This document shows positions 1-64,000 of a stretch of 64,000 bases of DNA, in pieces. How positions within the stretch are numbered: the first letter of the stretch is position 1; each line of letters opens with the position of its first letter. The DNA is from Desulfolutivibrio sulfodismutans DSM 3696 (lineage in GTDB: Bacteria > Desulfobacterota > Desulfovibrionia > Desulfovibrionales > Desulfovibrionaceae). Below the pieces are notes generated by a model. It made no database searches. It was not told where the DNA came from and saw only the letters and a program-made list of their open reading frames with translations. The position numbers were made by a program, and so were the translations under genes. The stretch covers positions 558,001-622,000 of the forward strand of contig NZ_CP045504.1 in assembly GCF_013376455.1 (NCBI RefSeq), written 5' to 3'.

Positions 1-1
1 C

Positions 2-235
2 AACGGACTGAAAACCGTGGTTCTGTCCCACTTCCTGGAAACCCTTGGCGACGTGCACCGGTATTACATGCGGTTCGAGGCGCGCTCGGCCCGGGTGTGG
101 ATTCTGGCCGAATGCCTGGGCTACGCCCTGGCCATCTGCCGGGCGCTTTTGGCCGAACGCGGGGACTGCTTCCTGAACTTGAGCGCGTCCGGCGAGACCT
201 GCCGGGTCGTGGAACCGGAAGGGAGGGCGTCATGA
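2..235 (+). CDS. Phage protein, 5' end outside the window
   Basis: An open frame runs in from the left window edge and ends at 235, so only the C-terminal 77 residues are seen. They include a hydrophobic helix-rich stretch (WILAECLGYALAIC). The stop overlaps the ATG of the next gene (ATGA), as in most of this phage's late genes. The position two genes before the BRO protein and the tape measure would suit a tail completion or assembly protein, but no family is recognised. Confidence 0.55.
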   Translation, partial: NGLKTVVLSHFLETLGDVHRYYMRFEARSARVWILAECLGYALAICRALLAERGDCFLNLSASGETCRVVEPEGRAS

Positions 236-495
236 AGCGCGACACCATCCAGGTTCCGGCCGCCACCCTCACGGACGCGGCCTCGGCCGTCGCCGGGCAC
301 ACCTTCGCCCTGGAGGCCCTGGCCACCATGCTGGATTGCGTGGCCGACACCCGGCCCCAGGACACCCTTGTGGACTGCGCGTTCGGGGCGGGGACCATTT
401 TGCGGAGTCTGGCCCGGGACGTGCGGGGGGTCGGCGACGACCTCCACGGGCTGGCGTATCCAACGGGATTTTCAAAACTGGAGGTGGTGAAGTGA
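232..495 (+). CDS. Small phage protein of unknown function
   Basis: An 87-residue protein starting at an ATG that overlaps the previous stop and ending in a GTGA overlap with the next gene. The N-terminal half is Ala/Thr/Leu-rich and likely helical; the C-terminal half is Gly-rich with two short hydrophobic runs. Immediately before the tape measure one expects tail-assembly chaperones (the lambda gpG/gpGT position), but no slippery frameshift site was noticed, so that role is only a guess. Confidence 0.5.
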   Translation: MKRDTIQVPAATLTDAASAVAGHTFALEALATMLDCVADTRPQDTLVDCAFGAGTILRSLARDVRGVGDDLHGLAYPTGFSKLEVVK

Positions 496-1268
496 ACGCG
501 GTGCAGCCTTTTTACTTCGACGGCCACGAGGTGCGCACGGTCCTGGACGAACGGGGAGAGCCCTGGTTCGTGGCCAAGGACGTGTGCCGGGTGTTGGATT
601 TGGGGAACGTGACCGAGTCCGCGCGTGGATTGGATGAGGACGAAAGAGGTTTCTTCAGAAATCCTGAACAAACCCCCGAGGGCGGAAACCCGAACATGCT
701 CACCATCTCCGAGTCCGGTCTGTACGGCCTGATCTTTCGGAGCCGCAAGCCCGAGGCCCGGGCGTTCCGGAAGTGGGTGACCGGGACGGTGCTCCCGGCC
801 ATCCGCAAGACCGGGCGCTTCATGCCCGGCGAATCCGTGGTTGTGGAACTGCCCCGGCGGGTGCGGGCCATGCGCCCCCACATCCGGGTGGCGGTCCTGT
901 CCGGAGCGGTGCAGGCCGCCAAGATGGGCAATCTCGGGTCCGACGACATCTATTTTCATCTCCGCACGCTGTTCGAGATCATCGCTGGCCCGGACCAGAT
1001 CGAGGAACGCCTTGAAGGGGCGCAACGCGCCGTGCGCTGGGAGCGCCACTTCGAGGACTGGGCCGAGGAATGCATCGAGAAGAGCAAAGGAAGTGTCGTC
1101 GGGGCGCAAGACTTATACGAGTCTTTTTTAGGTTACTGCAAAGCACAACTTGGAGTGGAAGGCCCTTCACAACGCCGGTTCGGTTCCTGGCTGGGACAGA
1201 GGTTCTACCGGGAAAAGAAACACAACGTGCGCTACTTCGGGTTGCGGTTGCGCGACATAGATGGGTAG
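492..1268 (+). CDS. BRO-N domain protein with a D5/P4-primase-type C-terminal domain
   Basis: A 258-residue protein with a GTG start overlapping the previous stop. Residues about 1-115 match the BRO-N (antirepressor-type) domain: FDGHEVRTVLDERGEPWFVAKDVC, then a SESGLYGLIFRSRKPEA segment and FRKWVTGTVLPAIRKTG. Residues about 200-255 (KGSVVGAQDLYESF, then RFGSWLGQRF) resemble the winged-helix end of P4/D5-type primase-helicases. BRO-N proteins commonly act as antirepressors or DNA-binding proteins. Its place between late tail genes is unusual for an antirepressor. The domain calls come from motif resemblance only. Confidence 0.8.
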   Translation: MNAVQPFYFDGHEVRTVLDERGEPWFVAKDVCRVLDLGNVTESARGLDEDERGFFRNPEQTPEGGNPNMLTISESGLYGLIFRSRKPEARAFRKWVTGTVLPAIRKTGRFMPGESVVVELPRRVRAMRPHIRVAVLSGAVQAAKMGNLGSDDIYFHLRTLFEIIAGPDQIEERLEGAQRAVRWERHFEDWAEECIEKSKGSVVGAQDLYESFLGYCKAQLGVEGPSQRRFGSWLGQRFYREKKHNVRYFGLRLRDIDG

Positions 1269-1286
1269 CACAAAGGGAGACGGCTG

Positions 1287-4200
1287 ATGGCCTCCAATAT
1301 CTTGGATATCAAGATCAAGGCGGAGACTGACGAAGCCCAGGCCAAGCTGGAGCACCTGGGACAGGTCATCAAAAAAGGCCTGGCCCAGGAGGGGCTGGCC
1401 GCGCTGGAGTCCATGTCCACCCGGGTCGAGCAGGCGTTTGCCGGGATCGAGCTGGAGGGCGTGCGGCGCGTGGGTGCGGTGCAGAAGGCCTTTTCCGAAC
1501 TGGGCGTGCTGTCCACGGACAAGGTCCGGGCCCAGATCCAGCAGATCATCGCCAGCTACCGGACCCTGTCCGAGTCCGGCGAGGTATCGGCCCGCGACCT
1601 GGAGACGGCGCACGCATCCATGGTGGCCAAGATTCAGGCTGTGAGCGCGGCCTACCGCGAGTCCGGAGCGGCCGCCAAGTCCGGCATGACCGAGGCCGGG
1701 GCGGCCACCGCCACGGGCATGGCCGAGGCCGAGGCCGCGATCCTGTCCACAGACACGGCTCTGGCCACCCTTGGGGTGCGTTCCGCCGCCCAGGTCAAGG
1801 ACAAGATCCAGGAGCTGGTTGCGGCCTACCGGGCGCTGCGGGACTCCGGGGAGCTGTCCGGCCGCGACCTGGCCGCCGCGCATGCGGCCATGGTCACCAA
1901 GATCCAGGCCGTGAGCGCGGCCTACCGGAGCACGGGCGGCGCGGCCAAGTCCGGGATGGCCGAGGCCGAGGCCGCGACCCGGGCCACGGACAAGGCCCTG
2001 GCGTCGCTTGGCGTGCAGTCCGGGGCGCAGGTCAAGGCCCGCATCCAGGAGTTGATCACATCCTACCGGACCCTGCGCGACTCCGGGACCATGTCCACCC
2101 GGGATCTGGCTGTCGCCAAAACCGCCCTGACCGCCAAACTCCAGCAACTGGCCCAGGGATATCGCAATGCAGGGCAGCAGCAGCGTGGCCTGTCGTCGGA
2201 GATGGGGCGCGCGCCGGGGCTGATCCAGAACGTGGACGCCCGCCTGAAAAACCTGTTGCAGACCTACCTGGGGCTGTACGCAGCCCAAAAGATTTTCACC
2301 GGCATCGTCACGGCCTACAAAAATGCCGAGACGGCCAGTTTCAACCTGGAGTCGGCGGTCAAGTCCGCCAGCCGGGAGTTTTCCCAGACCGGCGGCATCG
2401 ACCGCTGGCGGGCCGCGATTGGGCAGATGCGGCAGGAGTTGGTGATCTATTCCGAGTCCGACCTGACGGCGGCGGCGGCCAAAACGATCAACATGACCAA
2501 GCGGCTGGGGCTGTCCGCCGACCAGATGGAGGTGGTCATGCGCCGCACGGCGGACATCGCGGCCGGGAAAATGCCCCTGGCCGACGCCATCGAGCGCGTC
2601 ACGGCGGCGATCAGAGGTGAGTCCGAGGCCTCGGAAATGCTGGGGCTGACGCTCAACGAATCCCACGTCAAGGAACGATATGAGGAACTGTATCAGGTGC
2701 AGGGCCGGGCCTGGTCAAGCCTGACCGAGTTGGAGAAGGCCCAGATACGTTACAACGTGTTGCTGGAGCAGACCCAGGCGGACATCGGCAAGGCGCGGGA
2801 CAGCGCCAACACCTACGCCGGGGCGCTCAAGTACATCACGTCCGTGCTCGAAGACACGGTGGCCAAGAACGAAAGTCTGGCCGAGGCCATGGTCACGCTT
2901 GGCGATTATTTCCGAAACAACGCCAGCGAGGTTGCCGCCCTGGCCACGGCGCTGGTGGAGATAGCCGCCGCTGTGGTCAAGTTCACGGTCGAATACAAAG
3001 AGATCGTTGCGCTCGCGGGCGTATCGTACATCGCGGCCAAGGGCATCGCCACCGTCACCACCGCAGTCACCGGGTTGGCAGGCATGGTCAAGCTGATCCA
3101 GGGCACCAAGCTGTTGGCCACCCTGGCCTCCTGGTCCAGCGGTTTTGTGGGGCTGGCCGCGTCCATGGCCCGGCTGCCCGCTCTGGGGGCGGCGGTGGGA
3201 GCCATTTTTTCGCCTACGGGGCTGCTTATAGGGGGCGTCGCGGCCGCCGGTGTCTCTCTGTATTATTTGATCGACGCCATGATGGAGACGAACGACGCAA
3301 GCGAAGAGATGGCGAAAACGCATGCTTTAAACGCGAAAGAGGTGGACGACTTAATAGCAAAATACGGTGGGCTTTCGGAAAGCTTCGCCACCGCGTTCGA
3401 AAAACTCATGGCGCAGGAACAGCAGACAGCCATGACGGCGGCGGAATTCAAGGTTCTGTCCGACCGCGTGCGGGATATGGGAGCGGCCCACGCCGAGGCC
3501 GAGAAGCTGATCGGCGGGCTGATGGACGCCCAGATCAAGCTGGCCGAGGCCATGGCCCAATCTGATGCCGGGGCCCTGGTGGCTGGGGTGGCCACGGCGC
3601 GCAAGAAAAAGGATCTGCTTGTTTCGCTGGCAAACGACACTTTCGCGGCGCAGCAAGAACTTTTGTCCAAGGCCGTTTACGACGAGGCGGCCAAGGGCGA
3701 AATCAGCAAGGAAATCGCGAAGTCGCGCAAAGAAGCCTACGTCCGGGCCTGGCAGGAATACCTGGACCGCCTGGGCCAGGACGTGGACAAGGCCATCGCC
3801 ATTGAGGCCAAATACGCCCAGGAGATCGAGAAGGTCCGGACCAGCGGCGAGGACAAGCTGCGCGAGATCCGGCGCAAGGGGATGACCGAGGCCCAGGCCT
3901 ACCTGGATCGGCAGAAACAGGCGTCCGACCTGTTGTTTGCGGCGGAAATGGAGCGGGCCAAGGGCACGGCGGACGGGTTTGCCAAGGCCAACGAGCTGGC
4001 GGCCAAGGCTATCCCCCTCTACGAAGGGCTGGCCACGGCGAGCAAGGAGAGCGGCGTCTCGCAACAAGAGGCCATTTCCATCGCCGAGGCCGGCGTCCGC
4101 CGGGCCCTGGACATCCAGGTGCAATCCCTGGAGGCCCTCAAGACGGCTGGCCAGCAACTGCGCACCGAGATGCAAAGCGGCGTGGCCGACGCCCAGGCGG

Positions 4201-6194
4201 AGCTGGAAAAGCTCAAATCCTCCAGTAAAATTGATGTGGTGTTTGAGCCGGACACCGCCTTGCTGGACAAGTTGATCGACCGTCTGAACGGCACGACAGC
4301 CACCCCCACGGCCACGGTCCAGGCCAACACCACGCGAGTGGATTCGGAACTGGAACGCTTAAACGGCATTCGGACCACCAGCGGACACACCGTCGATCCA
4401 AATACGCAGGCGGCCGAGGAGGCCATCGCCGAGCTCAAGCGCCCCACGTCCTCCGAGCACACCATCAATCTGACGGTCAAGGGGTCCGGCGATTTCAAGG
4501 TCGTGCCCACCGATTCCGAGGTGGAGGCCTATGCCACGGGCGGCCCGGTTTTCCGGCGGCTCCCGGCGCCGTTCATCCCCGGCGACGGACGCAAAGACGA
4601 TGTTCCCGCGATGCTCATGCGCGGGGAGTTCGTGGTTCGCAAGGACGCGGTGAAACGCTACGGCGTGGACCTGCTCCACGCGCTGAATTCCGGGCAATTG
4701 CCGGTCCCGAAATTCGCGTCCGGCGGATTGGTCGGCGGGCTGGCTGGCGGCATCGCCGATCTGGCCCGGATGCTGCGCCGATCCGTGGGCATCCCGGAGC
4801 CGCAGCCCCGGCCGCGCAGCCTGTCGCCGCTTGGGCTGTCGGCCGTGTCGCGATTCGAGGGCATCCACGACGCGGCGGTCACGAAATTCGCGTCCGGCGG
4901 CAGCCTGGACGAGGAGCTGGCGGACATCGCCCTGACCCGGGCCAGGACGCAGGAGGATTACGACCTGGCCGTCACCCGGGCGCGCGCCGACGGGGACGAG
5001 GATTTGGCCGACAGCCTGGCCGACGAGCAAGAGAAAATTGACGAAATTGCGGAGAAACTCCAGGAGGCGTTGCAGGAACTTCAGTCCGAATACGAGGAGT
5101 TGGTGGCCGAGGCCGAGGAGGTCCGGGCCGAGACGCTGGCCGAGCTGTACGAAACTAAACAGGCTTACGACGAGGAGCGGAAAACGAAATTGGAGTCGCT
5201 CAAGGCCGCGCTTGCCGAGGCGAAAAAGGGGAGCGGAGAGAACAGTTCCGGCGTGTATCCGATTTTTACGAAATATTCCACTGGGGTACTGACCCGTAGC
5301 GTGATGACCTTTGGCCGTACCGCGACGACGCCAGGGGCGAATTCCGGTGCGAAAAAAGCGGTCATGGAGGCCCAGGCCGCGTACGACGCCGAGAAAAACA
5401 GCACCGAGCCCAACAAAAAAATGGTCGAGTTTTTGGCCGGGCAGGTCAACGCCGGGACCGAATTCCAGACCGCCGTGAACGCCGCCAAGGCGGCACTCGA
5501 CGAGTCCAAGGCCGAATCCGAGGCCGAGGCCGCCGCCGACACCTCCGAGGCCCGGGCCGACGGCGAGGCCGAGCGCGCCGACATCCAGAAAAGCCTGGAC
5601 GAAAAGCTGGCCGACCTGCTGCTGGACTACAACCGGACCATGGAGGATTTGAGCATCCGCGAGGGCCGGGCCAGGGCCAATGCCGACGAGGACAAGCAGT
5701 ACAGCGTCAGTGGATTTTCCCAGTGGTTGGCCGAGGGCGGGCCGGTGGGCCTGCCGATCCGGCGCATGGAGGCGGCGATAAATCGGATGGCCGCGCGGGT
5801 CCGCAGATTTGCCGAGGGCGGCATCGTGCCCCTGGCCGAGGGCGCGCGGCGCGGCGTGGACAGCGTCCCGGCGCTCCTGGCCCCGGATGAGGGCGTGCTC
5901 AAGGCGTCGACGATGCACCGGCTCGGGAGCGGGGCGTTCAACGCGCTCAACAGTTGGGACATGGACTTGTTCCTGGACAGCCTGCGCGTGCACCGTTTTG
6001 CCGAGGGCGGCGTGGTGCCCGGCGGCGACCTGGCCACGTCCCTGCCCGACACCCCCCGGCGCGCCAGCGGCGAGGAATTTTCCGCCACGATCAATCTCCA
6101 GATGGGCGGCCAGACCTTCCCCACCCACACCAGCCGCGACACGATCACGGCCTTTATGCGCGAACTCAAAAAACACGGGGCCAACATCCGATGA
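1287..6194 (+). CDS. Phage tail tape measure protein
   Basis: A 1,635-residue protein, by far the longest in the prophage, starting 18 nt after the previous stop with GGGAGA upstream. Residues about 65-300 hold three direct repeats of 79-90 residues. Long Ala/Glu/Lys-rich coiled-coil runs follow, interrupted by hydrophobic segments around residues 560-680. The C-terminal half has several copies of the FA(T/E)GG..P...DSVPA(M/L)L motif typical of tape measures (residues about 1085, 1515 and 1570). The protein sets tail length and helps DNA entry; at about 0.15 nm per residue it predicts a tail near 245 nm. A closely spaced tail cluster follows. Confidence 0.93.
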   Translation: MASNILDIKIKAETDEAQAKLEHLGQVIKKGLAQEGLAALESMSTRVEQAFAGIELEGVRRVGAVQKAFSELGVLSTDKVRAQIQQIIASYRTLSESGEVSARDLETAHASMVAKIQAVSAAYRESGAAAKSGMTEAGAATATGMAEAEAAILSTDTALATLGVRSAAQVKDKIQELVAAYRALRDSGELSGRDLAAAHAAMVTKIQAVSAAYRSTGGAAKSGMAEAEAATRATDKALASLGVQSGAQVKARIQELITSYRTLRDSGTMSTRDLAVAKTALTAKLQQLAQGYRNAGQQQRGLSSEMGRAPGLIQNVDARLKNLLQTYLGLYAAQKIFTGIVTAYKNAETASFNLESAVKSASREFSQTGGIDRWRAAIGQMRQELVIYSESDLTAAAAKTINMTKRLGLSADQMEVVMRRTADIAAGKMPLADAIERVTAAIRGESEASEMLGLTLNESHVKERYEELYQVQGRAWSSLTELEKAQIRYNVLLEQTQADIGKARDSANTYAGALKYITSVLEDTVAKNESLAEAMVTLGDYFRNNASEVAALATALVEIAAAVVKFTVEYKEIVALAGVSYIAAKGIATVTTAVTGLAGMVKLIQGTKLLATLASWSSGFVGLAASMARLPALGAAVGAIFSPTGLLIGGVAAAGVSLYYLIDAMMETNDASEEMAKTHALNAKEVDDLIAKYGGLSESFATAFEKLMAQEQQTAMTAAEFKVLSDRVRDMGAAHAEAEKLIGGLMDAQIKLAEAMAQSDAGALVAGVATARKKKDLLVSLANDTFAAQQELLSKAVYDEAAKGEISKEIAKSRKEAYVRAWQEYLDRLGQDVDKAIAIEAKYAQEIEKVRTSGEDKLREIRRKGMTEAQAYLDRQKQASDLLFAAEMERAKGTADGFAKANELAAKAIPLYEGLATASKESGVSQQEAISIAEAGVRRALDIQVQSLEALKTAGQQLRTEMQSGVADAQAELEKLKSSSKIDVVFEPDTALLDKLIDRLNGTTATPTATVQANTTRVDSELERLNGIRTTSGHTVDPNTQAAEEAIAELKRPTSSEHTINLTVKGSGDFKVVPTDSEVEAYATGGPVFRRLPAPFIPGDGRKDDVPAMLMRGEFVVRKDAVKRYGVDLLHALNSGQLPVPKFASGGLVGGLAGGIADLARMLRRSVGIPEPQPRPRSLSPLGLSAVSRFEGIHDAAVTKFASGGSLDEELADIALTRARTQEDYDLAVTRARADGDEDLADSLADEQEKIDEIAEKLQEALQELQSEYEELVAEAEEVRAETLAELYETKQAYDEERKTKLESLKAALAEAKKGSGENSSGVYPIFTKYSTGVLTRSVMTFGRTATTPGANSGAKKAVMEAQAAYDAEKNSTEPNKKMVEFLAGQVNAGTEFQTAVNAAKAALDESKAESEAEAAADTSEARADGEAERADIQKSLDEKLADLLLDYNRTMEDLSIREGRARANADEDKQYSVSGFSQWLAEGGPVGLPIRRMEAAINRMAARVRRFAEGGIVPLAEGARRGVDSVPALLAPDEGVLKASTMHRLGSGAFNALNSWDMDLFLDSLRVHRFAEGGVVPGGDLATSLPDTPRRASGEEFSATINLQMGGQTFPTHTSRDTITAFMRELKKHGANIR
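1479..2186 (+). repeat. Three tandem coding repeats in the tape measure N-terminus
   Basis: Three units built around LGV-x-S-x(4)-V-x(3)-IQ, then SYR-L--SG--S-RDL, then AK-QAVSAAYR recur at residues about 72, 162 and 241 (spacing 90 and 79). Units 1 and 2 share AKIQAVSAAYR-like segments almost exactly; unit 3 has diverged. This is recent internal duplication that would lengthen the tail. Confidence 0.85.
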
Positions 6195-6571
6195 GCATCA
6201 CCCTCTCCGGCCTCACGCTCCCGCCGGATCTGATCTGGTCCAACGAATTCGCCGCCGCGCTGGTCGGCCGCACCAGCCGCCGGACCATCGGCGGCGGGCT
6301 GGTCATCCAGGACACCGGCCTGTCCGGCGGCCGCCCGATTGACCTCACCGGAGAGGACGGCTGGTGCCTGCGGCCGGTGGTCGAAACGCTTTTTGCCTGG
6401 GCGTCCACGCCGGGCTGGACCGGCACGCTCACCCTACACGACGGCCGGACGTTTGCCGTGCGGTTCCGGTTCGGGGACGAGGCCCCGGTCACGGCCACGA
6501 TGATCCGCGACGAGGCCGATCCGGACGCCACGACGCTTTACAATCTCAATCTGCGGATGGAGACGGTCTAG
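6191..6571 (+). CDS. Small phage tail protein downstream of the tape measure
   Basis: A 126-residue protein whose ATG overlaps the tape-measure stop. It reads like a compact beta-rich tail component: LTGEDGWCLRPVVETLFAW, then a beta-hairpin segment GTLTLHDGRTFAVRFRF. The location directly after the tape measure is where distal-tail or minor-tail proteins are encoded in siphoviruses. No specific family is recognised with certainty. Confidence 0.75.
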   Translation: MSITLSGLTLPPDLIWSNEFAAALVGRTSRRTIGGGLVIQDTGLSGGRPIDLTGEDGWCLRPVVETLFAWASTPGWTGTLTLHDGRTFAVRFRFGDEAPVTATMIRDEADPDATTLYNLNLRMETV

Positions 6572-6573
6572 CC

Positions 6574-7434
6574 ATGCCCGCCAAGGCGTCGCTACGTCTG
6601 GACTTCGGGTCCGATACCTGCCCCGGGGCGCTATTTGAAATGCCCGAGCAGGCCGTGGACCCGGGCGAGCTGATGACGCTGCGCATTTGGGCCGCCACCG
6701 AGGCCATGCTCGACGGCTACGAGCTGCGCCAGGGGTTGCAGTCGCTGGGGCTGGGCGAGCGGGTGGACTATCCCGGCCAGGTGACGTGCAAATATTTTGA
6801 TTGGGCGGGCGAAAATACCGCCCAGCAGTTTACCTTCCCCGTCTCGCGCATCACCCGGGTGACCGCGTTCGCGCCGCTTTTGTGCGTGGTCGGCGACGAG
6901 TTGGTCACGGTCGCGCCCCAGGGCCACGACGTGACGGATAAATTCGTCCGCGTCGGTCACTCCTGCCTGGCGCCGATCCTGGGCCAGTTCCCCGGGCCGC
7001 TTTACGGCACCACCCACGCCGTGGCCGAGCGGCCGCCCTACGCCCGGGAATGGGCCTGGACCGCGCCCAGCGACCCGACCGGGGCGCAGTGGTTTTTCCT
7101 GTACCGGGGTGGCGTGCTCAAGCGCCGGTTTTCGCTGGCCCTGTCCGACGAGCCCGAGGACGCATCCATCAAATATGTGGATTGCAAAATCCGAGTGATC
7201 GACGCCGACACCGCCGGGGCCGTGCTCGGGGCGCAGGTCTACATCGAGATCGGCGAGGACTACGTGGATCTGGGCCTGACCGATGACCGCTACGGCTTCG
7301 TCAAGGTTTTCAATATCTTGTCCGGTGAATACCGGGTGGTGGTGGAGAAGGACGGCTACGAATCGAACGCCGAGATGATCACCATCACCCCGGACGGCGA
7401 CGAGGTCCGGGTGCAAATCGAGGTGGCCGCCTGA
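6574..7434 (+). CDS. Phage tail protein with a C-terminal carboxypeptidase-regulatory-like beta domain
   Basis: A 286-residue protein beginning MPAKASLRLDF. Residues 1-195 are paralogous to the next gene: shared MPAKASL start, (S/A)VDPGE, a YxLRQGxQxLG motif, and a WFFL-R-GVL-- segment. Residues about 200-286 form a beta-sandwich-like domain (IRVIDADTAGAVLGAQVYI to GEYRVVVEKDGYES), as in CarboxypepD_reg/PEGA-type adhesive modules. It is probably a tail-tip component. The gene ends in a TGATG overlap with its paralogue. Confidence 0.75.
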   Translation: MPAKASLRLDFGSDTCPGALFEMPEQAVDPGELMTLRIWAATEAMLDGYELRQGLQSLGLGERVDYPGQVTCKYFDWAGENTAQQFTFPVSRITRVTAFAPLLCVVGDELVTVAPQGHDVTDKFVRVGHSCLAPILGQFPGPLYGTTHAVAERPPYAREWAWTAPSDPTGAQWFFLYRGGVLKRRFSLALSDEPEDASIKYVDCKIRVIDADTAGAVLGAQVYIEIGEDYVDLGLTDDRYGFVKVFNILSGEYRVVVEKDGYESNAEMITITPDGDEVRVQIEVAA

Positions 7435-8357
7435 TGCCAGCCAAGGCCTCGCTCACACTCACATTTTCGGCCCGGGCTATGGATTGCGCCGGGGTCAAAA
7501 TCGACATCCCGTCCGAGTCCGTGGACCCGGGCGAGGTGGTGCGCGTGGTCCTGTGGGGCGGCGCGGCCGACGATCTGGACGGCTACACCCTGCGCCAGGG
7601 CGCGCAAAACCTGGGGGCCGGGACCGTCGAGTCGCATCCCGGACAGACCGAGGTCAAGTTTTTCGAGCTGGCCGGGACGTTTGCGCCGCTGAAATTTGAC
7701 TGGCCGGTGGCCAGCCTGGTGTCCGTGCACGCGCATAGCGGCGTGATGGCAGAGACAGCGGAGGGCATCAGGTGTGTGGCCATGCCCGGCGGCAACTTGC
7801 GCCATTTTTTCGGCCGCACCGGCGCGCGCTGCCTGACCTCCACCACGGGCGCGCCCAAGATGTACGGCACGATCCGGGCCGAGGCCACGCGCTCGCCGCA
7901 CTGCCGGGTCTGGGAATGGACCGTGCCCCAGGTGCCGGACATGGATTTTTCCGGCGACGGCTGCCCGGCGGCGTCGCAGCGCGACGACGGCGACAGCGTG
8001 CAATGCTGGTTTTTCCTGTCGCGGTACGGCGTGCTGCAGGAAGAGTTTTCGGTCGAGCTGTCGGCCTACCGGGTCAAGGACAAATTGTGCGGCGCGGCGT
8101 CGGACCTCCTGTCGTTTATCTGGGAGCCGAGCCGAAAATGCTCTGGGTGGTACCGGGCCTGCCAGCTCCACGAGCAGGCCCACGCCTCGGACGTGCTCTA
8201 CGTCCCGGACGACGCCCGGCCCGGCAACGATCTGGCTGGCGGGGCTGCGGCAGGCACCAACGGCGACCAGCAATCCAGCGTCCTGCCCTGGCTGCTGCAC
8301 GGTGTGACGCCCCAGCAGGACGTGATTGAGTTCACGGGGATGCGCTATGATTGGTGA
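7434..8357 (+). CDS. Phage tail protein, paralogue of the preceding gene, with a C-terminal Cys/HEXXH segment
   Basis: A 307-residue protein. The first about 200 residues match the preceding protein (MPAKASLTL, ESVDPGE, YTLRQGAQNLG, WFFLSRYGVLQEEFS). The C-terminus is different: residues about 220-260 contain CGAASDLL, CSGWYRACQLHEQAHASDV, that is C-x(4)-YRACQL followed by HEQAH, an HEXXH sequence at residues 246-250. HEXXH is the zincin metalloprotease signature, but the short motif alone is not proof. A tail-borne peptidase or a structural zinc site are both possible. Confidence 0.7.
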   Translation: MPAKASLTLTFSARAMDCAGVKIDIPSESVDPGEVVRVVLWGGAADDLDGYTLRQGAQNLGAGTVESHPGQTEVKFFELAGTFAPLKFDWPVASLVSVHAHSGVMAETAEGIRCVAMPGGNLRHFFGRTGARCLTSTTGAPKMYGTIRAEATRSPHCRVWEWTVPQVPDMDFSGDGCPAASQRDDGDSVQCWFFLSRYGVLQEEFSVELSAYRVKDKLCGAASDLLSFIWEPSRKCSGWYRACQLHEQAHASDVLYVPDDARPGNDLAGGAAAGTNGDQQSSVLPWLLHGVTPQQDVIEFTGMRYDW

Positions 8358-8850
8358 TCCGATATCTTTGACGCAATATCTGCGCGATTCCTCGCCGTCG
8401 GTCTACAACCGGACGGAACGCACGGTTTTTTTGGTGCTGGCCTATCCGGACACTGCGGCCGGGCTGTATTTTCGATGCGAGATTTTTGAGTTCAGCACGT
8501 TGTCCAGCGCCATGCCGACGCTGGAACTGCTGGCCTATCCCGGCCTGCCGCAGTTTTTTGACGTGCTCACCCGGGCAGAATTGGCCTCGCTGTGCGTCCT
8601 GACCTTCCGCATCGCGGCGGACAAAACGGTTAAAATCCGGCGCAACGGGATCGTGCGTTTTGCCAACACGTTTACCGGGGATTTCGACCCGGACGCCAGC
8701 TACGGCCGGGAATTCCGCGTCGTGTCCGGGGTCGGCCAGACCGGCGAGACGGCCCAGCTCGGGGAGTGGATCGTGTTCGACACGGCCCTGCCCGACGCCG
8801 AGTGCGGCAAAATCGAAAACTACCTGATGCACAAATTCGGCATCGTCTAG
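8347..8850 (+). CDS. Phage tail-region protein, LamG/ConA-like fold possible
   Basis: A 167-residue protein. The ATG at 8347 lies 11 nt inside the preceding gene and has GGGG upstream. Segments such as TVFLVLAYPDTAAG, TFRIAADKTVKIRRNG and GEWIVFDTALPDAECGKIENYLMHKFGI look like a concanavalin/LamG-type beta-jellyroll; the ending (KIENYLMHKFGI) is typical of such phage or cell-surface proteins. It is followed by AGGAGG for the next gene. The assignment is tentative. Confidence 0.7.
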   Translation: MIGDPISLTQYLRDSSPSVYNRTERTVFLVLAYPDTAAGLYFRCEIFEFSTLSSAMPTLELLAYPGLPQFFDVLTRAELASLCVLTFRIAADKTVKIRRNGIVRFANTFTGDFDPDASYGREFRVVSGVGQTGETAQLGEWIVFDTALPDAECGKIENYLMHKFGIV

Positions 8851-8858
8851 GAGGCGTC

Positions 8859-9842
8859 ATGGCCATCGTCAAATCCGAAATCATCCTGCGCAAATCCGCC
8901 GTGGTCGGCGACACGGACGCCAACGGCGGCCGCATGTCCAAGACCGCCGTGGTGGACAAAAGCCGCAGCGGCATGTTCCCGCATTTCACCATTTCCGAGC
9001 GCACGAGCGGCAAAGGCCGCTACCGAAAATTTTTCTACCACGTCGCCAACAGCGAGAGCCTGCCGCTCCTCGACGCATTTTTGTCCGTGGCCAGGCCGAC
9101 CCCGGCCGGGGACCGGGTGACGATTTTCGCCGCGACCTGGGACGACACCCAGGCCGACATCCCGGCCAGCCCGGACCACTACGGTGCGGCCTCCCTGACC
9201 GCCACCACGGCCGCAGGCGCGTCCAGCCTCGTCGTCACCCTGGAAAATTCGGCCCAGGTCATTTTCCGCCAGGGCGAGCAAATCCGCATCTGGGACGGCG
9301 AGGACGTGGAGGACAACCAATCCGGCGAGATTTTTACGGCGGACACGGTGAGCAAGGACGGGGCGTCCGTGACCATCGGCCTGTCCGGGACGCTGTCCAA
9401 AGAGTTCGCGGCCGGGTCGCCGGTCTGCTCGCTTTTGGCCTGCGGCGACGTGGAGGCCCTGGCCTCGGTTGCCGCCCCGGAAACCGAGTACGGCGAATTC
9501 GACGACACCGCCGTGACCCTGGATTCCATCGGCACGATTGCCCAGGTCGTGACCCTGACGTTTTCGTCCGCCACGGCGTTTGCCGCCACGTCCGACGTGC
9601 TGGGCTCGCTCGGCACGGGAAATATCGCAGCCTCGTGCGCGCCGATCAACCCCGACTACGCCCGGCCGTACCTGACCGTGCCCACGTCGGCCTGGTCCGG
9701 CTCCTGGGAGGCCGGGGACACGGTCACAATCACCACCACCCCGGCGGCCGTGCCGTTTTGGGCCGAGCTGATTTGCCCGGCCGGGGCTAGCGGCGACACG
9801 AATGATGCCGTGACCGTCCGGATTGAGGGGGGCACCGCGTAA
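8859..9842 (+). CDS. Phage tail structural protein, unknown family
   Basis: A 327-residue protein with a strong ribosome binding site (GGAGG, 4 nt before ATG). It is rich in Thr, Ala, Ser and Val with alternating beta-strand patterns, for example residues about 105-160 and 195-330 (ASVTIGLSGTL, VVTLTFSSATAF, GDTVTITTTPAA). There is no signal peptide or membrane segment. The stop overlaps the next ATG (TAATG). Context and composition suggest a tail-tip or baseplate-like component; no catalytic motif is seen. Confidence 0.72.
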   Translation: MAIVKSEIILRKSAVVGDTDANGGRMSKTAVVDKSRSGMFPHFTISERTSGKGRYRKFFYHVANSESLPLLDAFLSVARPTPAGDRVTIFAATWDDTQADIPASPDHYGAASLTATTAAGASSLVVTLENSAQVIFRQGEQIRIWDGEDVEDNQSGEIFTADTVSKDGASVTIGLSGTLSKEFAAGSPVCSLLACGDVEALASVAAPETEYGEFDDTAVTLDSIGTIAQVVTLTFSSATAFAATSDVLGSLGTGNIAASCAPINPDYARPYLTVPTSAWSGSWEAGDTVTITTTPAAVPFWAELICPAGASGDTNDAVTVRIEGGTA

Positions 9843-11131
9843 TGGGCACGGTCGCGCGTGAGATCACGGCCCGGCACTCGCTGATTGCCGAGGTGGCCGG
9901 GGAGGTCACGGCCGTCCACGCGGTCATCGCCCAGGCCGTGGCCCGGGAGATCACAGCCCGGCACGAGATCGGCGGCACCAACCCCGTGGCCTGCGAGGTC
10001 ACGACCGGCTACGCCCTGACCGTGGCCGACAGCCTGGCCGTGACCTGCGCCGTGGTGCTCAACCCAAAATCCGACGCGCCCCGTGCCCTGGACCCGGTGG
10101 CCGTGTCTATTTTTGCCGACAGCGCGTCGTACTGCTGGTCGCTCACCCTGACCCTGCGCGACCTGGCCGACTGGCGGCGGTGCGCGCCCGGGAGTCCGGT
10201 CGAGGTGACGGTGGACGGGCAGGCCTGGGCGTTTGTGCTGGAGTCCCGCAGCCGCGACCGCAGTTTCGGCAGCACAGGCTATACCGCCGCCGGGCGCTCG
10301 CCGACCATCGCCCTAGACGCGCCCCTGGCCACGGCGGTCACCAAAACCTGGGGCCGGATCACGGCCCTGGCCGCCGCGCAGGAGCTGTGCGACGCGGCCG
10401 GGGTGGGGCTGTCCTGGGAGGTCTGCAGCTGGACACTCCCGGCCGGGCGGCTCACGGCGGACGAGCAGTCGCCGATTGAGATTTTGTCGGCCCTGGCCGC
10501 AGCCTGCGGGGCCGTGCTGCAATCGACCCCGGCCGGGGATTTGCGCGTGGTCTACGCCTATCCCGTGCCGGTCACCGAGATGGCCGAGGCCGAGCCCGCG
10601 CTCACCCTGTCCGACGTGGATCACATTTTTACGGCCAGCGAGTCCTACGAATACCGCGAGGGCTACGACGCGGTTGTCGTTACCGACGCCGCGTCCGACT
10701 CCGGGGACGGTTCGATCCAGATCAGCGTGGACACCGACCGCACGGGCAAATCCAGTTTCGCCCCGGGCGACACGGTTTTTTTACGGGTCACGGCGTCCGT
10801 GCCGTACACCCTGCGCGCTACATCCGGCATCCTGGCCCTGGTCGAGGCCGGGGTGGTCGAGACGCCCGAGGCCGAGACGATTGATTTTGCGCAAGAGGAG
10901 ACGGCCGGGGCGGACAAATCCGTGAGCACGGTGGAGGACTACGAGTGGCACGGGCTGGCCCCGGGCGCGATTGTGCCGGACGGCGCGGGCGGCATGAAAC
11001 TGGCGGCCGGGGCCGGGTTCGGGGTGGCGACCGTGGAATACACCACGAAATATGATTTGTGGCAGTACACACCGGGCGATCTGGGCGAGGCGTTTCCGGC
11101 CCTGATCCTGGCCGAGGAGATCACGTCATGA
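9842..11131 (+). CDS. Phage tail protein, possible tail-tip/hub component
   Basis: A 429-residue protein. Residues 1-60 carry three short imperfect repeats of the type (A)REITARH(x)(L/V)I, followed by a beta-rich body (SIFADSASYCWSLTLTLRDL, VEVTVDGQAWAFVLESRSRDRSFG). Residues about 150-190 (ALAAAQELCDAAGVGLSWEV) resemble the hub domains of phage tail proteins (late control gpD-like), where a beta domain is followed by a helix with AAxxxLxxxAGL. It overlaps the next gene by ATGA. The hub assignment is an inference. Confidence 0.72.
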   Translation: MGTVAREITARHSLIAEVAGEVTAVHAVIAQAVAREITARHEIGGTNPVACEVTTGYALTVADSLAVTCAVVLNPKSDAPRALDPVAVSIFADSASYCWSLTLTLRDLADWRRCAPGSPVEVTVDGQAWAFVLESRSRDRSFGSTGYTAAGRSPTIALDAPLATAVTKTWGRITALAAAQELCDAAGVGLSWEVCSWTLPAGRLTADEQSPIEILSALAAACGAVLQSTPAGDLRVVYAYPVPVTEMAEAEPALTLSDVDHIFTASESYEYREGYDAVVVTDAASDSGDGSIQISVDTDRTGKSSFAPGDTVFLRVTASVPYTLRATSGILALVEAGVVETPEAETIDFAQEETAGADKSVSTVEDYEWHGLAPGAIVPDGAGGMKLAAGAGFGVATVEYTTKYDLWQYTPGDLGEAFPALILAEEITS

Positions 11132-11448
11132 GGATTTTGGTGGTGCGCGGGGCCGGATCGAATCCCGCCCCGGACGAGCAGGTCAACGACTTGGCCACCA
11201 GCCAGGCCGCCGGTACGCAACTCGGGCGCAATTTTTTGGACGACCGGGGCACGCCAAAAAGGATCTACGAGATCGAGGCCGCGCACGCGGGCCCGGCCAT
11301 CCTCCCGGGCGACGTGGTGGAGGTCGAGGACGGCGACCTGGGCGAGAAATTCCGGGGCCGGGTCACGGCCGTGGGCATCGATCTGGCCCTGGATGACGCC
11401 GGGGGCCTGACCCTGACGCAACGCTACACCGTGGAGCGCAGCCTGTGA
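11128..11448 (+). CDS. Small phage tail-region protein
   Basis: A 106-residue protein starting in an ATGA overlap and ending in a GTGA overlap, so it is translationally coupled on both sides. The sequence is mainly beta-strand: GDVVEVEDGDLGEKFRGRVTAVGIDL, then LTQRYTVERSL. Such small OB-like proteins next to a hub protein occur in tail-tip clusters. No conserved family is recognised. Confidence 0.7.
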   Translation: MRILVVRGAGSNPAPDEQVNDLATSQAAGTQLGRNFLDDRGTPKRIYEIEAAHAGPAILPGDVVEVEDGDLGEKFRGRVTAVGIDLALDDAGGLTLTQRYTVERSL

Positions 11449-11672
11449 GCAACCCGCTGGCCGATCTGCGGACCCTGACCGCCACGACCCAACGCCGCCG
11501 GGTGGGGGTGGTTTCGCGCGTGCTGGCCGGGTCGATTGAGGTGCTGGCCGGGGGTGTGGTGCGGGCCGTGCGCGGGACCGGGGTGGCCGTGGGGGACGCG
11601 GTGCTGATCGAGGGCGACCGGCTGATTTCGCGGGTAGCCAATGAGGCCACCACGGTGGTCAAAACAAAATAG
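11445..11672 (+). CDS. Small phage protein, OB-like
   Basis: A 75-residue protein with a GTG start overlapping the previous stop. The core (RRVGVVSRVLAGSIEVLAGGVVRAVRGTGVAVGDAVLIEGDRLI) has the alternation of a small beta barrel, resembling the short OB-fold proteins of tail spikes or hubs. It ends 10 nt before the AGGGAGGGAG ribosome site of the next gene. Function unknown. Confidence 0.68.
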   Translation: MSNPLADLRTLTATTQRRRVGVVSRVLAGSIEVLAGGVVRAVRGTGVAVGDAVLIEGDRLISRVANEATTVVKTK

Positions 11673-11682
11673 GGAGGGAGTC

Positions 11683-12045
11683 ATGGGAGTCCTGACGACG
11701 AGCGGCAAAAACGCCGCACTGGATGGGCTGGGGAGCACCTTTTACGCCGCGCTGCACAGCGGCGCGCCCGGCGCGGCCGGGGCGGACAATGAGTTGACGG
11801 GCGGCACCCCGGCCTACGCCCGCAAGGCGATCACGCTGGGCGCGGCCTCGGGCGGCGCGCGTGCCGCCACGACCCAGCCGGAATTCGACGTGCCGCCGTC
11901 CACGACGGTGAGCCACGCCAGCCTGTGGACGGCCGCGACCGGCGGGACATGCCTGGCCACCGACGACGTGACCAGCGAGGCTTTTGCGGCCCAGGGTACG
12001 TACACCCTGACCGCGTTCACCCTGGCCCTGACGGACCCGGCGTAG
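11683..12045 (+). CDS. Phage structural protein with the YAALHSGAPG-type fold
   Basis: A 120-residue protein with a strong ribosome site (GGGAGGGAG). The sequence pattern FYAALHSGAPGAAGADNELTGGTPAYARKAITL, then SHASLWTAATGG and a C-terminal TLTAFTLAL is a recognisable phage tail-associated protein type (usually annotated hypothetical) that lies beside tail fibre genes. It is likely a small beta-sandwich structural protein; its exact role is not known. Confidence 0.75.
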   Translation: MGVLTTSGKNAALDGLGSTFYAALHSGAPGAAGADNELTGGTPAYARKAITLGAASGGARAATTQPEFDVPPSTTVSHASLWTAATGGTCLATDDVTSEAFAAQGTYTLTAFTLALTDPA

Positions 12046-12046
12046 C

Positions 12047-12874
12047 ATGAGCGCCTGGGCCGCCAGCCCAACGGCATGGACGGGCGAGTCCTCGGCATGG
12101 ACCGGGGTGCAGGTCGCGTCCGGCGACGCCCAGGCGTCCGCCGTGGCCACGGTCACGGCCACCGGGCGGAAAGGCGCGGAAGCTGCTGCGGCGGTCGCGG
12201 CTACGGCCCAGGCGTCCGGGGTCGGTCGCAAATCCGCGTCCGGCCCAGCGTCGGCCATGGCCACGGCCCAGGCTACGGCCGCAGGATTTCGGGGGGCGCG
12301 CGGCGGGGCGCAGGTTTCGGCGGTCGCCACGGTTCTGGCGAGCGGGGGCCGGGACGCCCGGGGCACGGCGGAAATTGCCGCTGCGGCCACGGCCACGGCG
12401 GCCGGTGTTAAGGCCGCGTCCGGCGGTGCGGCCGTTTTGGCCCTGGTCGGGGCGCTGGCGTCGGGCCGCAAAAATGCCCACGGCGGGGCGTTGGTCCAGG
12501 CCGAGGCGTCCGTGGTCGCGGCCGGATCGGCCGGTGAGCAGCCCGGGCAGGGAGCGGTCGAGGTGCGGTCCGTGGCTGGATGCGAGGCCACGGGCCGTAA
12601 AAATGCCACCGGGCAGGCAGCGGTTTCGGCGGTGGGCACGGCCACGGCCACGGGCGTGGGGCCGACCGGCCTGATCCGGGAGTGGATCACGCTGCAATCC
12701 CCGGCCACGCTGTCGCGGCGGCTGGAGTCTGCGTCCGGACAGGCCGTGGACCTGGAATCCCCGGCGACGCTGGCGCGGACGCTGTCCGGCCCGGCATCCC
12801 TGGCCGTGGCGCTCGAGGCCCCGGCACATCTGACCAAGCGCCTGCGGTCCCCGGTGGACCTGCGGGCCGCGTGA
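12047..12874 (+). CDS. Alanine-rich repeat protein in the tail-fibre region
   Basis: A 275-residue protein with two different repeat arrays. Residues about 25-200 are eight or so degenerate units of about 22-25 residues of the form (A)(S/T)GxRxAxGxAxVxAxATxxA. Residues about 205-275 are short units of about 20 residues of the form L(E)SPATLxRxL. There are no membrane segments or catalytic motifs. Ala/Gly/Val periodicity suggests a solenoid or an extended shaft, so a fibre shaft or spacer is plausible. The start is within 2 nt of the previous stop. Confidence 0.7.
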   Translation: MSAWAASPTAWTGESSAWTGVQVASGDAQASAVATVTATGRKGAEAAAAVAATAQASGVGRKSASGPASAMATAQATAAGFRGARGGAQVSAVATVLASGGRDARGTAEIAAAATATAAGVKAASGGAAVLALVGALASGRKNAHGGALVQAEASVVAAGSAGEQPGQGAVEVRSVAGCEATGRKNATGQAAVSAVGTATATGVGPTGLIREWITLQSPATLSRRLESASGQAVDLESPATLARTLSGPASLAVALEAPAHLTKRLRSPVDLRAA

Positions 12875-12881
12875 GGGCGAG

Positions 12882-13172
12882 ATGGCAAAAAATTACGTGG
12901 GGGACATCGGCCTGGCCGTGGTGCTGGATACCGGCGTGGATCTGACGTTGGCCACGGGATGCAAAATCCTGGTGCAGCTCCCCGACGGCACGACGACGGA
13001 ATGGTCGGGCACGAAGTCTGGCACAACGATCAGCCACGCAACCGTAGCGGGGGAACTGGCCCAGTCCGGGGTCTACCGGCTGCACGCCGCGTTCACCCTC
13101 GGCGGCTGGACAGGTGTGGGAGAGGTCGCCTGCATGACCATTTATGAGCGGTTCGGGGGGTGCGCGTCATGA
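12882..13172 (+). CDS. Small phage tail-region protein, Ig-like beta sandwich
   Basis: A 96-residue protein: VGDIGLAVVLDTGVDLT, then CKILVQLPDGTTTEW, then SGVYRLHAAFTLGGW and GEVACMTIYERF. This resembles the small beta-sandwich proteins that phages encode next to fibres (BppU/YDG-type domains). The stop overlaps the ATG of the tail fibre gene. Function unknown beyond structural. Confidence 0.7.
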   Translation: MAKNYVGDIGLAVVLDTGVDLTLATGCKILVQLPDGTTTEWSGTKSGTTISHATVAGELAQSGVYRLHAAFTLGGWTGVGEVACMTIYERFGGCAS

Positions 13173-14662
13173 TGCCCGGCATCGCGGCCGCTTTCGTCTC
13201 GGCCGGATCGTTCACGGTGGCGGGCGACCTGACGGCGGATTTCACGGCCGGGGTGCGGGTGCTGGCCGACTGCGGTGTGGACGGGACGCCGCTTGGGGTC
13301 GTCACCGGGTCGAGCTATGCCTCGCCCAACACCACGGTGACGGTCACGCTGGACAGCGGCAGCCTGACGGCGAATCTCACGCACGTCTGGCACGGCAACG
13401 ACATCCCGGCCTCGCTGTGCAATCATGCCGCGCAGCACATGTCCGGGGCGCGAGATGCCCTCACCCCGGCGAACATCGGGGCTATGCCCGCAGACCGGCG
13501 GGTGGACACCGTTGCGCCCTTGTATGGTGGCGGCAACTTGTGGTCCAATTTGAATTTGGGGATTGCCCCTGCGGATACCGACGGTCAGGGGACGGTTGAA
13601 CTGGCGACCTCTGCGGAGGCCGTGGCTGGGACCGACACGGCCAGGGTTCCCCCTATTTCGGCTTTGCGCCAGGCCTACCGCTCCTGGCAACGCGACGACG
13701 CCGGGAGGTTCCCGGGCCTGATCCTGCCCGCCTACAACCTTTTCGCGCCGAATCTGGCCCTGCCCGGCACGACGGCGTTTTCCCGGGCATCGTCGGGCTG
13801 GGTGCTGGGCGCGGCCGGGATCGTCAAATCCTACGCCACCAATGCCCCGCGATATGACTACGATACGTCCGGCAATCTGCTCGGCCTGCGCATCGAGGGC
13901 GCGGCCACGCGCTTAAACACCATCGCCGCCGCGCCTACGGCCCCGGAAAACGTCACGGTCACGGCCCAGGCATACACCATTTCGTTTTACGGGACCGGCA
14001 GCGTGGTCCTGTCTGGGGCGCACGCGGCCACGGTCAACGGCGCGGGCGCGCTCCCGGCCCGGGTGAGCTACACGTTCACGCCCACGGCCGGAACGCTGAC
14101 GCTCACCCCCTCCGGGACGGTCCAGCACCTCCAGGTGGAGGCGAGGTCGTTCGCCACCTCGCCGATCCTGGGAGAGGGCAGCGCCGTGACCCGTGCGGCG
14201 GACGTGGCGACTGTGGCCCTGTCCGGGATCGATTTCAACACGGCCGAAGGGACGATTTATTGTGATTTTAGTTTTGCTGGGGTGTCTGTGCAACAGCGGC
14301 TGTTTTATGTGGACGACGGAACAAATAATAACGTTTTGTCGTTGTTTGTTTCAGCGGGTAACAAAATTACAATGGCGGCAACATCCAGCGGGACGGCAAT
14401 TGTCTACACAGAGGCGGCATCAACGATTGTTGCGAATACCATGTATAAGGCGGCGTTCTCTTTCAAAAACAATAGCTACCACCTCGTTGTAGATGGCGGA
14501 TCGGCTGTTTCGGATACATCCGGCGCAATGCCGTCGTCGCTTACCACACTAAGATTGGGACACGCGCTCGGGGCGATACAACCGTTGTACGGTGCTATAC
14601 GCCATTTTGCCTATTTCCCCCGAGCCCTGACCACCGCGCAACTCCAGGCCATGACCCTGTAA
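13169..14662 (+). CDS. Phage tail fibre protein with a C-terminal LamG-like domain
   Basis: A 497-residue protein whose ATG overlaps the previous stop. Around residues 130-175 it has the tail fibre motif GTVELATSAEAVAGTD. Around residues 190-260 comes the segment AFSRASSGWVLGAAGIVKSYATNAPRYDYD, typical of phage receptor-binding proteins. The C-terminal about 145 residues form a concanavalin/LamG-like jellyroll (TIYCDFSFAGV, RLFYVDDGTNNNVLSLFV, LTTLRLGHALGAIQPLYGAIRHFAYFPRALT). DNA from about 14250 on is clearly less GC-rich than the first two thirds, indicating exchange of the receptor-binding end. Confidence 0.86.
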   Translation: MMPGIAAAFVSAGSFTVAGDLTADFTAGVRVLADCGVDGTPLGVVTGSSYASPNTTVTVTLDSGSLTANLTHVWHGNDIPASLCNHAAQHMSGARDALTPANIGAMPADRRVDTVAPLYGGGNLWSNLNLGIAPADTDGQGTVELATSAEAVAGTDTARVPPISALRQAYRSWQRDDAGRFPGLILPAYNLFAPNLALPGTTAFSRASSGWVLGAAGIVKSYATNAPRYDYDTSGNLLGLRIEGAATRLNTIAAAPTAPENVTVTAQAYTISFYGTGSVVLSGAHAATVNGAGALPARVSYTFTPTAGTLTLTPSGTVQHLQVEARSFATSPILGEGSAVTRAADVATVALSGIDFNTAEGTIYCDFSFAGVSVQQRLFYVDDGTNNNVLSLFVSAGNKITMAATSSGTAIVYTEAASTIVANTMYKAAFSFKNNSYHLVVDGGSAVSDTSGAMPSSLTTLRLGHALGAIQPLYGAIRHFAYFPRALTTAQLQAMTL

Positions 14663-14671
14663 GGAGCAACC

Positions 14672-15340
14672 ATGATCGACCTCTATCTGCATGCCCCGAC
14701 GCGCGAGGCCCTGCTGGCGGATCTGGCGCCCCTGGGGCTGGCCGTGGACGGGAAACTGGTCACGGCCAGCCACGTCCATGCCCTGGCGGTGGTGATGGAC
14801 GACGCGGACGGGGTGACCGTGGCCGTGCGCTGTCTGGATGACGCGCTGGCCGGGGCTCTGTCCCGGGCGGATTTCGCGGCGGGCACGAGCGTGGTGGAGC
14901 GGCCGGAGCACGCGCCGGTCCTGGCCGGGGGCGACGCCCCGGGTCTGGACGCGGTCAAGGCGGCGGCTTGCGTAGCCATCGACGCCGAGGCCGAGCGGCG
15001 GCGGCTCCTGGTCCTGACCCCGGGTGCGGGCCAATCCTTGGAATATCAGCACACGGCAGAGGAGGCGGCCCGGGCCGTGGCCGCGCCTGACCCGCTGGAC
15101 CCGGCGGCCTATCCGTTTTTGGCGGCCGAGCAGGAGGCATTGGAGGCAGCAGTGGGAGTGGTCACGCTCCGAGAGGTGGCTGCGGCCGTGCTGGCGGATC
15201 GGGCGGCTTGGCTGGCCTACGGAGCGGCGGTCAAGGCGGTGCGGCGACGCGGCAAGTTGCTGGTCTGCGCGGCCGCCAGCCACTTGGCCGTGCTGGCGGA
15301 GTCGGCCGGGATCGAGTGGCCGGACGTGCCGGGGGCGTGA
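14672..15340 (+). CDS. Tail fibre-associated protein, DUF4376-like C-terminus
   Basis: A 222-residue protein 9 nt after the fibre gene with AAGGAGCAACC before the ATG. The C-terminal half (AIDAEAERRRLLVLTPGAGQSLEYQHTAEEA, then WLAYGAAVKAVRRRGKLLVCAA) matches the pattern of the DUF4376/tail fibre assembly-type proteins found directly downstream of phage fibres. The N-terminal half is alpha/beta without a known motif. A role in fibre assembly or as a fibre part is inferred from position. Confidence 0.75.
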   Translation: MIDLYLHAPTREALLADLAPLGLAVDGKLVTASHVHALAVVMDDADGVTVAVRCLDDALAGALSRADFAAGTSVVERPEHAPVLAGGDAPGLDAVKAAACVAIDAEAERRRLLVLTPGAGQSLEYQHTAEEAARAVAAPDPLDPAAYPFLAAEQEALEAAVGVVTLREVAAAVLADRAAWLAYGAAVKAVRRRGKLLVCAAASHLAVLAESAGIEWPDVPGA

Positions 15341-15606
15341 TGCAGGACCACGTTTTCGATCCGCTGGCCGAACTGTCGCGGCTGGGCTGCCGGGTGCGGC
15401 TGGACGCCGGGCGGGTGGTCATGGACTACGGCACCTGCTCGACGGCCACGGCCCGGCGGCGCGCGAACGGCCTGGTCCTGGCCTATGAGCCGCTGCTGCG
15501 GCTGCAGCTCGACGTGGGGCCCGGCGACCAGCCGCGCACGGTGCGGCAGCTCCTGGCGGCCGGGCGGATTGAGATCCGGGAGGGGAGGTATCGGGAAAGG
15601 GGGTGA
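15340..15606 (+). CDS. Last gene of the tail operon, unknown function
   Basis: An 88-residue protein in a TGATG overlap with the preceding gene. It contains a small alpha/beta fold (GCRVRLDAGRVVMDYG) and ends in RIEIREGRYRERG. A second, isolated copy of that ending occurs at 18230-18282. A rho-independent terminator follows 33 nt later, closing the late tail operon. Confidence 0.68.
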   Translation: MQDHVFDPLAELSRLGCRVRLDAGRVVMDYGTCSTATARRRANGLVLAYEPLLRLQLDVGPGDQPRTVRQLLAAGRIEIREGRYRERG

Positions 15607-15638
15607 GGCCCGCGTGGCGGGACGGCGAGGTGAGGGAG

Positions 15639-15664
15639 AACCCGGCGAAAGCCGGGTTTTTTTT
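15639..15664 (+). terminator. Rho-independent terminator of the tail operon
   Basis: AACCCGGC, GAAA loop, GCCGGGTT, then a run of Ts: an 8-bp perfect stem with a GNRA tetraloop, immediately after the last tail gene. Confidence 0.93.
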
Positions 15665-15689
15665 GTTGGCGTCGGATGGGCGAAACAAA

Positions 15690-15800
15690 TATTTTTCACT
15701 ACGCGTGTAACTTACTAAAAACACAATAGATATTTTTTATATCGTTCATTGACAAACCACGTTTTTTTATGCACCATATTTTCAACGGCGGACGGGAATC
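15690..15800 (+). promoter_or_regulatory. AT-rich promoter region for the small-gene cluster
   Basis: A sharply AT-rich stretch in GC-rich surroundings, between the tail terminator and the next gene. It contains TTGACA at 15749-15754 and several TATATT/TATTTT-like hexamers, but no -10 at an ideal 17-bp spacing, so the exact promoter is not fixed. Confidence 0.5.
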
Positions 15801-15828
15801 AGCCCGGGGCCACGACCAGGAGGAGCAT

Positions 15829-16026
15829 ATGGACCGCATCGTTGTGACCCATTCATACGACGGGGAGATTGCCGTGGATTTCGAAAACGCGGTGGAAAAA
15901 GAATACCCGGACGCCGACGTCAAATTTGTTCGGAGAGACGTCGGTGAGGTCTATGTCGATCCGCCAGAACTCACAGGCGACATCGTAAGCATTCATCAAG
16001 ATCTATGGAGCACAGGGAACTACTAG
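15829..16026 (+). CDS. Small acidic phage protein, unknown
   Basis: A 65-residue protein. The ATG at 15829 was chosen because AGGAGGAG stands just upstream, although the frame is open further back. MDRIVVTHSYDGEIAVDFENAVEKEYPDADVKFV is an alpha/beta stretch with no known motif. It is the first gene after the AT-rich promoter region and heads a chain of six or seven small unknown genes. Confidence 0.7.
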   Translation: MDRIVVTHSYDGEIAVDFENAVEKEYPDADVKFVRRDVGEVYVDPPELTGDIVSIHQDLWSTGNY

Positions 16027-16055
16027 CCCCTAACACCACACCACAGGAGCCCACC

Positions 16056-16367
16056 ATGCGCTACCTCGTCCGCCTCATGCCGTTTTACGGCGGCCGCAAC
16101 GCCGACCCCACCTATTCCGTTGTCTCGTCCACGTCCGCCCGGGATGCCGTCGCCGCACAAATCGGCAGCGATTGCACCGTCAGCGGCGATGACGCCTACG
16201 CCTACGCCTACACCGACACCTCCAACCAGGAGGATCGCGGCGAGTCCTGGGGCACCCGCCACGAATGGGAGGCCGCCAGCGAGGACTACATCCGTCGCCG
16301 CATCGCCGCCGACACCGGGCAGTACGACGAGACGGACCTGGAGCATTTTGAGGAGCAACCGTCATGA
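16056..16367 (+). CDS. Small phage protein, unknown
   Basis: A 103-residue protein with CAGGAG before the ATG at 16056. MRYLVRLMPFYGGRNADPTYSVVSSTSARDAVAAQIG reads as a short beta-alpha unit; the C-terminal half is acidic, with a YAYAYTDTSNQEDRG segment. The stop overlaps the next ATG. No family recognised. Confidence 0.68.
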   Translation: MRYLVRLMPFYGGRNADPTYSVVSSTSARDAVAAQIGSDCTVSGDDAYAYAYTDTSNQEDRGESWGTRHEWEAASEDYIRRRIAADTGQYDETDLEHFEEQPS

Positions 16368-16588
16368 CCACCCCTACCAACGCCGCCCGTGCCGAACGTG
16401 CCGCCCGCGCCCTGGGATTCTACAAATCCGACTGCCTGGGCGAGTCCGGACCCGGCCCGGACATCGAGACCGTGACGGATCTCTTGACCGATATCCTGCA
16501 CTGGCGCGAGGGCGGCCTAGAGGGTTTACGCGAGGCCCTGGCCGACGCCGACCGCCACTACACCGCCGAAACCGACGAGGAGGGTTAG
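16364..16588 (+). CDS. Small phage protein, unknown
   Basis: A 74-residue helical protein (AARAERAARALGFYKSD, DIETVTDLLTDILHWREGG) starting in an ATGA overlap. The pattern ADADRHYTAETDEEG at the end resembles many small phage accessory proteins, with no assigned function. Confidence 0.68.
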   Translation: MTTPTNAARAERAARALGFYKSDCLGESGPGPDIETVTDLLTDILHWREGGLEGLREALADADRHYTAETDEEG

Positions 16589-16590
16589 CC

Positions 16591-16983
16591 ATGTATAGCA
16601 ACACATCGACCGTCTCCACGCCTGTCGGAACCCGGCTTGAAATCTACATTATGCGTAATCTTGGCCGCTACGTGGACAGCTATGCGTTCGACCGCGAGGG
16701 CAATCGCGGCTATCGCGGCTGGCAATTCATGGGAGAACCGGCGAGCCGCGCCACGGTGGACGATCTGGTGCGGCGACTGCCGGGCTATCTGCGGCGGCTG
16801 GTCCGCGAGTTCGGCCCCGAGGCCTGCGCCTACGACGCGTTTTTCGATGTGGAGAACCATTTCGGGCTCTGGAAAAAGTTCGGCCGCCACCTCATCCCCG
16901 ACGACATCTGGCAGGCCACGGCCGACAACTACGGCGGGTTGTGCGAGGAAACGCACGAGGCCCTGGACCAGGAGACCGCATGA
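16591..16983 (+). CDS. Phage protein, unknown
   Basis: A 130-residue protein. The ATG at 16591 sits directly behind the previous stop with GAGGAGGG upstream. The sequence begins MYSNTSTVSTPVGTRLEIYIM and has helical segments (ATVDDLVRRLPGYLRRLVREFG) plus several aromatic residues near the end. It overlaps the next gene by ATGA. Confidence 0.68.
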   Translation: MYSNTSTVSTPVGTRLEIYIMRNLGRYVDSYAFDREGNRGYRGWQFMGEPASRATVDDLVRRLPGYLRRLVREFGPEACAYDAFFDVENHFGLWKKFGRHLIPDDIWQATADNYGGLCEETHEALDQETA

Positions 16984-17462
16984 ACGCCACGGCTATCATG
17001 ACCACTTTCAACAGCGTCACGCGCACCCCGCGCAACCGGGCCATGCTGCGCAAATGCGTGATCGGCTCACAGGAACTGACGCTCATCGCGCAGGCGATCC
17101 CGGATACCTCCTACGAGATTGCCCAATACATCGGACAGGCATGGGCCTACGTCGTGCCAGACGAAAAAATGCCCATCCTGCCCTACGCCATGGCCGCCCA
17201 CGAGTTCACGAAAATGTCCTGGATTCGCCTGCGCACGGTCATGACCCACCCCGAGCGGGCCGACGTGATGCGTCCGCTGATCGCGGCCATCAAAATGTGC
17301 CCCAGGACCAACCCCTACTACCTCGCCCGGATGCTGGTGTTTTGGGGGCCGAAAATCCGGGAGGAACTGGGCACCTATTATTTTAAAAAATTCGCCTACG
17401 TCTGGGGCTGGAACGCGAGCCCCGGCGACCCGCATCTCACCAGGAGGCACGAACACTCATGA
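16980..17462 (+). CDS. Phage protein, unknown
   Basis: A 160-residue, mostly helical protein (AMLRKCVIGSQELTLIAQAI, DVMRPLIAAIKMCPR) with a basic C-terminus ending in RRHEHS. It starts and ends in 4-nt overlaps with its neighbours, so it is coupled to the small-gene cluster. No conserved motif is recognised. Confidence 0.65.
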   Translation: MNATAIMTTFNSVTRTPRNRAMLRKCVIGSQELTLIAQAIPDTSYEIAQYIGQAWAYVVPDEKMPILPYAMAAHEFTKMSWIRLRTVMTHPERADVMRPLIAAIKMCPRTNPYYLARMLVFWGPKIREELGTYYFKKFAYVWGWNASPGDPHLTRRHEHS

Positions 17463-17881
17463 CCACCGACACCCTCACCGCCCCCCATGCCGCGCAACAG
17501 ACCGGCGTCTCGGACGTCTACGTCCGGCACCTGTGCGCGGCCGGGAAAATCCCCGGCGCTGTCCGCACCGACGCCGGGCACTGGCTGATCCCCGCCGCCT
17601 CCCTGGGCCACATCGCGCCCGCCGAACCCGGCGGCGAGGCCAATCACTGGACCGTGCACGAGGTGGAGCTGCTCGGCACCGACACCGACACCAACGTCGG
17701 CCTGCTCATCGGCCGCAGCGCCGAGGCCGTGCGCTACATGCGCACCCGCGACGGCATCCCGCCGTTCCCGCGCATGGCCCCGCTCGAACAACAAATTCCG
17801 CGCATGACCACCACGCGCCTGCGCGAAATCGTGGACCTGGTCGCCGCTGAAATCGCCCGCCGCGCCGAAAACAAGGAGTGA
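17459..17881 (+). CDS. MerR/excisionase-type helix-turn-helix protein
   Basis: A 140-residue protein. Residues 5-45 (LTAPHAAQQTGVSDVYVRHLCAAGKIPGAVRTDAGHWLIP) have the pattern of an excisionase/MerR-type winged helix: helix-turn-helix followed by a wing with G-W-x-I. Residues 58-105 (HWTVHEVELLGTDTDTNVGLLIGRSAEAVRYMRTRDGIPPF) look like a Myb/SANT-like helix-turn-helix. Two DNA-binding modules in a small protein suggest a phage regulator. Confidence 0.72.
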   Translation: MTTDTLTAPHAAQQTGVSDVYVRHLCAAGKIPGAVRTDAGHWLIPAASLGHIAPAEPGGEANHWTVHEVELLGTDTDTNVGLLIGRSAEAVRYMRTRDGIPPFPRMAPLEQQIPRMTTTRLREIVDLVAAEIARRAENKE

Positions 17882-17884
17882 ACC

Positions 17885-18088
17885 GTGACGAACGCGTTTT
17901 TGACCGTGGATCAGGCCGCGCCAATATTGGGGCTGTCGCCCAAGCGGTTGCGGGATCTGATCCGCAGGGATCGTGTGGTGGGAGTCACCAAATTCGGGCG
18001 CGCCTACGCCCTGGACCCCGAGAAAATGGCCATCGTCCCGGGCAAACCCGGGAGGCCAGCGGGTGCGGCAACCCCGTCGTCAGGGTAG
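17885..18088 (+). CDS. Small excisionase-like helix-turn-helix protein
   Basis: A 67-residue protein: FLTVDQAAPILGLSPKRLRDLIRRDRVVG followed by FGRAYALD is the usual excisionase/DNA-binding pattern (HTH_17). It starts three bases after the preceding stop. It lies far from the integrase, so it may be a regulator and not the Xis. A terminator follows at 18130. Confidence 0.75.
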   Translation: MTNAFLTVDQAAPILGLSPKRLRDLIRRDRVVGVTKFGRAYALDPEKMAIVPGKPGRPAGAATPSSG

Positions 18089-18129
18089 AAAATCCGGTCG
18101 GTTGCAGCCGTGCGCCCATGTTGCCGAGC

Positions 18130-18158
18130 AGCCCCGGAGCGATCCGGGGCTTTTTTTA
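18130..18158 (+). terminator. Rho-independent terminator after the small-gene cluster
   Basis: AGCCCCGGA, loop GCGA, TCCGGGGCT, then seven Ts: a 9-bp perfect stem closing the rightward small-gene operon. It faces the leftward repressor-led operon. Confidence 0.92.
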
Positions 18159-18282
18159 TCCGGCCGTGCCCGACGCATCCGGCGTGGGCAGCGTGACCTG
18201 GCCTTGGGCGGTTCCTCCCGTGACGCCAGTGGCGGCCGGGCGGATCGAGGTGAGGGAGGGAAGGTATCGGCGGCGGAGTTGA
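18159..18282 (+). pseudogene. Fragment of a tail-operon end gene
   Basis: The frame ends in VAAGRIEVREGRYRRRS, nearly the same as the last residues of the gene ending at 15606 (LAAGRIEIREGRYRERG). The nucleotide match is about 80 percent over roughly 50 bases (15551-15600 against 18229-18278), with no upstream similarity and no start. It is read as a leftover 3' end of a related tail gene. Confidence 0.55.
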
Positions 18283-18289
18283 GGGCGCG

Positions 18290-18607
18290 CTAATTTAACC
18301 AGCCAAATCCTTTCGCCATGAGCCCGGCTAGGCCCAACGCGACAAAAACGAGGGCTAGAAAAAACTGTTTTTGCCCGGCGCTGGCCTCTTTCCGCATGTC
18401 ACGGATATCGATCTCAATGTTGGAGAGCCGCTTATCCGTGCTTTCGGCCAGGGCTTCAAGTTTTGCTATCCGTGCTTCCATGCCTGAATCATTACCATCC
18501 CCGCCTTGGAAGTCAACGCCGTCGCCACGGTCATCGCCGCTGGCGAAATTGGCTCGTGGCCTGTTTTCTCGGATAGAGGTCGGGAAGGAATGAATTTTAG
18601 CTGGCAT
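18290..18607 (-). CDS. Coiled-coil membrane protein, XhlA/holin-like topology
   Basis: A 105-residue protein. Residues about 44-75 (MEARIAKLEALAESTDKRLSNIEIDIRDMRKEA) form a coiled coil, followed by a single C-terminal membrane helix (FFLALVFVALGLAGLMA) and a short tail. This is the architecture of hemolysin XhlA-type and other phage membrane proteins. It is the last gene of the repressor-led leftward operon, and its ATG overlaps the end of the zinc-ribbon gene. A membrane role in superinfection exclusion is as plausible as lysis. Confidence 0.72.
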   Translation of the reverse strand: MPAKIHSFPTSIRENRPRANFASGDDRGDGVDFQGGDGNDSGMEARIAKLEALAESTDKRLSNIEIDIRDMRKEASAGQKQFFLALVFVALGLAGLMAKGFGWLN

Positions 18608-18836
18608 TGCCACCCTCTAGCACCTTCAGCGAATGAAACACGATGTTTCCGCAATTTCGGCATAGCAGCATTGCACAACTGATGCTTGCCCCGCCAGACC
18701 ATCCCCCGGAAGGTGGCTCGGCAATCTTAAATGGCGCGGGGTCAATAGCAAATTCATCGCCGCCGCAACGCGAGCAGGGCAAAGTTGCGTTTTTTGATTC
18801 CAGTAGGTTTGATATCTTTGCTTGAAATTCATTCAT
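18597..18836 (-). CDS. Small zinc-ribbon protein
   Basis: A 79-residue protein with two CXXC pairs: CSRCGGDEFAIDPAPF and, about 35 residues on, CRNCGNIVF, which would bind one zinc. The ATG at 18836 was chosen for its spacing to GGAGA; another ATG stands two codons upstream. It overlaps the next gene in the operon. Function unknown. Confidence 0.72.
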   Translation of the reverse strand: MNEFQAKISNLLESKNATLPCSRCGGDEFAIDPAPFKIAEPPSGGWSGGASISCAMLLCRNCGNIVFHSLKVLEGGNAS

Positions 18837-18871
18837 TATCATCTTCTCCGTTGCCTTCAGTGGTTTTCCGG

Positions 18872-19471
18872 TCATTTGCACGTCACGGCCGTCGCATCCG
18901 TCCACAGCTCGGCGGTCTCGCCGGGCGGCCGGATGCGCGCGTGGCGAGAGGAATAATCGACATAGACCGTTTTGCCCTTGGCCAGGGTGATCACCATCCC
19001 GGAGGCCAGCAGTTTTTCGATGGCCGCAAGGTCGCGCTGGCTATGGTAGGTGTTGACGCGGTCCAGCAATTCCTCGCTCACCGCCGCGAAATGGCCGCCC
19101 TCGGTCACGCACTGGCCGGGCGCGAGGTGGGCGGTCTTGGCGGCGCGTTCTGTCTTGGCCGCAGCCTGTCGCTTCTGCCGCGCCTCGTCCTCGGCGGAGT
19201 GGGTGAACAGGGACACGGCAATGAGCACAGCCGCAACCAATCCAACCAAAGTCTTAGCGATCAGCTCCCAATCTTTCAGCGACAGGGGCGGCTTGGCTGC
19301 GGTCGGCGGCGCGTCCGGTTCGGCGGCGGCGGTCCCGGCGGACTCGGCCCCGGCCGTCCGGCTCCCGTACAGGTGCGCGCCGCACACCGGGCACAGGTGG
19401 CTCGGCGGCACATCCTCGCGGCGAAACTCCACGTTGCAGCTCGGGCAGGTGATGGATTCGATGGGCTTCAC
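18872..19471 (-). CDS. Zinc-ribbon membrane protein
   Basis: A 199-residue protein. The GTG start at 19471 overlaps the stop of the nuclease gene. Residues about 8-33 carry two CXXC pairs (CPSCNVEF and CPVCGAHLY), then a Pro/Ala linker. One membrane helix follows around residues 75-95 (LIAKTLVGLVAAVLIAVSLFT), then an outward-facing domain of about 100 residues with conserved-looking PGQCVTEGGHFAAVSEELLDRV. Tight coupling to the secreted nuclease suggests they work together. Confidence 0.72.
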   Translation of the reverse strand: MKPIESITCPSCNVEFRREDVPPSHLCPVCGAHLYGSRTAGAESAGTAAAEPDAPPTAAKPPLSLKDWELIAKTLVGLVAAVLIAVSLFTHSAEDEARQKRQAAAKTERAAKTAHLAPGQCVTEGGHFAAVSEELLDRVNTYHSQRDLAAIEKLLASGMVITLAKGKTVYVDYSSRHARIRPPGETAELWTDATAVTCK

Positions 19472-19989
19472 GGCGCGGCCTCGGCTTTTTGCCGCCGTCG
19501 CCAGGTGGCGGGCCGGATCGGGTCGGCGGCGGCCCACAGGCCCATGCCGGACCAGCGGGCCATCACGCCGTAAACCCCGAAATAGAGCCGGTCGTCCAGG
19601 CCGCACTGGTGGCAGTCCGGCCAGACCAGGCCCTCGCGCACCAGTTTCCAGGCCAGATCATTGCCGTCGGCGCGCACCCGGGCCACGGTGCGGCCGTAGC
19701 GGTCGACGGCCACGGCCATGACCTCAACCGGCCCGGCGTCCAGCAGCTCGGCGGCCCGGTCGGTGGCGTCGTCGCCTCCCGGCTGGTCGCGCTCGGGGGC
19801 GTCCACGTCGGCCAGGCGCACCCGCACCACCTGCCCCTGGGCGGCCAGGGAAAACGTGTCGCCGTCCACCACGCGCACGAGCCGCGCCGCCAGCCAGACG
19901 TGGCGCGGCAGGGGGTCGGCGGCGTGCCCGGCGGCGAACGCCGGGAGCAGGACGGCCGCCAGGGCCAGGGCGCGGAAGAGGATGCGCAT
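19468..19989 (-). CDS. Secreted thermonuclease (SNase-like) nuclease
   Basis: A 173-residue protein. Residues 1-23 form a signal peptide (RILFRALALAAVLLPAFAAG-HA). The SNase/Nuc signature is present: RVVDGDTFSL, VRVRLADVDAPERDQP and VDRYGRTVARV supply the Asp, Arg and Glu residues used by staphylococcal nuclease, followed by VREGLVWPD. Export predicts activity in the periplasm, where it could cut entering DNA. It is co-directional with, and close behind, the repressor gene, so it is probably expressed in the lysogen. Confidence 0.9.
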   Translation of the reverse strand: MRILFRALALAAVLLPAFAAGHAADPLPRHVWLAARLVRVVDGDTFSLAAQGQVVRVRLADVDAPERDQPGGDDATDRAAELLDAGPVEVMAVAVDRYGRTVARVRADGNDLAWKLVREGLVWPDCHQCGLDDRLYFGVYGVMARWSGMGLWAAADPIRPATWRRRQKAEAAP

Positions 19990-20004
19990 GGCGGGTGCTC
20001 CAGG

Positions 20005-20664
20005 TTACGAGAAAATGTGCTTGGCCCACCAGTCTTCGGAGATGATGCTCACGCGACTGCGGAACGGGTGGCATGTGCTTTCGCGGAACTCCATGGCCAG
20101 CTTGATTTTGTTGCCGAACGAGCTGTGTTTCCAGTCGCGGCTGGCCAGGGTGCCGACCACCAGGAAATCGGTGCTCTGCAACAGGGTGCCGTGAACCCAG
20201 CCTCCGAGATTCAGGATTTCCTCCACGACCTCGCTGCGCGCCCCGAAGGCGAAACGCCCGGTCAGGCAAAAAGAGTGGTTGTCAATCTGCACCTTGGGCG
20301 GCGGCGTGTCGAAAAACGAACAGGCCGACAGGGTGACGCCCGGGGCCTGGGGCGTGTGGCCGCAGGTGGCGGCCAGAAGCTCGAAGAGTTCACGCTTTTC
20401 GTTTTCGTCAAAGCGCCCGTCGCGCAAAAATTCATAGACCCGCGAGTAGATGAGATAGCCGACGTACTCCTGCTGCACGTCCAGGCGGCGGTTCAGCCAG
20501 TCCAGGAGGTAGTTCGCCTCCTGTTCGTTGACCGCGCCGTCGGCAATCATGCCGGTGCAAATGCCGAGCAGTTCGTCTAGTCCGCGCTCCTTGAGCCTCC
20601 TGGCGTTCAATGCCCGGTTGACGGGTTGACCGTGGGCGTCCTCGGCGTCGTTGTAGCTGGACAT
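20005..20664 (-). CDS. BRCT-domain protein with a helical N-terminal domain
   Basis: A 219-residue protein starting 4 nt after the repressor stop. Residues about 25-115 are helical and acidic, similar in style to TerB-like domains (GMIADGAVNEQEANYLLDWL, GRFDENEKRELFELL). Residues about 128-217 form a BRCT domain: HSFCLTGRFAFGARSEVVEEIL-GGWV, TDFLVVGTLAS and a terminal SEDWW. BRCT domains bind DNA ends, nicks or partner proteins. Close relatives occur in prophages and mobile DNA, but the role is not established. Confidence 0.85.
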   Translation of the reverse strand: MSSYNDAEDAHGQPVNRALNARRLKERGLDELLGICTGMIADGAVNEQEANYLLDWLNRRLDVQQEYVGYLIYSRVYEFLRDGRFDENEKRELFELLAATCGHTPQAPGVTLSACSFFDTPPPKVQIDNHSFCLTGRFAFGARSEVVEEILNLGGWVHGTLLQSTDFLVVGTLASRDWKHSSFGNKIKLAMEFRESTCHPFRSRVSIISEDWWAKHIFS

Positions 20665-20668
20665 GACG

Positions 20669-21196
20669 TCACTCCTTCATTGGAGTTTTGTGGTCGGTGG
20701 CGTTAAATCCGGCAAGACGTTCCTGGACAGTGTGTCCATTATGCGGTGGAGATTCCGCGAAAGCATAATCCTTTGTTGCTGCGTTGCGTCGTTGATCGTC
20801 AAGAAACCGGAACAACGCTTCTTTCCTTGTCTCGTTTGATGCGTCCATGCGGTCAAGACTTACCTCAAGCGCGGCCAAGTTGCGTTCAAACGGGGTTTTT
20901 TCGTCGGACTTCGTCTCGGCGGCCGGGGGGTTGTCGCGGAACATGGCCCCCTCGCCGGTCAAAAGCCAGTGAGATGAGATGTTAAAAATGCGAACGAGTT
21001 TCGCGAGAAAAGAAGCCGAAGGCTCACGATCACCGTTTACATAACCAGAAATAGTTGCTTTTTGCACGCCAGTTTGTTTGGCAAACTCAATATCTTTCAT
21101 ATCTAATGACTTGATAAGTTTACGAAACCTCTCGCCAAGAAGAGCTTTAAAATTGTCCTCAGCGGAGGTGGGTGGTGAAGAAAAATTTGTTGACAA
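20669..21196 (-). CDS. CI-like phage repressor (XRE family)
   Basis: A 175-residue protein. Residues about 15-75 are a classic HTH_3 domain: FRKLIKSLDMKDIEFAKQTGVQKATISGYVNGDREPSASFLAKLVRIF, followed by SSHWLLTGEG as in CI/C2-type repressors. No S24 peptidase domain is seen; the C-terminal half is short and hydrophilic. No ATG lies just before the domain, so a TTG at 21196 with AAGG eight bases upstream was chosen; an in-frame ATG at 21319 would add an unlikely basic leader. It heads the leftward operon. Confidence 0.85.
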   Translation of the reverse strand: MSTNFSSPPTSAEDNFKALLGERFRKLIKSLDMKDIEFAKQTGVQKATISGYVNGDREPSASFLAKLVRIFNISSHWLLTGEGAMFRDNPPAAETKSDEKTPFERNLAALEVSLDRMDASNETRKEALFRFLDDQRRNAATKDYAFAESPPHNGHTVQERLAGFNATDHKTPMKE

Positions 21197-21218
21197 AGTT
21201 CGCGCCTTTTCGTTAAAG
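21184..21218 (+). promoter_or_regulatory. Rightward promoter overlapped by a repressor operator
   Basis: TTGACA at 21190-21195, a 17-bp spacer and TTAAAG at 21213-21218. The -35 lies inside the palindrome TTTGTTGACAAA (21186-21197), whose flanks extend the symmetry. Between a repressor gene and a divergent gene this is where the phage switch operator belongs. Seen in sequence; function inferred. Confidence 0.6.
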
Positions 21219-21336
21219 CCCAAATCATGCGAACGGCAACGCACCGCGAAACCCGCCCCAACCCCATTCGCCCGCGTCGCCGCACTCCCGCCCCTGGGGC
21301 GAACGCCGCGCCGGGGCAACCAAACGGAGGCACGTC

Positions 21337-21708
21337 ATGACCGACATGCAACCCACCTGGTCCGACACACACACCGACCGGGAGCAATTTCTCCCGGGGA
21401 TAGCCCCGTTTCTACCGGTCCTGGAACGCCACGTCATTGATGATTGCGGCGTTCTCGAGTTCACCCGCTGCACGAGACGAGCCGATGGCGGCCGGTTCAG
21501 GGTCGTGGTCGCCTTCGCCCCTTCGTGCGAATTTGAAGGCGCCGTGGCCGCGCACATCCTTCGTTCTGATTTGCGGGTCGCCGACGGCGATTTCATCTCG
21601 ATCAGCTCCTCCTGGCGCAGTGACAAAGACCTTCCGGATCGCTCCCTGACCCCGGAAATCCTCGACGCCGTGCTGGAGAGCATGGCCTATTGCGGCGATG
21701 ACAGATGA
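21337..21708 (+). CDS. Phage protein of unknown function at the early-operon start
   Basis: A 123-residue alpha/beta protein with GGAGG before the ATG. It is the first gene rightward from the switch region, where a cro-like gene would be expected, yet it has no helix-turn-helix. Recognisable pieces are DDCGVLEFTRCTRRADGGRFRVVVAFAP and DFISISSSWRSDKD, a mixed beta pattern. Its last 22 bases overlap the end of the convergent gene. Confidence 0.68.
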   Translation: MTDMQPTWSDTHTDREQFLPGIAPFLPVLERHVIDDCGVLEFTRCTRRADGGRFRVVVAFAPSCEFEGAVAAHILRSDLRVADGDFISISSSWRSDKDLPDRSLTPEILDAVLESMAYCGDDR

Positions 21709-21995
21709 GTCTTTTCGTCACTGCCATCCTCTTTGCGGGGGCCGTAGTAGATTTCGGCATTTTCCGTGGAGCCACGGTCCCGGTTTTCGGCGAAGACCAG
21801 ACTGTCGAGCTCACTTCGAAGTTCTTCGATCGCATCGAGCGCCCTGCCGATCCGGCGGTGGACCTTTTCCTTGAAAGGATATGCCTTGCTGGCTTCGACC
21901 GTAAGTTTGACGAGCGTTGTCCGGGCGGCATGGATGGCGTCGCCGAACCGCTGGTGTTGCTCCAGCGTGAACCCCTTTTTGCGCCGTTTATCCAT
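21687..21995 (-). CDS. Small helical phage protein
   Basis: A 102-residue protein on the minus strand with AGGAG 6 nt before its ATG. It is helical and basic at the N-terminus (MDKRRKKGFTLEQHQRFGDAI, then KEKVHRRIGRALDAIEELRSELDSLVF), and might bind nucleic acid. It lies alone between two rightward genes and would be transcribed against them. No family recognised. Confidence 0.68.
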   Translation of the reverse strand: MDKRRKKGFTLEQHQRFGDAIHAARTTLVKLTVEASKAYPFKEKVHRRIGRALDAIEELRSELDSLVFAENRDRGSTENAEIYYGPRKEDGSDEKTHLSSPQ

Positions 21996-22029
21996 CGTTA
22001 GCTCCTACAGCGAGAAGAGGAAAACCGTT

Positions 22030-22350
22030 ATGAATTTACGCGAACAGATACGCAACCCGAACCCCTCCCGTCAAGTCCGCCTGAAGGCGTTTTTGCTGCA
22101 ATGCGAGGTGGAATATCAGGCCCTGGCCGACGCGCTGGGCATCAGCAAGGGGGCGTTGTGTGACGTTTTTTCCGGGAGGCGGCCCAGTCCGAAACACATC
22201 GCCCGGCTGATCGAGCTGGGTATCCCGGCAGAGCTTTTGCCCGAGCCGCCCGCGCCCCGGTTTCCCCCTCGCAGGCCCGCCCCGCCCCTGGTTGGCGAGG
22301 CGTCGGGGGCCGGTTTTCTGTCCAAGCTGAAAAAGGCCGTGGGCCTGTAG
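22030..22350 (+). CDS. Helix-turn-helix phage regulator
   Basis: A 106-residue protein; the ATG at 22030 follows an AGAGGAAAACC site. Residues about 14-65 (RLKAFLLQCEVEYQALADALGISKGALCDVFSGRRPSPKHIARLIELGIP) form an XRE-like helix-turn-helix in which GISKGALCDVFSGRR is the recognition part. A Pro-rich linker and a short basic tail (SKLKKAVGL) follow. Probably a Cro-like or early regulator. Confidence 0.78.
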   Translation: MNLREQIRNPNPSRQVRLKAFLLQCEVEYQALADALGISKGALCDVFSGRRPSPKHIARLIELGIPAELLPEPPAPRFPPRRPAPPLVGEASGAGFLSKLKKAVGL

Positions 22351-22398
22351 CCCGACATTCGCACCCCAACACGATTTTCCGCGCAAGGACAAGATGCG

Positions 22399-22890
22399 AT
22401 GACAGACCAAAACAAGACCATGAGCCTCGATCTGGCCAAGCTCGGCTACGGCGACGTGATCGCCATGCAGGCCCGGATGTCCGGCCGCTCCTGGGACGAG
22501 ATTGCGGATTTCGTGGGCTGGTCGAGCGCCAACATCTCCCGGATTTTGAACCCCAGCGACCCGTACTGGCCGACGCTGCCGTCCCTGGCCCGGTTTTGCG
22601 TGATCACGCGTTCGACCCTGGTCCTGGACTGCATCCGGGCCAAGGCCAAGGAAATCGGTTTCGACGCCGCGCCGGACCCGCTGGACCCCGAGGCGCTGGT
22701 GTTCGCCATCGGCGATCTGTTCCGGGAGATGGCGGACGTGGCCCGGGAGGGCGAGCGGGCCGTGGCGGATCGGCACATCGATCCCGACGACGCGCGGCGC
22801 GTGATCCGGGAGCTGTACGACCTGGTCAACGCCTGCCTGGACGTGATCGGCGGGCTGCGGCCGCTGCGCGAGGCCGGGAGGCAGTCGTGA
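22399..22890 (+). CDS. Phage DNA-binding regulator (CII-like position)
   Basis: A 163-residue protein. Residues about 20-60 (GDVIAMQARMSGRSWDEIADFVGWSSANISRILNPSDPYWPTLPSL) are a helix-turn-helix reminiscent of CII-type and toxin-associated XRE proteins, followed by an acidic helical C-terminus. It is first in a tightly coupled series (GTGA and TGATG overlaps) that runs to the integrase, suggesting control of early replication or recombination genes. Confidence 0.75.
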   Translation: MTDQNKTMSLDLAKLGYGDVIAMQARMSGRSWDEIADFVGWSSANISRILNPSDPYWPTLPSLARFCVITRSTLVLDCIRAKAKEIGFDAAPDPLDPEALVFAIGDLFREMADVAREGERAVADRHIDPDDARRVIRELYDLVNACLDVIGGLRPLREAGRQS

Positions 22891-23267
22891 ACACTGTCGT
22901 CCCCTTCGTGGTCCGCGACCGAGCCGGGGCCGCCTCCCTCCGGTTCGGCGCCGACGAGGCGTCGGGGGTGTCGCGGGTAGGCGCGGCGCTCCCGGCGTCG
23001 CGGGCCGCGAGGCAGGACGTGGGGCCGGGCGTGGCCCAGGCCTCGGGCCGGGTGAGCGAGGCCCTGGACGATTTCGCTGGTCGCGATCTGGCGGCGGCGG
23101 TGTCGGCGCTGCGCCGGGCCATGGAGTGCCCGGGCCTGACCACCACCGAGCGCAAGGCGCTGCGCGGCGCGCTGGCCACGGTGGCCGGGGTGATGCGGGT
23201 GCGCGACGAACGGCGGCGGCGGCCGGTGGACCGTCGGATGCTGCAAACGCCACGGGGGGATTGGTGA
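22887..23267 (+). CDS. Small phage early protein, unknown
   Basis: A 126-residue protein with a GTG start overlapping the previous stop and a TGATG overlap at its end. Helical Ala/Arg-rich segments (SEALDDFAGRDLAAAVSALRRAMECPGLTTTERKALRGALATVAGVM) and a basic C-terminus (RRRRPVDRRML) suggest nucleic-acid contact. No family recognised. Confidence 0.68.
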   Translation: MNTVVPFVVRDRAGAASLRFGADEASGVSRVGAALPASRAARQDVGPGVAQASGRVSEALDDFAGRDLAAAVSALRRAMECPGLTTTERKALRGALATVAGVMRVRDERRRRPVDRRMLQTPRGDW

Positions 23268-24094
23268 TGAAAGAGCGGCCGATCCTGTTTTCCGCGCCGA
23301 TGGTGCTGGGCAACCGCGCCGGGCGCAAGACCCAGACGCGGCGGGTGATGCGGGTGCAGCCGCCGGACAGTCATACGGGCCGGTGGACGTTTTGCGTGTC
23401 GAGCACAGTTAGGGACGACATAGACCGTTGGAGTTTTATGGTCATTGATCCACAGGGGGCTGTTTTCACCGAGCGCGGCAGGGAGACGTGTTTAGCGACG
23501 GTCCGGTCACCGCACCTGGTGGGCGACCGGCTGTGGGTGCGGGAGACGTTTTGGCAGGCAGGCAGCTATCCCTGCGGACTTCCAAGCGGTGAGCCGCAAT
23601 CGCTTGCGAGTTGCAGGGGGCCACTGATCCACTACGCCGCAGACGGCAACCCTCCAGACACGCCCAATCGTCATTACCCCACCGGGTTGGGCGGGGTGCA
23701 TCACTTTTCCGCGCCAGATCCTTACGCCATGTGGGAGAAACGTCCCTCCATCCACATGCCCCGCGGGGCCTCCCGCAACACCTACGAGGTTGTGGCGGTA
23801 CGGCCGCAGCGCCTCCTGGACATCACGCCTGCGGACGTGGCGGCCGAGGGGCTGGTGCGGCTGTCCAAGGATGGCCGCATCTGGAAATGGGGCCTGCCGG
23901 ATCGCGACGGGCTGCCCGGGACGGATGATCATGGCTGGCCGTGGTCGGAGTGGCGCGATGATCCGGTGCGGGCCTATCTCAAGCTCTGGGATCAGATCAA
24001 TGCGGCGCGCGGCTTCGGCTCGGACAAAAATCCGTGGGTGTGGGCGATCAGCTACCGCGACATCACGGCAAAGGCCAAGGCCGAAGCGGCGTGA
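23267..24094 (+). CDS. Phage protein with the GRKTQTRRV (ASCH-related) motif
   Basis: A 275-residue protein. It begins MKERPILFSAPMVLGNRAGRKTQTRRVM, the hallmark of a family widespread in temperate phages (often labelled hypothetical or morphogenetic protein), with further family segments GDRLWVRETFW, MPRGASRNTYEVVAVRPQRLLDIT and NPWVWAISY. The fold is related to ASCH/PUA-like RNA-binding domains. The actual function is not known. Confidence 0.8.
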   Translation: MKERPILFSAPMVLGNRAGRKTQTRRVMRVQPPDSHTGRWTFCVSSTVRDDIDRWSFMVIDPQGAVFTERGRETCLATVRSPHLVGDRLWVRETFWQAGSYPCGLPSGEPQSLASCRGPLIHYAADGNPPDTPNRHYPTGLGGVHHFSAPDPYAMWEKRPSIHMPRGASRNTYEVVAVRPQRLLDITPADVAAEGLVRLSKDGRIWKWGLPDRDGLPGTDDHGWPWSEWRDDPVRAYLKLWDQINAARGFGSDKNPWVWAISYRDITAKAKAEAA

Positions 24095-24219
24095 TCCTGT
24101 TTCTGGCCGGGGTGGCCACGGGCGCGGCCCTGGCCGGGGTGCTCTGGCTGGGCCTGACGGTGACGGACGACGAGCTCCCGGCCGGGGGCGACGAACCAAA
24201 CGACGACGAATGGTTTTGA
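24091..24219 (+). CDS. Short membrane peptide
   Basis: A 42-residue protein from a GTG overlapping the preceding TGA. It has a single membrane helix (ILFLAGVATGAALAGVLWLGL) and an acidic tail ending DEWF. The coupling to both neighbours supports it as real; function unknown. Confidence 0.55.
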   Translation: MILFLAGVATGAALAGVLWLGLTVTDDELPAGGDEPNDDEWF

Positions 24220-24229
24220 GGAGGCGGGG

Positions 24230-25372
24230 ATGGGCGACAAAAGCAAAATCGAATGGTGCGATGCGACGTGGAACCCGGTGGTGGGATGTTCAAGGATATC
24301 CCCGGGATGCGACCACTGCTACGCGTCGAGGATGGCCTGTCGTCTGGCGCAAATCCCAACAGCCCCGCATCAATATCGGGAGGTCGTGGACCAGGACAAC
24401 CAAGCCTGGAACGGGCGAACGGAGTTCGTAACGTCTGCCATGGAGCAGCCGTTTCGTTGGAAAAGAGGTCGCCATATTTTCGTCGGGTCAATGACCGACC
24501 TGTTTCATCCGTCCACGCCGGACGAATGGCTGGACCGCATTTTCGCGGTCATGGCCCTCACTGCCCGGCATCGTTTTTTGCTCCTGGCCAAACGTCCGGA
24601 GAGGATGCGCGACTACATGACGCAGGTGACGCCGCAACGCCTTGCCCACGCAGCGACGGAACTCCAAGGAGAGGAGGCCGCCAAAGTGGTGTTGGCCGTC
24701 CTGAATGACACCTTGTGCGGAGTTCGTAATGTGGGCTGGCCGATGCGCCATGTCTGGCTCGGCGTTACGGCCGAGGATCAGGCCAGGGCCGACGAACGTA
24801 TCCCGATCCTGCGCGACACCCCGGCGGTGGTTCGGTTCGTGTCGTTCGAGCCGCTCCTGGGGCAGGTGGATTGCCGCCGTTTTTTGGTCCCGTTGAGGCG
24901 GGAGATCACCCCGAGGGGAAGGGAGAACGTGGTGAGCCCTCCGGGTGTGAATTGGGCCATCTGCGGCGGCGAGAGCGGCCCGGGCGCACGGCCCATGCAT
25001 CCGGACTGGGTGCGGGGGCTGCGGGGCCAGTGCCAAGATGCGGATGTGCCGTTTTTCTTCAAATCTTGGGGCGATTGGCGGCCAGGTCTGCCCAATGGCC
25101 AGCAGAAGGCTGTCGGCATCACCCCGAACGGGGGCACGTACAGTCACGATGCAGCGGAGTTTTTCGGCGAAACCTGGCCGGACAACGCCAGGTGCATGGC
25201 CCGCGTCGGCAAGAAAAGCGCCGGTCGCATGCTCGATGGAAAAACGTGGGACGAGGTTCTGGAGCCGAACAGATCCACAACGGCCAAGACGTGGAGCGCC
25301 GTCCGACGCAAGAAATGCCGTGCGGAAATGCGCGCGGACGAAGAAACGATCGCTGCAGGGAGGACGTCATGA
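24230..25372 (+). CDS. Phage Gp37/Gp68 family protein (DUF5131)
   Basis: A 380-residue protein with GAGGAGG before its ATG. The family signature is clear: SKIEWCDATWNPVVGCSRISPGCDHCYA, HIFVGSMTDLFHP, RFLLLAKRPERM, VWLGVTAEDQ, RFVSFEPLLG, WAICGGESGPGARPM and FFFKSWG. The cysteines in CSRISPGCDHC plus the later conserved ones are thought to bind an iron-sulfur cluster, and the fold is related to radical-SAM/SPL-type enzymes. The biochemical role is unknown. Confidence 0.9.
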   Translation: MGDKSKIEWCDATWNPVVGCSRISPGCDHCYASRMACRLAQIPTAPHQYREVVDQDNQAWNGRTEFVTSAMEQPFRWKRGRHIFVGSMTDLFHPSTPDEWLDRIFAVMALTARHRFLLLAKRPERMRDYMTQVTPQRLAHAATELQGEEAAKVVLAVLNDTLCGVRNVGWPMRHVWLGVTAEDQARADERIPILRDTPAVVRFVSFEPLLGQVDCRRFLVPLRREITPRGRENVVSPPGVNWAICGGESGPGARPMHPDWVRGLRGQCQDADVPFFFKSWGDWRPGLPNGQQKAVGITPNGGTYSHDAAEFFGETWPDNARCMARVGKKSAGRMLDGKTWDEVLEPNRSTTAKTWSAVRRKKCRAEMRADEETIAAGRTS

Positions 25373-25617
25373 GCTACGACGACAGGCGAAACGAGATTGT
25401 GGGGCGCACCGCCGCGCTGGACGCGGACAAATTCCTGGGGCGGCTGGCCGCGCACGCCGCAAACCGCCCCGTGGGCGAATGGGGCGAGACGTCGCTCTCC
25501 CTGACCGAGGGCGCCGCCCGCGAGCTGGCCCATGCCTTGCGCATCCTGCGGGCGTGTCGCGAGCGGGCCAGCGGACGCGCCACGGTCACCCGGAGCATGC
25601 CGCCCGGGGCGGCGTAA
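25369..25617 (+). CDS. Small phage protein, unknown
   Basis: An 82-residue helical protein in an ATGA overlap with the DUF5131 gene (GGAGGACGTC before its ATG). NEIVGRTAALDADKFLGRLAAHAANRP and LTEGAARELAHALRIL are amphipathic helices. No family recognised. Confidence 0.66.
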   Translation: MSYDDRRNEIVGRTAALDADKFLGRLAAHAANRPVGEWGETSLSLTEGAARELAHALRILRACRERASGRATVTRSMPPGAA

Positions 25618-25630
25618 AATGGAGGACGTC

Positions 25631-25738
25631 ATGAGCATCATCCTCGACATCCTGATCCTGGCCGGGCTGGCCGCCATAGCGGTGAGCCTGCTCCCGGACC
25701 GCGCGTTTTTCATTGGAGGCGGACGTGGCCACCGTTGA
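25631..25738 (+). CDS. Very short membrane peptide
   Basis: A 35-residue frame (MSIILDILILAGLAAIAVSLLPDRAFFIGGG...) preceded by GGAGGACGTC, the same leader as the preceding gene. It would form one membrane helix and ends inside the start of the clamp gene. Translation is plausible, not certain. Confidence 0.45.
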   Translation: MSIILDILILAGLAAIAVSLLPDRAFFIGGGRGHR

Positions 25739-26900
25739 CCGCACCGAGCTGTTCCAGGCCGTCGAGCTGGCCGCCATGACCGCCAGGTCCATGCTCGGCC
25801 ACGTCGCCAACCGGGCCCTCTCCGCCGTGTGGCTCGTGCCGGACGGCGAGGCTCTGGCTGTCGAGGCCTCGGACGGGTCCGTGGAATTTCGGGGACGAGT
25901 GCCTGCGCAGCCCGGAGATTTCGAGGTCTGCGGCATGGACGCCGCCACCCTGCACGCCCTGCTCAAAAAACTGCCCGCCGCCGAGATCCTCCTGACCCAG
26001 GGGCCGGGCGACAGCCTGACCCTGCGTTGCGGCCCGCGTCGCTACCGGCTGGCCACGGTCGATACGGCCTGGCGGCAGCCGGTGGCCGCGCCCGAGGGCG
26101 GTGCGGACGCGGGGCCGGACGCCGCCGCTGCGGTCACGCTGGCCCGGTACGCCGTGGCCACGGACGAGGCCCTGGGCGTCCAGGCCTGCCTGCATCTGGC
26201 CCCGGCCGCCGGGCCGGGCGAGTGTCTGGCCGAGGGGCTTGACGGCCACCAGTTCGTGCGCGCCGTGTTCGACGCCCGGGCGCTGGCCGAGGTGTTGCCC
26301 GAGGCGGGCGTGCTCGTGGCCGGCCGCCACCTCAAGATCCTGGCCAGCGCCCTGGGCCGGGACGGGGCCCGGGTCTGTGTCGAGGGCAAACGGCTGTGGG
26401 TGGCGTGGCGCGGCGGACGGCTCGGGCTGGCCCTGGCCGACGGGCCGTTCCCGGACACGGGGACGTTTTTGGCCCGTTGCGCTGATCCGGCGTTTTCGGC
26501 CCAGATCGACCGCCAGGACATGCTGGCCGCGCTGGCCGTGGTCCTGGCCGAGCATGACCGCACCGTCAGGCTGGAGTTCGCCACCGGGCAGGAGTTTTCC
26601 CCGGCCGGGCGCGTGACCCTGGCCACCCTGGACGGCGGCGGCGAGGAGGATCTGGGTGCGGAGGTGACGGCCCGGGGCGAACTGTGGCCGGTGGGGATCG
26701 CCGCCAAGGACATGGCGGGCATCCTGGGGCTTTTCGAGGCGGAGCGGATCGGGCTGGCGTTTTCCGGGCCGGACGCGCCGATTTTGGTCACACCCGTGGA
26801 CGAGGACGGCGAGGACGGCGAGGCCGGGCCGGTGCGGCTCACGGCCATCACCATGCCCATGCAGTTCGCCCAGGAATCGTATGACGAGGGGGAGGCGTGA
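25725..26900 (+). CDS. Phage-encoded DNA polymerase III beta clamp homologue (DnaN-like)
   Basis: A 391-residue protein, close to the usual 366-380 of DnaN, starting at a GTG behind GGAGGCGGAC. Three sequential domains of similar pattern are visible: ELFQAVELAAMTARS..LSAVWLV, HQFVRAVFDARALAEVLPE..VCVEGKRLWV, and QIDRQDMLAALAVVLAEHDRTVRLEF..ILVTPVDED. These match the clamp repeats and an MPMQFA-like C-terminus. It presumably loads onto DNA and supports phage replication; no phage polymerase is seen in this window. Confidence 0.78.
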   Translation: MATVDRTELFQAVELAAMTARSMLGHVANRALSAVWLVPDGEALAVEASDGSVEFRGRVPAQPGDFEVCGMDAATLHALLKKLPAAEILLTQGPGDSLTLRCGPRRYRLATVDTAWRQPVAAPEGGADAGPDAAAAVTLARYAVATDEALGVQACLHLAPAAGPGECLAEGLDGHQFVRAVFDARALAEVLPEAGVLVAGRHLKILASALGRDGARVCVEGKRLWVAWRGGRLGLALADGPFPDTGTFLARCADPAFSAQIDRQDMLAALAVVLAEHDRTVRLEFATGQEFSPAGRVTLATLDGGGEEDLGAEVTARGELWPVGIAAKDMAGILGLFEAERIGLAFSGPDAPILVTPVDEDGEDGEAGPVRLTAITMPMQFAQESYDEGEA

Positions 26901-27274
26901 TGGACTTGACGCGGGAGCTTTCGGCCGAGGAACGGGAGTGGGTCGAGGCCTGGCTGCCGGGGCTGCCCATGCGCATTGCCCGGCGGCAGGTCGAGGATCG
27001 AATGGGCGGCGTGGTCTCGTACAAGGCCCTGTGCAACGAGGATTCGCGGGGACAGGGCCCGGCGGTTCGCTACGAGGTCGGCACGTCCACCAACGCCAGG
27101 GTGCTCTACGACACCAGGGCGCTCCTGGAGTGGATCGTGCGCCGGTACGGGGTCACGCCCCGCACGAATCTGGCGGGCATGGCGGCGCGCACAGTCTCGC
27201 CACGTCGGACTGCAGGGCGGAGGGGATCAGGTGCGCGTACCGCTGGGTCATCGCCAGGGACTCGTGCCGCATGA
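26900..27274 (+). CDS. Phage protein, end overlapping the integrase gene
   Basis: A 124-residue frame starting in a TGATGG overlap with the clamp gene. Residues 1-90 (LSAEEREWVEAWLPGLPMRIARRQVEDRMGGVVSYKALCNEDSRG, then YEVGTSTNARVLYDTRALLEWIVRRYG) look like a genuine DNA-binding or adaptor protein of the excisionase/AlpA position. The last 30 residues are basic and low-complexity and overlap the convergent integrase by 122 bases, so the natural C-terminus may have been replaced at a recombination point. Confidence 0.6.
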   Translation: MDLTRELSAEEREWVEAWLPGLPMRIARRQVEDRMGGVVSYKALCNEDSRGQGPAVRYEVGTSTNARVLYDTRALLEWIVRRYGVTPRTNLAGMAARTVSPRRTAGRRGSGARTAGSSPGTRAA

Positions 27275-28334
27275 GGCGTTGGATGCGGTACAGGTCCGTG
27301 CCATCCAGAGCCAGCCAGGAGGCGAAGGTATGCCGCAGCGAATGAAAGGTCAGGAGATGGCGGCGGTCGGTGATGCCGTCGTTTATGCCGCAGCGGTCTG
27401 CCACGCGACGGAACATGTCGCTGTACCAGTGGCGGTCGCCGCGAGGCGCAAACAGGCGCGGCAGCCCGACGTCGAGGCGGCGCGCCAGCACGGCGGCGGC
27501 GGCGGCGTTGACGGGCACGATGCCGCCCGGCTTGCCGCCTGTGTCGCGCACATGGAGCAGGCCGTGGACAAGATCCACGTCCGGCCGGGCCAGGCGCATC
27601 AGTTCTCCCAGGCGCAGGCCCGTGTTCACGGCCAGGATCGCCGCGTCCTGGAACAGCGGCAGATCTGCGGCGGCGTCAATGAATCGCGTGAATTCGTCGC
27701 GGGTGAAAAAGCGCAGCCGGGCATTTTGGAGCCGGGGCAGGCGGATGCCGCAAACCGGGTTGCGGCCCTCGAAAAGACCCAGGCGCGACAGGTGGTTGAG
27801 GGTGGCCCGCAGCACGGCCAGGCACTGCAGGGTGGTGGCCGGGGAGCGCCGGGACAACAGCTCGTCGCGCAGGGACTCGATGTGCCCGACGGTGATCTCG
27901 GCCGGAGTCAGGTCGCCCAGGCGCGGCAGGACGTGCAGGCGCAGGCGCTGGGCGTCGTCGGATGCCGAGCGTTTGTTGCGCGTAGCCCAGGGCAGGTAGT
28001 GGGTCTCGGCCAGGTGGCGCAACGACTGGGCGTCGCGCGCGGCCTGGGTGGCGGCCTGGGCTTCGGCGTCGCGGCGGCGTTCGGCCTCGGCCCGCAGCGT
28101 GACCAGGGTGTGGCCGGGCTGGCCGGTGGCGTGGGCGCGGTTGAGTTCGGCCAGGATGGCGGCGGCTTTCTTCGCGGACCAGCCGTCGGAGGCCCAGCCC
28201 AGGGCCTCCTCGATGGCCCGGCCGTCGCGACGGTAGCGCAGGGTGAAATAGCAGTCGGGCGCGCCGCGATGCAGGCGCGTGGGGTGCTCGCGGTAGCGCA
28301 CGCCGGGGTAGGGACTCGAGTGTTTAGCGGCCAT
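27153..28334 (-). CDS. int: Tyrosine recombinase (prophage integrase)
   Basis: A 393-residue protein starting at 28334 (MAAKHSSPYPGV). Residues about 1-60 resemble the arm-type DNA-binding region, 95-185 the core-binding (SAM-like) domain. The catalytic domain has the full set: TGLRLGEL (Arg I), K in the beta-hairpin, LTFHSLRHTFAS (HxxR), LMRHESLAMTQRYAHL (His and Tyr nucleophile). It lies directly beside the tRNA-Sec fragment and points away from it, as expected for a phage using the tRNA 3' end. Integration site selC is therefore likely. Confidence 0.95.
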   Translation of the reverse strand: MAAKHSSPYPGVRYREHPTRLHRGAPDCYFTLRYRRDGRAIEEALGWASDGWSAKKAAAILAELNRAHATGQPGHTLVTLRAEAERRRDAEAQAATQAARDAQSLRHLAETHYLPWATRNKRSASDDAQRLRLHVLPRLGDLTPAEITVGHIESLRDELLSRRSPATTLQCLAVLRATLNHLSRLGLFEGRNPVCGIRLPRLQNARLRFFTRDEFTRFIDAAADLPLFQDAAILAVNTGLRLGELMRLARPDVDLVHGLLHVRDTGGKPGGIVPVNAAAAAVLARRLDVGLPRLFAPRGDRHWYSDMFRRVADRCGINDGITDRRHLLTFHSLRHTFASWLALDGTDLYRIQRLMRHESLAMTQRYAHLIPSALQSDVARLCAPPCPPDSCGA

Positions 28335-28465
28335 GCCTGCCCCACACCTGCCCCACAAATTTTCAGCGACCAGGGCAGACGTGGGAAAGCACTACAGAGA
28401 TTTCCCGTGGATTACAAGGGGATGAGTAGAGAGGGGATAGGCAGGGAATGCGCGAAAAAGGGGTG

Positions 28466-28535
28466 CGTCCGGACTTCAAATCCGGTGTGCGGTCGAGAGG
28501 TCGCAGGTAGGTTCGACTCCTATACGCTTCCGCCA
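28466..28535 (+). other. selC: attR: 3' part of tRNA-Sec (UCA)
   Basis: The anticodon arm CCGGA-CTTCAAA-TCCGG (28469-28485, anticodon TCA at 28476-28478), the long variable arm, the T-arm GTAGG-TTCGACT-CCTAT, the 8-nt acceptor strand ACGCTTCC, G73 and CCA (28533-28535) are all present. The matching 5' acceptor strand GGAAGCGT and a D-arm are not found upstream: only 16 bases separate GGAATGCG from the anticodon stem. This is the duplicated 3' end left by integration. The intact gene is expected left of the window. Confidence 0.88.
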
Positions 28536-28633
28536 TCATTGAAGAATTTACTGTTCATCGGCACTTCTTCGCCCCTTCATTTTTCCCCATATTACTTTTT
28601 TGCTCCACTTGCTCCAACAAAGAGGCGGTGCAA

Positions 28634-28760
28634 ATGGCTACTTTTCGGAAGCGCGGAAATCTCCAGTGGGAGGCCCGGATTCGCAAACGAGGCTATTCCA
28701 CGACATGCAAAACTTTCGATACCGAGGCCGAAGCCCTTCCGGCGATTTTCACGGGAACAA
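28634..28760 (+). pseudogene. Remnant of a second integrase
   Basis: The frame opens MATFRKRGNLQWEARIRKRGYSTTCKTFDTEAEA, the standard N-terminus of a phage/island tyrosine integrase (arm-binding beta-sheet with the pattern QWxARIRxxGYxxxxKTFxTxxEA). Similarity then breaks off and no catalytic domain follows. It starts 99 nt after the tRNA CCA, the usual position for an integrase of an element inserted at this site, so an older element has been lost except for this end. Confidence 0.78.
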
Positions 28761-28926
28761 AGTGGAGCTCTGCGATTGCATTGGCAGCGACATATGAGGC
28801 ATGCTCCGGCTCAAGCCTGGAACGTGGAGTCGGAATCTCGAATGCGCTTGACTCCGGCTCCGGCAAACCGCACATATCAGACAGGGCGTGGCATAAGCCT
28901 GATCCCGGGGAAGAGGTGCGTTTGTT

Positions 28927-29154
28927 ATGGCAGAAGTCCTTCAGCTTGATACGCTGGCCGACATCTATCCCAAACTCCGCCGACTGGAGTTTTCCAATCG
29001 CGCCTGTGGCGAGGCCCCTGCCCCGCCGTCAAACAAGCCGCGTACACCGGAAAAGGCGGAACTGCTCCGCAAGTGCCGCTATGCTCTGTTATTTCGGCGC
29101 TACTTGAAGCAGACGGTGATTGACGGCAAACCCGTTCTTATCGTCATGTTCTGA
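28927..29154 (+). CDS. Small protein next to a nucleotidyltransferase gene
   Basis: A 75-residue protein (MAEVLQLDTLADIYPKLRRLEFSNRACG..) with GAGG 11 nt upstream. It ends 9 nt before the nucleotidyltransferase. The size and spacing recall the first gene of a toxin-antitoxin pair, but no antitoxin fold can be shown. The DNA here is less GC-rich than the host or the prophage. Confidence 0.55.
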   Translation: MAEVLQLDTLADIYPKLRRLEFSNRACGEAPAPPSNKPRTPEKAELLRKCRYALLFRRYLKQTVIDGKPVLIVMF

Positions 29155-29163
29155 AGAGCCGCC

Positions 29164-29781
29164 ATGTCAAAATATAAAGACATGCTACGAGAGTTGTCCG
29201 GTGAACAGGATGCATACCGTCGGAAAATCAAATTCCTCGGAATTGTAGCGCGTTACTTTGCTGACCATAATCTCAAACCCCCTATAGTTGTAGGCGGCGA
29301 GGCGGTTGAAATCTACACGCAGGGGGCATTTACGTCTCTTGATATAGACATTAAGAGTTCGCAAGATGGCCTGGTTGACTGCCTTGAAAAAGAACTTGGC
29401 TTTGAACGGATGCAGCACAATTATTTCAGTAAAAATCCATTGTTGGCTGTAGAGTGGCAAGGGGCCTCTCTTGAAGAGGGGCACGATGCCGAATCCCGCG
29501 TGCGGCATCTCTCCATTGATGGCGATATCATTGGGGTCATAGGCCTTGAGGATTTGATCATCGACAGGCTCAATGCCGCAAAGTTTGCTCAGCACAATGA
29601 AAGTTACGAGCAGGCGAAAACCATTTTTGCCGGAGCACGAATCGGCGGGCTTGACTACGATGCTTCCTATGCTGAGAAACGGGCGTCTCACGATGACGTA
29701 CTCGACATGTACCAGCGGATGCTCCAGGATGTCGAAAGGGAGCTGGCGCGATTTGCGGAACTGGATACACCGAAAGGCTGA
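29164..29781 (+). CDS. Nucleotidyltransferase, DUF6036/AbiEii-like
   Basis: A 205-residue protein. Residues about 38-62 (PPIVVGGEAVEIYTQGAFTSLDIDIKS) have the nucleotidyltransferase pattern GG-x(8-10)-S-x-DID, as in AbiEii/MNT-type toxins and DUF6036 proteins. GLEDLIIDRLNAAKF (residues about 125-139) matches the second conserved helix of these families. The enzyme would add nucleotides to RNA or protein. The low GC content and the site at a tRNA-linked island scar argue for recent gain. Toxin activity is inference. Confidence 0.75.
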   Translation: MSKYKDMLRELSGEQDAYRRKIKFLGIVARYFADHNLKPPIVVGGEAVEIYTQGAFTSLDIDIKSSQDGLVDCLEKELGFERMQHNYFSKNPLLAVEWQGASLEEGHDAESRVRHLSIDGDIIGVIGLEDLIIDRLNAAKFAQHNESYEQAKTIFAGARIGGLDYDASYAEKRASHDDVLDMYQRMLQDVERELARFAELDTPKG

Positions 29782-29823
29782 GGTGTTTCGGCGGCCCGGG
29801 CAGGGGAGCCTGTTGTCCGTACT

Positions 29824-29847
29824 GGCCCTCCAGAGAGGAGGAGGGCC
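29824..29847 (+). other. Hairpin downstream of the nucleotidyltransferase gene
   Basis: GGCCCTCC, eight-base loop, GGAGGGCC: an 8-bp perfect stem about 40 bases after the stop. There is no T-run, so it may protect the 3' end of the transcript. Confidence 0.45.
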
Positions 29848-29950
29848 TAAGGCCGTGGCGCGCCTCCAGACGAAGGGTTAATAATACCGCCCCGGAGAAG
29901 GTCGCCGGAGACTTTTTTTGCTTCAATCTTGCTCCACAGCGAAGATTCAA

Positions 29951-29980
29951 AGCCTGAACCCTGGTTCGGGCTCTTTTTTT
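29951..29980 (+). terminator. Rho-independent terminator
   Basis: AGCC-T-GAAC, loop CCTG, GTTC-G-GGCT, then C and seven Ts: an 8-bp stem with one mismatch followed by a strong U-run, at the right edge of the island scar. Confidence 0.82.
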
Positions 29981-30003
29981 CCCCGGGGCTTTCCGGACCC
30001 GGC

Positions 30004-31029
30004 TTACAACTTCATGCCGTACTGGGCCACCTTGTGCCGGAAGGTGCGGGGACTGATCCGTAAAAGCTCGGCAGCCCGGCCTTTGCTGCCCGATGCGGCG
30101 GCCAGGGCCCGGCGGATGGCCCGGGTTTCCGCCTCGCGCACCGCCGCCTCCAGGCTCAGACAGTCCGGCTCGGACCCGCCGGAATTCCCGCCCGTGTCAC
30201 ACCGCATCTCCAGCGGCAGGTCCGCAGCCATGATTTCCATGCCGTCCGGATGCAGAAGCACCACCCGTTCCATGAGGTTTTTAAGCTCCCGCACGTTGCC
30301 CGGCCACAGATGATCCTCCAGGGCACGGCGTGCGCAGGGGCGCAGATCCAGGCCGTGCTTGTGATAGCGGTGGCGGAACAGATCGAGAAAGTGCTCGGCC
30401 AGGGGCAGGATGTCCTCGCGCCGGTCGCGCAGCGGCGGCAGGGAGATGGGCACGACGTTTAATCTGTAGTAGAGATCGGCCCGGAAAAACCCCGTCTGGA
30501 CCATTTCGGGCAGACTGCGGTTGGTGGCGGCCACGATGCGGGCCAGAAAGGGCAGATCCTTCTCCCCGCCCAGACGCTTGAAGGTGCGCTGTTCCAGGAC
30601 GCGCAAAAAATCCACCTGGTTGGGCTGGGGAATCTCCCCCACCTCGTCCAGAAAAAGTGTTCCGTCCTCGGCGGCCTCGAAACTTCCCTTCTGGCGGCGG
30701 TTGGCGCCGGTATAGGCCCCGGCTTCGTGCCCGAAAAACTTGTCCGCAAAGAGTTCCCCCTTGAGCACGCCGCAGTTGACGGGGACAAAGGGTTTTTCGC
30801 GCCGGTTGCTCAGGGTGTGGATGAGCCGGGAGAACAGTTCCTTGCCCGTGCCGGATTCCCCATAGACCAGGATGGGCGCGTCGGACCCGGCCACCTGCCC
30901 GGCCACCCGGCGAAGGGCCCGCATGGCCGGGGAACGGAAAAGAAATGCCGGTCCGTCCGGCCCCAGGGCGAAATCGTTGTCATCGTCGACCGGCAAGAAT
31001 TTGCCGGAACGGGAAGCGGGGGTGGACAT
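30004..31029 (-). CDS. Sigma-54-dependent transcriptional activator without a receiver domain
   Basis: A 341-residue protein with AGGAG before the ATG at 31029. It has only about 30 N-terminal residues before the AAA+ domain. Walker A is GESGTGKE, the sigma-54 contact loop is GAYTGA (GAFTGA variant), Walker B is GTLFLDEVGE, and an R-finger region and WPGNVRELKN follow. The C-terminus (RAAELLRISPRTFRHKVAQYGMKL) is a Fis-type DNA-binding helix-turn-helix. Without a sensor domain it is probably controlled by level or by a partner. It is divergent from a permease gene with a -24/-12 promoter. Confidence 0.93.
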   Translation of the reverse strand: MSTPASRSGKFLPVDDDNDFALGPDGPAFLFRSPAMRALRRVAGQVAGSDAPILVYGESGTGKELFSRLIHTLSNRREKPFVPVNCGVLKGELFADKFFGHEAGAYTGANRRQKGSFEAAEDGTLFLDEVGEIPQPNQVDFLRVLEQRTFKRLGGEKDLPFLARIVAATNRSLPEMVQTGFFRADLYYRLNVVPISLPPLRDRREDILPLAEHFLDLFRHRYHKHGLDLRPCARRALEDHLWPGNVRELKNLMERVVLLHPDGMEIMAADLPLEMRCDTGGNSGGSEPDCLSLEAAVREAETRAIRRALAAASGSKGRAAELLRISPRTFRHKVAQYGMKL

Positions 31030-31154
31030 GGCGATATCTCCTGCCGGGGAGGTGCTTCGAACCGGAATGTCGTGGGTATGAGCCCCTCGCAGCGGTAATT
31101 TCATGCCGCACAAGGGGTTGACGCTCTTCCGGTTGTTCTGGGTTGTACGCTTCC

Positions 31155-31202
31155 TGCCGGAAAGGCGGCAAAAATTTGCCGCCATGCGGCGTGTTTTTGC
31201 CG
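31155..31202. promoter_or_regulatory. Tandem inverted repeats, likely activator sites
   Basis: Overlapping and adjacent dyads: TGCCGGAAAGGCGGCA (31155-31170), CGGCAAAAATTTGCCG (31166-31181) and CGGCGTGTTTTTGCCG (31187-31202). They share TGCCG/CGGCA half-sites and lie 50-100 bases upstream of the -24 element, the place where enhancer-binding proteins dock. Confidence 0.6.
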
Positions 31203-31252
31203 ATACGCCCCGGGGAGCCGGGCGTCAAGCCCGTGTTTGTGCGGTTTTTCAC

Positions 31253-31269
31253 TTGGTACGGTTCTTGAT
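31253..31269 (+). promoter_or_regulatory. Sigma-54 (-24/-12) promoter
   Basis: TTGGTACGgttcTTGAT resembles the consensus TGGCACGN4TTGC(A/T), with one change in each block. It lies about 135 bases upstream of the permease start, beside a divergent sigma-54 activator gene. Confidence 0.68.
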
Positions 31270-31403
31270 AATCAGGGGTGCCGCACGAGGCCATGCCGTA
31301 TGGCCACGGCCCGGCGGCGGACCTGGCCGGGGGTGTCCACGGGGCGAGGCCTCTGGGAATGGACCTACGAACACTACATGTGAAAAGGGAGAACGGTAAG
31401 GAC

Positions 31404-32387
31404 ATGAGAGCGAAACCGATTCGGACGACGATTCTGGTCGCGGCGGCCTGCCTCCTTGTGGCGGGACTGGTCTGGGCCGGGGCCGATGCCGGGATGGCCG
31501 CCGAGGGCGCGGCCGCCGTTGACGCCATGACCGGCGCGTCAAGCAACACGCCGTGGTGGATGTGGCCCATCATCTTGTTGGGATTCTGCTTTATCCTGGG
31601 AATCATCGCCGTGCTGGCGGGCGTGGGCGGCGCGGTCCTTTTTGTTCCCCTGGTCAGCGGATTTTTTCCCTTTCACCTGGATTTTGTGCGCGGTACGGGA
31701 CTGCTTGTGGCCCTGGCCGGGGCTCTGGCCGCCGGGCCTGGTTTGCTTCGCCGCAACCTGGCCAGCCTGCGTCTGGCCCTGCCCGTGGCGCTCATCGCCT
31801 CGGCCTGTTCCATCGTCGGTGCGTTTGTGGGCCTGGCCTTGCCCACGGATATCCTTCAGCTTTGCCTTGGCATCACCATCATGTTCATCGCCATTTTGCT
31901 TCTGACCTCCAAAAACGTGGTTCGGCCCCATGTGGAAAAGCAGGACGCCATCGGCCTGGCCCTGGGCATGAGCGGCATCTACACCGAGCCCTCCACGGGT
32001 GAGGTCATTTCCTGGAAGACCCATCGCACCCTGCCGGGCCTTCTTCTTTTCATTCTCATCGGCCTCATGGCCGGCATGTTCGGCCTGGGCGCGGGTTGGG
32101 CCAACGTCCCGGTGCTCAACATGCTCATGGGCGCGCCGCTGAAAATCGCCGTCGGCACCAGCAAGTTTTTATTGTCCATCACCGACACCTCCGCCGCCTG
32201 GGTCTATCTGAACAAGGGCTGCGTCATCCCGCTGATGGCCATTCCCTCCATCATCGGGCTGATGCTCGGTTCCTTTGTCGGGGTGCGCCTCTTGGCCGTG
32301 GCCAAGCCCAAGTTCATCCGCTACATGGTCATTGGCGTCTTGTTGTTCTCGGGCGGCCGGGCCTTTCTCAAGGGGTTTGGCATCTAG
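31404..32387 (+). CDS. TauE/SafE (TSUP) family permease
   Basis: A 327-residue inner-membrane protein. The ATG at 31404 was chosen because it opens a signal-like hydrophobic segment. About nine membrane helices are visible in two halves that resemble each other, with the family glycine motif GxGGxxxxVP (AGVGGAVLFVPLV) and its second-half counterpart (GLGAGWANVPVLNML). The family exports sulfite, sulfonates or related anions. The gene is under a -24/-12 promoter and is followed by a small membrane protein. Confidence 0.9.
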   Translation: MRAKPIRTTILVAAACLLVAGLVWAGADAGMAAEGAAAVDAMTGASSNTPWWMWPIILLGFCFILGIIAVLAGVGGAVLFVPLVSGFFPFHLDFVRGTGLLVALAGALAAGPGLLRRNLASLRLALPVALIASACSIVGAFVGLALPTDILQLCLGITIMFIAILLLTSKNVVRPHVEKQDAIGLALGMSGIYTEPSTGEVISWKTHRTLPGLLLFILIGLMAGMFGLGAGWANVPVLNMLMGAPLKIAVGTSKFLLSITDTSAAWVYLNKGCVIPLMAIPSIIGLMLGSFVGVRLLAVAKPKFIRYMVIGVLLFSGGRAFLKGFGI

Positions 32388-32459
32388 GACGGGCTTTCGC
32401 CCGCGCGCAAAAGGGTATCGTTTTCAGGTATAAACGCGAGAATTGCACAGGAGCATCCC

Positions 32460-32882
32460 ATGACGTCCACGAAATACGACACGACTCCCAAAGAGCAGGT
32501 TCTCTACGCCAATATGCTGTTTTACGGCTGCTGGTCGGGGCTTGCGCTGATGATCGTCACCTATCTGGTCTATGCCTTCGGCATTCTGGAACCCCATGTC
32601 CCCATGGAGGTGGTGACCCGTGTGTGGTTCCATCCGGTACAGGAATACCTGACTGCTGGGCAGGTGCCCGTGGGATGGGGCTGGGCTGCCCTTCTCAACA
32701 AGGGCGATTTCATTAATTTTCTGGGCATCGTCTTGCTGGCGGGCATGACACTGGTGTGCTACGTTCCTCTTATCGTGGCATATTTGAAGAAAAAAGATAT
32801 CCTGTTCGCCATGATCGCCATAGCCGAAATCCTGGTCCTGGCCTTCGCGGCCTCGGGTGTTGTTGGCGGCGGCGCGCACTAG
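32460..32882 (+). CDS. Small membrane protein, DUF1634-like
   Basis: A 140-residue protein with GGAGC before the ATG. It has three membrane helices (residues about 22-42, 83-105 and 115-135) and a central loop with HVPMEVVTRVWFHPVQEYL. Placement immediately after a TauE/SafE permease is the usual context of DUF1634-type proteins. A partner role in anion export is inferred. Confidence 0.78.
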   Translation: MTSTKYDTTPKEQVLYANMLFYGCWSGLALMIVTYLVYAFGILEPHVPMEVVTRVWFHPVQEYLTAGQVPVGWGWAALLNKGDFINFLGIVLLAGMTLVCYVPLIVAYLKKKDILFAMIAIAEILVLAFAASGVVGGGAH

Positions 32883-32913
32883 CGACGGCGCGACATTGGA
32901 AAGGAACACAACC

Positions 32914-34164
32914 GTGGAGAACTCCGTGCGCACCGCACCATGCCCACCCACCGCGCTTGCGACGGATCTCGCCCGACTCTCGGAGATTCTGGGGGGGCTG
33001 CCCATCGGCATCGCCGCGCTGGACCCGGACTGCCGCATCGTGTTCATGAACAAGGCCCTGGAAGATCTGACCGGCTTTACCAGCCACGAGGCCGCCGGGA
33101 TCCCTTGTCATCATGTTTTGCGTTGCGGCCTGCATCTGCGCGGCGTCCGGCAGGTTGAAACGCCCGGGCGCGGCGATGAGCCGGTCAAGGGCAGGGAGAC
33201 GGACATCATCGACCGTCATCGCCACAAACTGCCCGTCCGGGTCACCCGCATCGATGTCCGGGATGAGCAAGGCGTAGCGTTCATGTTCCTTGAGGCCTAC
33301 GAAGACCTGGCGCCGTTGCGGGACATGGAGCGGCGGCTCAAGGACGCCTCCGGGGCCGGGGAACTGATCAGCCGGGGCGAGGCCATGGAGCGCATCAAGA
33401 AGGTGCTCCCGGCCATCGCCCAATCCGACTCCCCGGTCCTGGTCACCGGCGAGACCGGCACCGGCAAGGATCTGTCGGCCCAGGTCATCCACAAGGCCTC
33501 ACCGCGCGCGCGTGGTCCCTTCGTGCGGGTCAACCTGGGCCCCATGCCCGAGCATCTGTTGGAGATCGAACTGTACGGCCGGGTGGCCGAGGAGGGGGAG
33601 GCCGTTCCGGGCTGTTTTCAGCGGGCCAACGGCGGTACCCTGTACCTGTCGGAACTCGCCGATCTGCCTGCCGCCCATCAGGCCGGACTGGTGCGCGTTC
33701 TGGACGACCAGACCATCATCCCGGCCGGTTCGGACAAGGGCGTGCGGGTGAACGTCCGGCTGATCGCCGCCACCCACAAGGATCCCGAGGAGTTGGTGCG
33801 CGCCGGGGTGTTGCGCGAGGATCTGTTCCATCGCCTGGGCGCCGTCCGGGTGCATCTGCCGCCGCTGCGGGACCGGGGCGAGGATGTCGAGTTTCTTTTG
33901 ACCCATTTTCTGTCCCGTTTCGCCGCCCGTTTCAAAAAGGACATCAAGGGCTTTTCTCCGCGCGCCATACGGATTTTGCGCAGCCACTGCTTTCCGGGAA
34001 ATGTGCGGGAACTCAAAAACATCGTGGAATATGCCGCCATGATATGCCAAAAGGACATGATCCTTCCGGCGCATCTGCCGGGGCATATCCTGGCCGCCCT
34101 CAAAGCCGACCAGTCCCCTGCATCGGGGCGGCCGGGAGACAACCGGGGACGGAAGCGTTCGTAA
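32914..34164 (+). CDS. PAS-AAA+ protein of the bEBP family lacking GAFTGA
   Basis: A 416-residue protein from a GTG with AAGGAA upstream. Residues about 20-125 are a PAS domain (IGIAALDPDCRIVFMNKALEDLTGF); the next 230 are AAA+. Walker A is intact (GETGTGKD). Where GAFTGA belongs the sequence reads ELYGRVAEEGEAVPGCF, and the Walker B Asp is replaced (GGTLYLSEL). The C-terminus after FPGNVRELKN has no Fis-type helix-turn-helix. It is probably unable to activate sigma-54 directly and may act as a regulator of another bEBP. Confidence 0.85.
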   Translation: MENSVRTAPCPPTALATDLARLSEILGGLPIGIAALDPDCRIVFMNKALEDLTGFTSHEAAGIPCHHVLRCGLHLRGVRQVETPGRGDEPVKGRETDIIDRHRHKLPVRVTRIDVRDEQGVAFMFLEAYEDLAPLRDMERRLKDASGAGELISRGEAMERIKKVLPAIAQSDSPVLVTGETGTGKDLSAQVIHKASPRARGPFVRVNLGPMPEHLLEIELYGRVAEEGEAVPGCFQRANGGTLYLSELADLPAAHQAGLVRVLDDQTIIPAGSDKGVRVNVRLIAATHKDPEELVRAGVLREDLFHRLGAVRVHLPPLRDRGEDVEFLLTHFLSRFAARFKKDIKGFSPRAIRILRSHCFPGNVRELKNIVEYAAMICQKDMILPAHLPGHILAALKADQSPASGRPGDNRGRKRS

Positions 34165-34192
34165 TCCGTCAACCGCGACCCATTGGAAAGGC

Positions 34193-34555
34193 ATGAGCAT
34201 GCGCACCAAAAAGATCCTGATTCCCCTGTTCCGGGACGAGGTGGCCCCCAGGTTCGACCTGGCGGGCGAGGCGCTGATCGTGGCCGTGTCCGAAGATGGG
34301 ACAGTGGAGGGACGGCAAAACCTGGTTCTTCCCAACGCCTCGGCCGACGACCTGTGCGATCTGGTGCTGTCCCGGGACATCGACACGGTGATCTGCGGCG
34401 GCATCGAAGAGGAATACTACCATTATCTGCGCTGGAAGCGTGTGGACGTGCTGGATGCCGTGGCGGGCACGGCCGAGGCCGCGTTGACGCGATTTCTGGC
34501 CGGAAGGCTCAAGTCCGGGGATATGCTCTTTGCGGGCGGTGACGGTCGTGTTTAA
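34193..34555 (+). CDS. NifX/NifB-type FeMo-cofactor-binding-like protein
   Basis: A 120-residue protein of the dinitrogenase iron-molybdenum cofactor-binding fold: ILIPLFRDEVAPRFDLAGEALIVAV, then DTVICGGIEEEYYHYLRWKRVDVLD and a final GDMLF. Start either ATG 34193 or 34199; the latter is better spaced from GGAAAGG. The family binds metal clusters or small cofactors. It is close to the histidine kinase that follows. Confidence 0.85.
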   Translation: MSMRTKKILIPLFRDEVAPRFDLAGEALIVAVSEDGTVEGRQNLVLPNASADDLCDLVLSRDIDTVICGGIEEEYYHYLRWKRVDVLDAVAGTAEAALTRFLAGRLKSGDMLFAGGDGRV

Positions 34556-36269
34556 GACCATTTTCCGCCACTCGTTCAAGGATCTGCACGGCAGCGAGGA
34601 CATCCTGTCCCCGGAACGCTACATGAGCCTGCGGCGCAAGATCGTGGGGCTTATGGCCGTGGTCTCCGTAGTCCCGCTTTTGCTCATGGCCGCCATCAAC
34701 TACTATGAATACCGGGCGGCCCTAGGCCGGGAAATCCAAAATCCATTGCGCATCCTGGTGTCCAAGACCAAGAATTCGTTTGAGCTTTTTTTGGCCGAGC
34801 GCACCTCCACGGTGAGCTTCATCGCCTCGGCCTATCCCTTCGAGGAACTGGCCCAGGAAAAAAACCTCAAGCATATCTTCCGGGTTATGACCCAGGTCTT
34901 TGACGGCTTTGTGGACCTTGGGCTGCTCGATGAGAACGGCGTCCAGGTGAGCTATGCCGGGCCCTATTCCCTGGCCGGGAAAAACTACGCCGAACAGAGT
35001 TGGTTCAACCAGGTCATGATCCGGGGCACCTACATCAGCGACGTGTTCATGGGCTACCGGAATTTCCCGCACATGGTCATCGCCGTGCGCCATATGGATG
35101 AAAACGGTAAAAAGTGGGTGGTCCGGGCTACCATCGACACCACCCGGTTCGACCGGCTGATTGCGGCCATGAGCCTTGAGCCCGACAGCGACGCGTTTTT
35201 GCTCAACAAGGAGGGCATCCTCCAGACCAATTCCAATTATTACGGCAAGGTGCTCGAACGTCTGCCCATGGCCATGCCCCCCCAGGGCTACGAGGCCCGG
35301 CTGGTGGAAACCCAGGACCACAACGGCGAAGACATCTACCTGGCCTATTCCTATTTTCCGGAGACGGATTTCGTGCTCATGGCCGTCAAACCCCGGGGAT
35401 CGGCGCTCAAGACCTGGTACATGGTCAAGGGCGACCTGCTGTTCATCTTCGTGCTCGGGGTCATGGCCATCTTCCTGGTGGTCTACAAGATGACCGACCT
35501 GCTCATCCAGCGCATGCGCGAGAGCGAGGAGCGCCGGGAACTGGCCTTCCGGCAGGTGGAGCATGCCCAGAAACTGTCCTCCATCGGGCGTCTCGCCGCA
35601 GGCGTGGCCCACGAGATCAACAACCCCCTGGCGGCCATCAACGAGAAGGCCGGGCTCATGAAGGATCTTCTCGGCCTGCGTCCGGATTTCCCGGATCGGG
35701 ACAAGTTCATCACCCTGGCCGACGCCATCCTCAAAAGCATCCGGCGCTGCCGGGACATCACCCACCGCATGCTCGGCTTCGCCCGGCGCATGGACGTCAG
35801 CTATGAAGAACTGGATATCAATGAGGTCTTGACCGACACCTTGAGCTTCCTGGACCAGGAGGCCAAACACCGGGGGGTGACCATCGTGCGGGAGCTCGAC
35901 GAATCCCTGCCGCGCATCATGTCCGACCGGGGCCAACTCCAGCAGGTGTTCCTGAACATCTTGAACAATGCCCTGGCCGCTGTGCCCGACGACGGGAACA
36001 TCGAGGTCAAGACCGGCGAGACCACCCCGGATTCCCTGGTCATCAGTTTTCAGGACAATGGCTGCGGCATGTCCCAGGACACCCTCGAACACGTCTTCGA
36101 ACCCTTTTTCACCACCAAGAAGGGCACCGGCACGGGCCTTGGCCTGTCCATCACCTACGGCATCATCAAGAAACTTGGCGGCGACATCGCGGTCACGAGC
36201 AAACAAGGCGAGGGAACCCTTTTCACCATATACCTGCCAAAAAAGGCCAGGAAGGAAGCGGCAAGCTGA
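34548..36269 (+). CDS. Membrane sensor histidine kinase (dCache type)
   Basis: A 573-residue protein from a GTG overlapping the previous stop. One membrane helix lies at residues about 33-52, a periplasmic dCache-like sensor at about 60-285 (YAGPYSLAGKNYAEQSWF, YISDVFMGYRNFPHMVIAV), a second helix near 295-315. The cytoplasmic part has an H-box (AAGVAHEINNPLAAI), N-box (ILNNALAAV), G1 (DNGCGM), F-box (FEPFFTTK) and G2 (GTGLGLSI). Its ATG neighbour downstream is a stand-alone receiver, likely its partner. Confidence 0.93.
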   Translation: MFKTIFRHSFKDLHGSEDILSPERYMSLRRKIVGLMAVVSVVPLLLMAAINYYEYRAALGREIQNPLRILVSKTKNSFELFLAERTSTVSFIASAYPFEELAQEKNLKHIFRVMTQVFDGFVDLGLLDENGVQVSYAGPYSLAGKNYAEQSWFNQVMIRGTYISDVFMGYRNFPHMVIAVRHMDENGKKWVVRATIDTTRFDRLIAAMSLEPDSDAFLLNKEGILQTNSNYYGKVLERLPMAMPPQGYEARLVETQDHNGEDIYLAYSYFPETDFVLMAVKPRGSALKTWYMVKGDLLFIFVLGVMAIFLVVYKMTDLLIQRMRESEERRELAFRQVEHAQKLSSIGRLAAGVAHEINNPLAAINEKAGLMKDLLGLRPDFPDRDKFITLADAILKSIRRCRDITHRMLGFARRMDVSYEELDINEVLTDTLSFLDQEAKHRGVTIVRELDESLPRIMSDRGQLQQVFLNILNNALAAVPDDGNIEVKTGETTPDSLVISFQDNGCGMSQDTLEHVFEPFFTTKKGTGTGLGLSITYGIIKKLGGDIAVTSKQGEGTLFTIYLPKKARKEAAS

Positions 36270-36646
36270 TGGAGAGAAAAGACTGGAACGTGCTTTTGGT
36301 GGACGACGAACGCGAGTTCGTGACCACCCTTTCGGAGCGCCTGGGGCTGCGGGGCATCGCCTCCAGGGTGGTTTTCGACGGCGAGAGCGCCCTGCGGGAG
36401 GTGGCCGAGAACCCGCCGCACCTGGTGATCCTCGACGTGATGCTGCCGGGCATGCGGGGGCTTGAGGTGTTGCGCGGCATTCGGGCCGGTTTTCCCAACG
36501 TCAAGGTGATCCTTTTGACCGGCCACGGCACCACCAAAAACGGCATTGAGGGCATGAAGCTGGGGGCCTTCGATTACATGATCAAGCCGTTGGACATCGA
36601 CGTGCTGATTGAAAAAATGACCGAAGCCGCAGGCGGCAGGCGGTGA
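36269..36646 (+). CDS. Single-domain response regulator
   Basis: A 125-residue receiver: acidic pocket VDDER, phospho-acceptor D in LVILDVMLPG, T in LLTGHG and K in MIKPLD. It starts in a TGATG overlap with the kinase and has no output domain, so it acts by protein contact or in a phosphorelay. Confidence 0.93.
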   Translation: MERKDWNVLLVDDEREFVTTLSERLGLRGIASRVVFDGESALREVAENPPHLVILDVMLPGMRGLEVLRGIRAGFPNVKVILLTGHGTTKNGIEGMKLGAFDYMIKPLDIDVLIEKMTEAAGGRR

Positions 36647-37353
36647 ACATGAACGCCTCCGGGGAGAACAAAAAGCAGGCCGTGCGTGAGGCCGCATTCA
36701 TGGGGGCGGTGACCGCCTCCATCACCCATGAGATGCAAAACGTCCTGGCCATCATCCAGCAGTCCGCCGGGCTCATGGGCGACCTGTTGCACCTAAGCCG
36801 CGTGGACTCCCTCAAGTCATTGGGGTTTCGCAAGGGGTTTCAGCATCACGACAAGTTTTCGACCCTGATTGCGGCCATGAACGAACAGGTGGAGCGGGGA
36901 TCGAATTTAAGCGACGGCCTGAACCGTCTGGCCCATGTGCCGGACAGCCCGGCGGAGACGACGGATCTGAAAAGCGCCACGGGACTTCTGTTTTCGCTTA
37001 TCGGGCGCATCGCCCGAAAAAGGCGGATCGAATTCGTTCTCGAGCCCGGAGAGGAGCGCCTCCCGCTCAAGGCCCAGTGTCCCCCCATGCAGGCCTTGAT
37101 GGCCCTCTATGGTGTGGCCCAGGCCCTGATCGAGGCCCTGTCCGGCTGCATGGTCCGGGTCGCCGTGGGCACGGCGGAGAGCGGGCTCGTTGTGGATTTC
37201 CTCTTGCCCGAGGGCGGCGCGGGTTCCCCACCCGTGGTCCTTCCCGAGTCTTTTGACGGCGGGGAGGGGGCGGGGAGGCCTGTTGCGACAACCCAGGCGG
37301 ATAGGATCAGGCTGGTTTTTCCCCCATGCCCGGCTGACGCGGCAGGGGGCTGA
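36643..37353 (+). CDS. Degenerate histidine-kinase-like protein
   Basis: A 236-residue protein starting at a GTG in the previous stop. It keeps an H-box-like helix (TASITHEMQNVLAIIQQSAGLM) with the His, but the ATP-binding part (QCPPMQALMALYGVAQALIEAL, then VRVAVGTAESGLVVDFLLP) lacks N, G1, F and G2 boxes. It may be a phosphotransfer (ShpA-like) or docking protein for the neighbouring receivers. Confidence 0.8.
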   Translation: MNMNASGENKKQAVREAAFMGAVTASITHEMQNVLAIIQQSAGLMGDLLHLSRVDSLKSLGFRKGFQHHDKFSTLIAAMNEQVERGSNLSDGLNRLAHVPDSPAETTDLKSATGLLFSLIGRIARKRRIEFVLEPGEERLPLKAQCPPMQALMALYGVAQALIEALSGCMVRVAVGTAESGLVVDFLLPEGGAGSPPVVLPESFDGGEGAGRPVATTQADRIRLVFPPCPADAAGG

Positions 37354-37513
37354 GGATAGGCGCATCCGAGGGGGACCATCCCCTTGGCGACTCGATACGG
37401 CGGATTGAGGCGCGCATGCGACGTACCCACGCAAACGAAATGGTTCGGCGGGCATCCCCCGGACCAGAGACTTTCCCCCCAGGGGGGGCCGAAACACGAG
37501 GAAGGAGAAGCAA

Positions 37514-37966
37514 ATGAAAAAGATCAAGCTGCTTTTGGTGGACGACGAGGAGAACTTCGTCAACACCCTGGCCGAACGCATGAAGATGCGCGATGTGCCC
37601 TCCAAGGTGGTTTTCAGCGGCGAAGAGGCCCTGGAGGCGGTCAAGGTCGAGGCCCCCGACGTCATGGTCCTGGATTTGCGCATGCCCGGCATCGACGGCA
37701 TGGACGTCCTGCGCAAGGTCCGCAAGTGCCACCCGCATGTCCAGGTCATCATTCTGACCGGCCACGGCACGGATCTGGATGAGGAAGAGGCCAGGAAGCT
37801 CGGCGCCTTCCACTACCACAAAAAGCCCATCGACATCGACGAGCTTTTGAGCACCGTCAAAAAGGCCTACCGGGAAAAGATCGAGGACGCCATGGTGGCG
37901 GCCACCTTCGCCCAGGCCGGCGAGTTCGGCGAGGCCCAGAAGATCCTGGACGAGGACGGAAAATAG
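37514..37966 (+). CDS. Single-domain response regulator
   Basis: A 150-residue receiver: VDDEEN, D in VMVLDLRMPG, T in ILTGHG, K in HKKPID, then a short helical tail of about 25 residues (AATFAQAGEFGEAQKIL). GAAGGAG precedes the ATG. Similar to the receiver at 36269, with no output domain. Confidence 0.92.
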   Translation: MKKIKLLLVDDEENFVNTLAERMKMRDVPSKVVFSGEEALEAVKVEAPDVMVLDLRMPGIDGMDVLRKVRKCHPHVQVIILTGHGTDLDEEEARKLGAFHYHKKPIDIDELLSTVKKAYREKIEDAMVAATFAQAGEFGEAQKILDEDGK

Positions 37967-38091
37967 CATTGCCGTGATTGCGGCAGGCCTGTGCAGGGTC
38001 TGCGGCATAGGCCCGGGGCGCTGGACGTGGCCACATGGCGTGGCGCATGGCCGCCACGTCGGCGTCCCGGAGTAGGTGGGTGGAGACGGAA

Positions 38092-39249
38092 ATGCCGGAG
38101 CGGGTGCTGTTGGTGGACGACGAGGTCGATTTTGCGGACCTGTTGGCCGAGCGGCTGACCGCCAGGGGGCTTTCCGTCCTGGTGGCCCACGACGGCGAGG
38201 AGGCCTTGCGCGTGTTGGCCGGGGAGTCCGGTGACGCCGCATCCGGGCCGGGCGAGGTGGACGTGGCCGTGCTCGACGTCAACCTGCCCGGGAAAAGCGG
38301 CCTGGACGTTTTGCGCGAGATCAAGGCCGAAAGGCCCCATGTGGAGGCCATCATGCTCACGGGGGCCACCGAGGTGGGCACGGCCGTCACCGGCATGAAG
38401 CTCGGGGCCGTGGACTATCTGCTCAAACCCGTGGATGTGGAGGTGTTGGTGGCGGCCATCCGCCAGGCCGGCGCCCGGCGGGCCGAGAAGATGGCGGGCC
38501 TGCGCATGATCGAGACGGTCAAGCTGGCCGCCGTGGGGAGCCTGGCCGAGGGCGTGGCCCATGAGATCAACAACCCGGTGAACATCATGTTCCATGAAGC
38601 GGGGTGGATGGAAGACCTCCTGCACGACGCGGACATCCCCGACGCGAAGCTGCTCGGGGAACTGCACACCTCCATCACCCGCATCCTGTCCCAGGGGCGG
38701 CGTTGCCGGGGCATCACGGCCAAACTCTTAAGCCTTGGCGGACGCATCGATCCGCGTCCCCAGAAGATTCGTCCGGACAAACTGGCCGGAGCCGCCGTCA
38801 AGGCTGTCCGTGGCCGGGCCAAGACGCTGTCGGTGCGCGTCACAACGGACTTCTCCCGGGACATCCCCGAGCTTTTCGTCCCTCCGGCCCATCTGGAGCA
38901 GGTTTTTTCCCATTTGGTGGACAACGCCCTGGACGCCATGGACGGCGCCTCCGAACGGGAGAAGGTGCTGGCCCTCAAAGGATGGCGGGAAGGGGAGACA
39001 GTGGTCTTCACCGTGTCCGACTCGGGAATCGGCATTGCCGCAGCCAACATGGCGCGTATTTTCGATCCCTTTTTTTCCACCAAGGAGGTGGGCAAGGGCT
39101 CGGGCCTGGGGCTGTCCATCTGCCGGGGCATCCTGACCGCCCTGGGCGGCGATATCCATGTGGAAAGCCAACTCGGCGAGGGCACCACGGTCACCGTGAC
39201 CCTGCCGCTGACCCCCCTGCGCCCCGACGCCGCCTTCGTCTCGCACTGA
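38092..39249 (+). CDS. Receiver-histidine kinase hybrid
   Basis: A 385-residue protein: receiver at residues 1-120 (VDDEVDF, D in AVLDVNLPG, T/A in LTGATE, K in LLKPVD), then a kinase core with H-box (LAEGVAHEINNPVNIM), N-box (LVDNALDAMDG), G1 (DSGIGIA), F (FDPFFSTK) and G2 (GSGLGLSI). There is no sensor or membrane segment, so its input is probably phosphate from the receiver. Cytoplasmic. Confidence 0.92.
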   Translation: MPERVLLVDDEVDFADLLAERLTARGLSVLVAHDGEEALRVLAGESGDAASGPGEVDVAVLDVNLPGKSGLDVLREIKAERPHVEAIMLTGATEVGTAVTGMKLGAVDYLLKPVDVEVLVAAIRQAGARRAEKMAGLRMIETVKLAAVGSLAEGVAHEINNPVNIMFHEAGWMEDLLHDADIPDAKLLGELHTSITRILSQGRRCRGITAKLLSLGGRIDPRPQKIRPDKLAGAAVKAVRGRAKTLSVRVTTDFSRDIPELFVPPAHLEQVFSHLVDNALDAMDGASEREKVLALKGWREGETVVFTVSDSGIGIAAANMARIFDPFFSTKEVGKGSGLGLSICRGILTALGGDIHVESQLGEGTTVTVTLPLTPLRPDAAFVSH

Positions 39250-39293
39250 GTCCCCGGGTTCCCTGAAGGATATCCCTGGGGGCGCCCCCATGA

Positions 39294-39722
39294 TCACCCA
39301 TGCCGGGACTGGTAGTCCGCGACGGCCATTTTCACGGCCTTGGCCGCGATGCGCGCGCTTTTGTGCTTGTCCTTGGGCAGTCCGTCCAAAAGCGTGAGGA
39401 TATCCCCCGGTTCAATGCCCGCCGCCTGGTCCGGGGACTTGCCCAGGGCCAGTTCCACGGCCGCGTCGGCGCAGACGACGCTTGAGGCGCAGCCGTCTGC
39501 GGAAAACAAGGCCTCGCTGATGCAGCCGTCCGCGACGCGCAGGAAAAGGGTGATGGTGTCGTCGCAGGCCCCGGATACCGTGGCCGTGCCCGACGGGTCG
39601 AACATGATCCCCATGTGGCGCGGGGCCTTCCACCGGGCCACCACGGCCTCCCCGAAATAGGTCACGGCGTCGGCGTCGCACATGGCCTGGAGTTCCTTTG
39701 CCAGCCGGTCGACATCGCTCAT
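39294..39722 (-). CDS. NifU-like iron-sulfur scaffold, third cysteine missing
   Basis: A 142-residue protein of the NifU N-terminal fold: YFGEAVVARWKAPRHMG, SGACDDTITLFLRV, DGCISEALFSADGCASS and DILTLLDGLPKDKHKSARIAA. The Cys ligands in GACDDT and DGCASS are present, but the third, normally in HC(S), is Lys-Ser (KHKSA), so cluster assembly may be altered. It overlaps the ferredoxin gene upstream (ATGA). Confidence 0.85.
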   Translation of the reverse strand: MSDVDRLAKELQAMCDADAVTYFGEAVVARWKAPRHMGIMFDPSGTATVSGACDDTITLFLRVADGCISEALFSADGCASSVVCADAAVELALGKSPDQAAGIEPGDILTLLDGLPKDKHKSARIAAKAVKMAVADYQSRHG

Positions 39723-40018
39723 GGACACACTCCGGACATGGCCAAGGCCTGATTGACGTAGCCTCGCAGGTCGGCGGTGGACAGGCCGGGAATGAATATG
39801 GCCTCCTTGGGGCAGGCGCCCTGGCAGGCCCCGCACCCGCTGCACAATTCCGGGGTCAGGCGGATGATCCTGGCGTTTAAGCGTCTGGGGTTGATGGCCA
39901 CTTCGAGACAGTTGCGGGGGCAGACGTCCACGCAGATGGCGCAGCCGTCGCACACCTCTTTGCGGATGGCCGCCTTGGGTTCTTTGCGGGGAAACGTGGT
40001 CTCGTTTATGATGTGCAC
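39719..40018 (-). CDS. 2x[4Fe-4S] ferredoxin-like protein
   Basis: A 99-residue protein with two cluster motifs: CDGCAICVDVCPRNC (residues about 23-37) and CSGCGACQGACPKEA (residues about 59-73). The spacing CxxCxxCxxxCP is standard. It is in one operon with the NifU-like gene and could pass electrons from or to the neighbouring Hdr/Mvh system. Confidence 0.93.
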   Translation of the reverse strand: MHIINETTFPRKEPKAAIRKEVCDGCAICVDVCPRNCLEVAINPRRLNARIIRLTPELCSGCGACQGACPKEAIFIPGLSTADLRGYVNQALAMSGVCP

Positions 40019-40298
40019 GGTATCGCCTCCGTCTTTTTTTTGCGGCGTGTCGTCGCCTCGTTTCAGGCTGTTCGATATCCTTCCCCCCCGGCGTTTGGCA
40101 ACGCGAAATCGTTCGGCCCCTTCATCCCGGGCGGACCGTTTGAAGCCGCGTCACGACCGTGCGGAGATATCCCGCTCCCATGGCCTCGCGCCCACCCGTC
40201 GGTCGAGCCTCTTGCCGAAGGGCAGCCCAGGGATTACCTTCGGGAAAATTTTCCCTGGTGTCGGCGCCGGGGACAACACCACGGCATTGGAGACGGAT

Positions 40299-40640
40299 AT
40301 GGACTGCAACGAGACGCTTCAGGAACTCTTCGACGCCTGTCCCTGGCAGGCGAAAACCTTTGGCGAATTGCCCAAAGACCCGGGAAGCATCCGCTATTTG
40401 TGGCGGGCCGAGGACGCCGGCTTCGCCTCGCTTTTTTTCAAGTCCGGCCTTTTGACCGAGGAGACCTCGGCCATCCGGCGTTCGCTGTACCTGGGACGGG
40501 AACCGGGGGGGAGCTGGGCGCTGTGCGTGGCGGAACGCACCCGGGAGGACTTCGATCCCAAAGAGGTGGGGCGGGGAATCACGGCGCTGATGGATATGGG
40601 CAATATCCGGGATGCCCTGGGCAGGGCCAAGGCCAACTGA
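40299..40640 (+). CDS. Small conserved-type protein, unknown
   Basis: A 113-residue protein with GGAGACGG before the ATG at 40299: ELFDACPWQAKTFGELPKDPGS, RYLWRAEDAGFASLFFKSGLL, GRGITALMDMGNIRDALG. Helical, cytoplasmic, no catalytic motif. A CCAGGGA...TCCCTGG inverted repeat sits upstream at 40227-40258. Confidence 0.68.
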   Translation: MDCNETLQELFDACPWQAKTFGELPKDPGSIRYLWRAEDAGFASLFFKSGLLTEETSAIRRSLYLGREPGGSWALCVAERTREDFDPKEVGRGITALMDMGNIRDALGRAKAN

Positions 40641-40798
40641 TCCGGCGCGTCCGGGGGCGTGCTTCCCATGATCCCCGGGAGTTTTCTGATCGGTCATATG
40701 CAAGAAAGGGCAAGGGCCCCTGATGCCGGGGTCTGATGGAAGCGGACCACCCTTGGCTGCGATTTTCCCGTGATGGCGCAACTGGTGTCACGACCGGC

Positions 40799-40834
40799 GG
40801 CCGTCCATGCGACATGCATGGACGGCCGTTTTGC
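40799..40834 (+). terminator. Strong hairpin terminator
   Basis: GGCCGTCCATGC, loop GACAT, GCATGGACGGCC, then GTTTT: a 12-bp perfect stem. It ends the transcript from the 40.3 kb gene before the Hdr operon. Confidence 0.8.
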
Positions 40835-41003
40835 GTGATGTGGACGGCCTGGGGCCTCCAGGGAGAGGCGGGAGGCGCGAGGGATTTCGTAATGACGGTT
40901 TTGCGCGATGTGGCATGAAATTTAAATACGTAGCACGATAAGGTGTTGCAGTACACATCGACAAAAACAGATACATGCCGCAGTCTCTTATTGAAAATCC
41001 CCG
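40835..41003. other. Non-coding stretch
   Basis: The whole 40641-41498 interval holds no convincing gene. This part contains no motif beyond an AT-rich segment around 40915-40960. The hairpin before it and the promoter and leader after it are listed separately. Confidence 0.5.
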
Positions 41004-41032
41004 TTGACCCGTTTGTTGATTTCATCTATCTT
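41004..41032 (+). promoter_or_regulatory. Sigma-70 type promoter of the hdr-mvh operon
   Basis: TTGACC, exactly 17 bases, TATCTT, in an AT-rich setting just upstream of the selenoprotein operon. It predicts a start near 41040 and a leader of about 460 bases. Confidence 0.6.
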
Positions 41033-41131
41033 CTCAATACTTATGTATAAATTGCATCGATAGGGGCAATCGGAAAAGATGATGTGAAGAATTTCACCTG
41101 TCCATGGGCAGACGCCACGGCCAGGTGGAGA

Positions 41132-41256
41132 GGATGGGTGAAACCCATCCCAGGCCCGGATGGATCATGGTTTCCGGAAGCCCTGAGCAGGGGCGGCCTG
41201 TGGATGGGAGTCGTTTACGCAACCGGCGTGCGACGGCAGGACTACCGCACCTGCCG
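41132..41256 (+). ncRNA. Candidate structured leader RNA of the hdr-mvh operon
   Basis: Several perfect hairpins follow one another: GGATGGG/CCCATCC (41132-41150), CAGGCC/GGCCTG (41151-41200) enclosing CGGA/TCCG and CCCT/AGGG hairpins as a three-way junction, and CGGCAGG/CCTGCCG (41234-41256). It matches no riboswitch class I can name with confidence. Confidence 0.45.
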
Positions 41257-41498
41257 GATGGAGAGGGTGCTGTTGAGGGCTGTGCCTGTCGACAGTTTCA
41301 AATCCACAGAAAACAAGATGGTCGAGGCTTTATCCACACCATGTCCAACGCCGATTTTTGTCGGGAGGACGGGCGAGGGGTGGAGTTCGGTCGAAATGCA
41401 GTTGGTTCTTCGGGGCCGCGAGAAGAGACGGTCGGTAACGGTGAACAGGGCTTTCCCGGAAGACGGGGCGGCTCAACCCAAAGCGAAAGGGGGTTTCA

Positions 41499-44400
41499 AT
41501 GTCGGCGAAAAAACTCGGTTCGGTCATGGTCGTTGGCGGCGGCATCGCAGGCATGCAGACCGCGCTCGACCTGGCCGATTCCGGCTACTACGTCTATCTG
41601 GTCGAGAAAAAAGCGGGCATCGGTGGGGTGATGGCTCAGCTTGACAAGACGTTCCCCACGAACGATTGCGCAATGTGAATTATCTCCCCCAAGTTGGTCG
41701 AGTGCGGTCGGCACTTGAATATCGAGTTGATGACGCTTTCCGAGGTGGTGGCGGTCGAGGGTGAGCAGGGCGATTTCACCGTGAAGGTGAAACAGCATCC
41801 GCGCTACATCGACATGGACAAGTGTATCGCCTGCGGCCTGTGCGCCGAGAAATGCCCCAAAAAGGTGGGCAACGAGTACAACGAAGGGCTGGACAAGCGC
41901 AAAGCGGCCTACATCCTGTACGGCCAGGCCGTGCCGCTCAAGTACGCCATTGACGCCGAGAACTGTATTTACATCCAGAAGGGCAAATGCCGCGCCTGCG
42001 AAAAGTACTGTCCCACCGGCGCGGTGAATTTCGACCAGAAAGAGACCATCATCGACGTCAACGTCGGTTCGGTCATCCTGGCCCCGGGATTCAAACCCTT
42101 CGATCCCACCGTCTTCGACACCTATGACTATGCCCACATCACGGATGTGGTCACCAGTCTCGAATACGAACGGCTGCTGTCCGCCTCCGGGCCGTGCATG
42201 GGCCATCTGGTGCGGCCGTCGGACCACACCGAGCCCAAGCGGATCGCGTGGCTCCAGTGTGTCGGATCGCGCGGCATCAACAAGTGCGACAACGGGTTCT
42301 GCTCCAGCGTCTGCTGCATGTACGCCATCAAGCAGGCCATCGTGACTAAGGAGCACACCACCGGCGACGTGGAACAGACCGTCTACTACATGGACATCCG
42401 TTCCCACGGCAAGGATTTCGAGAAATACTATGTGGATGCCGAGAAAAAAGGCATCAACTTCGTGCGCGCCCGTCCCCATTCCTTCCTCCCCGGCCCGGAC
42501 GGCAAGGGTGTGAAAACGCGCTGGGTGGACGAGCAGGGCGTCGAGCACAACGACGAATACGACATGGTGGTGCTGTCCATCGGCCTTGAGGCCCCGGCCG
42601 ACGCCAAGGCCCTGGCCGAAACCGCCGACATCCGCCTGGACAAGTACCGTTTCGCGGAGTGCGACAGCTTCGCGCCGGTGGCCGCCAGCCGGGACGGCAT
42701 CTACGTGGCCGGTTGCTTCCAGTCCCCCAAGGACATCCCCCAGTCCGTGACCGAGGCCTCCTCGGCGGCGGCCTGCGCGGCCATCACCCTGGCTGAGAGC
42801 CGGGGCGCCCTGACCAAGGAAAAGATCTATCCCCCCGAGAAGAACGTGGCCGCCGACGCCCCGCGCATCGGCGTGTTCGTGTGCTCCTGCGGCATCAACA
42901 TCGCCGGGGTGGTCAAGGTCGACGAGGTTGTGGAATACGCCAAGACCCTGCCCGGCGTGGTCTTCGTGGAAAACAACCTGTTCACCTGCTCCTCGGACAC
43001 CCAGGTGCTCATCGCCGAGAAGATCAAGGAGCATGCCTTAAACCGCATCGTGGTCGCGGCCTGTACCCCCCGCACCCACGAGCCCCTGTTCAAGGACACC
43101 CTGCGCGAGGCCGGGATCAACGAATACCTGATCGAGATGGCCAACATCCGCAACCAGAACAGCTGGGTGCATGGCGGCGAGCCCGAGAAGGCCACCGCCA
43201 AGGCCAAGGACCAGGTGCGCATCGCCGTGGCCAAGGCCGGGCTTCTGGCCCCCCTGGAATACCTCTCGGTCAACGTGGTCCAAAAGGCCCTGGTCATCGG
43301 CGGCGGACTGTCCGGCATGACGGCGGCCCTGGGCATCGCGGACATGGGCTACGAGACCGTGCTGCTGGAAAAGAGCAACATCCTGGGCGGCAACGCCCTT
43401 CGGCTCAACAAGACCTGGAAGGGCGAAGAGATCAAGCCCAGGGTCGCGGCGCTGGTCAAACGGGTGGAAAGCCATCCCAAGATCAAGGTGCTCACGAACG
43501 CCATGCTCAAGACCGCAGTCGGGTCCGTGGGCAACTTCGTCAGCGAGATCGAGGTCGGCGGCGAAACCCTGGCCGTCAACTACGGCGTGGGCGTGGTGGC
43601 CACCGGCGGTTCCGAATACAAACCCACGGAATACCTCTACGGCCACGACGACCGGGTCAAGACGCATCTGGAATTCGACGCCTTCCTGGATGTCAGCGCA
43701 AGCGAGGCCAAGGCGGCCCAGAATGTGGTGTTCATCCAGTGCGTGGGCTCGCGCGAACCCGGCCGTCCCTATTGCAGCCGGGTGTGCTGCACCCATTCGG
43801 TGGAGTCGGCCATTGAGCTCAAAAAGCTCAACCCCGACATGAACGTCTTCATCTTCAACCGCGACATCCGCACCTACGGGCTGCGCGAGGATCTCTACAC
43901 CGAGGCCAGGCGTCTGGGCGTGATCTTCGTGCGCTACGAGGTGGAGAAAAAGCCTCAGATCATAAAAGACGGCGACGCCCTGTACGTGGTGGGCGACGAC
44001 CCCATCCTGGGCAAGACCTTGAAGATCAAGGCCGACTACCTGGTCCTGGCCTCGGCCATCGTGCCCAACCAGACCAAGGAACTCGTGGAGCTCTACAAGT
44101 GCTCCGTGGGCGCGGACGGCTTTTTGACCGAGGCCCATCCCAAGCTCCGGCCCGTGGACATGTCCGTGGATGGACTCTTCCTGGCCGGGCTGTGCCACTA
44201 TCCCAAGCCCGTGGACGAGGCCGTGGCCCAGGCCCAGGCGGCCGTGAGCCGGGCCGGGGTCATCCTGGCCAAGTCGGTCATGCCCCTTGATTCCATCAAG
44301 AGCATGGTCACGGACAAGTGCGACGGCTGCGCCCTGTGCGTGGACACCTGCCCCTACAAGGCCATCTCGCTTACGGTCTATGTGGAGAACGGTCGCGAGC

Positions 44401-44543
44401 ACAAGCGCATCAGTACGGACAAGGCCCTGTGCAAGGGCTGCGGCATCTGCATGGCCACCTGTCCCAAGCAGGGCGTCGATGTGGGCGGCTTCACCATGAA
44501 CCAGCTCAAGGCCCAGGTCGAGAGCATTCTGATGGGCGTCTAA
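41499..44543 (+). CDS. hdrA: HdrA-like flavin/iron-sulfur protein, selenoprotein (Sec60)
   Basis: Reading the in-frame TGA at 41676-41678 as selenocysteine gives 1,014 residues from an ATG with AAAGGGGG upstream. The context [19 protein letters not shown] fits the family, where this position is normally Cys. Domains: FAD site ([19 protein letters not shown]), two [4Fe-4S] motifs ([21 protein letters not shown]), HdrA core ([18 protein letters not shown]), second FAD site ([19 protein letters not shown]), two C-terminal clusters ([24 protein letters not shown]). The protein carries flavin-based electron bifurcation; it combines two HdrA-like modules. No hdrBC is adjacent. Confidence 0.93.
41676..41715 (+). 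promoter_or_regulatory. Candidate SECIS element of hdrA
   Basis: Recoded UGA at 41676-41678. A hairpin AGTGC-GGTCG-GCACT (41701-41715) stands 22 bases on (loop 27 bases after the UGA). The GGUC loop is of the type seen in bacterial SECIS elements, where the loop carries GU. Confidence 0.6.
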
Positions 44544-44678
44544 CGCTTACGCGGCATGATACGGAGGCGGTTGCGACCATGTGCAGCGACCGTCTCCGGG
44601 ATGAATACACCATCATCATGCTGCGGGCGGGGCGACCATATGCGCCCGCCGCCGCATGAGGAAAAAGGAGAGGCAACC

Positions 44679-45116
44679 ATGGCTGACACCTATGAGCCGG
44701 TCATCATCGGCTTTCTCTGCAACTGGTGCGCCTATGCGGGGGGCGATCTGGCCGGGGTTTCCCGGTTGCAGTACCCCACGAACATGCGCGCCATCCGGGT
44801 CATGTGTTCCGGAATGGTCCATCCCAATCTGATCGTTGACGCCCTGCGCAAAGGCGCGGACGGCGTCATCGTCATGGGCTGACACCTCGGGGAATGCCAT
44901 TACCTGGACGGTAATAACAAAGCGTTGGCTAGGGCTGAAGGCGCCAAGGTCGTGTTGGAAGATCTGGGCATCGATCCGGAGCGTTTCGCCATCGAGTGGG
45001 TCTCGTCGGCCGAAGCGCCCCGGTTTGCCGAGGTGGTGACCGCCTTCACGGACAAGATCAGGTCTCTCGGACCCAATCCGCTCAAGAAAAAAACGGCCGC
45101 CTGTGCGTGCGCCTAA
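44679..45116 (+). CDS. mvhD: MvhD, hydrogenase iron-sulfur subunit, selenoprotein (Sec68)
   Basis: A 145-residue protein reading TGA at 44880-44882 as Sec. The family motifs are exact: FLCNWCAYAGGDLAG (residues about 11-25), IRVMCSGMVHP and VIVMG-U-HLGECHYLDGN, where other members have C-HPGDCHY. AAGGAGAGG precedes the ATG. MvhD carries a [2Fe-2S] cluster and links the Mvh hydrogenase to HdrA. Read as a stop, the TGA would remove half the protein, yet the frame continues with the family sequence. Confidence 0.93.
44880..44915 (+). promoter_or_regulatory. Candidate SECIS element of mvhD
   Basis: Hairpin ATTACC-TGGAC-GGTAAT (44899-44915), with the loop beginning exactly 22 bases after the UGA at 44880-44882. 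Neighbouring codons (GGT AAT AAC) depart from local GC-rich usage, as a structural constraint would produce. Confidence 0.68.
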
Positions 45117-45131
45117 GTCCGGGAGGAAACC

Positions 45132-46067
45132 ATGGTCACAATAGCGGAAGAATGGCTCAACTCGTGTTCGGGCTGTGAGATCGCGATCTTAAACATCGGC
45201 GACGTCCTGGTGGATCTGTTGCCGCAGCTTGAGTTCGTGCACATCCCGGTCCTTATCGACAAGAAATACTACGGCCAGACCGGCGAAAACAAAGAACTGG
45301 ACATCCCCGAGGCCGTCGTGGGCATCGTCTCCGGCGGCGTGCGCAACTCCGAGCACCTGGAGGTGCTCAAGAAGATGCGTGAGCGGTGCCAGATCCTCAT
45401 CGCCCTGGGCACCTGCGCCACGGACGGCGGCATCCCGGCCCTGGGCAACATGTATTCGCTCCAGGAGATCAAGGACTTCATGTACCGGGAATCGCCGACC
45501 ACCGTGCCTGGTCCCGACCCGGACTATAAAACCTACCACATCCCCGAGGCCTTCGAGACGGTCACCGCCCTGGACGAGCACGTCAAGGTGGACATCAAGC
45601 TGCCGGGCTGCCCGCCGCACCCTGATTGGATCACCGCCGCCGTGCTGGCCCTTCTGGACGGCAAGACCGAGCTCAACCTGCCCGAGCGGTCGGTGTGCGA
45701 CACCTGTCCCACCATTCGCAAAAGCAAGAAAAGCGCCGGGGATCTCAAACGCATCCTGGAGTGCCCGGAATTCGATCCGGAAAAGCCGGTCGATGACATG
45801 CGCTGCCTCCTGGAACAGGGATTCATGTGTCTTGGCCCGGTCACCCGGGCCGGGTGTTCGGGCATGACCGGCACGGCCCCCCGGTGCATCGCCACCCGTG
45901 TTCCCTGCCGGGGCTGCTACGGCCCGGTCAAGGACGGGGCCCTGCCCATCGTCGATTACGTGGGCGCGCTGTCCACCGTGGGCTACGACCCGCGCAAGAT
46001 GGTTGATCGCCGGGGCTTTTTGTGCCGGTTCAGCGGCGCGCACAGCGTGCTCAAAAAGATCGGCTAG
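45132..46067 (+). CDS. mvhG: MvhG, [NiFe]-hydrogenase small subunit
   Basis: A 311-residue protein without a Tat signal, so cytoplasmic. N-terminal cluster ligands in EEWLNSCSGCEIAI; further ligands in GTCATDGG, KLPGCPPHPD and the C-terminal ferredoxin-like Cys set (CDTCPTIR, CLGPVTRAGCSG, VPCRGCYGP). This is the F420-non-reducing (Mvh/Vhu) type. GGGAGG precedes its start 15 nt after mvhD. Confidence 0.96.
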   Translation: MVTIAEEWLNSCSGCEIAILNIGDVLVDLLPQLEFVHIPVLIDKKYYGQTGENKELDIPEAVVGIVSGGVRNSEHLEVLKKMRERCQILIALGTCATDGGIPALGNMYSLQEIKDFMYRESPTTVPGPDPDYKTYHIPEAFETVTALDEHVKVDIKLPGCPPHPDWITAAVLALLDGKTELNLPERSVCDTCPTIRKSKKSAGDLKRILECPEFDPEKPVDDMRCLLEQGFMCLGPVTRAGCSGMTGTAPRCIATRVPCRGCYGPVKDGALPIVDYVGALSTVGYDPRKMVDRRGFLCRFSGAHSVLKKIG

Positions 46068-46199
46068 TCGAAGGAAACGGCCCGGGGACAGGCATATCGG
46101 GCTCACCCCCGGGTCTTGAACGGATACGGACGCTTTTTTCTTGAACATATTCCTGGCTCGACGCCTCGGCAGTCGTCCCGGGATGAAGAGGAGAACCGC

Positions 46200-47666
46200 A
46201 TGGCTTCGCCAAATACCGCCAAAACGATCCGCGTCGCACCCGTGACGCGCATCGAGGGCCACGCCGGGTTCGAGATCATGCTCGACGACAGCGGCAACGT
46301 GGTCGACGCGCGCATGGCCATCATGACCCTGCGCGGCTTTGAAAAGTTTGTTGTGGGTCGGCCCGTGGAGGAAGTCCGGGACATCGTCAACCGCATCTGC
46401 GGCATCTGTCCCTGGAACCACCACCTGGCCTCCTGCAAGGCCGCCGACGGCTGCCTGGGAATCACCCCGCCCCCGGCCGGACGCAAACTCCGGGAACTGT
46501 GCCATATGCTGGCCTTTATCCCGGACAAGATCCTGCACTTCTACTTCCTGGCCGCCCCGGACTTCGTCCTTGGCCCGGATGCCGACTATTCGGTCAGAAA
46601 CGTGGTGGGCGTGGTCGGCGCCGCCCCGGACCTGGCCAAGCAGGTCGTGCACATGCGCTACAAGGTGCAGATGGCCCTGGAAAAGTTCGCCGGAAAGGTC
46701 ATCCACCCCATCGCCGCCGTGCCTGGCGGCTACTCCCGGCCCATGCTTGAGGAAGAGCGCAAGGAACTCCTGGCCGTGGTCAAGGAGGCCCTGGACTTCA
46801 GCGTCTTTTCGCTCAATTTCGCCAAAGAGAACGTGTTCCCCAAATATCTGGACGTGATCAACACCGTCGGCGTGTTCCCGTCCGGCTATCTGGGAACCGT
46901 TCGTCCCAGCGACGGGGCGCTTGAGTTCCACGACGGCGAACTGCGCATGATGGATCAAAATGGCAACTACGAGCAGTTCAAGTATCACGAATATCAGGAC
47001 TACATCGCCGAGCATGTGGAGCCCTGGACGTATCTCAAGTTCCCGTACATGAAAAAGGCCGGCAAAATCAGCCTGGACGAGACCAACCCCGTGGGCGTCT
47101 ACCGGGTCAACTGCCTGGCGCGCATCAACGTGTGCGACAAGATGGCCACGCCCCTGGCCCAGAAGGAACTGGAGATCTTCCGCTCCGCCTTCGGCCGTCC
47201 GGCGCACCAGACGCTTCTGTACAACTATGCCCGGTTGATCGAGCTCATCCAGTGCTGCGAACGGGCCGAAGAGCTCTTAAACGATCCGGAGATCACCAGC
47301 CGCGAGGTGCGTCACCAGAAGATCGAACCCCGGGCCGGAGAGGGCGTGGGCTGCCTTGAGGCCCCGCGCGGCACGCTGATCCACCACTACAAGACCGACG
47401 ACAACGGTCTGGTGACCATGGCCAACCTGGTGGTGGCCACGGGACACAACAACGCGGGCATGAACCTGGGCGTCAAGCAGGCCGCCAAGGCCCTGATCAA
47501 GGACGGCAAATACGACCAGGGGGTGCTCAATACCATTGAGATGACGATACGAGCATATGACCCGTGAATGAGCTGCGCCACCCACCGCCTGGACGGCGGT
47601 ATCGCTCTCGAAGGCCGTATCTACGACAGCAATGGCAAGCTCCTGGATACCTTGCGTAACTACTAA
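46200..47666 (+). CDS. mvhA: MvhA, [NiFeSe]-type hydrogenase large subunit, selenoprotein (Sec456)
   Basis: A 488-residue protein reading TGA at 47565-47567 as Sec, with AGAGGAG before the ATG. Nickel-site motifs: RICGICPWNHH (residues about 65-75) at the N-terminal L1 and DP-U-MSCATH at the C-terminal L2, where the first Cys, a nickel ligand, is Sec. After His the frame gives a further 25 residues (RLDGGIALEGRIYDSN..NY), the extension the maturation protease removes. The RIEGHAGFEI start is that of the family. Cytoplasmic, forms the Mvh complex with MvhG and MvhD. Confidence 0.95.
47565..47600 (+). promoter_or_regulatory. Candidate SECIS element of mvhA
   Basis: Hairpin ACCGCC-TGGAC-GGCGGT (47584-47600), the loop starting 22 bases after the UGA. 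Loop and spacing are identical to those of mvhD. Confidence 0.7.
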
Positions 47667-47700
47667 GAAGTTCGACACGCGGCGCCAACTGCCGTACAAA

Positions 47701-47732
47701 AGGCCGTCGCCCCTGGCGACGGCCTTTTTTCA
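47701..47732 (+). terminator. Rho-independent terminator after mvhA
   Basis: AGGCCGTCGCC, loop CCT, GGCGACGGCCT, then Ts: an 11-bp perfect stem. It lies between mvhA and the protease gene, so the latter may have its own or read-through transcription. Confidence 0.93.
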
Positions 47733-47756
47733 CTATAAAATCAGGAAGGAAACCAC

Positions 47757-48251
47757 GTGGATTGGTCGCTCATGTTCGAGAAGCGGGTGATGGTTTTCGG
47801 ATGCGGCAACATTCTGAGGGGGGATGACGGCCTGGGACCGGCCGTGGTCAACATGCTGGAAGAGCAGGGCGGGTTGCCGGACGATGTGGGCCTTTTGGAC
47901 ATCGGCACCTCCATCCGGCAGGTGCTCCTGGACATGCTGCTCATGGACCCCAAACCGAAACGGATCATCGTGGTGGACGCGGTCACCGAGCCCAGCCGCA
48001 ACGCCGGAGAATTCTGGGAGATCGACGTGGACATGATGAGTCCGAAAAAGATCAAGGATTTTTCCCTGCACCAGTTTCCCTCGGTCAATCTCCTGAAAGA
48101 CATCAAGGAACAGACCGGGACCGACGTGCATATCCTGGTGGTGCAGACGGGCTACATCCCGGAGGAGATCACCGACCAACTGACGCCCGAGGTGGCGGCG
48201 GCCCTGCCCAAGGTGGCGGCCCGGGTCCGGGAGTTGTGCCTTCTGCCCTGA
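47757..48251 (+). CDS. Hydrogenase large-subunit maturation protease (HycI/HyaD/FrcD family)
   Basis: A 164-residue protein starting at a GTG with AGGAAGG eight bases upstream. The family motif GCGNILRGDDGLGPAVVNML is at residues about 15-34; its Asp/Glu and a later conserved Asp (VDAVTEPS) and His (SLHQFPS) form the nickel-sensing site. It cleaves the C-terminal extension of MvhA after the DPUxxCxxH motif. Position right after mvhA supports this. Confidence 0.93.
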   Translation: MDWSLMFEKRVMVFGCGNILRGDDGLGPAVVNMLEEQGGLPDDVGLLDIGTSIRQVLLDMLLMDPKPKRIIVVDAVTEPSRNAGEFWEIDVDMMSPKKIKDFSLHQFPSVNLLKDIKEQTGTDVHILVVQTGYIPEEITDQLTPEVAAALPKVAARVRELCLLP

Positions 48252-48277
48252 TCCGACGCCGGATTTTCGTACCGCAA

Positions 48278-48309
48278 TGAAAAAGGGCCTGGAGGATGTC
48301 CAGGCCCTT
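48278..48309 (-). terminator. Terminator of the TunR-type regulator gene
   Basis: AAGGGCCTGGA, loop of five, TCCAGGCCCTT; on the minus strand the stem is followed by TTTTT. It stands about 125 bases beyond the regulator stop, and faces the convergent protease gene. Confidence 0.75.
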
Positions 48310-48433
48310 GATATCGATATTGCCGTCCGGGGTTTTTCTGCGGCGCACCGCCTGCCGGGTGGTCTCACTCCGGCCTGGCGGCCGCCCCCTGGCCAGCGCC
48401 CGGCGCGTCCGGCGTGTCTGGCGCGTCTGGGGC

Positions 48434-49555
48434 TCAATCCACGCCCAGCACCACGGAAAAGGCCTTGAACATGGCCCAGATGGGGTCGCCGACGGCAATG
48501 CCAAGGCGCTTCACAGACTCGTCGGTGACCAGGGCGCAGACCTCGGTGTCGTCATCCACCCTCATCACCACCTCGGCGGCGATGGCCCCCTCGTTGATGC
48601 GCAGCACCGTGCCGTACAACCGGTTGCGCATGCTGCTGACCGGGGCGTCGTCGTCCTTGACCAGGATCACCAGCGGGGCCTTGATGCTGGCCGTCACCAG
48701 GACGCCTTCCCGGATCTCGAGTTTTTCCAGGCTTTCGTTGGTGATGACTGAAACCAGTTCGTGCCCCCGGGGGGTGACCAGCGTCACCTCGGACAGGATC
48801 GTCCCGGTGCGGACCTTGGAGACCTGGCCGATGAAGGTGTTGCGGGCGCTGGTTTTCATCCTGGCCTCCTTGTGGATGTAATAGCTCACGAGGGACTGGA
48901 TGTCTTCCCTGGTGAAGCTCAGGTAGTGGGCGGTCAGGTTCACCGAGCCATGCCCCAGGATGGTCTGGACGACGGTCAAGGGCACGCCGCCCCGCAATAG
49001 CTCAACGGCCCGGGAGTGGCGCAGGATGCGCGGGTTGCAGAGTTCCTTGGGCAGGCCGCATTCCTGGCCCCGCTCGTAGAATTTTCGCCTGACGTAGCCG
49101 CCGTCCATGTGCAGGACCGAACCGCGCAGGGACAAAAACGCGGGATCGTCAAAGCACCGCGCCAATTCGTCGGCCACCGCCTGGGGCAGTTTGACCTCCC
49201 GGGGCAGAATCTCGCCCTCCTTGACGCCTCCGAAACGGACCACCCCTGTCCGCCAATCGATATCGACGCGATCATCAAGGGCCAGCACCTCGCCGAGCTT
49301 GGCCCCGCAATGGCGCAGAAGCAGAAAGATCACCCACACCCGCCCCCTGGAAAGCCGCACGTCGGGCCGCTTGGCGCGATCCTTCCAGGCCGTGAACGCG
49401 GCCGCAAGCGCGCTCAATTGATCAGATTCGAGATGCTTGATGTCGCCGGGGACGGAAAAAATTTTGGCCGGACAGGGCCGCCCCTGCGCCATGGTCGCGG
49501 CGGCCGGACATGGACCGGCGGCCCGGACTGCCTTTTTGGTGTGCGTTGTGACCAT
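48434..49555 (-). CDS. tunR: TunR-type tungstate/molybdate regulator (XerC/D-like domain plus two Mop domains)
   Basis: A 373-residue protein. Residues about 40-235 resemble a tyrosine recombinase, but two catalytic residues are changed: the first Arg is Lys (GAKLGEVL) and the HxxR histidine is Arg (RILRHSRA); LGH and the Tyr (LTAHYLSF) remain. Residues about 238-305 and 310-373 are two Mop/TOBE oxyanion-binding domains (NTFIGQVSKV.., NRLYGTVLRI..). TunR regulators of sulfate reducers are built this way and control molybdate/tungstate transport. A catalytic recombinase role is unlikely. modA and modB lie 2 kb away. Confidence 0.9.
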   Translation of the reverse strand: MVTTHTKKAVRAAGPCPAAATMAQGRPCPAKIFSVPGDIKHLESDQLSALAAAFTAWKDRAKRPDVRLSRGRVWVIFLLLRHCGAKLGEVLALDDRVDIDWRTGVVRFGGVKEGEILPREVKLPQAVADELARCFDDPAFLSLRGSVLHMDGGYVRRKFYERGQECGLPKELCNPRILRHSRAVELLRGGVPLTVVQTILGHGSVNLTAHYLSFTREDIQSLVSYYIHKEARMKTSARNTFIGQVSKVRTGTILSEVTLVTPRGHELVSVITNESLEKLEIREGVLVTASIKAPLVILVKDDDAPVSSMRNRLYGTVLRINEGAIAAEVVMRVDDDTEVCALVTDESVKRLGIAVGDPIWAMFKAFSVVLGVD

Positions 49556-49600
49556 CCCTGTGCTGTCTCCTGAGGTCGTCTGGCGGCGACACGCCATAAA

Positions 49601-49656
49601 GTGTCACGGAAATATGAAGAGTCATGACAGTCATGATTCTATACCCAACGTAACAC
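49601..49656. promoter_or_regulatory. Long imperfect dyad upstream of the TunR-type gene
   Basis: An inner dyad of 11-base arms around one base (AGAGTCATGAC / GTCATGATTCT, 49618-49640) lies within outer arms GTGTCACG and CGTAACAC (49601-49608, 49649-49656) sharing the same centre. This is a likely autoregulatory operator; XerC/D-like proteins recognise such paired 11-base arms. Confidence 0.6.
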
Positions 49657-49925
49657 CAAATTCCCTTCTGGCACACCATAAATTTAACTATCACGCATTC
49701 ATAAAGTCCAGTGACCGCATTGCCTGCCCATTCGATACGATCTAGAAAAAATCAGTCATTTTTCGCAACAAAACACACAGTGCGATGGTTTTGCAGGAAG
49801 ACATTCAGAACTTCGCGGTTGCCGTACATGCATTTGTGTCCTGGTGCAAAAGCGTGCCGTGTCCGCGGCATCTCATAATCAGTGCGGCAAGCATTGTGTC
49901 GTAAATGCACGTTGGAGTCATGTTC

Positions 49926-50201
49926 ATGGGAATTCTCTTCGCCTTTGCGGCAGCCATTCTGGTCTTGTATCTCCTTGAAGTGCATTGGCATCCCCATGCG
50001 GCATCCCATGAAGGGGAGAGCGGCATGGGAGGAGCGGGGCACTTCGATCCGGTCAGCGGAAAGGAATTCTTCGGGCGGCTGTTGCCCCTGTTCCTTGGGG
50101 CGGCGGCCTGTCCCATGGTGTTCAAATCCGCTGTCGCCGGGGTGTCGATGGCTGTCGCCGCCCTTGTCCTGTTGCTCGCCTTCGGCGCAAAGAGAGACTG
50201 A
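49926..50201 (+). CDS. Small membrane protein, unknown
   Basis: A 91-residue protein with two membrane helices (ILFAFAAAILVLYLLEV and SAVAGVSMAVAALVLLLAFGA) joined by a His-rich loop (HWHPHAASHEG). Start ATG 49926 fits GGAG spacing better than 49905 or 49920. It ends in a TGATG overlap with trmO. Function unknown. Confidence 0.72.
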   Translation: MGILFAFAAAILVLYLLEVHWHPHAASHEGESGMGGAGHFDPVSGKEFFGRLLPLFLGAAACPMVFKSAVAGVSMAVAALVLLLAFGAKRD

Positions 50202-50701
50202 TGCCGCAGATCGTCTACCAGCCCATCGGGATAGTGCATACCCCGTTTCACAGTGTTCGCGGCATGCCCATCCAGCCTGTGGGGGCCATCGGCGTCGTCG
50301 GCCGTCTGGAGGTGTATCCCGAATTCGAAGAGGGCCTGCGCGACCTGGACGGCTTTTCCCATGTCATCATGCTTTACCACCTTCATAAAATACAGGGGCA
50401 TGCCCTTTCCGTGCGGCCCTTTTTGGACACCTCCGAGCGGGGCATCTTCGCCACCCGTTCCCCCCGGCGGCCCAATCCCATCGGGATCTCCGTGCTTCGG
50501 GTGCTGTCCGTGGCCGGAAACATGGTGGAGCTTGAAAACGTGGACATGCTGGACCAGACGCCGGTCCTGGATATCAAGCCCTACGTGGCGGATTTCGATG
50601 TCTGGGACGCGGATCGTTTCGGCTGGTTCGACGGGGTCTCGGGAAACGCCGTCCGGGTGCGCAGCGACGGCCGGTTCGAGTCCGCACCGTCCTGCGAATA
50701 A
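50201..50701 (+). CDS. trmO: tRNA N6-threonylcarbamoyladenosine methyltransferase TrmO
   Basis: A 166-residue protein of the UPF0066/TrmO family: PIGIVHTPF, GRLEVYPEFEEGLRDLDGFSHVIMLYHLHK, the signature RSPRRPNPIGISVLRVL, and VLDIKPYVADFD. It methylates N6-threonylcarbamoyladenosine-37 in tRNA using SAM. It starts in an overlap with the membrane protein gene. Confidence 0.93.
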   Translation: MPQIVYQPIGIVHTPFHSVRGMPIQPVGAIGVVGRLEVYPEFEEGLRDLDGFSHVIMLYHLHKIQGHALSVRPFLDTSERGIFATRSPRRPNPIGISVLRVLSVAGNMVELENVDMLDQTPVLDIKPYVADFDVWDADRFGWFDGVSGNAVRVRSDGRFESAPSCE

Positions 50702-50719
50702 CGCGCGAGGGGAGGGGAG

Positions 50720-51418
50720 ATGGCGGTTTTCGTCTGCGTGCATGGGGCCTTTCAGGGCGGCTGGGTATGGAGCAAGACGGCTGCGGCCTTGCGCGATGCG
50801 GGCCATGCCGTCTTCACGCCCACCCTGACCGGCATGGGGGAGCGGGTACATGTTCGCGGCAGGCACATGGGCCTTGAGACCTATGTCCAGGATGTGGAGA
50901 ACGTCATCCTGTACGAACAGCTCTCGGATGTCATCCTGGTCTCCCACAGCTATTCGGGCATGATCACCCCGGCCGTGTGCGAACGGGTTCCCGGACGAGT
51001 GCGCCGTCTGGTGTTCGTGGATGCGGTGCTTCCCGAACCCGGCCTGTCCTTCGCCGAGGTGGCGGGTCCGGAGTTCGTCAGGGTCTTAAGCTCCCATTGC
51101 AACGGCGCCGAGGTGCGGCCCTGGCCCATGCCCATGTTCGGTCTTCCCGAGGGCGAAAAAAGCCGTTCGTTCGTCGAACGCCTGGCCCCCATCCCGTCCG
51201 CCGCCTTTCGGGACGCCTCGACCGCCCCCCGGGAAAGCGCCTGGCCCGCCCCCTATTTCATCCGCTGCACCAAGACCAAAAATCCCCTGCTGGCCCGCAT
51301 GGCAGCCCATGCCCGGGAGCGCGGCTTCGGCTATGCGGAGATCAGTTCGGATCACAATCCCATGACCACCGATCCCCTTCGTCTGGCCAAGGCTCTGTGC
51401 GAAACGATTGAGGACTGA
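50720..51418 (+). CDS. Alpha/beta-hydrolase (esterase)
   Basis: A 232-residue protein: oxyanion-region HGAFQGGWVW, nucleophile elbow VSHSYSG (Ser), VFVDAVLPEPG, and a final SSDHNPM carrying the catalytic His. The pattern resembles plant methyl-esterase/hydroxynitrile-lyase and bacterial EstC-type proteins. GGGGAG precedes the start. Substrate unknown. Confidence 0.9.
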   Translation: MAVFVCVHGAFQGGWVWSKTAAALRDAGHAVFTPTLTGMGERVHVRGRHMGLETYVQDVENVILYEQLSDVILVSHSYSGMITPAVCERVPGRVRRLVFVDAVLPEPGLSFAEVAGPEFVRVLSSHCNGAEVRPWPMPMFGLPEGEKSRSFVERLAPIPSAAFRDASTAPRESAWPAPYFIRCTKTKNPLLARMAAHARERGFGYAEISSDHNPMTTDPLRLAKALCETIED

Positions 51419-51419
51419 C

Positions 51420-51447
51420 CGGCCCCGGAAACCCGGCCCCGGAAACC
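51420..51447. repeat. Short tandem repeat
   Basis: Two exact copies of CGGCCCCGGAAACC, followed by a partial third, between the hydrolase and modA. Confidence 0.8.
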
Positions 51448-51508
51448 CGGACCGGGCTGGGCGCAGAAACCTGCCGGACGATTCACCATTCAACCCACAC
51501 GGAGATCC

Positions 51509-52231
51509 ATGATGGCACGTTTTCTTGCTTCGTTGCTTTTTGTCGCGCTTCTGGCCCAAAACGCCCTGGCCGGGCCGCTTCTGGTGGCCGCTGGGGCCGG
51601 GTACAAAAAACTCGTGGATGAGGCCGCCACGGCCTACGAGGCCAAAACAGGCCAGAAGGTGGAATTGCTCTATGGCAATATGGGCCAGATATTTGGGCAG
51701 TTGAAGGGGGGAGGCGGCATCGACATCATCCTCGGGGATAAAAGCTATCTGAGCGCCTCGGGCGTGGAGTTCGATTCCTATGTCGAGATCGGGCAAGGCC
51801 ATCTGGTGGTGGCCTACGCCAAGGGGGTGGCCCTGTCCGCCCCGCAGGACATCGCCAAGCCGGAGATCAAAAAACTGGCCATGCCCGACCCGGCCAAGGC
51901 CATCTATGGCAAGGCCGCCTCGGAATATCTGGAGAAAAGCGGCCTGGCCGACAAGGTCAAGGACAAGCTCCTGGTGGTGGGCACGGTTCCCCAGGTCACG
52001 GCCTATCTGGTCAGCGGCGAAGTGGACGCCGGATTCATCAACGTCACGGACGCAAAGGGCGTGGCGGACAAGATCGGCGGCATGGTCCTGGTGGACCAGT
52101 CCCTGTATTCGCCTATCCGCATCGTGGCCGGAATCCTCAAGGAGACCAAGGAGAAGCCCGAGGTGAAGGCCTTTGCGGCCTTTCTGGCCTCGGAGGACGC
52201 CAAAAAACTGGCCGCCGCACATGGTCTGTAA
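51509..52231 (+). CDS. modA: Molybdate/tungstate ABC transporter substrate-binding protein
   Basis: A 240-residue periplasmic protein. Signal peptide ends ALAG (ARFLASLLFVALLAQNALA). The mature part reads AAGAGYKKLVDEAATAYEAKTGQKVELLYGNMGQIFGQL and IDIILGDKSYL, a divergent ModA-type lobe, then VAYAKGVALS and YSPIRIVAGILKETK. GGAGATCC precedes two adjacent ATGs. It lies 43 nt before modB. Confidence 0.88.
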   Translation: MMARFLASLLFVALLAQNALAGPLLVAAGAGYKKLVDEAATAYEAKTGQKVELLYGNMGQIFGQLKGGGGIDIILGDKSYLSASGVEFDSYVEIGQGHLVVAYAKGVALSAPQDIAKPEIKKLAMPDPAKAIYGKAASEYLEKSGLADKVKDKLLVVGTVPQVTAYLVSGEVDAGFINVTDAKGVADKIGGMVLVDQSLYSPIRIVAGILKETKEKPEVKAFAAFLASEDAKKLAAAHGL

Positions 52232-52274
52232 GGCGCGTGCGCCGGAACCAGCCTGAGCGGAGTCCGGCCCCCCC

Positions 52275-52955
52275 ATGCCCATTGCGGAGTTTCTATCCGA
52301 CCCGGGGGTACGCGGTCCCCTGGCATTGACCCTGCGGGTCTGCCTGGTGAGCGTACCCCTTTTTTTGACGTTGGGCGTCTGGCTTGGCTACTTTCTTGGC
52401 CGATCGCGTTCGTCCCTGGCGGCGGTGGTGGATTTCATCGTATCGTTGCCCATGGTCTTTCCGCCCATCGCCACGGGATTCGGGCTCCTGCTTTTTTTGG
52501 GCAACCGGGGGGTGATCGGCCCGGCCATGCGCGACATCTTCGGGGTGGAGATCGTGTTCGGATTCACGGGGGTGGCCGTGGCCGCCGTGGTGTCCGGGTT
52601 GCCGCTCATGGTCAAGCCGGTGCAGGCGGCCGTGGGCGGGGAGATTTCCCGGTATATGGAGGCGGCCCGGGTTCTGGGCAAAAGCGAGTTCGAGATTTTT
52701 TTTCGGGTCGTGTTGCCGCTTATCCGTAAAAACATCCTGGCCGGGCTGTTTTTATCCTGGACGCGCTCCATCGGCGAGGTGGGGGTGACGCTCATGCTTG
52801 GCGGCAACATCGTGGGCCGCACCAACACCGTCTCCCTGGAGATCTACAATTCGGTGTTTACCGGCGACTACGAGCGGGCAGCCTTGCTGGCCGGGATGCT
52901 GGGGCTGGCGTCGCTTCTAGCCATGTTCATGCTCCGTCGCCTGTCCGCCGCCTGA
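52275..52955 (+). CDS. modB: Molybdate/tungstate ABC transporter permease
   Basis: A 226-residue membrane protein with five to six helices. The ModB signature is present (SLPMVFPPIATGFGLLLFLG), then the ABC loop EAARVLGKSEFEIFFRVVLPLIRKNILAG and a final TRSIGEVGVTLMLGGNI. No ATPase gene (modC) follows, and the next gene is on the other strand, so the ATPase must be encoded elsewhere. Confidence 0.92.
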   Translation: MPIAEFLSDPGVRGPLALTLRVCLVSVPLFLTLGVWLGYFLGRSRSSLAAVVDFIVSLPMVFPPIATGFGLLLFLGNRGVIGPAMRDIFGVEIVFGFTGVAVAAVVSGLPLMVKPVQAAVGGEISRYMEAARVLGKSEFEIFFRVVLPLIRKNILAGLFLSWTRSIGEVGVTLMLGGNIVGRTNTVSLEIYNSVFTGDYERAALLAGMLGLASLLAMFMLRRLSAA

Positions 52956-53072
52956 TTCGCCGCCATCCCGGTCAGCCGTCCAGGCTGCGGACGGAATGTT
53001 CCCGGCCGAGCGGCCGGGTTGCGAAGGACTCCCGTCCCAGGCGGGCCGAAACCCGCTACGGCAACGACCGTC

Positions 53073-54374
53073 CTACTTGAAGCGATCCGCCACGTTGTCG
53101 TCGATCCAGTGCTGGTCCCACCATTCCACGGGCGACACCTCCAGGCCATGGACGATGACTCCGAAGTGCAGATGGTCGCCGCCCGCCAGTCCCGTGGCCC
53201 CGGTATTGCCCAGGATGTCCCCGCGCTTGACCATGTCCCCGACCTTCACCGTGATCTGGCTCAGATGGGAATAGATGGTCTGAATCCCCAGGCCGTGGTC
53301 CAAAATGACAGCCTGCCCGTAGATGCCGAAAAAATCGGCCAGAATCACCTTGCCGTTTGCTGCGGCCGGAACCTGGGCATTGGCCAACGATGCCAAATCC
53401 TGGCCCATGTGGATCTGCTTGTCGATCTCGCGCCCCTGGTACATGTAGGTGCGGCGGTCGCCGAAGGCGGCCATGGGGGCGGCGTTGGGCAGGCGCATGA
53501 AGGCTTTTTTGTCCCAAAACAGTTCGGGGGAGGACTGCGCTCCCAGTTCGCGCAGGGTTTTGGCGTTGTCCCGGCGCATCTCGTTGTTGACCTTGATATA
53601 GATCTCAACCAGATCCTTCATCCCCGGATACGACGCGAAATACTGGGGCATCTTGGCCTGGAGGAATCCATCGGTCACGTTCATGGTGTCGGCCTTGAAC
53701 TTGCGGGGGATGGCCTGATGGCGGAAATCCATGATCCGCTCGTTTCCGGCCAGATCCACGGCCCGCAGCCGGGGCTTGAAATCGCCCGGCTCCAGGGACA
53801 GGGGAAAGGGGAAAAAGCACACGTAATGGCCGTTGGCGATTTTAAACCCCGGAGAAAAGACGTCCCCGACCAACACCCCGGAGGATTCCGGCTCCTCGGA
53901 CACCGAATAGGCGATGCAGCCTACGCCGCCCTGGCGCACGTTATGGGCTTGGCTCAGGACGCCCACCACGGGCGGCGTGGAATCCAGGGACAGGGTCTTG
54001 TGCATGAGCGCGGAGTTCCCCGCTCCGAACCCGTGGATGGAGTTGTCCGTGGCCGTAACGTCGAGGTCGAAGGGGCCGTCCTTAAGTCCCGCGCTTTCCA
54101 GGGTAAAGGTCTCGGAGGCCTGGGGGGGGGCGGGGGAATAGGCCTTGTCAAGGATCGTGATCTTCTTGTCGCCCTGACTCACGATGACGCTTAACGCCCG
54201 GATGCCTGACCCCGAATCCGTCGCCTCCACCGTGTATTCCCGCTTCGGCGAGACGCTTGGGGTGTCGGGGCGCAGGGTCACATGGGGCGCTTCGCCGTCC
54301 GTCAGAAAGAAATATCCCGCTGCGCCCCCCAGGGCCATGCAGACGAGAATGGTCAGGAAAAACAATTTTTTCAT
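53073..54374 (-). CDS. M23-family metallopeptidase
   Basis: A 433-residue protein with an N-terminal membrane anchor (KKLFFLTILVCMALGGAAGYFFL). Residues about 30-110 are an Ig-like beta domain (SPKREYTVEATDSGSGIRALSV). The catalytic LytM part lies near residues 325-420: HMGQDLAS (HxxxD), YSHLSQI and DHLHFGV (HxH). The protein would act on peptidoglycan from the inner membrane side. It is divergent from the MscS gene. Confidence 0.93.
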   Translation of the reverse strand: MKKLFFLTILVCMALGGAAGYFFLTDGEAPHVTLRPDTPSVSPKREYTVEATDSGSGIRALSVIVSQGDKKITILDKAYSPAPPQASETFTLESAGLKDGPFDLDVTATDNSIHGFGAGNSALMHKTLSLDSTPPVVGVLSQAHNVRQGGVGCIAYSVSEEPESSGVLVGDVFSPGFKIANGHYVCFFPFPLSLEPGDFKPRLRAVDLAGNERIMDFRHQAIPRKFKADTMNVTDGFLQAKMPQYFASYPGMKDLVEIYIKVNNEMRRDNAKTLRELGAQSSPELFWDKKAFMRLPNAAPMAAFGDRRTYMYQGREIDKQIHMGQDLASLANAQVPAAANGKVILADFFGIYGQAVILDHGLGIQTIYSHLSQITVKVGDMVKRGDILGNTGATGLAGGDHLHFGVIVHGLEVSPVEWWDQHWIDDNVADRFK

Positions 54375-54627
54375 GGATGCTGTCCTTTTTGCTGCCCGAC
54401 AACATAGCGGGATGCGCCAGCGAATTCAAGCTGCCCAAACGGCAGGGGCAGAGGCGGGGAATCCTTCCCTGAATTGCGCCAGCTCCCGATGAGACGGAGC
54501 TCCATCCTTGCTTGCGGATAGGGAAAAGAGTACTCGTTGCCCCCATGGGAAAAGGCGTTGCAGCCAAGGGTGCGCCCGCTCGTGCGGCGCGGACCCGCCA
54601 TTGATGGACAGATCCCTGTGGAGACCC

Positions 54628-57321
54628 ATGCGCAAATTCCCCTTGACGATCCTGTTGTATGTCGTGGTCTGCCTCACTCCCGTCTTCATAATGGAGCAGG
54701 GGGGGGCGGCCTTTGCCCAAACCGGATCGCCCCCTGCCGCGTCGGCGACGGTGGAAAACGCCGCCTCCCTGTCGGCCCGGGAGAAAAAGGCCCTGGACCA
54801 TGAAACCCGGGAGACCGAAACGTGGCAGACGATCCTGGCCGGAATCGAAAAGGATCTGGACCTGCGCATCCGCCAGACCGAGGCCTTGCGTACGATCCTG
54901 CCCGCCATGAAGGTCGAGCTTGGAGACGCCCTGGCCAAGGCCGACAACCGCCTGGACCAGCTCTTGCTTTTGCGCGGCGTGGCCGGGGAGACCCCGTGGG
55001 CCTATCGCAGCATTCTCATCCAGTTGCGGGAGCTTGAGCGCTATGTGGAACTGAAGCGGTCTCCCCTGGACGACCGCCAGGCCAGGCTGGCCCAGGCCAA
55101 AAAGGACTATTCCTCCATACGGGCCATTCGGAAAAAAGGCCTGACCCTGGATTACGCCGCCGGGACGAGCGACAGCTTAGACGCCCCCCTGGCCCGGTTT
55201 CGGGAATTCAAAAAGGATCTCGACGAGATCAAGGCGGATGTCGACGACGCCCTGACCCAGGCCGATCAGTTGCAGGCCGGAATCACCCAGGTGCAGGACC
55301 AGATCCAGGCGGGATTTATCGATGCCCTGAAACGCTACTATTTTTCCCGGTCGGACACTCTGTTGACCCTGGAAGGGTGGCAATCCCTGGACGACGATAT
55401 GGAGGAATGGGCCGAGGCCTTTCCACGCTTCGCCGGTCCCCTGGTGGGCTGGGTGCGCTGGACGTTGTTTTTTGCCTATCTGGCGGGCTTTTTCATCCTC
55501 CTGTGCCTGGCGGCGGCCGTTGTGAAATCCCTGCGCGCCAGGGCCGAGCGCCCCGGAAACGTGTCGCTGGAAACGGATTCAGAAGCGAAGCGTAAAACGC
55601 AAGAAGAAACGTCTCAGGCAATGTCTCTAGAAGCGGAAGGCGGCCGCCTCGAAACGGATGCCGATAATGAGGCCCCCGCCGCGCCGCAATCTGACCCGGA
55701 TCTCTTCGGGCCACCGTCCGGTTTGGATCTTCAGCAACGCCTCGGCCGACTGCTGGTCTTTCTGGGGCTGTCCCTCTACCTTGCCGACCAGTTGACGCTT
55801 TTTACCAACAATCAGTTCGTCGCCCTGGGGTGGGTGGTGTTGATCGCCTTCGGGGTCATGCTCGTGCTGTCGCGCCGCATGTCCCTGACCCAGGCGTCGG
55901 AGACGCCGCCGCTGGTGCGCCGCCCCATTTTCGTCTTTTCCGTGCTTTTCGCCCTGGGGGCGGCGCTTCAGGCCCTCAACATCCCCGCCACGGGCGTGGG
56001 ACTCGTGTGGAGCCTGGCCGCGTTGTGGGCCTCCATCCGTCTGTACCGCCTGAGGGCCCAGGCCGGAAACGCCTCGCGACTACGCAACTTTTCGGCCCAG
56101 GCCGGATATCTCATGGCCCTCATGGTTGTGGCCGGGCTGGCCGGTTTTGGTCCGCAAAGCCTCATTGTGACCCAGGCCATCTTCATGCTGCTTCTGACTC
56201 TGTGGTGTTCCCGCCTGCTGCACCAGGCGGTCGTGTCGTTTGCGACGGCCAGGGGAGGGGAGGCGAGGCCGGGGCTTGGCCTGCCCTTCGCCCAGACGAT
56301 CATCTATGCCTTCTATATTTTCTGGGTGCTGCAGTACATGGGCGGGCCAGGCTTTGCCGACTACGTTATGGATCTTTCCCTGACCATCGGCGTGGCGACC
56401 ATCACCCCCCATGCCGTGATAACCCTGGTGGTGGCTTTTTTCCTGGCCAAGGTGCTTCTGTCCTGGCTCGGCTCTCTGTTCTCCATGCCCCAGTTGGGGG
56501 GCCGGAAGATGGACCCGGGACTGAGCCACGCCCTGAAAAACATCAGCTCCTATCTGGTCTGGCTGGGGTTCATGCTGCTCACCCTGTATTTGTTCGGGGT
56601 GTCCCTGCACGCCCTGGCCTGGATCGCCAGCGGCCTGTCCGTGGGCATTGGCTTTGGCTTAAAAGACATCGTCAACAACTTCGTCAGCGGCCTGATCATC
56701 ATGTTCGGGGGATCGATCAAAAAGGGCGACATCATCCAGCAGGGCAAGAACTTGGGCGAGGTGGAGAGCGTCTCCATCCGCAACACCATCATCCGCACCC
56801 TGGACAACACCATGGTCATCATCCCCAATTCCAGCTTTCTGCGTGGGGAGATTGTCAACTTAAGCTACCACGACACCACCATGCGCCTGACCATTCCCGT
56901 GGCCGTGGCCCCGGGGGCCAAGATCAAGAAGGTGCGCAAGCTGCTTTTGGAGGTGGCCAAGGAAAACGAGGCCGTGCTCAAAAAACCCAAGCCCGAGGTC
57001 AACATCCGTCAGTTTGGCCGTTTCGGCGTGGAATTCGACCTGTACATCTGGATCGACGACTTCATGAAAAAATTCAAGACGGAGTCGGACATCTTGTCCG
57101 AGATCGACAAAAGATTCCAGGAAAACAAGATCATGATGGCTTTCCAGGGGGTCAAGGTCAAATACAAACCCAAAGGCACTGAGGAGATGCAGTTGGAGGA
57201 GGCCCGGGCGGCCCTTAGGGAAAAACGCGGCGAGACGTTCAAGTTGGTCCGGCAGATGCGCCGGGTGCATTCCAGGCGCAGATGGAATCTCTCCCGGGTC
57301 ACGGTGCGGCTGCCGGAATAG
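54628..57321 (+). CDS. Large MscS-family mechanosensitive channel
   Basis: An 897-residue protein from an ATG with GGAGACCC upstream. A signal peptide (MRKFPLTILLYVVVC), a periplasmic coiled-coil domain of about 230 residues, then at least ten membrane helices. The pore and the MscS beta domain (SGLSVGIGFGLKDIVNNFVSGLIIMFGGSIKKGDII, then VIIPNSSFLRGEIVNLSY) lie near residues 670-760. MscK/MscM-like long architecture. It ends 53 nt before the channel-type binding protein. Confidence 0.93.
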   Translation: MRKFPLTILLYVVVCLTPVFIMEQGGAAFAQTGSPPAASATVENAASLSAREKKALDHETRETETWQTILAGIEKDLDLRIRQTEALRTILPAMKVELGDALAKADNRLDQLLLLRGVAGETPWAYRSILIQLRELERYVELKRSPLDDRQARLAQAKKDYSSIRAIRKKGLTLDYAAGTSDSLDAPLARFREFKKDLDEIKADVDDALTQADQLQAGITQVQDQIQAGFIDALKRYYFSRSDTLLTLEGWQSLDDDMEEWAEAFPRFAGPLVGWVRWTLFFAYLAGFFILLCLAAAVVKSLRARAERPGNVSLETDSEAKRKTQEETSQAMSLEAEGGRLETDADNEAPAAPQSDPDLFGPPSGLDLQQRLGRLLVFLGLSLYLADQLTLFTNNQFVALGWVVLIAFGVMLVLSRRMSLTQASETPPLVRRPIFVFSVLFALGAALQALNIPATGVGLVWSLAALWASIRLYRLRAQAGNASRLRNFSAQAGYLMALMVVAGLAGFGPQSLIVTQAIFMLLLTLWCSRLLHQAVVSFATARGGEARPGLGLPFAQTIIYAFYIFWVLQYMGGPGFADYVMDLSLTIGVATITPHAVITLVVAFFLAKVLLSWLGSLFSMPQLGGRKMDPGLSHALKNISSYLVWLGFMLLTLYLFGVSLHALAWIASGLSVGIGFGLKDIVNNFVSGLIIMFGGSIKKGDIIQQGKNLGEVESVSIRNTIIRTLDNTMVIIPNSSFLRGEIVNLSYHDTTMRLTIPVAVAPGAKIKKVRKLLLEVAKENEAVLKKPKPEVNIRQFGRFGVEFDLYIWIDDFMKKFKTESDILSEIDKRFQENKIMMAFQGVKVKYKPKGTEEMQLEEARAALREKRGETFKLVRQMRRVHSRRRWNLSRVTVRLPE

Positions 57322-57374
57322 CCCCGCAACGGCCGCCACAGATTCAGCCACATAAACGCCAGGAGCATCGCCCC

Positions 57375-58484
57375 ATGCGCCATGTTTTCGCCTCCGCCGT
57401 CCTTGCCGTCTTCCTTTGGAGCGCGCCGCTTTCGGCCGTGGCCCAGACGTCGCCCCCGTCCGCACCGCCATCCCCCCCTGCGGTTTCCACCATCCTGAAA
57501 GTGGGAACCACGCAGATGCCGCCGTTTTCGTATAAAAACGCCCAAGGAGAATGGGAGGGCATAAGCATCGACCTGTGGCAGGATATGGCCGACGAGATGG
57601 GATACGGGTTTACGCTTGAAGAATTCGATGAGAAATCCCTGCTGCAGGCCGTGGAACAGGGCCGGATCGATGCGGCGGTCACGGCCCTGTCCATCACCCC
57701 GGACTCGGAACGTCACATGGATTTCACACATCCCTATTATCTGAGCGGACTGGGGATCGCGGTTCCGGATCGGCCGGTGGGCAATATCTTCATCCATGTG
57801 GTACGTGAGCTTATTTCCCCCCAGTTTTTGATCTACGTGGGGCTCATGGGCTTGTTGTTGATGATCAGCGGCCTTGTGGTGTGGTGGATTGAACGGCGTT
57901 TGAATCCCGACCAGTTCGGACGCGGCCCCCGGGGCATTGTGGACGGCATGTGGTGGTCCGCCGTGACCATGACCACCGTGGGCTATGGCGACACCGCCCC
58001 CAAAAGCATCGCAGGACGGCTTCTGGGCATGCTCTGGATGTTCGTCTCGGTGGTGCTGGTGTCCGTTTTTACGGCCAGCGTGACCACCACCCTGACCGTG
58101 GGCCGCATCGAGGGCAAGGTCAACGGTCCGGCCGACCTGCCGACGGCCGCAGTGGGCTGCGTCTCCCAAGGAACGGCTGAGGACTATCTGCGCCATATCC
58201 ACGCCAGGCCGCGCCAATACACGGATATCCACGCCGCCCTGGCCGCCCTGTCGGCAGGGGAGCTGGACGCCGTGGTGGATGATCGGCCCTTTTTGCTGCA
58301 CACGGTACGGGAAGGCTATTCCCACAAAGCGGTGGTTCTGGACGCGCACTTCGACCCCACGTTGTACGGGTTCGCCTTTCCCCTGGGCAGCGCCTTGCGC
58401 AAGCCGGCCAACGTGGTCCTTCTGCGTTTGCGCATGGACCGGGACTACTGGGAAAAGCTGACCGGTCCGTATCTCGGGGAATAG
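57375..58484 (+). CDS. GluR0-like ligand-gated potassium channel
   Basis: A 369-residue protein. Signal peptide, then a split periplasmic binding domain: lobe 1 at about 35-145 (LKVGTTQMPPFSYKNAQGEWEGISIDLWQDMA), three membrane segments with the potassium filter TTVGYGD near residue 205, then lobe 2 (GKVNGPADLPTAAVGCVSQGTAEDYL to DRPFLLHTV). This is the bacterial ionotropic glutamate receptor plan. The ligand is unknown. It follows the MscS gene and may be in the same unit. Confidence 0.93.
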   Translation: MRHVFASAVLAVFLWSAPLSAVAQTSPPSAPPSPPAVSTILKVGTTQMPPFSYKNAQGEWEGISIDLWQDMADEMGYGFTLEEFDEKSLLQAVEQGRIDAAVTALSITPDSERHMDFTHPYYLSGLGIAVPDRPVGNIFIHVVRELISPQFLIYVGLMGLLLMISGLVVWWIERRLNPDQFGRGPRGIVDGMWWSAVTMTTVGYGDTAPKSIAGRLLGMLWMFVSVVLVSVFTASVTTTLTVGRIEGKVNGPADLPTAAVGCVSQGTAEDYLRHIHARPRQYTDIHAALAALSAGELDAVVDDRPFLLHTVREGYSHKAVVLDAHFDPTLYGFAFPLGSALRKPANVVLLRLRMDRDYWEKLTGPYLGE

Positions 58485-58654
58485 GAACGGCGCCGCCAGG
58501 CCGGTCGACGGAGGTGATCGATTGGTTGGCCTGCCAGTTCAGTGTATGGGCCTTTCCATGGGGCTTGCCCGAAATTGTCAAAAAGATTAATGTCTCCGCG
58601 TAAAGAGGTAAACACATGTCTGCACGTCGTGACTGCGACGTCTGAAGGAGTGCA

Positions 58655-59884
58655 ATGAAAAGCCGCCCCCTGTCCGGACGAATTCCTGTGTTTCGTGTGG
58701 CGCTCATGATGGCCGTGTGTTGTCTGTTCTTTTCAGGTTGTGAAAAGAAGCCCGAACAGAAGGCGGCCTTGCAACCCGTAGACGTCACGGTTCTTCAGGT
58801 CGCCACGACGAGCGCGCCGCTCAACGTCGACGGCGTAGGCCATGTCTATGCCTATAATACCGTCAAAGTCCGTCCCCAGGTCACGGGCTACATCAAAGAG
58901 ACTTTTTTCGTGGAAGGGCAGGAGGTGAAGGCCGGAGACAGGCTGGTGCTCATCGACCCGGCCCCGTTCCAGGCCAAGGTGGACGAGGCCAAGGCCACGC
59001 TTCTGCGCGACAAGGCTACGGCTGAACAGAACCGCCGGGATTGGATGCGGTATAAGGATCTGGTGGAGAAGGCGGTCATCAGCCAGGAAGACTACGAGAA
59101 AAAGCGTACGGACTATCAGCAGGCCAAGGAACAGGTCCGGATGGACGAGGCCAATCTGGCCGATGCGGAAATCAGCCTGTCCTGGTGCTCCATCGCCTCT
59201 CCCGTGGACGGCGTCTGCAGCCTGCAACAGATCAAGACCGGCAACCTGGTCGAGGAAAACAAGGACACCATCCTCACCGTCAACCAGATTCGCCCCATTA
59301 ACGTCCAGATTTCCGTGGCGGAAAAGGATTTGCCCGATCTGCGCTCCCATGCCGCCATGAGCCAGCTTCCCGTCAAGGCCACCTTTCCCGGCAAGGATGC
59401 CCCGGCCAGCACGGGGGTGCTGACGGTCATCAACAACGCCGTGGACAATACCACGGGCATGATCACTGTCCAGGCTGAATTTTCAAACGAGAACAAGGCC
59501 TTATGGCCTGGTCAGTTTGTAGAGGCCTCCGTGGTTCTGGCCATTCAGTCGGACAAGATACTTGTCCCGTCGGACGCCCTCATGGAAACCCAGGACGGCA
59601 TCTCGGCCTTCGTGGTCAGCCCGCAAAAGACCGTCGAGATGCGCAAGGTCAAGGTCGGACGCAAAATCGGAACACAAACCGTGATCGAATCGGGCATAAG
59701 CCCCGGCGACACGCTCATCACCTCGGGACAGATCAAGCTTTTCCCCGGGGCGCCGGTGAACGTCATCACCGACAAGAAATACGACGATGGGCCGGTTCCC
59801 CCGGCGGCGGCGACCACGCAAGGGCAGGGGACGGCCGCTGGCGGAGGGCAGGGCGCACCCGACAAGGATCGGCAGGGCTCCTAA
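58655..59884 (+). CDS. RND efflux periplasmic adaptor lipoprotein
   Basis: A 409-residue protein. Lipobox LFFSGCEKK near residue 27. The MFP pattern is present: VRPQVTGYIKETFFVEGQEVKAGDRLVLIDPAPFQAKVDEAKA, a helical hairpin, then SIASPVDGVCSLQQIKTGNLV and a C-terminal beta domain. It lies 19 nt before the transporter gene. GAAGGAG precedes the ATG. Confidence 0.95.
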   Translation: MKSRPLSGRIPVFRVALMMAVCCLFFSGCEKKPEQKAALQPVDVTVLQVATTSAPLNVDGVGHVYAYNTVKVRPQVTGYIKETFFVEGQEVKAGDRLVLIDPAPFQAKVDEAKATLLRDKATAEQNRRDWMRYKDLVEKAVISQEDYEKKRTDYQQAKEQVRMDEANLADAEISLSWCSIASPVDGVCSLQQIKTGNLVEENKDTILTVNQIRPINVQISVAEKDLPDLRSHAAMSQLPVKATFPGKDAPASTGVLTVINNAVDNTTGMITVQAEFSNENKALWPGQFVEASVVLAIQSDKILVPSDALMETQDGISAFVVSPQKTVEMRKVKVGRKIGTQTVIESGISPGDTLITSGQIKLFPGAPVNVITDKKYDDGPVPPAAATTQGQGTAAGGGQGAPDKDRQGS

Positions 59885-59903
59885 CACCACAAGGATCACG
59901 GGC

Positions 59904-62900
59904 ATGACCGATCTTTTCATCAAGCGTCCGGTAGCCACCACGCTGCTCATGGCGGCCCTCGTCTTTTTCGGCGTGGTTTCCTATTTTTCGCTGCCTGTCA
60001 GCGAAATGCCCAACATCGACTTCCCGACCATTCAGGTCACGGCGAACCTGCCGGGCGCGGACCCGGAAACCATGGCCTCGGCCGTGGCCACGCCGCTTGA
60101 GCGGCAGTTCTCGTCCATCTCGGGACTGCAATCCATGAGCTCGGTCAACGCCCTGGGCTCCACCACCATCACCCTGCAGTTCGATCTTTCACGCAATCTC
60201 GACGGCGCGGGCACGGATGTTTTGACCTACATCAACGCCGCCCAGGGCAGCCTGCCCAACACCCTGCCCAGTCCCCCGACCTTCCAGAAGGTCAACCCGG
60301 CGGACATGCCCATTGTCTATATCCGCATCGCCAGCGACTCCATGCCCCTTTACAAGGTCACGGACTACGCCAAGACCTTCATCAGCCAGCGCATCTCCAT
60401 GATCAACGGCGTGGCCCAGGTGTCCATCTACGGCGACCAGACCTACGCCCCCAGGGTCCAGGTCAATCCCGACAAGCTGGCCGCCCTGGGCATCGGAATC
60501 GATGAGGTCGCCGACGCCTTCTCCTCGGAAACCGTGATGTTGCCCACGGGATCCCTGTACGGCACGGAGAAGCTTTATACCATCAAGACCAGGGGCCAGT
60601 TGCACACGGCGGCGGCCTACAACCGCCAGATCATCACCTACCGCAACGGCCAGCCCATCCGCCTGGCCGATGTGGGAAGGGCTATCGATTCCACCATCAA
60701 CGACAAAAACGCCGCGTATTTCAACCAGGACCAGGGCATCATTATCGCCGTCAAAAGGCAGGCAGGGACCAACACCATCGAGGTGGTCAAGGACATCATG
60801 ACGCTTTTGCCCCAGATCGAGGCCACCCTGCCGCCCTCGATCACCGTCGAGGTGCTCTACGACCGTTCTGTTTCCATCGAGGACTCCATCGTCGACGTGC
60901 AGTTCACGCTGCTTTTGTCCGTGGCCCTGGTGGTGGTGGTCATCTTCTTCTTCCTCAAAAACATCCCGGCCACCCTCATTGCGGCCATGGCCCTGCCTTC
61001 GTCCATCATCGGCACCCTGGCGGTCATGCAGGTTCTCGGATTTTCCCTGGACAACCTGTCCATGATGGCCCTGATCCTGGCCGTCGGGTTCGTGGTGGAC
61101 GACGCCATCGTCATGATCGAAAACGTGGTGCGCCACATGGAAATGGGCAAAAAGGTCATGCAGGCCTCCCTGGACGGGGCCCGGCAGATCGGCTTCACCA
61201 TCATCTCCATGACCCTGTCCCTGTCCGTGGTGTTCATTCCCATCATGTTCATGGCCGGCATCCTGGGCCGGGTGCTCAATGAGATGGCCGTGACCATCAC
61301 CGTGGCCATCCTGGTCTCCGGGTTCGTCACCCTGTCTTTGACGCCCATGCTGTGCAGCCGGTTTTTATCAGGAAAAATGAACGAATCCGAAGGATTGTTC
61401 AAACTCATCGAGCGGGGATACGAGAAAACCCTGCATGTGGCCCTGCGCTTCCGGGCCGTGGTGCTTCTGCTCTCCATGGGGGTTTTGGCCCTGACCATGT
61501 GGCTTTTCACCGTGGTGCCCACGGGATTCATACCGGCCACGGATTCGGGCATGTTCTACCTGTTCGCCATGGCCGAGCAGAGCGCCTCCTTCGACACCAT
61601 GAAGGAGCGGCTTTTGCGGCTCAACCGGGTCATCGCCGCCGACCCCGATATTTTTAAAATGATTGGCGTCATCGGCGTGGGCGGCCCCGTCACTTCCATG
61701 AACAACGCCGCCGGGTTTCCGCTGCTCAAGCCCATGAAGGATCGCAAGGCCAGCGCCCAGGAGATCATCGACCGCCTGCGCCCCAAGGTGGCCCAGGTAC
61801 CGGACCTTATGATCTTCATGTACAATCCGCCCTCCATCCAGATCGGCGGCAAGCAGACCAAGGCCCTCTATCAGTTCACCTTGTTGTCTCCGAACACCTC
61901 GGAGCTCTATCCTTTGGCCCGCAAGATGGAAGGGCTCATGCGCAAGCTGCCGGAACTGGCCGACGTCAACACCGACATGCAGATCAATGGTCCGCAGATC
62001 TTCGTGGACATCGACCGCGACAAGGCCAAGACCCTGGGGGTCACGGCCCAAAGCCTGGAAACGGCGCTCATGACCGCCTATGCGGCCAGACAGGTGACCA
62101 ACCTGTACGCCAACACCGACACCTACAAGGTCATTGTTGAGGTGCAGCCCGAGTTCCAGCGCCGACCGGACCTGATGAACAAGCTTTACGTGCGCACCAG
62201 CCAGGCCGACGACACCACCGGGGACATGAAGCTCGTGCCCTTAAACGGCATGGTCAGCATGCGCGAGGGCGTGGGACCGCTGGTGGTCAACCACACCGGC
62301 CAGCTGACCTCGGTCACCATCTCCTTCAACACGGCAGGCGTCTATTCCCTGGGACAGGCAGTCACGGCCATCACCGACCTGGCCAAAAAGGAACTGCCGC
62401 CCACCATCAGCTATTTCTTTGAAGGACAGGCCACGGCCTTCCAGGAATCCCTGAACAGCGTGCCCTTCCTGCTGCTTTTGGCCATCATGGTCATCTACAT
62501 CATCCTGGGCGTCCTCTACGAAAGCTTCATCCATCCCCTGACCGTGCTTTCGGGCCTGCCCTCGGCGGCCCTGGGCGGCCTGGTGACGCTCCTGTTCTTC
62601 GGCCGTCCCCTGGATCTGTACGGCTTCGTGGGCATCATCATGCTCATCGGCATCGTCAAGAAAAACTCCATCATGGTCATCGACTTCGCCATCGAGGCCG
62701 AGAAGGAGGGCAAAACCCCCTTCGAGGCCGTGTTCGCGGGCTGCGTGGTGCGGTTTCGGCCCATCATGATGACCACCGTGGCGGCCATCGCAGGCATCAT
62801 GCCCATCGCCCTGGGCTACGGCGCCGGCGGCGACGCCCGGCAGCCCGTGGGCCTGGTGGTGGCGGGGGGGCTTGTCATCTCCCAGGTCGTCACCCTGTAC

Positions 62901-62984
62901 CTGACCCCGGTGTTTTATACCTACATGGACGAGCTCCAGCACTGGCTGACCAAACGCTCGGAGAGCCGCGCCGACGCCTCATGA
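59904..62984 (+). CDS. RND family inner-membrane efflux transporter (MdtB/C-like)
   Basis: A 1,026-residue protein starting MTDLFIKRPVATTLLMAAL. Classic AcrB architecture: two large periplasmic loops, twelve helices, TM4 signature AVGFVVDDAIVMIENVVRHM with the two proton-relay Asp residues, and GIVKKNSIMVIDFAIEAEKEG near TM10-11. Heavy-metal-type or drug RND can only be separated by closer comparison; the sequence is more like the drug type (HAE-1). Overlaps the next gene by 4 nt. Confidence 0.96.
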   Translation: MTDLFIKRPVATTLLMAALVFFGVVSYFSLPVSEMPNIDFPTIQVTANLPGADPETMASAVATPLERQFSSISGLQSMSSVNALGSTTITLQFDLSRNLDGAGTDVLTYINAAQGSLPNTLPSPPTFQKVNPADMPIVYIRIASDSMPLYKVTDYAKTFISQRISMINGVAQVSIYGDQTYAPRVQVNPDKLAALGIGIDEVADAFSSETVMLPTGSLYGTEKLYTIKTRGQLHTAAAYNRQIITYRNGQPIRLADVGRAIDSTINDKNAAYFNQDQGIIIAVKRQAGTNTIEVVKDIMTLLPQIEATLPPSITVEVLYDRSVSIEDSIVDVQFTLLLSVALVVVVIFFFLKNIPATLIAAMALPSSIIGTLAVMQVLGFSLDNLSMMALILAVGFVVDDAIVMIENVVRHMEMGKKVMQASLDGARQIGFTIISMTLSLSVVFIPIMFMAGILGRVLNEMAVTITVAILVSGFVTLSLTPMLCSRFLSGKMNESEGLFKLIERGYEKTLHVALRFRAVVLLLSMGVLALTMWLFTVVPTGFIPATDSGMFYLFAMAEQSASFDTMKERLLRLNRVIAADPDIFKMIGVIGVGGPVTSMNNAAGFPLLKPMKDRKASAQEIIDRLRPKVAQVPDLMIFMYNPPSIQIGGKQTKALYQFTLLSPNTSELYPLARKMEGLMRKLPELADVNTDMQINGPQIFVDIDRDKAKTLGVTAQSLETALMTAYAARQVTNLYANTDTYKVIVEVQPEFQRRPDLMNKLYVRTSQADDTTGDMKLVPLNGMVSMREGVGPLVVNHTGQLTSVTISFNTAGVYSLGQAVTAITDLAKKELPPTISYFFEGQATAFQESLNSVPFLLLLAIMVIYIILGVLYESFIHPLTVLSGLPSAALGGLVTLLFFGRPLDLYGFVGIIMLIGIVKKNSIMVIDFAIEAEKEGKTPFEAVFAGCVVRFRPIMMTTVAAIAGIMPIALGYGAGGDARQPVGLVVAGGLVISQVVTLYLTPVFYTYMDELQHWLTKRSESRADAS

Positions 62985-63919
62985 TGCGTCTGGACGCGGC
63001 CCAAACCGCCAGCGCGCTGCCCTTTGACCGGCTGGCCGACGCCCTGGCCGAGGTCTTGATCCTCAAGCGGCGGGGCGGGGTTTCCGCCCCGCCCCGGCTG
63101 CACATGCCCCTGCCCGGCGGCGTGCTTTTGGTCATGCCCGCCACGGACCACCAACTGCTCATGGTCAAACGCATCACCGTGCATTCCGGCAATCCCGGCC
63201 GGGGCCTGCCCGCCATCCAGGGCGAGGTCACGGTGTCCGACGCGGCCACGGGAAAACCCCTTTTCGAACTGCATGGCCCCACGGTGACCGCCCGGCGCAC
63301 GGCGGCCCTGAGCCTTCTGGCGGCGCGCCTTCTGGCCAAAAGTCCGACCGGGCCGCTGGTGGTCGTGGGGGCGGGGGTGCAGGCCCGGACGCACGCCCTG
63401 GCCTTTCATGAGGGCCTGGGGGTGAAGGCCTGTGCCGTGTCCTCGCGCACGGCGGCCAAGGCCGAAGCCCTGGCCCAATCCTTGCGGCAGGCGGGTCTGG
63501 ACGCCAAGGCCGTGGACGCCCAAGAGCTCTCCGGGATGCTGTCCGAATCGTCTCTCGTGGTCACGGCCACCACGGCCACGGACCCGGTCATTCCGGACAG
63601 GGTTGCAGACGACGCCTTCCTGGCCGCCGTGGGATCATTTTCCCCCCGGGCGGCCGAGATTCCGGCCGGTCTGGTTCGTCGGTCGCAGGTCTACGTGGAC
63701 GATCTGAAGGCGGCGCAGGAGGAGGCGGGCGATCTCATCCGGGCCGGGGTGGACTTCGGGCGCATCACGCCCTTGGAGGATGTGGCGGACGGCGCGGCCC
63801 AAGGCCCGGACTCGGGCAAAGGACCGGTGCTATTTAAAAGCGTGGGGCACGCCCTGTTCGATCTGGCCGCCGCCCGGCTGGCCATGTGCTCTCTGTCGGC
63901 GGCTTCGCCCGCATCCTGA
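62981..63919 (+). CDS. Ornithine cyclodeaminase/mu-crystallin family protein
   Basis: A 312-residue protein. The NAD(P)-binding Rossmann motif is VVVGAGVQARTHALAF at about residue 127; VKRITVHSGNPGRGLPAIQGEVTVSDAATG and GPTVTARRTAALS are the family's substrate-side motifs. The family includes ornithine cyclodeaminase and delta1-pyrroline/piperideine-2-carboxylate reductase; the second activity is more likely for the latter type. The start is in an overlap with the RND gene, so co-expression with the efflux pump is likely. Confidence 0.9.
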   Translation: MMRLDAAQTASALPFDRLADALAEVLILKRRGGVSAPPRLHMPLPGGVLLVMPATDHQLLMVKRITVHSGNPGRGLPAIQGEVTVSDAATGKPLFELHGPTVTARRTAALSLLAARLLAKSPTGPLVVVGAGVQARTHALAFHEGLGVKACAVSSRTAAKAEALAQSLRQAGLDAKAVDAQELSGMLSESSLVVTATTATDPVIPDRVADDAFLAAVGSFSPRAAEIPAGLVRRSQVYVDDLKAAQEEAGDLIRAGVDFGRITPLEDVADGAAQGPDSGKGPVLFKSVGHALFDLAAARLAMCSLSAASPAS

Positions 63920-64000
63920 GCGAAATTCCAGGGAGACCGCGGCCCTCGCGCCGTCCGGAAGAGGCCTTCCGGTCAGGCCGCCCCTGTGTTTTTTGAGGAG

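Follow-up and report, generated by a model that had tools for sequence, protein, structure and literature searches.

A further member of the triple-selenoprotein hdrA-mvhD-mvhG-mvhA operons in Desulfolutivibrio sulfodismutans

Three genes of D. sulfodismutans DSM 3696, encoding homologues of HdrA, MvhD and MvhA, each contain a single in-frame TGA, which raises the question of whether these codons end the proteins or specify selenocysteine (Sec), and what kind of complex the proteins would form. We analyzed a window of 64,000 nucleotides around them. Judging from the sequence, hdrA-mvhD-mvhG-mvhA is almost certainly an operon that encodes a cytoplasmic complex of the Hdr-Mvh type, whose HdrA, MvhD and MvhA subunits would each carry one selenocysteine.

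When TGA is read as Sec, each of the three genes is a single open frame with one TGA, at exactly the positions given in the preliminary description. The genes lie on the forward strand in the order hdrA-D-G-A. The hdrA gene (41499..44543) encodes a two-flavin form of 1014 amino acids with Sec 60 (TGA 41676-41678), and mvhD (44679..45116) encodes an FlpD family protein of 145 amino acids with Sec 68 (TGA 44880-44882) in the motif MGUHLGECHY. The hydrogenase small subunit gene mvhG (45132..46067, 311 amino acids) has no in-frame TGA. The NiFe hydrogenase large subunit gene mvhA (46200..47666, 488 amino acids) starts with ATG 46200, a TTG at 46116 being a possible alternative, and Sec 456 (TGA 47565-47567) lies in the motif AYDPUMSCATH, which is followed by a C-terminal extension of 26 amino acids. 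Downstream of mvhA on the same strand are a perfect 14-bp inverted repeat with a terminal T run (47698..47728), likely the terminator of mvhA, and a gene for a hydrogenase maturation protease (47757..48251, forward strand, 164 amino acids; TIGR00072, PF01750), which would probably cut MvhA behind MSCATH and take off the extension, leaving a subunit of about 462 amino acids. The inverted repeat was absent from the output of one pattern scan. The leader upstream of hdrA matched no known RNA family above the cut-off.

It had been predicted that an automatic call would break all three genes, and calls with translation table 11 do so: hdrA is shortened to a TTG start (41694-44543) with the loss of its first 65 residues, mvhD ends at 44882 and mvhA ends at 47567. 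Because automatic annotation splits the three genes, the complex is easily overlooked in sulfate reducers. A codon-score scan of the window for TGA-interrupted genes recovered hdrA only and missed mvhD and mvhA, and is therefore uninformative on the absence of such genes.

The termination of mvhD and mvhA in these calls is what would be expected if at least one TGA were a true stop or an assembly error, leaving the genes broken or ending there. We consider this extremely improbable, as the family match continues past each TGA. The FlpD profile was matched by MvhD over all 123 positions, spanning the TGA, and the HdrA profile match (residues 8-433) spans Sec 60. MvhA matched the VhuA model NF041785 over residues 10-434 (464.9 bits, below the cut-off of 800) and the VhuU selenoprotein model NF041786 over residues 439-464 (E 6.9e-11; 41.8 bits, below the cut-off of 70), and it contains both motifs of the Mvh/Vhu large subunit, the N-terminal RICGIC (CxxC) and the C-terminal AYDPUMSCATH (DP(C/U)xxCATH). 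The expectation of family sequence on both sides of each TGA was thus borne out. That each TGA occupies a conserved cysteine site also held, since Sec aligns with Cys in the HdrA, MvhD and MvhA of PDB 5odc (motifs FPTNDCSICI, GGCHLGDCHY and AYDPCLSCATH, respectively). Other assemblies contain these TGAs too, with all three found in the operons of two other genomes of the same genus (G041 and G069) and two more of the same family (G071 and G016), and none of the relatives read terminates where the TGA aligns. One Cys-type relative (L243) does have a TGA stop shortly behind the MvhA motif, which might seem to favor termination; however, that locus keeps an intact Cys motif upstream of the TGA and has a stop closely behind the TGA, and the window differs from it.

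The genome also has the machinery for decoding Sec. The genes selA, selB and selD were all found above their cut-offs, selD itself carrying one TGA, and the window includes tRNA-Sec (selC, 28440..28531, forward strand; 53.6 bits, cut-off 47), which was not among the ARAGORN calls; the Sec-decoding trait is complete. This argues both against true stops and against the decoding of TGA as another residue such as Trp or Cys. The latter, for which we found no evidence, is very improbable in our view: the aligned residue of the relatives is Cys, not Trp, TGA is apparently still a stop in this organism, where the protease frame terminates in it, and the hairpins described below accompany TGA, not Cys codons.

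A SECIS-like hairpin follows each TGA on the forward strand. The hairpin of hdrA (41698..41718) has a stem of 8 bp, the loop GGUCG 27 nt past the TGA codon and an energy of -11.1 kcal/mol. Those of mvhD (44899..44915) and mvhA (47584..47600) both have stems of 6 bp and the loop UGGAC 22 nt past the codon, with energies of -4.0 and -9.8 kcal/mol, respectively. The bacterial SECIS model, as given in the available part of PMC13188914, has an apical loop of 3-9 nt with G within its first two positions, a stem of 4-16 bp, a distance of 16-37 nt from UGA and a minimum free energy of at most -7.5 kcal/mol. All three hairpins have this geometry, with a G as the first or second loop nucleotide, and the energy limit is reached by those of hdrA and mvhA but missed by that of mvhD, whose 54-nt region as a whole folds preferentially into another structure in the window.

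The comparison of Sec-type with Cys-type loci at fixed alignment columns, with the window counted among the former, separates the two classes. In mvhD, all six pairs are present in 36/36 Sec-type loci vs 4/66 Cys-type loci, and the stem codons of H, Y, G and N have invariant third bases in the 36 Sec-type loci and variable ones in the Cys type. In mvhA, at least five of six pairs form in 50/50 vs 3/77 loci; one pair is absent in 16 of the 50, in 15 of them the outermost, and two-sided changes keep the pairing among relatives. In hdrA, where the 34 loci with TGA comprise 32 distinct sequences, a hairpin is found in 34/34 vs 8/43 loci, counting two forms, the second of which occurs in 11 of the 34 and had its columns picked after inspection. 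We also compared the fold of nt 10-51 with that of synonymous recodings. A z below -1.5 was obtained for hdrA in 23/34 Sec-type vs 4/43 Cys-type loci (Mann-Whitney p 9e-8), for mvhD in 11/36 vs 5/66 (p 3e-4) and for mvhA in 8/49 vs 8/76 (p 7e-4). For the window alone this test was not significant, the share of 100 recodings that fold at least as well being 0.08 for hdrA, 0.35 for mvhD and 0.53 for mvhA. The comparative set provides exact, testable SECIS hairpins for hdrA, mvhD and mvhA.

Among 71 operons with the ordered genes, counted after removal of duplicates (L123 = L046, L249 = L136) with near-identical loci retained, three TGAs were found in 31, three Cys in 37 and a mixture in 3, so that the state is all-or-none in 68 of the 71; the loci are related and the counts are not independent, and the all-Cys class is slightly too big because the HdrA match of L120 is a ferredoxin motif and that of L194 lies about 8 kb from mvhD. 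The three mixed operons retain Sec in MvhA and have Cys in MvhD. The three subunits share their Sec or Cys state, mainly through a single old transition. It had been claimed that only single parts were known and that the triple set stands out. This claim is not supported: the triple set, met here in 31 loci, was already published by Zhang et al. in 2006 (PMC1794560, available part), and a 2026 review lists it among the typical selenoprotein operons. The operon of the window is a real, further member of an already published triple-selenoprotein operon.

As described in the consulted portion of PMC1794560, the operon hdrA-frhD-frhG-frhA of archaea and Deltaproteobacteria resembles that of the window in its gene order and in having Sec in HdrA, D and A and none in G, and its hosts Syntrophobacter fumaroxidans and Desulfotalea psychrophila belong, as D. 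sulfodismutans does, to the old Deltaproteobacteria. The bacterial operons described there add a further selenoprotein gene, GlpC, which the window operon lacks. The same text mentions hdrA-hdrA genes and fusion events, and the two-flavin HdrA may be one of these. The 2006 paper also claims transfer between archaea and bacteria. In methanogens, Sec is possible in the same three subunits (VhuU, VhuD and HdrA), and Vhu is tightly complexed with Hdr, according to the part of PMC2933860 at hand; the archaeal SECIS lies in the 3' UTR, whereas the hairpins of the window lie within the genes, and Vhu divides between an A and a U subunit (NCBIfam models) what is a single piece in MvhA. In the sulfate reducer Desulfobacterium autotrophicum HRM2, a Sec-containing hdrA1 likewise stands beside a cytoplasmic hydrogenase described as Sec-containing, MvhA2DG; that cluster additionally adjoins hysAB, and the genome has four mvhD copies with Sec (PMC2702500, in the passages available). 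The methanogen HdrABC-MvhADG complex (PDB 5odc) contains homologues of HdrA, MvhD and MvhA in which each of the three aligned residues is Cys, and includes HdrB and HdrC (PMC6019823, in part), whereas the window has no HdrB-type gene beside HdrA.

By homology, MvhA and MvhG would split H2 at the NiFe site, where Sec would stand in place of a Cys, electrons would reach the HdrA flavin via the cluster of MvhD, and HdrA would share them out to ferredoxin and a second acceptor. In the methanogen complex, the second acceptor is the heterodisulfide, reached via HdrC and HdrB (same excerpt of PMC6019823). The first half of the HdrA studied here is a TrxR-type domain with a ferredoxin insert, and the second half consists of an HdrA N-terminal domain, a second TrxR-type domain and a C-terminal ferredoxin. 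It is possible, though on balance unlikely, that the Sec proteins are real and the complex is a simple, non-bifurcating H2-oxidizing module for one acceptor. In alignments made by eye, the second TrxR-type half has Glu 769 and Asp in place of the Lys and Glu to which a role in bifurcation is ascribed (PMC12054007, available text), and no match to a CCG domain (PF02754; HdrB/GlpC-type), to GlpC or to FrhB was found in the window. However, the first half retains both residues (Lys 278 and the Glu), and HdrB-like CCG proteins encoded elsewhere could be shared: PF02754 has 21 matches in the rest of the genome, some adjoining other HdrA genes and none with a TGA inside the match. Since the Sec of GlpC (residue 311) lies outside the PF02754 match (363-455), a whole-GlpC search was also run, and it found GlpC-type relatives elsewhere in the source genome (G000), one of them with a TGA at C1:3909196; the Sec site of GlpC, NTEUGHE, was read in loci L268, L269 and L272 only. 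Within about 1.5 kb upstream of hdrA, G071 and G016 have a Cys-type GlpC and G041 and G069 have no GlpC match. Still more tentatively, we speculate that the genus has a stripped-down, stand-alone form of the complex, with four genes, a two-flavin HdrA that has lost this Lys from its second half, and an operon free of HdrB-, GlpC- and FrhB-type partners, which may couple H2 to ferredoxin and another acceptor within one HdrA and keep its three Sec sites as a unit.

The proposal that the complex is strongly selenium-dependent holds in part. Cys paralogues of HdrA and MvhD are present in the genome (C1:1668162-1671629), whereas a search of it at E 1e-20 gave no further MvhA of this type. The complex would be a hydrogenase that requires selenium and seems to be alone of its type in the source genome.

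The hdrA, mvhD and mvhA genes were each found to contain a single in-frame TGA when this codon was read as selenocysteine (Sec), at 41676, 44880 and 47565, respectively, and these are the positions given in the preliminary description. Read in this way, the genes encode proteins of 1014 aa (Sec 60), 145 aa (Sec 68) and 488 aa (Sec 456). The expectation that automatic calling would break all three also proved right, because translation table 11 gave hdrA a late start and mvhD and mvhA premature stops. The proposed placement of Sec at conserved cysteines was confirmed by alignment with the solved methanogen HdrABC-MvhADG proteins (PDB entry 5odc), in which the TGAs correspond to the second Cys of FPTNDCSICI in chain A (HdrA), the first Cys of GGCHLGDCHY in chain D (MvhD) and the first Cys of AYDPCLSCATH in chain F (MvhA). 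All three genes have ATG starts with a purine-rich stretch upstream, and the family profiles of their products span the TGA sites. The MvhA residue aligned with Sec is an established nickel ligand, the residue at which periplasmic NiFeSe hydrogenases carry Sec.

The genome encodes the machinery for Sec insertion, and selA, selB and selD, which had been named as a check, are all present: selB at C1:4099817-4101721 (C1 denoting a contig of this genome; 372.8 bits, cut-off 242.25), selA adjoining it (602 bits, cut-off 267.9) and selD, with a single TGA of its own, at C1:238403-239329 (339.3 bits, cut-off 125). The tRNA-Sec gene selC lies at 28440-28531 (+), as recognized by an Rfam match and not called by ARAGORN. 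A tyrosine recombinase gene (27153-28358, -) is situated about 80 bases from it, and, given this neighbor, selC looks as if it were the insertion site of an integrative element. Near selB in locus L009, a cobalamin riboswitch (6828-7010, -; 107.8 bits, cut-off 31.5) stands at the start of a frame at 5786-6991 (-). HmcF/TmcB/GlpC-type proteins with a TGA are encoded at C1:3909196-3910380 and in other loci, and in the three that were read (L268, L269 and L272) the TGA stands in NTEUGHE; the C1-encoded protein is probably a further selenoprotein of D. sulfodismutans.

Hairpins resembling SECIS elements follow the three TGAs; the window and near relatives are included in the counts (distinct sequences: 32 of 34 for hdrA, 35 of 36 for mvhD and 48 of 49 for mvhA). 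Since coding constraint contributes to pairing, homologues with a Cys codon at the site (Cys-type) served as the control for those with a TGA (Sec-type). With positions numbered from the T of the TGA, a 6-bp stem (20-25/31-36) with a five-base loop xGGAx is common to mvhD and mvhA. All six pairs of the mvhD stem form in 36/36 Sec-type vs 4/66 Cys-type loci, and at least five pairs of the mvhA stem in 50/50 vs 3/77, with all six in 34 Sec-type loci. Two-sided changes preserve pairing in mvhA at 21-35 (C-G in 42 loci, T-A in 8) and at 23-33 (G-C in 48, A-T in 2). For hdrA, the Sec-type loci show two forms: in 23 of 34, an 8-bp stem (23-30/36-43, loop GGTCG) has its six inner pairs formed, and in 11 the stem lies instead at 19-24/31-36, with loop GAGGTC (six pairs in 8, five in 3). 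One form or the other is present in 34/34 Sec-type vs 8/43 Cys-type loci. Shifting the 3′ partner by 1-3 bases in the Sec-type loci lowered the pairing from 0.82 to at most 0.49 (hdrA), from 1.0 to at most 0.75 (mvhD) and from 0.95 to at most 0.68 (mvhA). In loop, G and spacing, all three hairpins agree with the bacterial SECIS model given in PMC13188914, and that of mvhD misses the energy limit of the model.

Among 199 family genomes, evenly drawn from a larger group, Sec-type MvhA (59-100% identity, one TGA each) was found in nine: G000 (D. sulfodismutans itself), G041, G069, G071, G016, G105, G009, G003 and G019. Five of them have an operon with the full set of three TGAs. In the other four, neither hdrA nor mvhD was found beside mvhGA within the 5.3-9.8 kb fetched (two stretches ending at contig ends), and no TGA was found in their listed HdrA and FlpD matches; HdrA matches in three of the four hold stops other than TGA. 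Four family members (L044-L047) carry Sec-type mvhGA without hdrA and mvhD alongside. A ferredoxin-FlpD type fusion lies downstream in L044, L045 and L047 (profile check in L044), and molybdopterin-oxidoreductase-like and 4Fe-4S genes were seen by eye upstream in L046 and L047. These loci may be read, by eye and in part by profile, as a hydrogenase module with other partners.

A search of the phylum sample at E 1e-60 detected MvhA relatives in 127 of 395 genomes. The 49 rows of at least 554 bits include G000, G041 and G069; of the remaining 46, 40 had their surroundings fetched. In genome_contigs, which gave at least 583 relatives, the 80 best loci were read as well. The state counts cover the window and 131 loci; of these 132, 31, including Desulfogranum marinum DSM 2058 (L132), have TGA at all three places, and in 56 one or more of the three could not be read beside the others. 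In a Desulfonatronospira MAG contig (L143), both hdrA and mvhD contain the TGA, and the contig ends inside mvhA. Operons with the genes on the same strand, in order and within less than 12 kb comprised, after removal of two duplicates, 31 all-Sec and 37 all-Cys cases and three mixed ones, with Cys in MvhD alone (L261 and L262) or Sec in MvhA alone (L260); four further all-Cys loci fail the order rule. In a quick-search MvhA tree of 127 rows, which carries a long-branch warning among the Cys-type rows, the 49 Sec-type rows stand on one side of a single branch (support 92), so that the all-or-none pattern mainly reflects one old transition. The three mixed loci are nested within the Sec group. 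One Cys-type MvhA (L243, 10420-10446) has a TGA stop immediately after CATH, which would make C-terminal cleavage needless.

Downstream of the four genes stand a perfect inverted repeat and its T run (47698-47728) and then, by profile matches, a maturation protease gene. Two adjacent inverted repeats, seen by eye and not listed by the repeat finder, lie in the hdrA-mvhD spacer (44544-44678); the spacers of L040 and L041 differ in sequence and apparently, also by eye, have similar repeats. Upstream of hdrA is a leader some 400 nt long (about 41060-41490), which is about 80% identical in G041 and mostly absent in G069 and which gave no Rfam match over the cut-off. Beyond the operon, at 48434-49597 (-) and 51509-52231 (+), lie a gene that fuses a phage-integrase-type region to TOBE/Mop molybdate-binding domains and, near it, a modA gene. 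The fusion appears to be a TunR-like regulator responding to molybdate or tungstate.

In the methanogen complex, electrons pass from H2 through MvhA, MvhG and the [2Fe-2S] cluster of MvhD to the FAD of HdrA, which bifurcates them to ferredoxin and, via HdrC/HdrB, to heterodisulfide (PMC6019823). The HdrA of the window is a two-flavin protein, like the archaeal type II HdrA, for which, according to PMC12054007, no biochemistry has been done. By-eye alignment indicates that its first half retains the Glu and Lys named there for bifurcation (SLEYERLL 220, CCMYAIK 272). The archaeal type II protein keeps both residues in both halves (PMC12054007), whereas in the second half here (HLEFDAFL, CCTHSVE) Lys is replaced by Glu and Glu by Asp. 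No HdrB/GlpC-type match was found within the window; HdrB-like genes adjoin other HdrA genes of this genome. Among the 31 all-Sec loci, 15 form a variant operon with an F420-hydrogenase beta-subunit-like gene (frhB) between mvhD and mvhGA, at 6991-8103 in L231, the one locus checked by profile. A GlpC-like match of more than 200 residues was found in 11, of the Cys type in G071 and G016 and of the Sec type in L132. Neither gene turned up in the window or in the G041 and G069 stretches.

The triple set had been singled out as the standout feature, a view that does not hold, because the same Sec trio was published in 2006 (PMC1794560) and recurs in 31 loci here. In that paper, Zhang et al. report an operon that unites Sec-containing HdrA, FrhD and FrhA with FrhG, both in Deltaproteobacteria and in all three Sec-decoding archaea then known to them; frhA and frhD name the same families as mvhA and mvhD (table in PMC13188914). 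A 2026 review counts frhA-frhD-hdrA among the typical selenoprotein operons (PMC13188914), frhA, hdrA and frhD often share one operon in Methanococcales (PMC11227280), and in Desulfobacterium autotrophicum Sec HdrA1 is clustered with mvhA2DG (PMC2702500). The literature searched yielded no publication on the operon of D. sulfodismutans itself, a statement confined to that literature. The operon adds another case to the already described hdrA-frhD-frhG-frhA Sec operons.

Of six FlpD matches in the genome, one contains a TGA, and a Cys HdrA (60% identity) is encoded with a Cys MvhD at C1:1668162-1671629; the sole other MvhA-like match at E 1e-20 has 34% identity over residues 299-466. With Cys paralogues of HdrA and MvhD and no close second MvhA, the complex may be partly replaceable at HdrA and MvhD but not at MvhA. 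The triple-Sec operon of D. sulfodismutans is genuine and rests on good evidence, and it is typical of its group.
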